Both the position numbers and the translations under genes were made by a program. Of a stretch of 64,000 nucleotides of DNA, positions 1 through 64,000 are shown piece after piece; the stretch's first letter is position 1; each line of letters opens with the position of its first letter. The DNA lies in NCBI GenBank assembly GCA_963402885.1, contig OY727098.1:20942717-21006716 (forward strand), given 5' to 3'. Under the pieces are notes generated by a model, which was not told where the DNA came from, ran no database searches, and saw only the letters and a list, made by a program, of their open reading frames with translations. This stretch comes from Antedon bifida (lineage: Eukaryota > Echinodermata > Crinoidea > Comatulida > Antedonidae).

Positions 1-3000
1 ATCACTTATGTCAAGTTCAATACCTTCCTTTCCAGCATCAACTTCATCAGCAGTAGTCTGAATACTCTGTATAAGGTCTCTTGCAGCTGATATTTGTACC
101 CTTGAAGACTCCACTGCAATAAATAATTGAAACAGATCCTTTATCAGTAAGAAAATTGAAAGTAGGATAGGCTATCATTTTTTGGGACATCCCTATTCAG
201 GAGACATTTTATCGTAAAAGGAACAGGAGGAAATATATGTTTTGACACTATGAAATTCTTTTGCAATTTACTTATAAAGCTTATGAAAAAGAAAAACATG
301 TATGACTGGAAATAATATGGATTTTATCATGTGAACTTGTTTATTGAAATAAAAAGAAAGAATCCCTATTCAGAGGACACCTCCTTTAAGAGGATACTTT
401 GTTGCATCTCCAAGGTGTCCCTTTAACAAATAATAAACACTTAAAGCATGCTTCATAACATTGAATTCTACATAATGCTCATCTCTATTGTTTTATTTGA
501 ATGCATGTTTTGTGATAGGTAACAATTGACTTACATTTGTCTTCTGCTTGTTTTAATGCGTCATTTGCAGCCGTTACGTCTCCATCTATGCTAGCCAATC
601 TATCAGAATATTCTCCAAGCTCTCCTTGCAGCATCTCCACCAACTGCTTGGTTTCACTTGCAATGTCGTTTGCTTGCATTGCAGTAGTAACAGCCTCTGA
701 CGCTGCATTTGAATCAACTAAAATTACGAAAACAATGAATTTAAATACAGTTTGAAATAGTACCAATGAAGGTTTAAAGCACAAGGTATCATGTCTTCAT
801 TATGATCAACAGTAATTTCACATTACTATAGCATGTACATTAGATTAGACAAGGCTATATATAACTCATTCAGATTCATTTATAGATCTACCATTAGCTA
901 ATGATTTGTCATGCAGTTGCTTTTTTGTTTTTGTTTTTTTGTTTAGGGGTTGGTATTTTCTGATCCCACAATCAGTTCTTATTTAATGTTACCATTTAAA
1001 GTTATTGTTAATGTATGCTGCTTTTATTTATCTCGGTTTCAAAATGAATGTTGAATCTAAACATACACTCTTCTGTGAAATAAGGGTAGTTTTAAAACTT
1101 AGATCGACTTACTAGTTGGTAAATTAGCAATTGCATCTCGTATCATACGCAGCTGATTGCTAGTTTCATCATTTGTGTTGCGTAGTTCTTCCATACTTAT
1201 TCGGGTTGCTTCCATCTTTGGTGCAAGGTCTGAAAAAAAAAACCATTCATACTATTTAGTAAGCAATAATCACTTTTTAGAAAACATTGTCATTTGAACT
1301 AACATACATTGGCGATCAAAAAACATAAAAGTAAATTAAATCACATGTAATTAGCTAAGAGATCCATCAGTGGTAGCATAGGGCATCTACACATTAAGAA
1401 AACGGTGTACACCCCTTGGTTGAAGTAACCCTCACTTTTAAAATTCTGTCTCGTTCTTAAGGAACTAAACGTTATAACAATGTTCTGCAAGGAAAACACT
1501 AATTGTGAATTAACTTCATAATACATGTTCAAGACACAAGTAACTCTGGCTTGCACTCACCATTGACTTCTTCCTTCAGTTCTTCTGTGTTTTTCTTTTG
1601 TTTCTCTCCTTTCCTTAGCAATCGTTGAGCTGCTTTAACTACTCCTTCAGTCTACAAAAAAGAAGTTTATTTTAATTTCATTTGATTGAATATAATACAA
1701 ATAGCTAGTGAACTATTTGAGGAAAAGTTATGTAGATTCAACATTTGAAAGAAGGATCTCAAGCATCTCAAGAATCGCAATATCGGTAATACTGTAATAT
1801 ACAAAATTTGTTACCACTCCTTTACATAGAAGATAGTAATTTTACACTTTACGTAGTGGTACACAAATTGCAAAAGAATCTAAAGTTGAGATATAAATCT
1901 TCAAACTTACATCTTCAAGAGCAGTTTCTGCTGCAGTATTCGCTGTACCAGCAGCAGCACTAGCACTGTTGATAGCTTCTATAATATCTTTATACGCATT
2001 TGCAGCCTTTCTAGCTTGTTCTGCATAAGCTGTGCCGACTTTAGACAATTCAACAATTTCCATCGCATAGCTGGTGAGGTTGTCAGCATGTTCACCAGAC
2101 TGAACAACTAGAGGTCTTACATTGTCCAGCGCTATTGCCAGAGCTGTAACAACTGGTTGAAGTCGATTGATGCCTTCATCCAGACGGGTGTAATCGGTTT
2201 CAAGTTTAGTGTATGCATCGTTAGCATCCAGGAGGAACTGACGTGCAAGATTGAGCAGATCAAATCCTTTAATGATGTTTGAAGTACCATTATTGAATGA
2301 TTCAATTGCAGATGCAATGGCAGCCTATAAAGAGAACAAAATGATAAAACTGGTTCTGCTGCTATGACAATAGCCTTGATTACTTGATAATATTCAAGAT
2401 TAATAATTTCTATATTTTGTGTTTATACATTCTGTATTTTGTATTAATATTAATCAATATTAATAATACATGCCATCTGTCTAAATTGACATGGCTAAAC
2501 CTTAAAGACATCGGTTGGTAGAGATTACACCCACCACTTACGCAAATCACAAATAGAGCAATATCACAAGATGTATATTACATACCTGTACTGCTGCTGC
2601 AGCAACAGAATTTGCATCATTAAGTTGATTTGAAAGTAGGCTTAGATTGGCTGCCTGCTCACTCAGGTCAATAAGTTCCTGTAGTTGGGCTATTACATCA
2701 TCAGTGCTTCCAATCACAACAGCAATTTCATCTAGGAGTCCCTGAGACAGCTTAGTCAAATTCTTTGCAGCTTCTAATACTTTAATTTAAAATAAAAAAA
2801 GTAAAGATGTATTGTCCCTCAAAACCATGAAAAATCATGAAAGATTTGAATAGGCTATTTTGTAGTTTTAATAAATAATTCAATTCCATAGAAAAAAAAA
2901 CTCCAATGTTGTTCTCGCTTACAAAGGATGTGGATTATCCACTATATTGGATCCAAGATAGCGGATAATGTTCAAGTTGTATATTATGTTCAAGTTGTAT

Positions 3001-4090
3001 ATAAACATTCCCATGCTTGTGTGGATGAATGCAGTAGGGAAAATGTGTACACAGTCATGTAGATTTCAGCTTATAACAAGATCCATATTAGCAGGATCAG
3101 CTCTGCTAACTTTGCAGAAACACAACTTACATTCTTCAGCTGTGGATTTTTCTTTATGGGCAAGTTCTTCAGAATTAGAAAAATTTCTCGTTTCTAAATC
3201 TGCCACAATGAGCCTAGCTTCATCAAGCCTCCTTTGTACATCATCAGTTCCTTCTTCAATTTGCTTTGCTTTTTGATTATCTATCAATTCTAAAAATGTA
3301 TACAAATACGAATACAAATTGTTATGACGTTAAGAAAAAAAGGAAATTTGGATTAGGCCTTCTACAAACCTACAGCAGTCAGCAGTGCAGCACCTACCAG
3401 ATCAGCACACTGGGAGACGATCTCTACTCTTTTCAAATAGTGTACCAAGTGATCAATGTACACAGATTTACATCCCATCCGAAGGACGAGGCAATGAGAG
3501 TAAAGCATCTTGCCTAAGGATGCAATCAGTATGGAACCCTATCACATGCTAGTCTGATATTATCATTACACCATAATCTCCGGTATATGCAGCATCAGAC
3601 GCGGTCTCCAATCCAGAACGCAACTGGGCCCAACACTGCTTTAACAGTATACCTGTTAAGTTCAATCGATATGCCAGTAAAACACTAACCTGTAAGGGAT
3701 TGGTAGGTATCATTAATGAACTTTTCTATTTCCACTGCATCTGCTAAAGTCTCTGCAGCTCCATTTTTACCTTCATAAGCAGATTTCACTTTTGCTACAG
3801 ACTTTAAAAAATAAAATATATACAAGAAAAAAATCAAATATCAATGATATCAAAGCCCAACAATGACATTAATTTGTTTGTACAAATGTACCAGAGGTTT
3901 AAAATTAATCATTATTCTGATGCATGGATTATTTGAAAAACAAAATTCTGAAATGTAATAATTGAAAAGCTTGACTTACATCCTGATCAATTTTGTCTGC
4001 ATTTTCTGTTACATTATCTAAAAGTTGATAGACTGGAGCTAAGCTAGTTGAAATAATAGTTGAAGCAATCCCTGCATCAGCCACACCAGG
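1..4090 (-). CDS. LAMA5: Laminin alpha exons 44-52: coiled-coil domains II and I
   Basis: Exons 3980-4090, 3690-3801, 3131-3289, 2586-2779, 1911-2324, 1561-1651, 1113-1229, 535-717 and 1-113 (cut by the window edge). They encode about 500 residues with no cysteine pattern, rich in Ala, Glu, Lys, Leu and Asn with heptad spacing. Examples are [36 protein letters not shown] and [10 protein letters not shown]. This is the part that trimerises with beta and gamma chains. With the helical part of exon 43, close to 580 coiled-coil residues are present, about the usual length of the long arm, so the LG domains should begin soon past position 1. Exon 45 ends in ACAG/GTTAG and exon 48 is the longest coding exon of the gene (414 nt). 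Confidence 0.9.
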
Positions 4091-7000
4091 CTAAAAGAAA
4101 TGAACACAACATTATAATTCTTTCAGAACTAAGTTATGACTTATGACACCAATACGTCTAACAACTAAAAGCTGAGTGATGGTATTTTAAAAATATAACT
4201 ATACAGATAGTTTAATATATTGTACAGGTAGTTGCTGGTTGATCCTCCCCAACTACTCATTTACAACTGAGTGAACTGGGAGCTTCTTATCAAGAATTGA
4301 GACAGAATCTTTTGATGATAGTATACGTATATTGGTAATATATTACACTGGTATACTATAACAGCCAATTTATTGTTTGCAAGAAGCGATTTTAATTAAA
4401 AATATATGCTTATATTGAATATAATATTCAAAATATTGGGACACTACGATTTTTACAGAGTCATCAAATTGTGACATAATACCTTTAGTTCATTGTACAA
4501 TGTATCATTGAGTCTATCGATTGTTGCAAAGGCTTCCAGTCCAATAGAAACAGCTCCTGGTTTTGTGTTATTAACTTGAAACAACATAACATCTAATACA
4601 TCTAATAGCGTGTGAACACAACTATCACATGGTAAGCAACCTTGAGGTGTGAAAACAAATCGTGCTTCACAGCGGTCACATCGTTTGCCAGTGGCTCCTG
4701 GTGGACAGATACACTTGCCTGAATCGGTTTCACATTCCAACAGCTCAGGACAGTTACATTCTAGAAAGAAAGGTTAGTTTAACAATTCATTTTAACCTGT
4801 AAATTGTAAGAGACCTATACAACATACAAAGCCTACTGGAACAACTTTTTTTTTCTCTAAAAATTTATAAGATGAACTAGTACACCTGGGTAACCCATAC
4901 TCTTCCAAAAGATAAATCAGATGTGTATACAAGAACTCCAAATTTAATTCCTTTAAGACTTGTTCTACCACCAGAAAAATGGTAGAGGAGTGCACTGAAC
5001 CTGTGCCAATTGTATCTTTGCGATGCTCCTGCCTTAAACGCTTGGACACTCAGCTAGACCTTGATTAAGCGATTCCAGAAATCATTTGTTACTTACTTGT
5101 ACAGCCTGATGGACCATAATCCCAGTAACCTCTTTGACACCTGTCACACTTATGACCTTCCACACCAGGCATGCAAATACATGAGCCATCAGTTTGTAGA
5201 CACTGTTCGGTCACTGAACCATCTCCACATGAACAGGTTTCACAACCAGTGCATGAATCATAATTCCAGGTGTTGGGCTATGGCAAAAAAGTATTTGTTT
5301 GACATAAAATATTACATTACTTTTTTTATTGTTTGTTTCTTTTCTTTTGGACAGAGGATCGCTCTTAGTAGTTTCTGTAATAAGCAATTTAACTGAAATT
5401 TAACTTGACAAAAATAGAACATCAGGATAACTGGCCCTCGTCCAGACAGCAATGATACACTTACCCTACACTGGTCACATGTGTCTCCAATCACATTTCG
5501 TTTGCAGTTACAGATACCATTTGTGTTATCACACTGTTCAGTTCCACAGGTGTTGCAATTACAACCTGATTTTATAAAAAAAAAATTTTGCATGCATGAA
5601 AACGTTATTTTAATAATTGATTTTTCATTACACATCTTACAGAAACAAACTTACATGATATAAGAATGTTAGAAACTATAAGATAATAAGAACTGGTTTG
5701 TTTCAGAATCATCAGTTAAAGAGCAGGGAGTTATTGTAACCAAAACCACTTCAAGTTCAACACCCACAACAGTTAGGTTTAGATAGCACAAATGATGCAT
5801 GTGGTTGCTTTATGCAATAGGTACAATTTGATGAAGAGACCCAAATACATACCATCATAATTTACACTTATCCAATCTAAGGTACACAGTGGGATGAGTA
5901 GTATTTACATATAATCACATTCCAACTACCAAATATTTGCGACATAAAACTTTTGAAACCTACATCAACTACAAAGCCTGGTTGTTACCCTTCCAGTTAA
6001 AACTAGAATTAAGGATAATAGTAATACTAACGTGAACAGTTTTTCTTTACAACAGCATCTCCAAAATAGCCATTACCACACTGCTCACAGCTATATCCAT
6101 CATATCCTTCTAGACAGAGAAGACAAGCTCCAGTTGAACCACTACATACATTACCAACAGCATTCGGATCTAAGTTACCATTGCAAAAACATGGTTCACA
6201 AAACCCACCCAACTCATCAGGGTTGCCGTAATATCCATTTTCACACCTGCAAATTAAATAGTAACAGACAAATATAATAAAAAAATGAATACATTACACA
6301 TTTATCTTATCTTAAGGTGTTAAATAAGTCCAGTTGATTTATTTTACACCTACTACCTGGATAATATTTAAAATCATACAACATTTATCTTCTATAGTAT
6401 ATATAAGTAGCTAAAGCTAATCACTTTGGCTAATGCTACAGAATGTTATCTGTGCGGCAAACTGGATGAATACTTACACGCTGCAGTTTTCGGTTGTATA
6501 TCCAAGTGTACAGTCGCAGTTGAAATTGGAACTAAATGCATCTGGGGGCTGACAAGTTGTTGCAAACCTAAAAATCAGAAATAATTTAAAAACCAAATAC
6601 AGTTTCTATGCTCATGGAAAATGGCTTTCTACTCCCAAAGGTGACAGTGTGAATGTTATGTGCACTTGAAAAGCCAAAAACCTGAAGCTAGGTTGCAGAC
6701 AGTACAAGAAAATTGTATTTGTTTGCCATTAAAAAGTAAGGGAGACGCCAGTGTCTACTCCACCAAAAAAAGGACTTGCAAGTTTCTTGGATATTCAATG
6801 TTTCTTATCTTTACAGGCATATATGCAAAATGTAAACATGTATTTTTAAGTACGCAGAGAAGAAGTTGTTACATACGTGCTACCAACAACAGCAAATGGA
6901 CATGGGCATATCTGACAATCTGATTCCGTTCCATATCTTGGATCTCCATAAAAACCAGTACTACATTTTTCACAATGTTCGCCTTCTGTGTTGTGGTCAC

Positions 7001-10000
7001 ATAACTGAAAAAGGATATAAAAAAGAACAAGATATGTAAAGCTATTTGTTACATTCATTACCTTTAATTTATACACTCAAATCTTTGAATTGAAGTCAGT
7101 CTAGAATTATTCAGCAAGACAGTTGTAGCATTGAGACATTTTGAACCATACTTTATCTCCTTTCAGAAACACATGGTACATCACAAACTGACCTGAACTA
7201 GATGTTATTCACCATTGAGAACAACTCCTCTTTGTTGGTTACCATAAATTTATACACTACATCAATAATTTGTAAACTGTGTGGCACATGACTTTATTAT
7301 TCTTCTATGTAATATAAAAAATGCAAAATTAATCATGACAATTTCCAAAAAAAAACTCACCAAACATCGACCATCAAATGGATCACATGAGATTGCATGG
7401 TTGTTACATTGACATGGTACACAGGCTCCACTGCTCAATTTATAGTAGCCATCAGAACAGTCCTATCAAATAAAATCAATAACATTTATTTTATATAACT
7501 TCTATTTCAGAGGAATATCTCATGAATACTTTCCCAATAGAATATCAATTGTGTAGATTTCAAATATAAAAAGACTCATTCATTCAATCTTTTATTTCGT
7601 TATCTCTGGTCAATAATAGTAAAATTACATATAAATTAATTAAAAATAAACAAGACTGTACTAATTACTATTACTAATCTCAGGATGCAATTCCACCTGA
7701 AGAGCATCTTTGACTATATAAGACGTTGCCTATAATCGTTGAGACTAAAACATTTCACTTGAATTGAGTCTACACATCAGGCCATATATCGATGTACACA
7801 AATGTACACAACTATTTTCGACAAATACAATAGATACAAAATGTATGAAAGGCATGGCAATACCCTGGGGGTAGGTTGCAAGTAACTGGCTTTCAAACAT
7901 TAAATATGACATTTCCAAATAATATTTCTACAGTATTTCAAACCTACCTGACATGAAAGACCTTCATACCCTACAGGGCAATTACAGAATTCAACACTAT
8001 ACTCTGGAACGCCATCAAAATCCTTAACAGTAGTATCCATGGAAACATCACTCAAGCTGATGAAAACAAATGTAATGAATGTTATAAAAACATGTGATAC
8101 TAGAGAGTGCGCTCGCTCACCCTCTAGTAAGTGTAGACGATGGTTCTGGTAAATCGTAAAAACGCCTCGGGGAAAACTTGAGCCTAACATGAAGGAATGA
8201 AGTAGGACATTTCAGCCAATTTCGGAAATTATAATTGATCATCAATGGAGGTTGTACAGTCTTAGTAGTAATGGAACTCTGTAAATGCAGCAGTATGTCA
8301 ATTATTTACAATTTATATTGACTGCATAATTACCTTGCATATATTACTCTGTCAAAATACTGTGCTTGGATCTGAAGAGAGCTAATATCGGCCAATACAG
8401 TCATTAATGTTTGTCGTGAAACTGTGGCACCACTAAATGCTCGGAAACTTGTCTAAATGTAGGGAGAACAATTGGATAGTTAAGGAAACATACTACACGT
8501 GCTAAAGTTATTGGAATTATTAATACATACAATATTGACGGAACACATTACATTACATTATAATACATACATTACTAATGTGTCATGAGTGTGAAGGGTG
8601 GTTTTAAAATATTTTTCCTCCACCTCCTCCCTCATAAAATCTTTCTTCTTGCTTAAAGCTACATTAAAGCGTCATTTTGTTAAATAATGGAAAATCATAT
8701 AAAGAATTGAATGGCATCATCTTCACGGAACGGATTGAGTGTGAATGTAGCATTACATTGGTAATTTCACTAATTCTGGACAAATTTTTTCTTGCCAAGT
8801 ATTCATACCTCAAGTAAATCAACTTCAACAAGCTCTCCTGTTTCAACTGGTCTCTGTATGTTATTATACATCAAGTTAAGTCCATTGCCCTAAAAGATTG
8901 TTAATAATAGAGAAAAGAGTTGCACACTCATCATATTGATATTCATTTGTCTTAGAACACCAAGCTTGAGTGGAAGGCCCAAGACACTTGCATCAAGATG
9001 GCAATACCTTTAATAGTAATAAATGCATATTTATTATGCAAAAAGTGTACAAATAAATCAGACTCTCATAATGTAGCCTACAACAGCCGAATTTAGAGAA
9101 TATCAAATGTGCATTTGCAACCAAACCAAACTGCTTTTAATGAACCATAAAACTCACAGACAAGATAACATCTGCTCGTATCAATGGTAAAGCGGGTTGT
9201 GCGCCAGAAGCATCACCTCGTACAGCCTCTATGCTATTTTCCACACGATAGCGAAGTTTACCACCATAAGAACCAATCTACAAAAAAAAAAAAATAGCTA
9301 TGAAAAACAACAGCTTTTTTTTGGTTGTGTGTGGAATTGTATGTTGTGTGTTCAACATTGCTTAACATTGGCCTAAATGTCTATGTAACCAAATTTCACT
9401 CTTGATGATTTAAGAGTTTATTTGAGCATTTTATTTTGCAGCCTAAAATATGGTTCCTCTGACCAAGCTTTCGACATAGGTTACTGAAGAAAATATAAAA
9501 AGAATTTGAAATATGATGGAACCCTGTGGCTTAATTAAGGACCAAAGAATACTTAATTATAGCTCAATTTAAAAATAGCTGAAAAAAAAAAAAAAATCAA
9601 CATACCTTATCTCCTAAATATTCATTGGGAGCAACCCAGTAAACTGTGGATTGAGGGTTGATGCTACTTCCTTCAATGTAGACATTCATTTGGTTACCTG
9701 CTAAACTAATTTGAGGATCTCTAATGTTGGTCACATTCCAACCTTCCATTGTGTTGACCTACAATTTAAAATACAAGGTAATAGATGTAAAATCGTACAG
9801 AAGCAAGTACAAAGGCATACTTAAACATATCATACTTGTATTTTCTCCACATTTTTCCCTCCCAAAATTCATTGCTCAAACAGGATGCTAAAACATAATG
9901 TGGATTACCATACAGTTATAAAGTTAATGACTCTTTGTCTACTAAACTCCACTCCCCCAAAGGACCATGCCCATAATAAGTTATTACTCAAAATGAGCAT

Positions 10001-13000
10001 AATAAATAATATAAAGGCACAAAAAATAGCGCTCCGGCTCATAACGGATAAAACAAAATGCATTTCTTAGATTCTGAAAAATAAAACTGGTTTTTAATTT
10101 TTACTTAGGAAGGCAATATGCCTAATATTATAAATATTAATATTACTATTAATATATAAATATTATAATATAATGTCAAGTAGACTTGATACTCACTTGG
10201 CCCCTGCTGACGGGTGCAATAACACAGTCTGTTGTGACTCCGAAGCAGAAGCAAGATGTACAACCTTTTGGGTTACGGTCTTCAAGCGAGAAGGTACCAG
10301 GCTTACACCGATTGCAATAATCTCCTTCAACATTTTCCTACAAAACCAAATAAGGTTATTAAGATGGGCATAGAGTAAATAATATATGTCATAATACAAT
10401 TATAGTATACTGTTTGAAGGTACACCATGTATGTTACTTCTGAAAAGAACTGTTGAGTTTCTCGACGTTTCGATCAATATGCTTTGATCGTCCTCAAGAG
10501 TGAGAATGATTGAATTTGATCGAGAAACTCAACAGTTCTTTTCAGAACTAACATATGTGGTGTACCGCAAACTTATATCTTTATTTTTTATTTATTTATT
10601 CAATTTTCTGCCATATACAATACAAAGAAGACAAAACAATTATAAAAGGGGGGCAAGGAAACACCTATGCTAGTTGGTCAACCCAGAACATACAGAGCAC
10701 AGAAAGAAAGAGATAAATAAAAAAATAATATTACGTTCCACAATATCAACACAATTATAGTAACTAAAAACTCCACAGAAGCCATCCGAAGATAATTCTC
10801 TATTCTTATAAAACAGATGTGCACTGTATGTATATGGACCAACCGTTTTATTTCCCATCTGAAGGACAAGGTAATGAGACAGTCATCTAATGATACAATA
10901 CGGCACAGATAGGTATGAACCCCTTTTACACGATTCCTTACCATATGCCATATATCACATATTATTTATTTTGCCAAATTTCAAATACAGTACAAAGTAA
11001 GACATAAAAACAGTACAAATGAGGCAGGATCACCTAAAGGCTATAAATAAAAATAAACGCCGAGAGGCTCTCCACATAGAAATACTTACATAAAATTAAT
11101 TACACACATTAAAAACATGAATTCCTAATAGATTTAGATAAAACTCTAAAATATCTATCTATTATTACCACAATTAAGAAATATATACTTTCGAAATACT
11201 TTAGAATAATAATTATAAAAAGCATATAGTAGATATAGCAGTACCTTGCACAAACATTCAGCATTTGTTTGGTTACATATACCAGGTAGAGTTCCCGACA
11301 AATCACAGTTACAATCACTACAGAATGGATATGAATGGAAACCAGGGTTACAAGCTTCACACCGACGACCCGCTACATCTGCTTGGCAACGGCACTGTCC
11401 TGTGTTGGCATCACAGCCTAGATCGCTACCAATAGTGCCTCTTTCATCACAATCACATGGCTGAAAAATGATGATTTTATAAAATAGAAATTGTACATGG
11501 TAAAAGACTAATTCCTTAAAGGGTTCTGGTTTAACATCTCTATTATTTATTATCGGTCAAACAAACCCATAAACTGGTGACATAAGTAGAGTTTTTATTA
11601 CCATCGTACCATTTACCAATTGAGATAGAGAAAGATCTGTAATGTACAAGACTAAAGACAAGACTGAACTCAAGTCACCTAATTAAATGACTTACTACAC
11701 ATCCAGCAATAGGATCATATCCATAATGATTATCAAGACATCTGTCACAGTACTCTCCGGACACATTTGGTGGACACGTGCATTGACCAGTTTCTTCATT
11801 ACACACACCAGACAAGCATCTACATTCTGTAAAGACATTTTAAGTGGTTATTTTTGTATATGTGTAGGGTTATACATATATAAAAACAAATATACAGTAT
11901 GTGTTAATGAAACTAAGCAAGGACTGGTTGGTGCTATCACTGATTAAGGTTGTCGCTCGACCAGTGCCCATTTTTACGAGAGGAAAGTTATTAGTAAATA
12001 CTGAATGCAGGGGCTGCCATAAGAGTCAGTAGTGCTGATTTCAAATGCCTAATGGGACCACAGCTCCATATACAGCACCCAATATTCCCAGATGGTCTCC
12101 TGTCCAAGCTCTAACCAGGCTCAACGTTGCTTAACTTCGGTGATCTGACAAGAACCGGTGTTTCAACATGGCAAGGCCGTACATTTTATGACAAGCAAAA
12201 AAGCATAATAGTGCTTTCACTATCTATTTCAGTAGTGCTGTACAAATTAAGTATAGTAGTAATTCACAGAAAAGAACTATTTTAATGAAAACAATTTCTA
12301 ATGAATACCTCTACATAATGGAAATCCATAGAATCCAATCATACACCTTTCGCATTGACGACCTGTGACATGGTCACGACATGGACACTGACCACCAAGT
12401 TCTTCACAATAATAGTTGAGTGAACCATCAATATTACAGTCACATGATAATGCTCCATTGTTGTAGTCAGTTGTAAGCGAGAAGACAGAGTCACGGCAAA
12501 ATCCAGTTGTTGAAGGGCTAAAAAAAATAATTAAACCAATAAACTATTCAGTTCCTGTCGATTCAATCACTACTGTATTATGAAAAAGCAAGAAAATAGA
12601 ATTAAGGATTTTGCTTACCTAATGTAAAAGTTCTGGCTGCCACACTCTCTGATAAAGTCACCATTTCGATCTTGTGGACTGGCTTTTAGGAGCGCCTCAC
12701 TGTATCCGTCTTCTGGTATTGCAAGGATGTAATCCTAAACAAAGACAATGAGAAATGTACTTTCTTAAGCTTATGAATTGCCAATAGGGTTTTATGCTAA
12801 AGTAGGTCATGCAGTTGTCACAATATGGGGGTGGGAGAGAGCTTAGGATAGGGGCGGAGTCGAGGATAGGGGCAGGGGATACCTTCTATACAACAGGTTT
12901 TGTACAGTCATTATACCTTTTTATAGCAGTGCATTTGATTAGGATCTGATTTAAATAAGTTAAGACAAGTAGTTAAGAGAGTGAGAGCTATAATTCCTAT

Positions 13001-16000
13001 TGAAGATGTAGAATGTCCTGGGGACAATAATAAATTAGTAATACCAATACTAAAGTTACTTACAATCCAAAGAGTACGTTTGTCTCCATTTGGTAATGTA
13101 ATGAGAATGTCACTGCCTACACCATTCATTTCAAATGTGGTGCCTCCAGCTGCATTGGAGACTACAGTACGACAACCAGAAGTATGAGGGCAGTATTTGG
13201 CTTCAAAAGAACCTGTCAAATAATGTTCATATTATATTATTGTTTCATGTTATATATATATATGAATACATGAATGAATATATTACATTTTAGCTCAATG
13301 CTACACATGCCAGTCTATATAATTGAACATAAATATTGGTACCAAAGAAATGTTTTTTTCCTCATTTTGTTTATGAAATTGCAGAAGAAACTACAAGTTC
13401 TACAAAGTTTAGAATGTTTCTCAAAACTATATATGCTACCAACCTGAAGATTCTACTTCACCAAGAAGATCAAAGAACACTTCATACGATGAGGTCAAAG
13501 GTTGATAATAATGCACCACAAACACCCATCTTCCCACGCCAGGATTTCCATCTACGATTGTTAACTCCATCTGAAAAAAAGATCTTATTTGAAAAAGCTG
13601 TATTTCCTCCATGCTTATACAAACAAGGCATATGCTGGGTTGGTTAAGGATGTATTGACCTCCGAATAAGTTAAAATAAAGGCAAAATTTTCGAACTTTG
13701 AATAGGCCATTTATAGATGTAATAAGTTTTTAATAGTTTAAGTTTAATAAATAATGATTTTGCTTCGTTTTCCAACAATGGGCTTCAGTTCAACTATTTT
13801 TCCTTTAAATTATGATGTATTGGTAAATAATTTCTTTTTTGAATAATATTAAATAATGATTATCATAAATAACAATAAAATATAGTCCCCTGAAACATAT
13901 AAATTAAAATTGTCTCCTACAAACACATATGAATGAATGGCTGCATGTGGATCTGGAATGCGGTCTAAAAAGATTGTGATTGATGTTGTATGTTATTATT
14001 ATTATACTAGTAAAGTGAAACATAATTACTCTTCCTGCATCCGTATCCATATAATAGAGAACATTCCTGTCACTGGCCATGGTAGGCAGGGGAAATTGTT
14101 CATCTTTCTCTTCTGGTCTCTCAGCTTCCTTACGAACAGCTGGAACAGGAATTACATAGCTGGATCCTAGACAGCTACAAAGCAAAAAACACCTCAATAA
14201 ATACAACACTCTGATCGTTGCTACAACTAATTTTTAGAACACATAATCAACTGCTGCAAAGCGGGAGCAGGAATGCATACAGTGTGTGTATAAGTTCATC
14301 ATTAAATTACATGCCATTATTTTAGATCTAAAGCTCTGTTTACACTATCAAAATAGCTTCACAAAACAAGTTTATATATGGTAGTGATACGACATCATCA
14401 TATCCATGGGCAAATCACATTATATCAGGAATGTATACAGTGTGTGTATAAGTTCATCAATTTACATGCCATTATTTTAGATCTAAAGCTCTGTTTACAC
14501 TAGCAAATAACTTTACAAAACAAATTTATATATGGTAGTGATACGACATCATGTCCATGGGCACATCACATTTGATAGTGTAGACAGAGCTTTAGTTACG
14601 GTCATTGTACATAGATTGTCACCGCAAGAAAGGTTGGTTAAATATTGTTTGTATTGGCAAGTCTATTCCCTTTAAATGTGAATTAGCATTGATATAAAAG
14701 TGATTGTTGATTTTGGATAACATGGATTATGAGGTTGATATATGAGGTTCAGGGGGAAAAGATTTTCTGTTACATTTCGTATAGATTTACTGTACATTTA
14801 ACTAATGGTTAATTGTGAATAAGAGCGTGTACATTTCAGCATACAGGTGACGACCTAATTAGTTTGAAAATAAATTCCTCATTTCTTACTTTTTGTTCAC
14901 ATCTCTGACACACATTAATGTTGGTGTGACAAACTCCATACTCCATTTCTCAGCAGGTACAGCGACAATGGAGCTCTGCAATATAAAGTTGAATTACTAA
15001 TTAAGGTATATTGCTACAAAAATGCGAGTGGTAAGGTGAAGTTTCTTATAGTTTCAGAATAAAAACATGGGATATGCCAGCACAATATACTTACAAGACC
15101 AAATACAAAATTCTGGCCATATTCTGAAACCTGAGCTCTGAAAATAGTTGTTGTTACATCAAAGATCATCACACGGTTTTGAGAGTCCATTACAACTGCT
15201 CGACACCTAACATAAAAACAAAAAATGTCTTAAAAAATATGAAAATGGTAAAATATTCTGTGTACGCTGCACCTATGGTGTATAGACCTTATCAGGGAAG
15301 ACTCGTTCTACCACCAGCACCATGGAGTGAGTGAGCAGGGTACCCTTGCCGATTTTGTGGCTAGCTGCCATTCACTAACTCTGAAAGCTTAGCTGGCACA
15401 GTGTTATACATAAATTTTTGTTATGCTTCTCTAGAAAAAAAAAGAAGAGACTTACATAAAGTTGCAGTTATAGACAACAAAGTAACCAGTCTGCTCAATA
15501 CCATCCATTGATACATTGAATTTGCCATTGTAAGCACCAGGACCGCCGCCGTAATATTCAAGCACAAACACATAGCTACCAACTTCTTCAATGGGAAATA
15601 CCAAATTTAGGTATGGCTGAAACAAAAATATTAACACTGTTATGTTAAATATTTCACAATTAAAGAGGCTAAATTATGTTTATACTCATGAATCAATATT
15701 CAAGCACAAACACATAGCTACCAACTTCTTCAATGGGAAATACCAAATTTAGGTATGGCTGAAACAAAAATATTAACACTGTTATGTTAAATATTTCACA
15801 ATTAAAGAGGCTAAATTATGTTTATACTCATGAATCAATTAAGAAAGATATTTTGTGTTGCTGCTCATCAACATCCACAAAGTTAAAAACAAATTTCTTA
15901 TGTTCAATAATTAAAATAATATGGATGATCATGTAAAATTTTAATTTTTTAATATTAATTCAATGAAACGTACTACATTGGAAGAATACAAGGAGACATT

Positions 16001-19000
16001 TTTGAAATTTTTTGTCAAGGAAAACCAAACAAACATATAGGGCCTACTTTACGAAATCTAGAGAGTACACTTCTCAATAATAAATATATAGGCTCCTTCT
16101 GTTTGTTACATCATCTTCAATGGGCCCATCTAGAAACTATCGCAGTGTAAAAAGATTCACCTTGCAGATTACTTTAGTAGTACTATATGCTCCAACTGTT
16201 GTAATTTTAGCTTACTTATACTGTAGTAGTACCATAGAGCTTACTTGCACACACATAAAATCATAGATGTCATTTTCTGTACCTGATCTGGGCTTAAGTA
16301 GGCCATTTCTGAGACACCAAGGTCCTCCAAGATTGTAACATCAGTAAAGAGGTTTGTACGAACATTATCACCATCATCATTTGTGTAGGAGCCAGCATGC
16401 CCAAGAAGAGTGTCAAATTGCTCCAAGCCAGGAAATGTAAAATAATTGCACCTATAATAACCATATCAAACTTGCATATTAAATGTTTACACTTAATAGT
16501 CATGATGTCATCTTCTTGCAATCTTAAATCCATGACATTATAATGGTAACAGGCAAAGTACACAAGAGAGTGTGAAATTTAAATTTCCGATTACAGTACA
16601 CAGTGCGAGAATATAGAATACTTCTGCATGTCAACTAAGCATAGTTACTTTACTTAATGCCTGAATTTATTTAATACCTAAAAGGTGTGCTATAAATCAA
16701 ATTATAAATGTTTTATATTCATGTAATGGAACAAATAATTTCATTCGGTGAAAAATGAAATGTTATATTAAAATAGAACCTTTCATCTTTTACCTCATTA
16801 AATTATTTGTATCATTGCACTCATTGCATTCATTATTTGTAAAATTAAATATTAAAAAGATTTGCTTGAGGAACCTTTCTTGATCTTGTCCAGCTACACA
16901 TGGTTCAGTAATGTCAATATGAAGAGTTCTTGCTTCAAAATAAGCAGATGGCAGCAAAACAAGATAATCCTGTCAAAATATATTATATCATTTTAAAATA
17001 TAAATAAATATAAATTTATCAGTATGGTTTGTCTTTGCAAATTGTCTTTTCCATTAATTGCTACAAAATACATCTCAAGAAGAAAATCAGACAAAAGCAT
17101 TTCAAACTTTACAAATGAAAATAAGACCAGAAATTTCTGTTAGTTTATTTTACTTTTGGTAAATAGTCAAATGGGTTTCACTTTCTTATTCATTATCAGA
17201 CATACCAGTAAAACACCTGACGGTGCCTCAATGACTGCAAGCCAGTGGTCTCGATTCAGTACGAATGGCGATATTTTTATATCACTTTGGACAGTCACAA
17301 GTTGTGGGCTAGCACCGGGCTTGAAAAGTACTGGGTACTCTTGAACATCGTCTAAAACATACAAGTAAATTTTTTATAAAATAAGTGCCAATATAATAAC
17401 TGCCAAGTAGTAGCTTTGAGGAAGATTCTAGCCACCAGCACGATTCGAGCCGATCAAGGATTTAATTACTTGCAATTGGATTACTCTAATTACAGTACTT
17501 GTATCAACCACCAATAATGAACTACACCAATGTTATAGTGGAGTTTTGAAGACAATGATGGGTGGTTTGTTTTTATCTGTACATTGTTACTTTTCATATT
17601 CAACTTTTCTTCTTTTTTTTGAGATGCGACTCTATAGCTCACTATGTTGGTCGGTCGGTAAACACTAACTCAAATTTGCGGTAGCAACTGCAGCCATGTA
17701 TATGGCCTTGTTTTTTGTAAATTTGCCATGGTGATGAATAATATAGGGAAGTAAACTTTAAACTTCAAGATGGTCGTTGTTATTAAATTTTACATACTTT
17801 CTTGAATGTTGGTTGGTGTCATACGAATTTTACCATACACTGGCTCAGAACCATCATACATGTAACGCAATACAATACGGTAGAGGTCGGGCACTTCAAC
17901 TGGTACCCATAAACTGACCGAAGGCTGAATAAAAAAGAAATCAAGGCATGATTTTCAAGCAATCAATTAAAGCATCAAACCTTTGTCGATTTAAAGTTTA
18001 CGATACACCACGTATATTAGTTCTGAAAAGAACAGACACTCATATACGTGGTGTACCGCAAACATTACATCAACATTTGATTTCGCCATGCAAACCTTCA
18101 AACAATATATCAAACATTTATAATTAATCATTTTCTGATGTGTCTAGTCTAAAACATCATTTGTAATAGCTATTATTTTGTTTAAATTGTTTATTCAAAA
18201 GCTGTGAAATTTGTCTAAAATACTATACCTGTAGACTTTGCGACATGACAGCATATCCAATATAAGAGAAACCGGGAAAGGTGTTTTGATCATATCCAAT
18301 ACGTAACTGACTGCCATCAGATGCATGTCCAGATTCAATCTCATATTTGTATTGGTAAAGATCAGGGAAATAGTGAGCACGTTCTGGTCTGTAAAATGAA
18401 CAATTAGCATTAGGACACATATATTTGGAGAAAATCTAGGACAACCTGGAAACCATGAAAACAAATGGACAGAAATATAAGTAGGTAGTCTGAGAGGAGA
18501 TACAGCAGTAATCACAATGACATGAACGGTCAATCCTATCCACACCTTAAAAAAAAGTCAATCAAAGAGGTAAGGCTGACATATTGTGTCGTATGCATAA
18601 CAATCCTTAAATTGAATGGCAATGGCCATACAATGGTATGGTACAACCACACTGTGTAGAAAACAAGGACCACAACTTTAGGCTAATAATTGGTATATCT
18701 ATATGAACATTTCAACAAAACAAATTCTTACTGATCACAGTTCTGTCCACGAATCCTGGCTTTACAGATACAATTTCCTGTTGTTTTATCACATACATTA
18801 GTTGCAGCACCACCAACATCACAATTACATGCTGTAAAAATATTACAAATTAGCAGTTAATAAACCACAGTCGTAATCATGCTACAGTAGGCTGTGGCTG
18901 GATGGAGTTGGCTGGTTTAACGTGTTTCAGAACTGTTTATCTTCTTGTTTACGACCCAAATTAAATTTTACTTTAAGAAGTCTATTTTTGATTTCAAGGT

Positions 19001-22000
19001 CTCATGAACCATCCTTAAAATGTTAGCTCCGTGAGGTTTGTAGTAGAAAACCCTGTATACCGTAGCTGTCTGATCATAATTACTGATCAACTATGATTGA
19101 AACGGACTAACTCATTAAAAAAAAACATCTTTTTAAAATTGTAAATGAAAGCATGGTTATTATATTGAAATCAATCATCTTTTTATGTAAATATGCCTAC
19201 TTTTTAACTACTTTTAACTTGTAACAATCTTAGTAATATACAATAGAAAGAGAAATATTCATACAAATAATTAATTGTTACAATGTACCTTTATTTTATA
19301 TATAATATATATACATATAAATCTGAGAATTATAATAAAAGTGGGAAGACCCCACACAAGACAAAAAAAAAAAAAAAACTCATTAAAAAAAATTAACTAA
19401 CCCCTAACCCTAACCCAACCTCTCTGGGTAACCTACTGAAGGTAGGCCTACATGAAGACTCCAACCTCTCTGGGTAACCTACTGAAGGTAGGCCTACATG
19501 AAGACTCCAACCTCTCTGGGTAACCTACTGTAGGTAGGCCTACATGAAGACTCCAACCTCTCTGGGTAACCTATAGTAATAACCTAACCTGTACATCCAA
19601 AGGAGTTTCCTTCAGTCAGTTGATAAGCACCATCTCTACACTCGTCACAAATCCTTCCATTGGTCAAAAGTTTGCAAAAACATTGTCCAGTCACCTACAA
19701 CAAACACAAAATTAGAACATGTATATATGAATGTAATTTCCATTTAATCAAACAACTATTACTATACTTTGTCTATGAATGGTTTTACCTCATTATACAA
19801 AAACCAATGGCTGGCTGACTCTACAGTGAAATGACAATCATGAGTTTAGTTTAGATGGGTAAGTTTAGGCAGTGTGTGTCCCGAATCCAATGGGTTTAAA
19901 ATGTGTGGTGGTTTCAGAAATGACTACTTCGGTTGGCAAACTATTCCAATATGTAATTACAGTCTAAGCTGATGTCCTCATGAATGTTCTATCTCAAACC
20001 AATGTCATATGTATGCAACTTACCGTGTTACATCTGTCACTACCAGATACAGTTCCTGGAGTGAAGCAATTACAACGCTCACACCCATCAGGATTGCTTA
20101 GCTGAAGGTTCCAGTACAACGGTGTACACGTATCACATGATCTTCCCTCTACAAAACTCTTGCAGATACATGCACCCTATATACAAAAATATAAATAAAT
20201 AGTTAAATCAGTGATTTAATTACATAGAACACAAAACCTGTTCGAATATTATAGAATCCATGTTTATAAGCTTTCCTCTCATTGTAAGCAGAAGGTCTAA
20301 TTTTTTCTCTCCTATAATTGGATGTGTTATATTTAACACAACTTTCGCATTGTCTTGCATTTTCACAGGAAGACAGTCTGATTAAGTTTTGTCACTGTGT
20401 GAATCGGATTCAAGCGCGAGTGTGCAACATAAATACAACCTAATCTTGTTGCCCTTGTTCGCTAACCTTTGGTATATTATAGTAAAATAGCTGAACGCTA
20501 AAGTGTGATGGCAAAGAAGACTAGACCAGACATACATAAAAACAGTTCTTACCTTCGTTTCAGCACCACAACCACCAAGCGGTTGACCTGGTAGCTCTTC
20601 AACACCAGCTGGATCACAATCGCACTCTATGGATATAGTTTGTGTAAAATAAGATTAGAGTTTTCATACCAAAGTCCAAATACATACTACTTGAGGTAGC
20701 AAAACCAATTTTAGATTGGATTACACTTGACAGAAGATGCCCTAGGTATCATTTTTAGTTCATTTACTGTGAAGATAGGAACTTCTAAATTCACTTACAA
20801 CAAACATGTTATCTAAAATAAACTTAGGCGAGAGAATATAGAATAGGAATATCTCATTGAAGTTGAAACTACTGTATTCCATAACTTGTTGAATACAGTA
20901 CTGTAATATTTATCAAGTATTATAGGCGTTAAAAAAACAGAATCCAAAATCAAAAAATGTTTACCATACTGACGTTACAAGAAATTATGCTAATTATTAT
21001 TATTATGATGTTACCTTCACAAGTTGGAAAGTTATAGAAGCCCGAGTTGCAAGCTTCACACATGCGACCTTTGAAACTGTTGTAACAGTAGCACTGTCCA
21101 GTCACCTGATCACATTCTTCAGAGTCTGTCCCTAATAGATTACAGCCACAGTCTGAAAGAAATAGTACAAACAAAACATTTAACAGCTAACATTGCTGTT
21201 TACTGGATGCTGCAATTGAAAGGACAGAAGTTGAGACGTATCTATGCATGTTGAAACAAACAAGTCAGTCTTAACCATGAAAGACCATAGGTTTCTATTG
21301 GTCCACAACAGTATGTATTATGCACTAAGTAAGAATACATAGAGTTTTGTGGTGTGATGTCACAACGATAGATGGCGCTGCATGGTTGCTAGCGTTTTAA
21401 ACTTAAACTGTAGTTGAAGAATAAATAGATTATTAAAAACAAATATTTACTGATCTTTTGAAATTTTAGTTTGTTTTTATTGAAAATTATTAAGTTTTAA
21501 AATGACTACTTCAATAAGCCTATTCCAAACCATTGGTGACCAACCAGGCAGCGCCACCTACCGTCCACGCACCGTCACCTACCATCGTGATGTCAGCAAC
21601 GCAGAACTCTATACTGTATTATTCCTACTTACATTGGCAAACTGGGAAGTTGTAATATCCCACATTACATGCATCACACTTCATGCCACCAAAGTTGTTG
21701 AGACAAGGACATTGACCTTGGTTATTGCATTGAACTTGACCACCAGTTCCTGATATGTCACAACTACAAGCTATAAAGGTAGAAAGAGCATCTTAGATCA
21801 AGCCCTAAGACATTTTTAAAAGGGTCATGCAGCAGAATCCTGATGTCTTTCTAACAACCTGACAATGTACAATAAATACAATAGACACTCTAAAAATGTC
21901 CATAGTAAGATTCTTTTCTTTCATCAGTACAGGCATGTCACTTTTTCTAATGCTGATCAGGGTTCAATTAGACCGATCCCTGGTTAGCAACTTTGGTTTG

Positions 22001-25000
22001 GGTTTTTTTTTTGGCATGGTTGGAATCCCTTTTATCGTATTAGTTTATGTACATCGCTTAGAGGTTTCACAACATTAGGCGCTATATAAATCCAGAATAT
22101 TATTATTATTATTTATTATATAGTAATAATATAGTAGTAATATAATTCTTTATTTTCATGACCACAAACATAGGCGAACAGAAAATTTGGTTTTCTGATG
22201 CTTGAAAAACACAACTTACAGTTACACAGTGTATCAGAATATTTCCTGCAAACTACCAGAATCATAAATATAACATCATGAATGAAAATCAGGCCAACAT
22301 AAGAGCATCTTTGCCATGTTAAATAAACAATATTGCTGGATACTTTCCAACTTGTTTTAGTAGTTTGCAATACTTACCATAACAATATGGGTAGTTATAA
22401 AAACCCTCTGCGCATTGATCACAACGTGCTCCAGCATAGCTACTCTTGCACAAACACTCGGATGTTTCCTTGTCACAGATTTCACTCAAGGTACCTTGTA
22501 TGTCACAGTCACAACCTAAAATTCATAAATTTATCTTCAGAAAAACTGTCTTACTATAGTTGACTACTGTAACATTGCCTGTTGGCGTGGGTGCGGTCGA
22601 CACTGGATATATAACAGCACACCACACCTGCAGTAAACAGTAGGCTATAGTTTTCTCAAATGTAGGCCTACTAGGCTATAGGATATGTCCGCTTTTTACT
22701 GAAACATCAAAACTGGTAAATTTCAATGTCTTTTCTACTCATGCAACACCTGGCATTTCACAACAGCACAAAACGACTATTCGGAATTAGCTTGCTAGGC
22801 ACACGACCTGGCTGAAATCCATCATAAAAATCTCAAATGAACATTATCATTTTGTTCACATAACTTTGGAACAACCTTTTTATCAAAAAGCATTCTGTTT
22901 TTAATTGTTTAATTGTGGTAAGCAATAGACGGAGGTTTCCAATACTATGGCCTAGGTTGTAGTTTAGAGGTGGCCTAGTTTAATAGGCATAACACTGTAC
23001 TGTTTTCTTTTTTTTGGTGGGGGGGGGGGGGTGTTGTTATTGGTTGATTTGCAAACGTACCAATACAATCAAATTCACTATAGTAACCATCGTTACATTG
23101 GTCACAAGCACGCCCAGCAAAGTTAGGTTGGCATCGACATTGTCCTGTTGTTGCTCCACATGTTGGACTCACAGTGCCAAACAGGTTGCATCCACATGCT
23201 GTAAAAATATAGGAAATAATATAATAATGCACAGATATAAACCATGTATTACTTGTTTATAAATTGACTGAGAGTACAATTGTAGCACAATCAGTCCAAC
23301 TTGTGTCGTGCATGGTTGCTCATGAACATGCATATAATGAAATGGCACTCTCATATGTAACGGGATTTCAGACTTATATGATGTAAGGTTCATTTGAGTA
23401 TTTTATTGAATATCATGTGATCGACAATCCTCCAATCAAATGACAAGCATCTAGTCATGTCTGTTATAATATTTAGTTTGATTAAAAAAGGGTGGTTTTA
23501 AATGATTGAAAAGTCTTACGAATACAATCGGGAAAGTTGTAGAACCCAGGTGCACATGCATCACAGTTGAGGCCGACATAGTTCCTCTTGCATGGACACT
23601 GTCCTCCATTAGCCTGGCATAAAGCTTCATAAGTGCCTTCAACATGACAATCGCAAGCTGTAATACAAAAACAAGTAACAACACAACATTCTTGAATCAA
23701 ATTGTGTATACTGTAATTTAGGCCAAATGGTCTTGACCAAAAATAAGACAAAAAAGCAGAAATGTACTATGTAATACAAAGTGACAGACTTCCTATTGTT
23801 TTTGCTGCTTTATTCAAGATTTTTCTACCCATTCTATGCTGTCAGAAGGTGTAGATCTCAAAATACGAAACTAGTATTAGGTTTGCGATACAGCATGTGT
23901 TTCCAAAAGGGAAGTATGGTTGAGAATGTCGACGTTGTACTACAACCGAATTCTCCAGAAGCTAAACTAACTTTATCTATTATTTGCCATACAAAACTTA
24001 TTATTTAAAGATATTACAGATTTCTGTAATCAAAATTTCTGACAAACACAACCACAGCTATGAAATTTTAAACCACTTACGTTTGCATTCAGGGAAGCTG
24101 TAGTACCCTGGGCTGCATTCAGAACAACCTTCACCAGTGAACTGGGGTTTACATTCACATACGCCAGTAGATGATGCACAATTACCAGTTGAGAAATATA
24201 GATCACATTCACATTCTTTTATTTAAAAAAGCAAGAACAAATATAGCATAGTTCACTGAGAATAAGGCAGAAGTGTTTGTTTATTGTTTACATGAAACTC
24301 GCTTACTGTAACTGTGGCTGCCATTTGAACACTTTGACCCTAATTAAATCTTAAACCATAAGGCATTTTGTATAAAAATTATTAGTTACATTATATACAG
24401 TAAACCTATGCTCCTTAAACTTGGCATTTATTTATGTTTCGCAAAAGGAAAGTGTTCACATAGGGGTCTATGACAGACTCGAATGACTTTAACTGAATAA
24501 TGTAACTCTACAAAATAAAGCCTGAATGAGTCAAATATTAATTTGTAGCATAGTACATTTACTTACGTCTGCAAACATATGGAGAATCTAGTGCTTCTCC
24601 TTGTACTTGGTAGAATCCAGAAATGCATTCATTGCAGTTTATGCCTTGTGTGTTATCCTAAAGAACAAATTTATAAAAGCATAATGGAAATACATAGATT
24701 AATATAATAATACAACACAAATCAAGTTTTTGTTGAAAACCTTGACCCGATATGTAGTCCCATTGTACAAAAGGAAAAGAGATATTTTGTAGAGCTGTGG
24801 CACTTGCAAGAATAACTTGTTATTGCAGATAGCTAGGCCTATAGTATTTGATGCCTTTAATTGATATACTATTTATACACTTTCTTGAAAATAAAGTTTA
24901 CCTGACAATTGGTACAAACTCCACCACCAGAATAGTTTCCATAGATATCAATAGACTCCCTACGTTCTGCTACACCCTCATCATAAACACACTCATTAGA

Positions 25001-28000
25001 GTGTCCATAGCAGTTGCATGCTAAAAAATTGAAACTAGTGGTTTTGGTATATCCTACAAACCGCACTTTTGTCATAGTTTGTCAGTCATTCGTATCATGC
25101 AATATCAATTTTCATCCATATTTTATTATGAACAACCCTCTTTCATGATCTACCATTTTATTTTCTTTTTTAAATAAATGTCAGAAAATTATCTTCACAA
25201 CAAAAGATCACCTATAATTCGTTGAATAACGAATTAAAATCTTTTTCCAGCTCATGCATTTTACAAACAAATTAATTAAATCATAATTTTCTCAAGATGG
25301 GCTTAAATTTGTGTGTGGAGAAAATTTCAATTGTTGTAGTTTTTAAACTTACGTTCACATTCATTAGAACTATCAGGTATTGCTGGTTTCCATTTTTTCT
25401 GAACAAACCCTGGACAACAAGTCTCGCATTCAGCGCCACAAGTATTATGGGAACAGGTGCACATGAACTGTGATTGACTTCCAGGGACTGGGGTATCACA
25501 AGCATCCGCATGTCCATTACATACACACCGTCCGCCGATTGATATGTCTTTAATACTATAAAAGTACCGCCTTGTGACAGTCGGATCCAGTTGTTGTATG
25601 GCCATCAGATGTCCAAGAAGTGTCTTTGTTTGTAGGAGACGCAGTCTAACATTTGTGGCTCTTGTAAATTCTTTTAGTGTTGGTGAGTCGTAAAAGGTTT
25701 GAGCACCTGGACGTCCATTTATGAGAGATACAACAATCTGTAAAGTAAGCCAATTATAAATTATATGGTAAAAATTGTGCTTCTTTTTACATTAAAAATT
25801 AAAAAATGTATTCAAAATTAAATGATGAACTAGATAATTGAGCTTTATATGACGGACCACAAATAACAACTTTCATTTCACATAAGGTGCCTTTGTGTCG
25901 AGTGCTGCCAACAAATGGTCTGTCAAGAACAGGAGCCGAGATGGAGCAGAACAATAGATAACTCATACTCTTTCAAAAGAAGCAATGGGATTATTTGTAC
26001 ACTAGGAGGACTACCACTACTGTATTGTCGAGGAGAGCATTGAACATATGTAGATATTTTGGCTAGTGGTTTCCAGCACCCCAGCTCAGCCAATCTATTT
26101 CCATCCTTAAATCTGCATATTCCCAGAATACCATGATACTTTTTTTGGTTCAATAGTGTCTTGGTTTTTTTTCAGAGTTACTGGTGTTATAATCTTACAA
26201 CATCTTAATCTTACCTCACCATCTTCAAGAGGGACAATACCAGAGTATTCTGTTGTACAGATTACATCATCATCATTTGAAATTTGTTCAAGCGATCTCA
26301 TCCCAAAATAGTTGAGGCAGTCACTGGGAGTATCAGCAAAGTATTGCCATGGCTGGTATGTTTCTCCATAATCTACAGATTTTTCTAGAACCCATGTACC
26401 TGGTCTTGGAGAGTTGGCAAACTTAATCAGGACGTATGCAACATGATAGAGCTAAAAAAAAGTCAATGAATTGTTTTAAAAAAAGTACCAATATGTATCA
26501 TGCAAATTCAAATCCTAATGCCAATTTATACTATGAAAATAATTTTGCAAAACTGATAAAAGACTAATTACTTATTTTTAATAATATATAAATCTGTTTG
26601 TTTTCCTTGTTCTTTTTATGTAAATCAAATGTATATTTTATGGCAATCCTGTATTGGTGTTTTTATTGATACACTGCTGGATCTTGAATAAATAAATAAA
26701 AAAAATAATATAAGAAAAGAAATGCATGTACATAAACAGTGAGTAAAAATAAAATCAGTAAATGGAGAAAATGTTCATAGTAAAGTTGTAAAAAAAAATT
26801 GGTGGTAATCACTAATAATAATATTAATTGTTTTACTTGGCACAATACTATTTTAAGAACAATATAAAAGAAAATCTATCTAAGATTTCAAGTACTGTGT
26901 ATGTACAGTACAATGATATATTTTACAAAACAAAGGAATAAGCCCATAAAGTTCAACTGGTGGCAGTTGTTATTCCATTTGTAAGTGATTAACCATCTGG
27001 CTGTGATAGGAGTGGTTTTGAAACATACCATAAATAAATATCACTGTCTAGCAATGTCATTCTGCCCAAATGAATGCAAAGAATTTAACCTCAAGCCCAT
27101 GTTTGAGTTTCAGATCAGTCATAACACCACCATTATCTATTTAAAGTGTTTACTAATTGGCTACTATAACATATTTATTACTCCACTACTAGCTTTCAAT
27201 GCATGAAATGTTTATTCTTTTTTCAACAATGTACAGCATTTGGTTTGAGCTAATAAATAAACAAAAAGTTACACAAAGCAATTGATGGGTTTTGAAGGAT
27301 TTACAGTACATCCAGTACAACAGGTAGCAAAAATAGGGTCTGTTTCTGCTGTACCATATAGCACTGAACAATTTATTTCGAAATAAATAAATATAAAAAA
27401 AAAATAATAAAATATAATTTTTATTTCGACTGCATTTCTGCTAAATTTGTGCTCCTAACCGTTTAAATCATTGGGTTGTTGATGGAAATCGTTAGCGTTA
27501 CCCAAAATGCAATGGGTTATGCCGGTCAATTCAAACATTACTACAGAGTAGTTGACTCAAAGGTAAGCGGTTGTAAAATACAGTTATATTGTGTTGCAGC
27601 CAGAACTTGCAAACCAATAACCGGTTAAGGCAAATCGATTGGGTGTGTATTTAACCGTTTTTTCCAGGCTGCCATTTAACCAGTTACCGAAAATTTGCCT
27701 TGTTTCTGCTGCCAAGAAATTGGGGTCAATTTATTCGTAAGGTTATTTTAATAACCGGTTATTTTTTTGGAGCAAACAGAACCAGTCAAATTGGGTTGTT
27801 TAAAAATTATTATCATTTTGAGAATTTTCTCTTTCCAACCATCAAATCGAATAGAAAATACTGTATAATACTTTTTAATGTCTTTTAAGGTACAGCAGTA
27901 AATGAAGGATAATATTAATATTTCTCAGTTGAAAAACAGTCAAACCAGATTGTTGCTCTATGGAAAGTAATTAAAAATACTGCCCACTGTGCGAGGTCAG

Positions 28001-30639
28001 TGAGAATGGCTGATATTTTCAGTATACCTTACAGAGTGTATGTACAGTGACTGTGTAAAACATGTGCTTTTAATATTAATAATAGCTGGGATAATAAATA
28101 CAGATTTTGTCCATATAGAACCCAGTGTCCCCTGAATAGGGGTTTCCTGTATTATTGTCTAATATTTGTTAAATTGTCCCTTAGATAGGGGTATCCTAAA
28201 TAGGGGTTCAACTGTATGTGAATCACATCCGCAGTAGGTGCTTGTGTGCGATATAACTCTGACGTACCTCTGATAGGTTTTAGAATACGTCATCAGAATG
28301 TAACATAAGCTCTTCACATCAGGGGTACAGTGATCAGATGTTTTAACTGGTATATTATTGGAATGCAGAATACGTTAAATTGCAATTCAACTCTGACTGT
28401 TCTAATAGTACATGTAGTAGTACAAATTCAAAAAGTACAGAGGTGGAATTGTCCCAATAATATGGTAACATGATCCAAAATCTTTTGTACTGTGGCAATA
28501 ACAAGAGATGAAAACATGATTTGTCCTATATTTGAACTTTCAATTAACTACTGAAGTAAGCTACCAATACATTTGACATTTTCGATTTTACCGTTGAGTA
28601 TACAGTAGTTTTTTTCCGTTGAGTACATTTAACGGAGGATTGAGATTGTTCTTAATGAAAAATCTAGCGTTGTTAACAACGTTTTCTATTCGAATGATCA
28701 TATTGAAGATTTGAAAATACTTTTTAAAATGTAATTTATTTTGAATGCATTGTTTGTGGTTTTACCTACAGAATTATTTAAATCAGTGGGTGGTTGTCGA
28801 TGAATAATGTTGAATCCAAAGCAAAAAAAATATTTACCAGAATAAATGTAAAGTAAAGCAAAAAATAGTCAAATTGGCTGCCATTTTAAACTGTACAATG
28901 TGTTTTTGGTTGAATTTAACACTTTAGTTTGTCTTTTTCTCATTTTTTACGGAAGTGGTTCTTTCTTAAAACTACAAAATAGCCTATTCAAAGTCTGATT
29001 AATAATATTTGGTTGTTTTTCATGTTTTTGGGGGACAAACAAATCTAGCCCTCCTACAACCATCTTGCAAACCAAAGGTTAATAACAATGACAGGAAAAG
29101 TAGGTAGACACTGGGAAGATATAAAAGGGTACTTAATACAAAATCCAGACTTCCCGTTTATAAATGGTCCCGAAACCTTCCTGTATTAGTTTATCCCAGG
29201 TACTTAAATAACAGTACTTTATTATTATAAAACATGTAAAGAGATGCATGCATGGTTCATTTCATTCAATAATAAAGGCAACCCAACAATCGAATGAACA
29301 GGTCAAAACCCACACAATGGGATCAATTCTATGGCTGATACAATTAATAAACAATTTTCAGTTGAATAAAAGCAAAAGTTATATTGAATATGTGTATGTA
29401 TCTTGTTTTGAGAAAAAAAGACAGAGCCAACTGATAGCTTTTTATGGTTCGGAAAATCTAAACAGCAAATTTACATTTGTTGTAAAAATGGCTTGTTTCT
29501 GCTGCACATCCTCTCAGAATATATGGTATAAAAGTGCACCCCATTTCCGCTATCAGTACTACTATCTTGGGTTGTCATGTTAAAATTTATCTTAATCCAA
29601 ACCGCCTTTCAATCGATAAGTTAGTATTTCCTTGCCCGAATTAGATTGCTATCTTTGTGGCGATGTTGTAACCTACAGATTTCACAGGCTCTTCATTTTT
29701 TTATTGACTTGTTTCGACAACAAGTTCGCACCTTGTATGCTTCTTATTTTTAACTAAAATTATCTTTGTATTAAACCTTTCAATTTTCCCGAAATTAATT
29801 TACAATTGTGATTTTCGCTGACTCTAGACTATCCATGTGTAAAAAGCTTACATAAAATAAAAACATACAGTATTTTTTATTGGCAGCAGAAAATGGTACA
29901 CAAAATATGGTATAAATTTATAAATATCGTATTTATACAGTATATTTTTTCAAGCACCATTTTTGCTGCAAAAAATAACGGCGTATTAGAAAATGTGTAA
30001 CATACAGTAGTAGTTCATAAAATTTGATTTTGTCAAAAGTAGGAGCACACGCAAAAAGCGTTTCATCTGTCACAAATTGTTACCGATATTTGCTTGGAAT
30101 CACGCCCTCACCCCTCTCATTTCTGGCAAGGGTTTGCTATAAGCAAAAAAAATATTTAACATTAGTGATGCACATTTCAGAAATCCTGGATCTGTTCCTT
30201 CTTTGAGGTTGCGGCACAGTTTTAATCGATGTTTTGGAAAATAATTGATAAAACGAATCATTCTTCTTACCTGTGCGAGATCAATAGTAAGGTTTACTTT
30301 GCTGTAATCGAATGACCGAGAGAGTGGCGGACTCTGCCACCATTTCTCAGTGCCATCAATGGCATACTCTGCTGGATGAGCTCGAAGGGAATCTCCAGTC
30401 TCACAGTAGTCACAATATTGGCCATCCACTATGTCTTGTTCATTGTATCGGAAGCTGTTCACTCCTGTATTCCCTGCCAATTTACAATAGAGTTCTGCCT
30501 CACCTTCATCTGCACAGGTGGAAGTTGCAGAAATTGATTTACCTTCAGCAATGTTAAAATATGGGGGAACAAGAACACCAGTAGTCTGGCATAAAGAATT
30601 TGCAACAAAGCAAGATAAAATTAAAAGCAAAATCTTCAT
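1..30639 (-). CDS. LAMA5: Laminin subunit alpha, alpha-3/5 type (3' end outside window)
   Basis: This gene encodes the alpha chain of the heterotrimeric basement-membrane protein laminin, secreted and assembled through its coiled coil. I followed 52 exons in consistent phase (7920 nt, 2640 codons) from the start at 30639 to the left edge. The start was chosen because [18 protein letters not shown] is a clean signal peptide; an in-frame upstream Met at 30717 would bury it. Order: signal, LN, about ten LE modules, domain IVb, four LE, domain IVa inside a split LE, more LE, coiled coil. The IVb domain with motifs such as [17 protein letters not shown] is specific to the alpha-3/5 branch and resembles vertebrate LAMA5 more than LAMA1/2. 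The five LG domains should lie beyond position 1. It may be the single ancestor-type gene of LAMA3 and LAMA5, so the symbol is approximate. Introns carry many repeats. Exon coordinates are in the segment entries. Confidence 0.95.
2801..2920. mobile_element. Foldback MITE, partial copy in a laminin intron
   Basis: TAAAGATGTATTGTCCCTCA, TTTGAATAGGCTATTTTG and TTCAATTCCATAG match the left half of the 34651 element; the right half is missing. Confidence 0.5.
3380..3640 (-). repeat. SINE-body-like repeat in a laminin intron
   Basis: The minus strand has CTTAGGCAAGATGCTTTACT then CTCATTGCCTCGTCCTTCGG, the 'scaling/cash-flow' type block I recognise as a common conserved SINE body in marine invertebrates. 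A related block is at 10840-10960. No clear tRNA head was seen. Confidence 0.5.
4483..7462 (-). CDS. LAMA5: Laminin alpha exons 37-43: distal LE modules and coiled-coil entry
   Basis: Exons 7361-7462, 6877-7004, 6478-6567, 6032-6246, 5465-5565, 5097-5277 and 4483-4760. The modules include [67 protein letters not shown] and [12 protein letters not shown]. Exons 38 and 39 carry an irregular module with a longer spacer ([15 protein letters not shown]). Exon 43 contains the last LE module, then [17 protein letters not shown], the paired cysteines that covalently link laminin chains at the start of the long arm, and the first helical stretch. A partial SINE occupies much of the intron between exons 42 and 43. 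Confidence 0.91.
4875..5053 (-). repeat. SINE fragment in a laminin intron
   Basis: Minus strand: GTCCAAGCGTTTAAGGCAGG then TGGTGGTAGAACAAGTCTTA, the same landmarks as the Leu/Ser-like SINE. It lies 44 bp downstream of the exon 42 donor. Confidence 0.55.
7948..9758 (-). CDS. LAMA5: Laminin alpha exons 32-36: laminin IV type A domain
   Basis: Exons 9606-9758, 9158-9277, 8809-8889, 8334-8452 and 7948-8056. They encode about 194 residues. The domain starts at [10 protein letters not shown] and includes [26 protein letters not shown] and FDRVIYAR, landmarks of the laminin IV type A globule. The last exon returns to EGF-like sequence with [16 protein letters not shown], closing the LE module that the globule interrupts. 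The first three exons are phase 0 at both ends and multiples of three (153, 120 and 81 nt), so skipping any one would keep the frame. That is an inference about splicing potential only. Confidence 0.92.
10197..12517 (-). CDS. LAMA5: Laminin alpha exons 28-31: middle LE modules
   Basis: Exons 12309-12517, 11696-11826, 11245-11460 and 10197-10337. They encode four LE modules and the first half of a fifth, with segments [33 protein letters not shown] and [19 protein letters not shown]. The last exon ends in [11 protein letters not shown], the half-module that domain IVa interrupts in all alpha chains with this layout. Its donor is CAA/GTGAGT. The position between domains IVb and IVa matches vertebrate LAMA5. 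The intron between exons 28 and 29 holds a 5S rRNA-derived sequence, and the intron before exon 31 holds a SINE body copy. Confidence 0.92.
10416..10566. repeat. Foldback repeat in a laminin intron
   Basis: AAAAGAACTGTTGAGTTTCT and AGAAACTCAACAGTTCTTTT are exact inverted arms, bounded by GGTACACCA and TGGTGTACC. A short relative at 18005-18060 has TACACCACGTATATTAGTTC and TATACGTGGTGTACCGC around AAAAGAAC. Confidence 0.75.
10840..10960 (-). repeat. SINE-body-like repeat, second copy
   Basis: The plus-strand text CCCATCTGAAGGACAAGGTA, ATGAGACAGTCATC and GGTATGAACCCC parallels CCCATCCGAAGGACGAGGCA, ATGAGAGTAAAGCATC and GTATGGAACCCT at 3475-3540. Confidence 0.45.
12070..12182 (-). repeat. 5S rRNA-derived sequence (pseudogene or 5S-type SINE)
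   Basis: On the minus strand, 12182 to 12070 reads as a diverged 5S rRNA: TACGGCC at the start, then CACCGGTTCT, GATCACCGAAGTTAAGC, GCCTGGTTAG, CTTGGA, GAGACCATCTGGGAATA and GGTGCTGTA. Most of the internal promoter (A box to C box) is recognisable, with substitutions. It lies in the laminin intron between exons 28 and 29, in the same direction as the gene. Non-5S sequence follows directly, which fits a 5S-headed SINE better than a gene. Confidence 0.75.
12619..18388 (-). CDS. LAMA5: Laminin alpha exons 16-27: domain IVb (alpha-3/5 specific)
   Basis: Exons 18229-18388, 17798-17924, 17206-17351, 16875-16969 (or 16794-16969), 16283-16451, 15456-15616, 15095-15206, 14890-14975, 14030-14174, 13444-13570, 13064-13212 and 12619-12734. 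Together they encode about 530 residues without regular EGF cysteines. Recognisable stretches are [43 protein letters not shown] and [12 protein letters not shown], which line up in order with vertebrate LAMA5 domain IVb. Two halves look related to each other: [13 protein letters not shown] in exon 21 and [13 protein letters not shown] in exon 25 occupy equivalent positions, consistent with two beta-sandwich units joined by a Glu/Pro-rich linker in exon 24. Exon 19 has two possible donors in the same phase. Exon 21 is partly copied just upstream. Confidence 0.9.
14266..14594. repeat. Tandem duplication containing two AAGCTCTGT family elements
   Basis: Two copies of a unit of about 158 bp (from about 14266 and about 14425), each with ATACAGTGTGTGTATAAG, CATGCCATTATTTTAGATCT and the foldback start AAGCTCTGTTTACACTA. 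Only the second copy keeps the element's right end (TGATAGTGTAGACAGAGCTT). It lies in the laminin intron between exons 23 and 24. Confidence 0.7.
15283..15375 (-). repeat. SINE fragment in a laminin intron
   Basis: Minus strand contains AATCGGCAAGGGT and GGTGGTAGAACGAGTCTTC in the order seen in the full SINE copies; the A-box part is missing. Confidence 0.45.
15553..15836. repeat. 142-bp tandem duplication covering part of laminin exon 21
   Basis: 15553-15694 and 15695-15836 are identical by eye. Each holds the first 64 nt of exon 21, its acceptor and 78 nt of intron. On the minus strand the extra copy comes first. Confidence 0.92.
18732..25020 (-). CDS. LAMA5: Laminin alpha exons 4-15: LE (laminin EGF-like) array
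   Basis: Exons 24902-25020, 24567-24657, 24081-24215, 23520-23657, 23061-23198, 22378-22515, 21633-21770, 21015-21152, 20553-20626, 20024-20176, 19589-19694 and 18732-18831. They encode LE modules 2 to 10 and the start of an eleventh, with the repeated pattern CxCxxxG, GxCxCK, GxxCDxC and GFYNFPxC. Exons 7 to 11 are each exactly 138 nt, phase 1 to phase 1, one 46-residue module per exon. LE modules form the rigid short arm of laminin. The array runs straight into domain IVb through [15 protein letters not shown]. The donor of exon 14 lies 12 bp from a 46-bp minisatellite in the next intron. Confidence 0.92.
19415..19577. repeat. 46-bp minisatellite next to the laminin exon 14 donor
   Basis: Three full units at 19415-19460, 19461-19506 and 19507-19552, plus a partial one, almost identical. 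Each contains CTCTCTGGGTAACCTACTG and AGGTAGGCCTACATGAAGAC. It is preceded by CCCCTAACCCTAACCC (19401-19416), a telomere-like stretch, and a poly-A run. Confidence 0.9.
21890..22110 (+). repeat. Probable SINE/LINE tail in a laminin intron
   Basis: TTAGAGGTTTCACAACATTA then GGCGCTATATAAATCC and a (TTA)n tail. The GCGCTATATAAAT-(TTA)n ending is a recurrent 3' end of retroposons in marine invertebrates; a reversed relative (TTATATAGCGCTATTT) is at 63908-63925. Confidence 0.45.
25353..30639 (-). CDS. LAMA5: Laminin alpha exons 1-3: signal peptide, LN domain, first LE
   Basis: Exons 30271-30639, 26215-26451 and 25353-25737. The first encodes the signal peptide and the start of the LN (domain VI) polymerisation module, with conserved YCDYC and WWQSPPLS. 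The second holds the LN core, with [10 protein letters not shown] and the PLEDGE motif typical of laminin LN domains. The third finishes LN at SLINGRP and opens the first LE module, [11 protein letters not shown], followed by the usual ETCCPGF. LN domains of alpha, beta and gamma chains form the ternary node of the laminin network, so this is a full-length polymerising alpha chain, unlike the truncated alpha-4 or alpha-3A types. Exon 1 ends in CACAG/GTAAG in phase 0; exon 3 ends in phase 1, which sets the phase used by the following LE exons. Confidence 0.93.
27341..27900. mobile_element. Possible foldback element in laminin intron 1
   Basis: TTTCTGCTGTACC near 27343 and GGTACAGCAGTAAA near 27889 are inverted, with AACCGGTTA repeats between them and further inverted TCTGCTGCCA-type text. 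Short arms only, so the limits are weak. Confidence 0.3.
28800..29040 (-). mobile_element. Foldback MITE, reversed copy in laminin intron 1
   Basis: Plus-strand AATAGTCAAATTGGCTG, GTTTTTGGTTGAATTTAAC, TTTGTCTTTTTCTC and AAATAGCCTATTCAAAGTCT are the reverse complement, in order, of the 34651 element, ending TTTTTGGGGGACAAAC. The outer left end is lost. Confidence 0.55.
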
Positions 30640-31164
30640 CTTGCTTACCGACAGCACAACTTCAGCCGCCGTACCAGACTTGAATGAGACCAGTCTCAAA
30701 ATCGCAGCTTGCATCATTCATCGAGCCACAGGCACATTCCATTCCAATGCTTAAAGAATTTACGACTATACCAAACCTTTGTTATAACGGGTAATATAAA
30801 ATATGCATTATATTATAATGCCTCCTAAATTATCATACGCACTCATGTAACATTAACGAAATTCGTACACGATTCTCATCAATCTAATCTATAGTTATTT
30901 TATTAACGAATCAATCATTCCCGATTGACAAATAAATTTAAAAATGCAATTGCCTCCTGTTTGTAAAGTGGATTACTCTGGTAGAGTATTCCCTTTCTTT
31001 AGGAAAGAGGGCGCCGTAAGTTTTGTTCTTATTATTTTTTTATTTATTTTTTATGATTAGTATATTGTTGTTTTGTTCTGTTTTTGTTTTATTTATTTTT
31101 TAACTTGGTTTTCTGTTTTGTTGTTGTGGTTATATATTGTACAGTTTAAGTATTATGTATTTCC

Positions 31165-31204
31165 ATACAGATTCAATTAATTAATTAATTAATTAATTAA
31201 TTAC
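31165..31204. repeat. (TTAA)n microsatellite
   Basis: Repeated TTAA units from about 31171 to 31203, about 410 bp before the weak LINE-like text that starts at 31610. Confidence 0.9.
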
Positions 31205-32087
31205 TTTTGTTTTGATGTTATTAGTATTTAGAGCTTATGGTTATTTGCAATTTTGTCTGTAAAATGGATGCACCATTAACTGATAAACGTGTGCCACCGA
31301 TATACAGGTGATTCCTATGAATAAATAAAATAAAATAAATAAAACAAGTTTTATAAACTAGACAAGCAGTCGATTGCAAACGGACTAAAAAACAATCTAT
31401 ACATGTATATTTCTGAATCGTCTTATAATTAACCATTATTTCACATTGAGATGAATTTTAAAAATTGTCTCAATCATCGACGAAAATCGCTAAAGCCTGT
31501 TTTCCTGTCGACGTTATTCGACGCTATCGTTAACAATAATCGGCAATCTTCTACGTAAACATTAAAATGTTAACGATTTACAGGAAAGTACTCGCTCCAT
31601 TATCATTTCAACTTGATCGTTTTCGTTTTCCTTTTGATGGTCTACAACTTTGGAATGAGGTAATGTAGTTTAATAAATGATCTTGGGTTTTTGGATTATT
31701 CATCCCAAGATCTGCTATTGTTTCGAAAATCAGTAAGCCAACAAGCTAGCTCGATACCAATTGGTTATTACAATCGTCAATCTGGTTGCAAATGGTTGCT
31801 GGAGAAAATGCGATGACATTCACAATTAATAGTTCTATTTCAATTACCAGTGTACTTTTCGTTGCATAAATTCCCAAATTGTAGGTACATTTTCCCGGAT
31901 GATTGTTAAATTAGAAAATGGAGAAAAGTGCAAAGTTATGCACATTTTGTAAGAATAATCACAATTCCATCTAATTCATGGAAAACACACCAATGTTGAG
32001 AAGGATTTATTTAGGGCTATTGTTACATCTGTACAACTCAAGTTTCTAAAGCATGCAGCAAAGGAAAAGTCTATTGTCCGGGTTTCT

Positions 32088-32560
32088 GACATTATTATGA
32101 ACAAAAAAAGATGCAGGGTTAATTGGAACTCGATAGCTCCATTGAGTATGCTGTTTAGGCCTTGTCACCTTATATCTCAAACACTGATATTAAAGTATTT
32201 GAAAATGTCCAAAGGTGTGCAACAAAACTTGTCCCTTAATTATGAAATTTTCCATTAGAATAAAATCTATGAGCCCGTTTGGACTATTTATTTACACAAA
32301 GTCCGAACTGTCTACTAGCATTGAAAGAAAAGGAGAGTACGATGTATTATGGAAACTTTCAAGATCTTGCACGCGTATAGAGAATGTAAAATAATCTTTA
32401 CAAACATTCCGGTTGTAAGATCACTCGTGGTTCATTATTAAAAACTAGATAGAAATCAAACGCAATGATTTCTCTTGAATGGGTTGTAGCCAGTAAAAGT
32501 GTTAATTCATTCAAAAACAAATGCAGTTTGAGAGTAGGAGGTAGCATAGCAGTTTTACTA
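32088..32560 (+). pseudogene. Decayed CR1-like reverse transcriptase fragment
   Basis: With frameshifts and stops, the plus strand reads pieces such as DIKVFENVQRCATKLVP, NCLLALKEK and SVNSFKNK, which follow the order of the C-terminal region of CR1-like reverse transcriptases (ENVQRRATKLVP ... NSFKNRL). Clearly inactive. Confidence 0.55.
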
Positions 32561-32849
32561 GTAGCCTCTTACACTACAAACATAATATTGATATAAACTT
32601 TCTTCGTCCACAAGTAACTTATGATATTATCAGTTCAGAATAACATTACCTCATCTTCTCGTGTTTGCTGAACATATTAGTAGTGGGAGTTTGTTCCAAA
32701 GAGGATGCAACGAAAAATATCAGCGCGGATTGGAACAGATACGGAGATTTGTCACGGGACGACGAGATGGATCAATGAACAAGTTGGTTGATAACAATGG
32801 ATGGGAAAGTAATAGTCACAAATGTTAAAACAAAGGAACTCAGTCAGGG

Positions 32850-32877
32850 CATGGATTAAAGAATTCTTTAATCCATG
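32850..32877. repeat. Perfect 28-bp palindrome
   Basis: The 14-nt half CATGGATTAAAGAA is followed directly by its exact reverse complement, without a spacer, centred on GAATTC at 32861-32866. Confidence 0.9.
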
Positions 32878-33825
32878 GTCAGGGGAAACATGGCAAAAGG
32901 CTTCCTACTTTCTAGGAGTGTTTATTAGATATTCTATATTGTTTTGACAACTCTGGTAACAAGACCACATTGCTGATTTTTCCCCCTAACTGCTTGACAA
33001 GTTTTGTTGTTAACAGGGGATTATAGCCAATGATGGTCTATGGTATATAATTTCCCTCCAATATTTGCTTAAAATCGACGTTTTGCTAAAAAAATATTAT
33101 TCATGAATTCACTAAGAAGAAGACTTTCAATAAAAATCATCTACTATTACCATGGTATTTATAGTAAACTCTGTCAACAAAAGAACAACTATACTGTATG
33201 GATTTAAGCTCATGTCTTTAATAAAAAAAAAACAACAGCATCGTTTTTAACAAAACAAATTGTAAAACTAACAAAGGGAAACAATCACATTTTATGCTAT
33301 ATAATTAATAAATCAGTTATAAACAATAATACTAATTGGTACGTTTTAGAAGATTTAATAAAGGGTTAAAATATTGTATCATTACTTATAATTCAAAGTT
33401 ACCTCATTTGCAATTAATTTTTTTTATCATACATTAAAACGCATTTTTATTCTATTTGTTCATTCATTCAGTCTAAAATAGAAATACAGAGTTAAGCTTA
33501 GTTTCCACAGTAGGACCAAACGCAGTGCAAGTAATTTGACCAATTACGACGGGTACATAATCTGAACTGCTCCTTGTGATTTGTCAACTCTACGTCGTTG
33601 CATCTGAGTGGGAACCAAGCTTTATGGGCAGAGAGTATGATGCCAATGCTATGTTGTTTGTTCATTGTTCATGAACTCCTATTTTGTTTAGGAGACATGT
33701 AGTACATTACGAGATGAAAGTTGCTATACTGTACTGTCAATTTAAGTATTTTGCAAAAGTTTAAATTGTCAAGTGTCTGGCAAGATGTACGTTTAAGCAA
33801 TGACAGAAAAGTAGACAAGCTTTAA

Positions 33826-34157
33826 GGCCCATTTACACTACGAATATATAAGCATGCATTTTTTTACATAAATCAAAAGAAATTAGAAAGGTTTGCGTTC
33901 TAGAACAGTAGGATAATCATTTATGCTGCCTTTGATAAAAATAATATTTTAAAATTCCAATCAAATGACTTCATGATAAATACAAATAATATGTCACGAT
34001 ATTATTGCTCTTACCAATTATGACGTATGAAAACATCATTTTCATCAAAGGAAGCATAGATGGATATTCTATAGTTCTAGAATGAAAAGTGTTTATATTT
34101 CTTTTGTTTTATGTATGAAAAATGCACATCTGTCTATCGTCCTAGTGTAAATGGGCC
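33826..34157. mobile_element. 332-bp foldback MITE (GGCCCATTTACACTA ends)
   Basis: Ends GGCCCATTTACACTA and TAGTGTAAATGGGCC are exact inverted repeats. Further paired stretches include GCATGCATTTTT/AAAAATGCACATC, TATGCTGCCTTTGAT/ATCAAAGGAAGCATA and AAAATAATATTT-type centres. No ORF. Confidence 0.7.
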
Positions 34158-34650
34158 TTTCACAATCGGTGCTTTTCATTATACTGTACACTTATTTGAC
34201 AACACTGCTTATTTACCATTCCAGTTTCGCTAGTTTTAAAACAGCTATACAGCAATATACAGTATTTTGTTCATACAAGGTTTTCTTTCAGAAGTATTGA
34301 TTACTATGTAATATGCTATTGTTTTTCTGAAATGTATCTGTGGGCAAATTACTTACGTCATTATATCATTTATTACACATAAAAATCATTGCTGTATATT
34401 ATACATTATTCATTTTGTCAAGTTGATTACAATTCATTGAAATACAAGTTTGAGAATGCACTGACTATCTGTGCATCATATTTGGTCATATATTAAAATC
34501 TTTAGTTCAAATTCTCATTAGTCAATCTATGCACCACCAACAGTTCAATGTGAAAATCTGCTTAACAAGTTACAGTATATTGTGATCCAAAAGATTTGTC
34601 ACAATCCAGAAAGTGAAGTATATTGTACTTTTTACAAATTGAGTAAAACA

Positions 34651-35002
34651 TTAAAGATGTATTGTCCCCCAAAATCATGAAAAATAAAGATTTTTAAAAT
34701 CGGACTTTGAATAGGCCATTTTGCAGTTTTAATGAAGTTGTTCACTTCCATAAGAAAAAAAACGGGGGAAAAAATTATTTCCCCTATAAAAAGACAAAAT
34801 AAACAGTTAAATTACCCAAAAACTCATTGTCTTCCAGACAATTTGACCATTTTTTGCTTCAAATTAAATTTTTCTCAGGTAAATAAATTTTTTTCAGACC
34901 CAATTTTTTGTGAGAGTGAATAACTATTATGTGACATTAAAATAACATATTCAACAAAAAAATTTAAAAAAATATTTTTTTAAGGGGACAATATATCTTT
35001 AA
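34651..35002. mobile_element. Foldback MITE, best copy of a five-copy family
   Basis: Ends TTAAAGATGTATTGTCCCC and GGGGACAATATATCTTTAA. Internal marks are TTTGAATAGGCCATTTTG, CACTTCCATAAG, AAATAAACAGTTAAATT and TTATGTGACATTAAAAT. Related copies are at 43241-43548, 28800-29040 (reversed), 2801-2920 (partial) and perhaps 13645-13830. Confidence 0.75.
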
Positions 35003-35047
35003 ATAAATCTTACTCAATATTAAGGCAGATTTCAAGTTAAATGGCCT

Positions 35048-35331
35048 AAAGCATGTTTTCCACTAGGCGAATTTGTTTATGTGAATCAAAAGCATCAGCT
35101 TATATGCATACATACTCATTCTTTCATCTACCAATCCTTATCTGCTATTCGGTTGAATTGTTTCTACTTTTTGCAAAGCGCAAAATTATGCAACCAATTA
35201 GAGCTCAGGGAATGAGTTATGAGCACTCGTGCAAATTGAAAAGATCTTGCAGTGGAATGGCTAGGACGCATTTTCTCTGTGAAAACATTGGATTCACACG
35301 ACTAAATTCACATAGTGGAAAACAGGCTTTA
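35048..35331. mobile_element. Diverged relative of the CACTAGGCGAATTTG foldback element
   Basis: Starts GCATGTTTTCCACTAGGCGA and ends CATAGTGGAAAACAGGC. Internal GATTCACA, GAGCTCAGGGAATGAG and CTACTTTTTGCAAAGC correspond to segments of 58877-59210 in inverted order. It lies 126 bp beyond the FKBP1A stop codon. Confidence 0.6.
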
Positions 35332-35456
35332 GTTCATATATCTGGTGATGTGTGAATGTTGGTTGCACATGGATTGGAAAACCGGGAAATTGGTTGCGAC
35401 ACTCATTAAGCGGAGAAGGCTGTACAACATGCATACTACGTAGAGGGCTCCAAACG

Positions 35457-38400
35457 TTAGACAAAACTGAGAAGTTCCACATCAAAGACCAACGTTGAGG
35501 ATGGTGGAATAGTGTGTAGCAGTTAAGGAAAATAATGTTTTCAACATTTTATCTAGCTACAAAATAAAAAAGTACTACAGTACTTAAACAATAATCATAA
35601 AATATAATTTATTATAAATAAGGAGTTAAACTAAAGTGTGGTTCCCACTAGCGACGCAATGCAAGGACGTAGACACAAGCGAGTTGACCAATCACAAGCG
35701 ACTGTTTGAATAATCCATCGATTGTGATTGGTCTACTCGCTTGCTTGCTAGTAGGAACCAAGGTCAAGGGAACATTTTCTTTTAAACATTTTAAATAGCA
35801 CTTCTGATCAATATAAATCGCCATAGCGGTTCATTACTGTAGGTTTGCCTACATGTGAATTATTGACATTCAGTAGTTGACTAGCATAATAGACCATGAT
35901 TTATTCCAATATCCAGAATAACATTTGAAACTGGGCCAAACATAGTGGTGGAATTGCAATTGAATAATATTTTAGGCATTCAAATATAATTTATATTATT
36001 ACCGAGTTTTGTACCCCTTAAAGGACAACTTGACCGAGGACCATATTTTTACAACATATTAGGGATGTACATATGATTTCAGAACAATTGCGAGATTAAA
36101 GATATCGCCGCACAGCCGTAAATTGCTGTGACGTCACAGGTGCATTGCAAAATCTACTTAATGAGTCCAGATAAGCAAAAGAAACAATAAAAAAGTCAAT
36201 ATTTATATTTTTTTACGATTTATTTACAAAGTGCGATGCACCTGTGACGTTACATCGATTGATGGCGACGGCGAGCACGTGCGGCGATATCTTAAATTTT
36301 TTGCGATGGTTCTGAAAGCATATGTACATCCCTAATACCTTGTTAAAATATGGTCCTCGGTCAAGTTGTCCTTTAACAAGATGCCAATCGACAAACTATT
36401 GTTACGTACAATACAAGCATGCTCATCTTAACATTTCAAATAGACAAATTTGATTTCATCAAAGCAGAAGCGGACACTCACAGACTTATAGGCTAAAACA
36501 TTGGCTGGTACTGGTAGTAGCAATTCATGTTTTGTCATGGGAAAACAATTAATTTCTTTATAATTATTAATAGGTAAAATGTCATCACTTATCCACTTCT
36601 TTAAGCATTACAAAATAACATGTTTGTCAGTGGGTTTTTTTGTGTGAAAAGGGTGAGTCAAATGGCCGAGCGATTAAGGCAGGGGCGCCATTTACCATAC
36701 CTAAAGAGCCAACAACATCGGCAAGGGTTCGAGGCCGACTCGCTTCTAGTTATGGTGGTGGAACAAGTCTTCTCGGATAAGGACTATAAACCGTAGGTCC
36801 AGTGTACACAGTTATAACCTGTGTTCACTTTAAAGAACCCAGTTCATTATTCAAGAAGTGTAGGAGTTACCCCGATGAACTGGTTCACAAAATAGCCCCT
36901 GTATCAGGGGGATTACCACCTATCTGATAGGACAGTGATTAATTTACCATTGGTAACCCTTATTATTATTATATGAATTATTAAAAATAAAATAACTAAT
37001 TGAATTTAAAGGATATACACCAGGATAACCTTTGCTTCCGTATGCAAAATCAGGAGGACAGGTGAGCTCTGCTCTTTCTCCTTTACTCATCTGAAATAAA
37101 CAATAAATAAAATGTTAACAATGTTACAAACATACAGATATATGTTGGGCTTATTGCTGTATTGCACAACATCACAACATAAAGCTCTGTCTACACTATC
37201 AAACTAGTTTGACAAAAAAAGATGTGATGTGCCAAAATATGGTACAGTGAAATGACAATATCATGTCCATATATGGGCACATCACATTTTTTTGTCACAT
37301 AAAGTTTGATTGTGTAAACATAGCAATTTTAGAATTTGAATTATTAAAACATTTGATTACAGTACAGTATGAATTCTCTTTATTTTGACTGATGATGTAG
37401 TTTTTTTTAACCACTAAATACTCAAATATCTATAGGCTTTGAATTAACAGGCAAATTAGGTGGTAGTACAGGCTGGCCTGGCAGCATCAGAAATCATGAA
37501 TAATTCATTACCTTAATTATTTTCTATTATAAAGATTGCAAGATAGCTGATCTACTTCCTAAATATACTAAACCTAACCCTCTAAATAATCTCTCTCAAC
37601 TATTTAAAACAAATCATGTTCTTGATAGATCTCGAACTGAGGGCTCCAGTGTTAAACTCAAAGGAAAAAAAATAATGCGGCCTGGCAGTGAAAGTGTTTA
37701 CACACTGACTGTACATATAAACAAATACTGTATAACAATTTACTTAGTTTACTTAATAAGATAGTTTATACTGTATTAGCCCTCATACAATATTCAAAAT
37801 CTCATTTCCATGTTGGCCCACCCGTGGTTAGATGACGTAGTGCAGACTTTCAGCTTATTGGTATGGCCCCATTCATGGGGAGCAGTAAGTGATCACATCT
37901 GCAGAGTATTTTAGTTTTTACACTTGTAACATTATCAACATTAATGATTGTAATTCTTCTCTATTAAAATTATGAGATAAATACAAAAAAAAGATGAATG
38001 AAGAACATCTCCATTGGACCAACAAGAAATTACAGTCAAATCTAATTGGACTGGAATAAAAATGTTGAAGTTTATCCGAACTTCAACATGACAAATTTGT
38101 AAAAACAATGCTCTGTAATAGGCCTAATACACAGTACTGCTCTCCCCATAAACACGGAATGACTCATGCTGAGCATTTAATTGAGTTGATTAAATTCTAG
38201 GCTTTGATTTTAATGCTAATATGTACTGTATTGTATACGAATTAGGCAAATAAAATAGATTTCATTTTTATGCTTCTGTCTACTTATAGGGAAGCAAAAC
38301 GCAGACAACAATACACCACCAGATTGAGAGAGAACTGATATTTTTCCATACTATCACCTCTCTCAGTTTGTTATCCGTATCATTTTCATCTACATTTTGA

Positions 38401-40188
38401 GTTTGTTGGAAATCAGACTTATACCAAAACTACTAAAGAATGTGTATACTGTACTGTATAGTATTAGTCTAAGTTACACAGAATGTATAGGTATAGTAAT
38501 TTCATAAAAATTGGTCGACATACAGTAGGTGGAGTCAACTGTAATTTTGTAAACTGTTATTAAAGCAAGATAATACAAAAAACAACCTTAGCAACGCCGA
38601 CGTCCCATCCTTTTATGACTTGACCTGCTCCTAATTTAAATTTGAAGGGCTTGCCACGATCACGAGATGAATCAAACTTTGTTCCATCTGTCAAAGTTCC
38701 TAAAATACAGTAAAAGGTACACAAACAATTGTAAACTATACATTGAAAAAAAATGTCAACTGATGCTACTGTATAAAAGAAAAAGCAACCCAAAGATAAG
38801 GTTACTGGCTCCATCAAATGCAAGGGTTTATGCATTTATGCAAAGTTGATTATCTCAGTATTTTATATTGTACTAACCCTAATAGAATTTTGGTATGGAA
38901 TCACTGTGCCCTACTACTACTACTACTACTACTACTAAGGTATTTATTTACCATTTTGGAAATACTGTAGTAGTGTACAATGATAATCTACAGGATCCAA
39001 ATATTTTGGAAGTATTCTGAAAGAATTGAACCGATGGGAAAGGAATTACATAACTAGCAAACAACTGACTCAATGCTTTATAATGTTCCTGTATTGATTA
39101 ATATGTACATACCTGTATAATGAACTTCTACTGTTTGGCCATTCTTAGGAAAATTGCAACCTAAAAATAAAAGACAAAATGTTATGAATATCATGCTAAC
39201 TACATGAATTGGGCTGAACAATGTAAAAATACTATACGGAAAGGAAATATGCGACTGTTCTTTCTTAGGAAACTTAATAAATTTGGAGTGGACAAGTCAA
39301 TATTAAATTTGTTCTAATCATCAGTGGTTGAAAGTGTAATTGCGTTCCGCTGTGTTGTACGGTATGAAAAATGTAAAGAAGAAGAAATGTGGACTAATCA
39401 CAGACATGAATTATTCGCTGAAGGAAATATGTCATAAATGTATTAAATCTAAAACCACTAATATTCAGAAAGACGCAAAACACCTGCTATAGTAATTATC
39501 ATAAAATGCGCTTCGAGAGAAATGATCTGTATAGATCTATTAGATTAGAACCGAGAGATATAAAAGATCCTTTGTTCCTTACTTGATCAGGTTGTACAAT
39601 GGACGGCCGGCATTAAATAAAATCGATGAAAGAAAAACCTGGACCAATTTTGGCAGTGGGGACTGCTTTTGACCACAAATTTAGGCCCTGGATCATATTT
39701 GTCGTGGATGTCCTTTTTTATTATATTGAAGTTCGTCGAAAGGTCTACTAGCCTAGTAGGGCCGCCTAGTAGAGTACTAGCTAGCCTAGGCTGAGGCTAA
39801 TATTAATAATACTAATAGTTCGACCGTAATCCATAATAAATAATACTAATATAGCAAAACAAGGCCTCTATCTACTCTACAGTAGCTAGGCCTACGCATA
39901 ATCATAATTTGCTCCCTAAAATGGGCGTCCTTTCTCTCCTCTAGCTAGCTAGATCTAGGCCTACTACGGTTACTACTACTACTCTAGAGTCTAGACCTAC
40001 CTAGGCGGTAGGGATGGTAGGCCTAGCTAGAGGCCTAGGCCTAGCCTCTAGGCTAGGCCTAGAAAGTAGTAGGAGAAGAGTATCATTATTATTACCTTTT
40101 TTTTCTAAATTCCAATTCATTATAGTAGGCCTAGGCATAATTACTTACCATCACCAGGAGTCAAAATATTAATGCCTACGTCTGACAT
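35457..40188 (-). CDS. FKBP1A: FKBP12-type peptidyl-prolyl isomerase
   Basis: A small cytosolic peptidyl-prolyl cis-trans isomerase, the FK506/rapamycin-binding protein that in animals also associates with ryanodine receptors and TGF-beta type I receptors. Exons: 40149-40188, 39113-39160, 38587-38699, 37017-37090 and 35457-35511, total 330 nt, 109 residues plus stop (human FKBP12 has 108). Start [14 protein letters not shown]. Active-site residues are present: [13 protein letters not shown], the QVIKGWDVG loop with the pocket Trp, [10 protein letters not shown], and a terminal strand [10 protein letters not shown]. The last intron (35512-37016) has no usable GT-AG limits; it starts with ATATCCTTT and ends TACACAC, so I call it a minor-class AT-AC intron (see findings). 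Joining there restores GYPGVIPP, as in FKBP12. The exon 3 donor (AAG/GTTGTT) is weak. GC-rich sequence just upstream is the likely promoter. Confidence 0.95.
35638..35760. mobile_element. Small foldback element, GGTTCCCACTAG ends
   Basis: GGTTCCCACTAGCGA and TTGCTAGTAGGAACC are inverted; the inner AGCGAGTTGACCAATCACAA pairs with TTGTGATTGGTCTACTCGCT. A possible diverged relative is at 33498-33622 (GTTTCCACAGTAGGACC ... GTGGGAACCAAGC). Confidence 0.6.
36018..36376. mobile_element. Foldback (MITE) with TTAA target duplication, copy 1
   Basis: A 351-bp element at 36022-36372 starts AGGACAACTTGACC and ends GGTCAAGTTGTCCT, flanked on both sides by TTAA (36018-36021 and 36373-36376). The inverted arms extend inward (ATTAGGGATGTACATATG against CATATGTACATCCCTAAT; TGCACCTGTGACGT). 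TTAA duplication and the lack of an ORF suggest a non-autonomous piggyBac-type element. It sits in the FKBP1A AT-AC intron. Confidence 0.85.
36655..36974 (+). repeat. tRNA-derived SINE (Leu/Ser-like head), copy in FKBP1A intron 4
   Basis: The head contains an A box (TGGCCGAGCGATTAAGGC) and B box (GGTTCGAGG), and the first bases GAGTC pair with GACTC after the B box. A body follows with GGTGGTGGAACAAGTCTTC and AAAGAACCCAGTTCATTATT, ending in a TTATTATTATTA tail. It is almost identical over most of its length to 53113-53405, implying recent activity. Confidence 0.8.
37181..37324. mobile_element. Foldback MITE, AAGCTCTGTCTACACTATC family, FKBP1A intron 3
   Basis: Starts AAGCTCTGTCTACACTATC and ends GATTGTGTAAACATAGC. 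The inner GATGTGATGTGCC pairs with GGGCACATCACAT. Other copies: 14331-14424, 14486-14594, 51616-51763, 51763-51914 and 57931-58034. Confidence 0.7.
38912..38938. repeat. (CTA)n microsatellite in FKBP1A intron 2
   Basis: About nine CTA units in a row. Confidence 0.9.
39740..40140. repeat. CTAGGCCTAG-rich block in FKBP1A intron 1
   Basis: Many AGGCCTA, CTAGGCCTAG, CTAGCTAG and TACTACTA units directly after exon 1, a composition unlike most of the window. A similar block is at 56820-57140 just after exon 1 of TFIIS. Confidence 0.7.
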
Positions 40189-40254
40189 AATTTACTACGT
40201 AGGTAAGTAACTGGTAATTAGGTTTTAAGCAATAATATTAAATAACAGCCAACA

Positions 40255-40420
40255 AGGAACGTCAGAAAGCGAGCCTGCAAGCCTGCCACACTCTCCACCA
40301 AACACGGGGGGCGAGGTGGCGTGTGCGCACGTCGACTTCTTCTCTGGCACCCTCTAGAGCTTAGAGCGAGCGGGACGAGAATGTCTAGATAAGTTGAGGG
40401 CGGGCTCTTAATTGATGTCA
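40255..40420 (-). promoter_or_regulatory. GC-rich probable promoter of FKBP1A
   Basis: A stretch unusually rich in G, C and CpG for this AT-rich window (GGGGGGCGAGGTGGCG, GTGCGCACGTCGAC) begins 67 bp upstream of the FKBP1A start codon. Position and composition suggest a housekeeping CpG-type promoter. No TATA box was identified. Confidence 0.45.
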
Positions 40421-41236
40421 ATATGAAATATGGAACGCCGTTACTGCATTCTGTAGCTTTTTTCAACATTATGTCATTCGGCTATTTTACAATTATTCTG
40501 CTCTTTTACCACATCGTTCGTTTCCTTTTTCGTTACGTAGACCCGCGTTTACCATTACGTTAGGACTATGCTTTAATAATCATTTGGCGCTTTACCTGTC
40601 ATTTCAAATTATAGCCTGGATAAAATGAAAAAAATAAAATAAATCAACGGCTCTGGAAAAAAAGCACATTCTTTGAATTTAACCAGTGGTAGCCTCACGT
40701 ACACACCTAGTCTATTCATACGACTAGTCAAGTCCTAGGCTATATAACTTTATTTATTGTTCAAATTTTATTTGCTATTTTTACATCATATATTGCTGGA
40801 CATTTGTTGGGTTTCTTTTTTAATCAAAACGGTCATATGCTATCATACTAATGTGTACCTGTACTGCATCATAAATATCAGATAATGTACACAGTTATTG
40901 GTTAATTTGTTGTCTACCTAAATTCAAGATAATCGAGAGGAACTTTGTACACGTAATAGGCCTAAAGCTCATAATATCAACCAATCAAGCGAGTAATTTA
41001 TGCAGTAGCATTGACACAATAGTAAAGTATTGGAAATAGAGGAAAGAGGACAAGAGCACAATGGATAAAATAATAATCAATAATATTGAATACAAATGAA
41101 ATTGTATAATATAAGATTCACAATACAATTAATTACGAATGAAGAAATATTACGAAAATGCCATAACCTAGTATATTTAATTAGCATATTTACGAAACAT
41201 GTTTTCTGCAAAGGAGGGAATGTGTTGAGTCTTTCA

Positions 41237-41310
41237 TTACCTCCGCCAATGATGTTGTTATGTAGTCGATCGCACGTGTGTGTTTGTTACTTGGTATAGT
41301 ATAGTATTTG
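41237..41310 (-). repeat. Fragment of the CCTCCGCC-ended repeat upstream of FKBP1A
   Basis: TTACCTCCGCCAA, TTATGTAGTCGATCGCACG and GTGTTTGTT match the reversed 3' end of the 690-bp repeat. Confidence 0.55.
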
Positions 41311-41547
41311 TATGTTTGTTTGTTAGTACGGTGGCGCCTACAATTTTCAATTTATAATTCTGAATTGAAATGACTATTAAGAACTTAGACTCAGGTGGCT
41401 AGTATGTTGAAAATGTGTGTGACGGTAGGAATCGCAAAGATAGCTCACCTATTACTTAAATACAAGCTTCGTTCCCTCAAGATGACGTTCTATATCTTTC
41501 TTCATAAATAAAAGAAAAACATTTTTTTTTCATTAAAAAAAAAAGAG

Positions 41548-41630
41548 AAATCCTTAGAGTTTCGAACCCGGGATAAAGCTGTGAGTACTCAAAGCAAAGC
41601 ATATTTCCCATTGCGCCACAAAGTTGAGAC
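41548..41630 (-). repeat. tRNA-derived SINE head, different family
   Basis: Minus strand: GTGGCGCAATGGGAAATATG (A box) and CCCGGGTTCGAAACTC (B box) about 35 bp apart, followed by an A-rich tail (TTTTCATTAAAAA side on the plus strand). Body and head differ from the other SINEs here. Confidence 0.5.
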
Positions 41631-42879
41631 TAAACAGCTGACGTATAGTCTATTTCTACATGTTTCATTACGTAATTCGTCGTGGCGTCTTAAATATGCA
41701 TATGTATGAACGAGTCGAATCCCTAGCTGGCTTTCCATGGTGGAATAAAGTTAAATCTATGCGAGCTACTGTGTTTGGGGTTCACAGAATATATACCTTT
41801 CCACCACATCATAAGGCGGCAACATGTATCTGATGCTGTGGAAACGACCCCAAGGCCGTGGCAGGCCCTTAGAGCTGAGGCAGAGAGAGCATATACCATA
41901 ACATCTTTTTTTTCTTCTGTGACTTACGCCACCTCCTTCGTTCTCGTAAATTTTATACTTAGCGCTTTAAAATAGAATTTTGCAAAGTATAGTAATTGCT
42001 TTTTATGTTTTTTTCGCGTTTACAATTTTCAAGTGTAGATGTGTGTATATTGAAATGATGTTCCGCATTATTATAGATAGATGAAGATGTTAGTTGGATG
42101 TAATGATCTTGTATATCAAATAGATTGTCATGCGATAAATTGGTTAATCCATGTAGTTTTGGTTAATCCATATTATTTTATACATATTTTTAATAATTGT
42201 TATAATTATAATATTAATAAAAATGATATTTGTTAGTATAAATTTCATAACATAAAACTATAGATATAAAGAAGAAAAGCAAAGAGATTATGGAGCGGGC
42301 TATTCCTGAATATACAATAGTAAGTATGGTAAGTTAAATTGATAAATGTTAGCGATCTTGTCAAAGGTCAAGCGCCTATAGCCTGGTGACGTTTCGATAT
42401 TCAATATTATTCTACGTTCATTAATTACAGTATTATAAATGGTCATCATGTGTTCTTTCTCATAATTTACACAACTTATGGATATGTTTAGTTTTTAAGC
42501 TTGAATGTAGATTTATCGTTGGTGATAGTATAAAATGTATAAACATTATATGGGAATATACACAGGTGAATGGAAACAAAGGTGGTATTGATAATTCATA
42601 GCTCTAATCAGATACCATACACTCGCTCGACATAGATAGATGTCCTAAATTGATACACGCTTGTTAAATTTACTTTATTTTGCTAATAGCATTACGTGTA
42701 CTAAAAAATGAGAACGACAAGCTGCAGTTATTGCGCAATATCAATATTCTCAAACTTCATGCCATTAGTTCTTTCTCAACAATGTTCCTTTATGCCTCTT
42801 TAAATTCTATTTTACTACAGTACAGACTTTTGTATATTCCTTTCACCTGAGATTTTTCAAGCCCATTTTCCATAAAGGA

Positions 42880-43067
42880 TTGAACTGTAGAAGACATACC
42901 TTCTCGCAACGAGTAATAAACCATTGGAACAGTTTACCAGCCGACGTTGTCAATTCTGAGACCACTAACACCTTCAAGAATCGCATCGACACAATGTAGT
43001 TGATATGGGGTTAAAAGGCACATCGCCTAAACTTTCCCATTATAACTAAACTAAACTAAACTAATAA
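42880..43067 (+). mobile_element. 3' end of a CR1-like non-LTR retrotransposon
   Basis: The frame ending at the stop 42997-42999 reads RRHTFSQRVINHWNSLPADV then a stretch ending TFKNRIDTM, the typical C-terminus of CR1/L2-type reverse transcriptase ORFs. It is followed by a short 3' UTR and an (AACTAAACTA)n tail typical of such elements. The rest of the element is missing. Confidence 0.75.
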
Positions 43068-43240
43068 AATTTCGATTATTTTATAGTTACATATTTATTT
43101 ATTCATTATATATTTTTTTCTATTATTTCAATCTAAGGAAGAAAACAGATTAGTTTCAAATTGAAAGTATCTTTGCAATACTTTTTATTTTCATTAAAGG
43201 AACCGGCTCAAAGATTTCCTCATTTTCATTGTTTATATAT

Positions 43241-43548
43241 TAGTATTGTTCCCCAAAAACATGAAAAATTCAAGACCTTGAATAGTTCATTTCATAGTTT
43301 TAATAAATCACTTCCGTAGAAAAAATGTTTTCACTTGTAAAAAGAAAAAATAAACTGTTAAATTTAACCAAGAACTCTTCTTCCAGTCAATTTGACTATT
43401 TTTGGTAATAATAGTTTTTTCAGGTAAATATATATATATTTTTTGATCTAAATTTTGGTCAAAGTTAATAAGTATTATGTGACATTAAAATGGCATATTT
43501 AACAAAAACATTTTAAACAATTATTTTTTCAGGGAGACAATCTTTAAT
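43241..43548. mobile_element. Foldback MITE, copy of the GTATTGTCCCC family
   Basis: Shares ATTGTTCCCCAAAAACATGA, TTGAATAG-TCATTT, AAATAAACTGTTAAATTTA and TTATGTGACATTAAAATGGC with 34651-35002, ending AGGGAGACAATCTTTAA. Confidence 0.65.
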
Positions 43549-44749
43549 TCCCAGTGTATCACTGGTTTTAAGTTCTCTATGTCGGTTACATTGTTATATA
43601 AACAACAAGTATGCCATTGATATCCCGCCATCTTTGTTGCGCATGCTTACAATGGTAAGATGGGTTTTGAAAGCTTATGATTAATATAGCAGGAACCATA
43701 ATTAACTCTTTCTTGGTCTATTCTAATAATGAAGTTGTTTTTGTATTATATGCAATTGTTTTTGTCGGCAATATCATTATTACGCAATTGATATAATCAT
43801 TCTACGTTTATTAATTGCAGTATTACAAATCACCATCATGTGTTCGTTCTCATACTAATTTATCACAGCAATATTTTGATATGTTTGGTTTTGTATCTCG
43901 AATGTTAATATTACCTTGGTGATAAAAGTATAAGATATACACATTATGTGGGAATATATACAGGTGAATGTTCTTAAACAATGCTATTGGTAATTGTTTA
44001 TCAGCGAAATTTAATTAAACAGACACCGTACTCGCTCGACAAAGATGTCCTATATTGTTAAAGTACTTATCAATGTATAGTAAACAGTTAAGAGTACAAA
44101 TTAATGAGCACGCCATATTGCAGACATTTTCCATAATAATATTATACACTTACACTGGTATAATAAATTAGGCTGTAACTATTATTTAGTTTTCTTTTGG
44201 TTTTTAAATCAATCTATATTTTTCTGTGTTAAAGGTATAGTGTGGCGAATGGTTTCATGCAACGTAGGTTGAATAGTGGTCAACATCCTTGTTGTTTGTG
44301 TTTGCAAACATATGCTCCATAACTCCAAAATGTATTGTAGATGTTGAAGCATTCTATTAATATGGATGATATTTCCGAAATAAAAGGAAATTGAATTGAA
44401 TTAAATGGCGAAACAACGGAGACTTGTTTAAAGTTGGCCAATGGATGGTGTTGTGTGAATACATATTTATTTGAATATTGTGGGTGAGGACACTATGGAC
44501 TGCATCACTTTATTTATTTTTAAAAATTTTATTTCAACAATATTTAATGAGGGTGATCCATCCAGCATAAGCTGATCATTAGGGACCCTCAAACAACACA
44601 AACAGTAAATACAAAATAAACTATAAAAATACACAATTAACAAAGATATAAAAAATATATATATATATAAATATATACGTTAAGTCTGGAAAAGAAGTAA
44701 AAATATACATATAACTGAATAAATTATTTTCAATCAGCTTCTCGGATGC

Positions 44750-44925
44750 CTATTTTATTGTATCCAAACATATTTGACTCATCCCTAATGATAGGATGCC
44801 TGCATATCAAGCAGAATATTCTGCGGATTGAATATCGGTTGAGGGCGGATTTTCTCATTCTCCTCATCTTCCACGGTAATTATTTAATGTATCACTGGTC
44901 TGAAAATTGATAGGAATAATATAAA
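44750..44925 (+). repeat. Degraded copy of the SINE headed by the tRNA-like sequence
   Basis: CTGCATATCAAGCAGA, CGGTTGAGGGCG, TTTTCTCATTCTCC and CCTCATCTTCC occur in the same order as in the minus-strand element at 63700-63853, followed by a TGTATCACTGG segment also found in its 3' part. Confidence 0.5.
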
Positions 44926-45571
44926 CTAAAATATAACATATTACAATCAATCAAATAATCAACCAATCATTATAGCACTGGTTTCCAAAATAGAATGTTA
45001 AGAGGCGATAAAAGTAAAACAGGAAGAGCTTCTGTGTATAGGCCTACAGGTGAGTTTTCAAAGGATTTTTAAAAGATATTGGCGTTTTCTGAGGTCTTTA
45101 TGTGTCTATTTAATATTCCATCAAATGGGTGCTACACAGGAAAATGCACGATTGTAAATATATGCAGTAACGTATCACATGAACTTGCAAAAACAACGTC
45201 CAAAACACGTATGTTAAAGCAGATGGCTTCATCCCATACAAAATATGGAAACAACTCAATCAGATAAATTCGTTTATACTGATATAAATATTGATATCAT
45301 AATAGTTCCATCAAGAATATTATTAAATTATACTGAATTATCTGTTTAATTATTTGTATTCGATAATGTGCAAGATAGGGAGATAGTGATAATGTGTAAA
45401 AACAAACCTATGGACATGTTAAATACAGGACTTCAGTAGGTCTACTTTACATTTCAAGAGACTACTCATTACAGGTAAGAGGTGGCCAATTAAATTATTA
45501 TAGCTGTAAACGGGTATTGTAGGCCTACTTTAAAGTTTGGCATTTAAACATTTATTTACTTACTACTTACT

Positions 45572-45718
45572 TTATTGCCGGTCCGTCAGATAGTCTGATG
45601 ACTTTCCCGCCTCGGCTGCTTTGCCTATATCTCGGATTGCTTTTCTCCAGTCCTGTCTGTTTTCTGCTACTCTCCGAATCGTTTCTATATATTTTATGCT
45701 ATTGATCCTAGGGTGTAG
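45572..45718 (-). pseudogene. C-terminal fragment of a LINE ORF
   Basis: The minus-strand frame ends at TAA 45574-45572 and reads ETIRRVAENRQDWRKAIRDI then AAEAGKSSDYLTDRQ, resembling the last residues of non-LTR retrotransposon ORFs. The 3' flank is a short TTACT-like repeat. Nothing upstream stays open. Confidence 0.55.
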
Positions 45719-45954
45719 TGCAGTTGATGATTGTTTACATTTATTTATAAATTAATATTCATTATAAGTAACAATGTGTTGTTATTAAAGAAGAGTCTTC
45801 AAGTATAGCGCGCTTCTTCCTTGGAATTTGCTGACTGTGACTTTAATTGCTTATACTATTAAAAACAATTAATAAAATCGTGTCAATTAATTTCGTTGCA
45901 TTGATCGACATTGGTATTTTAGGGCTTTTTTAATAATTGGTTAATAGCCCCTCC

Positions 45955-46590
45955 TACTGCCGTACTTTGAGAAAAGGGCTTATCTACAAAAAGCTACTTT
46001 TGAGTAATTGACCAAAACGTGTTTTTGTTTTTCATTAAAAAAGTTCATGTAATATTTTATTTTCAAACGTACATTATTGACAAATATTTGACATAATTTT
46101 CAATTATTATTTTTTTTATTTTGTGGGGTCAAATTGCAGATGAAGCCTTTTTCCAAATTATTTGTACTCAAATGGCGGGAAATACTTCGAAAACACCTAT
46201 GCCTATGTTGTTCAAAATTTACCAAAACATTTAGTAACTTTAGTTGAAATAAATAATAAATGCAATCATTCAGGTAAATTGTTAAAAAATTACAAAATAT
46301 ATGAAAAAGGCTTTTCTCCTGAAAGTATTATTCTGCCTCATTATATATTCATCACTGTTATCTGATTGGTCAATTGATGTAGTTGAGGCCTTTTGTCAAA
46401 TTATTTCTATAGGTGTTTGTAGATAAGCCCCAATAATAATAATTATTATTGTAAATTTCATATTTATAGACATATTTTGGGATAACTGGTCAATTCAAGT
46501 GATGAAGTATACCCACAAGAGTCAAATAAGACAAAAATCTCAATTTCGAAAAACAATGTAGTTAAGTCCTTTTCTCAAAGTAGGGCAGTA
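45955..46590. mobile_element. 636-bp foldback element upstream of amylase
   Basis: Terminal inverted repeats TACTGCCGTACTTTGAGAAA and TTTCTCAAAGTAGGGCAGTA. More inverted matches lie inside (GGGCTTATCTACAAA against TTTGTAGATAAGCCC). No transposase ORF. The right end is 78 bp from the amylase ATG. Confidence 0.75.
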
Positions 46591-46668
46591 TTGTAATTAC
46601 TAAATAATATTTAGTAGACCTAATTACAATAGGTGCTATTAACCAAGTGTAGACCTATATTATAGAAA

Positions 46669-51170
<4,502 letters not shown>

Positions 51171-51209
51171 AACTTGAATGTTAATTTCAGAGTATTAGAA
51201 AAATGCATG

Positions 51210-51215
51210 AATAAA
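51210..51215 (+). terminator. Polyadenylation signal of the amylase gene
   Basis: AATAAA 40 bp after the amylase stop codon, overlapping further AATAAA copies (ATGAATAAATAAATAATAG). It gives a short 3' UTR. Confidence 0.6.
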
Positions 51216-51615
51216 TAAATAATAGCATTTATTTTTATTTGTTATCTTTAATTTTGTTAAAACACATTTCCAAGACATGTTTTAAGATAGTTTCCGCGCC
51301 ACGTAATTCATGCCCATCAATATACTCGTAACATTTGGATAATATGTTTTGATTGACGCTAAATCTAAACTTGATTAAACAGTAAAAGAAAAATAAATTT
51401 CTATGTAGAGACCTATTTTATTGTTGCTGGGTTTTTGTATTAAAATAAGCCTGAAATAAAAAAAAGTAAAAATATAGTTTAAACGCAGTTATTTAAGATT
51501 GCAACGTGCCTACACACATACATACATACAAAATATCTATATTTAACTTCACCAGGAGAAAGTTTAATATATACAAACATATATTTATTTTGCTTTCTAG
51601 CCAGGTTGGTTTGCT

Positions 51616-51914
51616 TAAGCTCTGTCTACACTCAAACTGTATGTGACAAAAAAAATGTGATTTCCCGTGGACATGGTGATGTCACATCACCACCATTTTG
51701 GGCATATCACTAGCATATTTAGGCACACTTTTTTTGTCAAACTATTTTGATTGTGTGAGCTTTAAGCTCTGTCTACACTATCAAACTTTATGTGAAAAAA
51801 ATGTGATGTGCCCATGGACATTATGATGTCATATTTAAGCATATCGCTACCATATTTGGGCACATCAATTTTTGTCTACACTATCAAACTAGTTTAATAG
51901 TGTAGAAAGATCTT
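51616..51914. mobile_element. Two adjacent AAGCTCTGT family foldback elements
   Basis: AAGCTCTGTCTACACT begins at 51616 and again at 51764, each followed by TATGTGA, a TGTGAT-CCC-TGGACAT block and a CATATTTGGGCACA-like block. They lie head to tail 3' of the amylase gene. Confidence 0.65.
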
Positions 51915-52089
51915 TAAATTCAAAGGAAAATTTCAGATACTTACAACAACACACACGAAAAAAACGACGGCAACTTTCATTATTCAAACACAATGCCTTA
52001 ACAAGTCTATTGTCTTAGTCGACATTCTCTCATTGTAGAATTTGTCCTGGTTGTTAATAGTTCGTTTGGGTTGACACCTTCGGGACCTA

Positions 52090-52206
52090 ACAAGGCCAAC
52101 AGCCATTAGGTCGCGTGCTACAATGCATAGTGATACCGGACAGACAGACAGACAGACCAACCGACCGACATAGTGAACTATAGAGTCGCTTCCACGCGAC
52201 TAAAAA
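52090..52206. repeat. Dispersed repeat, copy 1 (CGCGTGCTACAATGCATAG)
   Basis: Shared with 52799-52927: CAAGGCCAACAGCCATTA, GTCGCGTGCTACAATGCATA, GTGATACCGGAC, (CAGA)n, CCAACCGACCGACATAGTGA and a CCACGCGACTAAAAA end. GTCGCGTG near the start and CACGCGAC at the end are inverted. Confidence 0.75.
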
Positions 52207-52798
52207 TGTGTCCGCTGAATAGGGGGGTGTCTCAAGAATAAAGGTACTCATATTCAAAAGACACTAACCAAAAATTTAAAATGTCCGTTTACTGTGGGTT
52301 CGCGGAAAAACAAAAGTGACAAAATGATAATCTTAAACTCGACTCTTGAAATTAAGAATTGAAACTATAGCAGCCTGCGTTAAAGATAACAATTCAACAG
52401 AAAGAACTAGAAAACATTAGGTTAAGTTCGGCACATCATTTTAAATGCCATTGATTGGTCACATTCCACAGCAATTATAGCTTTTAGTTAGTGTTCACAC
52501 TTTCTAATAGTTAAGTTTAGTAAGGCTTACTGCAGTGACCATTGAGCTTATGGCATTTAGGCCTACAGTAGGCCTTGTTGGTTGTCGTCTTGTTCGGGTA
52601 GGCCTATATTCTGAATAACCCAGTTAACAGTTTTATTATAGGTAATTAAGAAAATATCACAAAATTATAGCATACACTGATTTATCTTTGAATAACATTT
52701 TCCATTCCGTTGAAGGAAAGCATTGATTTCTGCTTTACTGTAAACAATTACAATATTGACGTCTTTTTCAAGATTAACATTTTCTTCTATATAAAATA

Positions 52799-52927
52799 AA
52801 CAAGGCCAACAGCCATTAAGTCGCGTGCTACAATGCATAGTGATACCGGACGGACAGACAGACCGACAGACAGACAGACCAACCGACCGACATAGTGAAC
52901 TATAGAGTCGCGTCCACGCGACTAAAA
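52799..52927. repeat. Dispersed repeat, copy 2
   Basis: Same borders as 52090-52206 with a slightly longer (CAGA)n tract, about 700 bp downstream in direct orientation. Confidence 0.75.
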
Positions 52928-53112
52928 ACTTACACCTACACCTTGTTGAGTGAGTAGTTGAGAATTAGTGAATATCATCCCAGCCGGTCAACACCAAAAT
53001 ACAGTTAAAAGAACACTGGTTAAAGACTATACTCTTGAATTACCATGATCATAATGAACGCAGACAATTACTAGGGTGATTAAATCGTTTGCCAGTAGTA
53101 TACTTTTTGAAT

Positions 53113-53452
53113 GAGTCAAATGGCCGAGCGGTTAAGGCAGGGGCGCCGTTTACCGTACCTAAAGAGCCAACAACATCGGCTCGGCAAGGGTTCGAGGCCG
53201 ACTCGCTCCTAGTTCTGGTGGTGGAACAAGTCTTCTCGGATAAGGACTATAAACCGTAGGTCCAGTGCACTTTAAAGAACCCAGTTCATTATTCGAAAAG
53301 AGTAGGGGGTTACCCCGGTGAACTGGTTCACAAAATAGCCCCTGTATCAGGGGGATTACCACCTATCTGATAGGACAGTGATTAATTCACTATTGGTAAT
53401 CCTTGGCCACATTGCCTAAAGACATAAAATAAAATAAATAAAATAAATAAAC
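53113..53452 (+). repeat. tRNA-derived SINE, second full copy
   Basis: Same order as the 36655 copy: TGGCCGAGCGGTTAAGGC, GGTTCGAGGCCGACTCGC, GTGGTGGAACAAGTC, CCCAGTTCATTATT, CCTATCTGATAGGACAG, then an (AAATA)n-like tail. It lacks a short stretch around 36808-36826 of the other copy and has an extra TCGGC in the head. Confidence 0.8.
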
Positions 53453-53770
53453 AAGAAAATGTAGGAAAACATAACCAGTCAGCATCTGATGAGAATATGT
53501 TCAATATAACAAGGCACCATACTTTACACCAAACTGTGAACAAAAAATACTGCAGTTTGTGACTCACTTCTTATTGATACAACTTCTTGGATACAAGAAG
53601 CTCATCCATTAAATTATTATCCATTCTTCGAGAAAAACAACGGTTAAAAAGTTAGCAATCAAGGCGCTAGTAAATGTAGTGCATTCATAACTGAAATTAC
53701 TGTGTCCCGTTATAGCCATTTTTTGTCACAATGAAGAAACTAAATATCTTTGATTAAATGCATGAAATAA

Positions 53771-54460
53771 CTAGAAAGCCACTCCTAGAGTACATACCTC
53801 CGCCTACTGTGAAATTATCCTACATAAGATTTTTCAGGGAAATGCTGTGTGTGATTTAGGCTAATTTCACTACAAGCATGTGTATGCGAATTTGGTGTAA
53901 TGGTTATGTAACCAGCCTTTCAACTAACAATAGTTTCAGTTGACTAACAATAGAACAGCAACGCCAAAAACAAACGAGTGAATTTGAAAAGAAATAGAAT
54001 TTTTAAAACTACTCGTATAAAAAAAAACCTGTGAATTAAATCAAATTATGTTTTAAAATTACAAATCACGAATTATAACTTTTGCCTCTTGTACAAAAAT
54101 GAAGTTTTTTGGACAAGTAGTTCTCTAGAAATTATAATTTCAGTTTAATTGTTATTTTAAGACTGCTCGGCGGCTTTTGAAAATTCCATCCCATCTTTTT
54201 AACATTATAGCAGGTCTGATAATAATACTAAAAAGTGGTCCAGAATTGGGACCGTGGTCTGGATTGCCTCCAAAATGAATGGAGTGGTCCTTGGTCACAT
54301 ATCTATCTGTATTTTCATTTTAGTAAAGATCTTGTAATTACTTTTTGAGTAGGCCTAATCCTTCTAACAAACAGACAAACAAACATACATACATACAAAC
54401 AAACAGACAAACAAACACACGCGATCGATCGACTACATAATACCTCCTTGGCGGAGGTAA
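53771..54460 (+). repeat. 690-bp dispersed repeat with CCTCCGCC/GGCGGAGG ends, copy 1
   Basis: Nearly full-length partner of 59931-60600. It begins CTAGAAAGCCACTC, TACATACCTCCGCC and ends ACCTCCTTGGCGGAGGTAA. Other marks are GTGGTCCAGAATTGGGACC, CTTTTTGAGTA and (ACAAACAG)n before the end. The terminal block resembles the tail of RTE-like elements that I know to be common in marine invertebrates. No ORF. Confidence 0.75.
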
Positions 54461-55365
54461 ACAACAGAAATCAAGTTTTACAAACAACGGCAGTCTTTCA
54501 TCATAATAATAATTTGGGTCATCTTGAGGATCGATCTATTATAGTACATTCGAAATAGGCACAATCTGTTAGTTAAGTTAAACAATGGTCTTACCCTACT
54601 ATGCGGGTTGTTGAGCGAGTATGTGAAAAGTAGGAACATTTTTTAAATGCATATTGGATTAAAAGGTGCTTTAAGAAATTATATATTTTGACTTTGCGCA
54701 TTATGAATTTTAATTGTATATAGTAGTTGACCCTTGAATATGAAATTGTTGTTTTATGATTCATTTAAAATTCAACGCAACTCGCCGTAACGTTACGTCG
54801 ACAGGAAAACATGCTTCATGATCAATAATAGCATTTCAAGTTAGCTAGTAGTAATAATTATTATTACAACTGTTCTCAGTCATTTTTTATAGTTTTATTT
54901 TACACATTAGCAATATAAAAAAAGTAAAGAAAAAAAAGTGTAACAACATATTGTTGAAGTGTTTCATTTTATTTAACAAGAGAGTTAGAAGGGTAAATGC
55001 TTATTCTTTGTTACTGCACTAGCGTGATCAATTACTTCTATTGATACAGGAATTGACAATGTAGCAGTGAAAGAATACAAGCTTATAGTACAAACAACTC
55101 AAAGTATAACAGGTAATTGATTTTTAACAAAGCAGACAGATGCAGTTGGATTCGGTTAGCAACACACATACATGCAAGGCGAGATTACAATTTCTTCTGA
55201 AGGGTTAACAGTAGGCCGAACTGTTATTGCATAAACACGGTAAGACAAGCTTAATCAATATAAATTATATCAATCACTGTTAATAATTATCTAAACAAAG
55301 CCTACAATTAATAATTATATACTTTGTTTTCTTAGTGTTTTTTAGAAACAAAAACATACTGTAAA

Positions 55366-55800
55366 ATGGCTCAATTGGCTGGCAGTAAGTATTCGGCGTC
55401 GACACAGCGAACGGAGCGAAGTCAGGCTCTAAGGGGACCCCAAATAAAGTATGAACCTACGTTTAAAATGGAACCGGATCGAGTATTTATTTCATACCAA
55501 GCAAAGTGCATAATTGATGGTGTACTAACACAGAGGCTAGAATCAGAGATCTATGATCCGGAAAAATGCAACAATATTTGCCGTGAATTATCGGACACAA
55601 TAAAGAATAGAGTAAAGGAATTAGGTTACGATCGATATAAGCTTGTAATTGTCGTATCCATTGGATCTGTATCAGGCGCAACTCTTTGCACAGCTAGCCA
55701 ATGTATTTGGAATGACAAATTTGACACTTTTGCCGAACATACGTATACAAATGGATCACTATATGCTGTTGCAACAGTATATGGAGTATATCAAGAATAG
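55366..55800 (+). CDS. DYNLT5: Tctex1-domain dynein light chain (DYNLT5/TCTEX1D1-like)
   Basis: A 144-residue protein with a short basic N-terminal tail (to about residue 30) and one Tctex1 domain. Family marks are the CIIDGVLTQRLESEIYDP helix, RVKELGYDRYKLVIVVSIG, the strand pair ending QCIWNDKFDTFAEH, and a C-terminal SLYAVATVYGVYQE. Tctex-type light chains dimerise and bind dynein intermediate chains; members of this subgroup are often ciliary or axonemal. DYNLT5-like is the closest fit from memory because of the AVATVYGVY ending; DYNLT2 or DYNLT4 types are possible. The coding region is one uninterrupted ORF. The T-rich run and TTTTAG just before the start look like an acceptor, so a 5' UTR intron is plausible. 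An AATAAA lies at 56014. Confidence 0.88.
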   Translation: MAQLAGSKYSASTQRTERSQALRGPQIKYEPTFKMEPDRVFISYQAKCIIDGVLTQRLESEIYDPEKCNNICRELSDTIKNRVKELGYDRYKLVIVVSIGSVSGATLCTASQCIWNDKFDTFAEHTYTNGSLYAVATVYGVYQE

Positions 55801-56579
55801 TGTCTCAGTTTGCTATCTCAAATCTTTGATGTTCATTTGATTCTATTAATTTGATTTTCTTGGTTGCTCTGATCGTCCTAATTAATGATATGCACATTTC
55901 AATTATGAACAGTTTGTCTTCCAGTTTGAACACATAGGCTAGTAACGTTACGGTTTGTAAACATCTATAAACTATCTGGATAGATTTATTTGGACGTGTC
56001 GTAAGTTATAACTAATAAACCGTTTTAAATGACAGCGTACCTAAATATTGCCTAAGACTCAGTTTTACTAAGATATTTCTGATATAAAATGTGTATAAAG
56101 CACAACAACGTAGGCGTTGACGTTTTATTACACAATAATTATGAAGAATAACAACATATCACGTGATAATCTAGACGGAAACATTTTTAGAGTGCAGTGT
56201 GATTTAAATTATTTAATTTTTTAAACAAAACTGTTCTGATTTATAAATTTGAAAAACTTATAAACGTTATGAAAAGTAAACAGGTTTCTGTTCCACTTAA
56301 TTTTGGGGGTTTTGTGATTCTTTGTTAGACTAATAAAACAATATTTTAACTTTTATATTATACATTAAAAAAAGAAAATAAGATGAGTCGATTTAGTACA
56401 CATATTTTAACATTGGTCTTAATATGATTTTTGTGTGAGGTATGATCGATTGGAATAATCAAGGCAATCTAACAATATAGACGGCCTTGGAATAAATGAT
56501 CAATAGGAATTATTATTAGGACTGAACAGAGTGTTACAGACGAAAAAGGCAGTAACAGCGTTCCATAGCCAAAATGTTG
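55801..56579. other. Intergenic region between Tctex1 and TFIIS
   Basis: Contains the likely Tctex1 3' UTR with AATAAA at 56014. No repeat or gene recognised before the TFIIS promoter. Confidence 0.6.
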
Positions 56580-56707
56580 ATTTTTATGGATTTGTGATTG
56601 TGACATTTTTTCGCGCGAGGGGACGCGACGAGTGTGAACTTTGAGTTTTGCTGTGAGAAAAACACTCAATATATCTCTGTTTGTGACATCACAAAAAAGA
56701 GAACAGT
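56580..56707 (+). promoter_or_regulatory. Probable promoter/5' UTR of TFIIS
   Basis: A short CpG-rich stretch (TTCGCGCGAGGGGACGCGAC near 56610-56629) sits about 80-100 bp before the TFIIS start codon in otherwise AT-rich DNA, consistent with a TATA-less housekeeping promoter. The transcription start cannot be placed. Confidence 0.35.
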
Positions 56708-63102
<6,395 letters not shown>

Positions 63103-63575
63103 AATAATGTGGTTCATACATTTATTGTGTAATTATATACATAAACCATTTATTATACTTTGTTGTGGATGTGAAAAGAAACTTATTTGAAATGGAAGGC
63201 CTAATCTTTGGTCTATTATTAATGTTCTGTTCGCAAAATATGTTGTTGGCATTTCATACATGGCATGTCATATCTTGTTTGGATTTTTGGATGTCAAACA
63301 GAGTGACACAGATGTTCAACCCCTCTCACACTGCTTAGCAAATGTGCCCCAGTATGTGTAAACTCCAGGTTTGGTAGTTGATGTGAAAGATTATTACATT
63401 TCCACTGAATCCCTCTCGTTGAGCCTGACATCCATGGCTTAATGAATTGTGGTTTTTATTGACTGTGTGTTCATCTATGCTTGACACAGGTATGGCATTT
63501 ATCCAAACGTTATTCTACAAGACTGGGATTGAGATTTATAATTATTTCTATTGTATCTGCCTATATTTATATAAT

Positions 63576-63750
63576 ATCTTTACCGTTTCAAAATTAATTA
63601 AATAATTTTCAGTGTATCACCGGGCAGTTTAGAATTTATTTCTATGCCTGTTGTGTATAATATATAATATATAAACACATGCAAAGAACATTAATTCTAA
63701 ACCGCCCGGTGATATACTGAAATTTAATTAATTAATTTGAAACGATAAAG
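63576..63750. repeat. Inverted repeat beside the tRNA-like SINE
   Basis: ATCTTTACCGTTTCAAAATT with GTGTATCACCGGGCAGTTTA is mirrored by TAAACCGCCCGGTGATATAC with AATTTGAAACGATAAAGAT. The right arm is continuous with the SINE at 63781-63853, so the left arm may be a second, opposed SINE tail. Confidence 0.6.
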
Positions 63751-63780
63751 ATGAGGAAATCTGTGAGAATGAGAAAAAGT

Positions 63781-63853
63781 CGCCCCAACCGAGACTCAAA
63801 CTCGGATCGTCTGCTTGATATGCAGTTGTCTTAACCATTAGACCACTGGGGCT
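63781..63853 (-). repeat. tRNA-like sequence, probable SINE head
   Basis: 73 nt on the minus strand fold as a tRNA. Acceptor stem AGCCCCA/TGGGGCG has 6 of 7 pairs, the D arm is GTC/GAC around TAATGGTTAA, the anticodon stem CTGC/GCAG has loop ATATCAA, and the T arm CCGAG/CTCGG has loop TTTGAGT. The apparent anticodon ATC (Asp) is not a normal eukaryotic one. The downstream sequence (CTCATTCTC, CCTCATC) recurs after a degraded head at 44806-44880, so this is likely the promoter head of a SINE and not a working tRNA gene. Confidence 0.6.
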
Positions 63854-63894
63854 TTCATGGTATTGTTCAAACTCGATTGGATAGCGACTATATA

Positions 63895-64000
63895 ATATAT
63901 AATGCAAAATTTATATAGCGCTATTTCATGAAGATCAGAGCGCTGTGGACTTTACATCTAATTCAACAACATTCTTCTCTCCTAAGGGTCACATCGTGTC
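63895..64000 (-). repeat. Retroposon tail-like sequence at the right edge
   Basis: AATTTATATAGCGCTATTTC and CATTCTTCTCTCCTAAGGGT resemble, reversed, the GCGCTATATAAAT tail at 22080 and the CATTCTTCTCCCCTAATGGT text at 62829. Cut by the window edge. Confidence 0.4.

Follow-up and report, generated by a model that had tools for sequence, protein, structure and literature searches.

A probable U12-type AT-AC intron ahead of the last strand of FKBP12 in Antedon bifida

Is the coding sequence for the last strand of FKBP12 at this locus split by an AT-AC intron that the minor spliceosome would remove, and does any other FKBP gene carry an intron at the same site? The window analysed here is the whole stretch of 64,000 nt (C11:20942717-21006716), and the genome searched comprises 315.6 Mb in 27 contigs. 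It is proposed, with a probability of about 0.95, that intron 4 of the FKBP12 gene belongs to the AT-AC subtype of U12-type introns and that the minor spliceosome removes it. This assignment, made earlier in the original prediction, is now backed by the signals of the intron, a paralog, the minor-spliceosome snRNA genes of the genome and a control intron in PHB2.

The gene occupies window positions 40188-35457 on the minus strand, with five exons encoding a product of 109 residues:

40149..40188, minus strand: exon 1, coding part from the ATG, 40 nt, followed by GTAAGT
39113..39160, minus strand: exon 2, 48 nt, preceded by AG and followed by GTATGT
38587..38699, minus strand: exon 3, 113 nt, preceded by AG and followed by GTTGTT
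37017..37090, minus strand: exon 4, 74 nt, preceded by AG and ending mid-codon in ..GGTGT
35457..35511, minus strand: terminal coding exon 5, 18 residues and the stop codon

Introns 1-3 have GT-AG ends and phases 1, 1 and 0, all five exons are intact, and the spliced coding sequence is in frame. The product consists of a single FKBP_C domain (PF00254, 133.4 bits in Pfam), and its length of 109 residues compares with an expected length of about 108. Over residues 4-107 the product aligns gaplessly with the solved chain 7dki_A, in which the residues GVIPP of the exon 4-exon 5 junction are likewise found, and FKBP1A chains match the same residues over equal lengths, as judged by match ranges. By its domain and these chain matches, the predicted product is an FKBP12 (FKBP1) protein. 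The earlier claim that joining GT to T restores a Val and the full 109-residue protein is thereby borne out by the in-frame coding sequence and the gapless alignment. Human FKBP1A has four coding exons, so it may be without an equivalent of intron 4; no other claim made here draws on this.

Intron 4 and its signals, the latter called by exact match to the consensus sequences RTATCCTTT and TTCCTTRAY, are as follows:

35512..37016, minus strand: FKBP12 intron 4, AT-AC, putatively U12-type, 1505 nt, phase 2
37008..37016, minus strand: U12-type 5' splice site ATATCCTTT, 9 of 9 positions matching RTATCCTTT
35522..35530, minus strand: U12-type branch site TTCCTTAAC, 9 of 9 positions matching TTCCTTRAY
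35523, minus strand: putative branch A of intron 4, 11 nt from its last base
35512..35513, minus strand: 3' splice site AC, its last base 11 nt past the putative branch A

The intron starts with ATATCCTTT and terminates with TTCCTTAACTGCTACACAC. Exon 4 ends in GGTGT, after which the sequence runs ATATCCTTTAAA, and exon 5 opens with TATTCCACC directly after TTCCTTAACTGCTACACAC, so that GT from exon 4 and T from exon 5 together make Val92. With AT-AC or GT-AG taken as the termini of U12-type introns, intron 4 has AT-AC. The intron boundaries, motifs and junction of the original prediction proved exact to the base, and the 5' site, branch site and 11-nt spacing that it had read as the minor-spliceosome signature were recovered with both motifs perfect.

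How often such motifs occur near a given pair of intron ends was counted over both strands of the window. Of 127,860 positions, 21 have an exact RTATCCTTT no more than 3 nt away and 33 have an exact TTCCTTRAY 6-16 nt upstream, the true intron 4 sites being included in both counts. The product of these frequencies gives a chance of about 4e-8 for both motifs at the ends of intron 4, and theirs is the sole exact pairing of a 5' site with a branch site within 10 kb in the window. When the junction was slid from -3 to +3 bases the frame was preserved every time, and AT-AC ends occurred at the reported junction only. A slide of -2 gives GT-AC ends and changes Val to Thr; a slide of +1 gives TA-CT ends and leaves the protein unchanged, so it is the motifs, and not protein conservation alone, that fix the AT-AC ends. 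None of 116 AG-ended joins restored the FKBP C-terminus; these combined two 5' sites with the 58 AG sites present in the terminal exon and in intron 4 from its 21st base onward.

A second complete FKBP12-type gene lies on the minus strand of C7 (7007453-7002854). Its protein is identical to that of the window gene at 75 of 108 aligned residues (69%), and the two genes share the four intron phases 1, 1, 0 and 2. The last intron of the C7 gene is likewise AT-AC (1724 nt; exon junction C7:7004633/7002908; boundaries GATGT/ATATCCTTTTCT...TTCCTTAACTTTTCACAC/TATACC) and falls at the same codon and phase as intron 4, while the bodies of the two introns do not align (best blastn match E = 0.026). On the simplest reading of these sequences, the AT-AC intron that both genes have at one and the same codon and phase would predate the duplication of FKBP12, and the splice signals would have been kept while the rest of the intron diverged between the copies. 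Both genes belong to one genome, so presence of the intron in any other species is not implied. A protein query run exon by exon gave 11 genome matches, among them no third gene of comparable similarity; terminal exons of 55 nt go unlisted in this search, and a gene could be missed.

The remaining FKBP-family genes of the genome have the same FKBP_C domain as the window FKBP12. FKBP_C matches 13 exons of the genome, nine of them from the window gene and six other genes; the C-terminal site was read in these six, the FKBP12-type copy on C7 included, and the other four matches are at C11:3.13 Mb, C1:4.56 Mb, C12:14218454 and C7:253374. None of the five non-FKBP12-type genes read has an intron at the codon of intron 4. 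The genes on C8 (FKBP15-like by our own reading) and at C7:31.7 Mb (FKBP6-like, likewise by our reading) run uninterrupted through the site. In the C14 gene, which we take to be FKBP2-like, an apparent GT exon end lies a few codons downstream of it, and in the C9 and C12 genes the exon seems to end a few codons upstream of it. The original prediction had left open whether FKBP genes elsewhere carry an intron at this site; a partial answer is that the other FKBP12-type gene of this genome does, and that these five family members not of FKBP12 type do not.

By its snRNA genes, the genome has a minor spliceosome. All four minor snRNA families were found above the Rfam gathering score:

C9: U6atac, 136.6 bits (Rfam)
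C13: U12, 124.2 bits (Rfam)
C15: U4atac, 96.9 bits (Rfam)
C10:10010369-10010497 and C13:13162309-13162439: U11, two genes, 88.6 and 85.6 bits (Rfam)

The same four families gave no match in 14 control genomes. The U12 snRNA of this genome carries the complement of TTCCTTAC, which is the branch site minus the branch A; U6atac complements TCCTTT of the intron 4 5' site, and U11 complements CCTTT of the same site. U11 is represented by two matches of similar score, the other minor snRNAs by one match each.

PHB2, the sole control gene tried, has in this genome an AT-AC intron of 545 nt and phase 0 (C7:28593655-28594199) with the boundaries ATG/ATATCCTTTCTA...AACCTTAACACTGATTTTTAC/CTGGGC. Its junction joins to MLGEA, as in the human PHB2 protein. 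The branch site of this intron, AACCTTAAC, departs from the consensus at two positions, so the control differs from FKBP12 intron 4 in gene, phase, length and an imperfect branch site. An AT-AC U12-type intron is listed for the fly and human PHB2 orthologs in PMC2831892, and is of the same class and subtype as FKBP12 intron 4; the PHB2 intron here is likened to those of fly and human at the level of the gene, not of the codon at which it falls. A PHB1-like gene on C1, scanned with loose patterns, gave one 5'-site-like match and no branch-site match.

Three other accounts of the locus were weighed. A GT-AG splice could begin two bases upstream, at GGT/GTATAT, and run to an AG near 35557, which would yield an alternative FKBP12 with a different tail. 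The frame of such a join is open and adds 24 residues after GYPG, but the join destroys the last FKBP strand, a conserved coding exon lies beyond that AG, and the same AT-AC boundary also closes exon 4 of the second gene. GGT/GTATAT is moreover a poor site against the U2 5' consensus MAG/GTRAGT. We regard this as most unlikely to be the main splice, and the join could occur only as a minor isoform. It is scarcely credible that the window gene is a decayed copy with accidental motifs and that the working FKBP12 lies elsewhere: a second FKBP12-type gene does exist, but it has the same kind of intron in the same place, and the window gene itself has five intact exons in frame, an FKBP_C domain of 133.4 bits and motifs with a chance of 4e-8.

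The AT-AC intron might also be removed by the major (U2) spliceosome, as has been reported for a sodium-channel intron. AT-AC ends are not in themselves proof of U12 dependence, and SCN4A intron 21 requires the major spliceosome according to PMC2831892. The AT-AC U2-type introns of sodium channels, however, all have G at +5 according to PMC2831892, whereas intron 4 has C at +5 and combines a perfect U12 5' site with a perfect U12 branch site; U2-dependent removal is accordingly very improbable. The reading we prefer is that intron 4 is U12-type and depends on the minor spliceosome.

For this U12-type intron, U11 and U12, acting as a di-snRNP, would pair with the 5' site and the branch site respectively, and U6atac would then take the place of U11 at TCCTTT. 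As branch point, the adenosine at 35523 would attack the first A of the intron, and exon 4 would be joined to T-ATT-CCA with Val92 made across the junction. We infer from the sequence that intron 4 is spliced, by which machine, and that A35523 is the branch point. In conceptual translation, retention of the intron leads to a stop 23 residues after Val92, with a 24-residue tail after GYPG. Retention would lose the last strand, so both FKBP12-type genes found would need minor splicing.

Intron 4 shares with the known U12-type AT-AC class the 5' site, the branch site, the 11-nt spacing, the terminal AC and phase 2; its signals are like those of the class, and the host gene FKBP12 alone differs. 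AT-AC introns account for 26% of the U12-type introns of human, 25% of those of mouse and 47% of those of Drosophila, and for 8-47% across the animals in Table 2 of PMC7367187 that possess U12-type introns. The original description of AT-AC introns as rare even within a rare class was thus overstated.

No report joining FKBP12 or FKBP1A with an AT-AC, U12-type or minor intron was found in the titles, abstracts and main-text passages of the open literature searched, and searches on gene structure likewise yielded nothing useful. The word FKBP occurs zero times in the main texts of PMC10639083, PMC7367187, PMC2831892, PMC2846911 and PMC2426677. The portions seen of PMC545797 and PMC10351895 do not mention an intron in an FKBP gene, those of PMC1501061 and PMC3488318 hold nothing on an AT-AC intron in FKBP12, and the titles and opening lines of the abstracts of PMC11136669, PMC6359015, PMC8384624 and PMC12851022 hold nothing on an FKBP intron. 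Intron 4 is a real example of a known intron class in a gene for which no such report was found. A parallel comes from Phytophthora, in which 'peptidyl-prolyl isomerase' genes are reported to have an AT-AC intron (Russell et al. 2006, cited in PMC2846911). The host gene of that U12 AT-AC intron has the same enzyme activity as FKBP12, and the passages of PMC2846911 that cite it do not state whether the isomerase is an FKBP or a cyclophilin, or where the intron lies. In viral contigs a peptide pattern matched 8 stretches, none of which was confirmed, and the pattern of exon 4 with the 5' site had no match; in genome contigs the latter pattern matched 4 bacterial stretches, about the number expected by chance on a hand reckoning.

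A bolder proposal, which we consider doubtful, is that intron 4 is very old and common to distant eukaryotes, perhaps being the very intron of the Phytophthora isomerase, that it was lost elsewhere, and that all FKBP12 here depends on the minor spliceosome. If so, the response to rapamycin and FK506 in this animal would depend on the minor spliceosome, as would the control that FKBP12 exerts on its receptors. The assignment of intron 4 would place FKBP12, a well-studied protein, among those whose genes probably rely on the minor spliceosome in one animal or more. Two diverged copies of an AT-AC intron in one genome offer a natural test of which parts persist, and, if the site proves common to other phyla, it would mark intron loss in the FKBP12 genes that are without it. 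For the study of intron evolution, intron 4 is moderately useful.

Several further features were noted in passing. Within intron 4, window positions 36018-36376 carry two arms of 74 nt that are 92% complementary and 211 nt apart, with nested arms at 36115-36149/36232-36266 and 36095-36113/36279-36297; the arrangement resembles that of a MITE or a hairpin element of another kind. A second hairpin of the intron, at 35676-35743, has arms of 26 nt, 92% complementary and 16 nt apart. Adjoining FKBP12 on the plus strand are exons of an alpha-amylase-like gene (window 46666-48184): positions 47867-48180 match Pfam Alpha-amylase with E 0.00049 and 19.9 bits, below the cut-off of 22, and the stretch at 46666 has, by our own reading, a signal-peptide-like start and no family match. 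An open frame of 76 aa on the plus strand at window 42769-42999 (containing RVINHWNSLPADVVNS) has no Pfam match, and we take it to resemble the end of non-LTR retrotransposon reverse transcriptases. Elsewhere in the genome, mitochondrial COX1 (C27:10587-11927) reads with genetic code 9, which is named for echinoderms and flatworms: it has six in-frame TGA codons and four AGR codons, and each of its four AAA codons aligns with an Asn of 7o37_a, the solved chain that matches it best.
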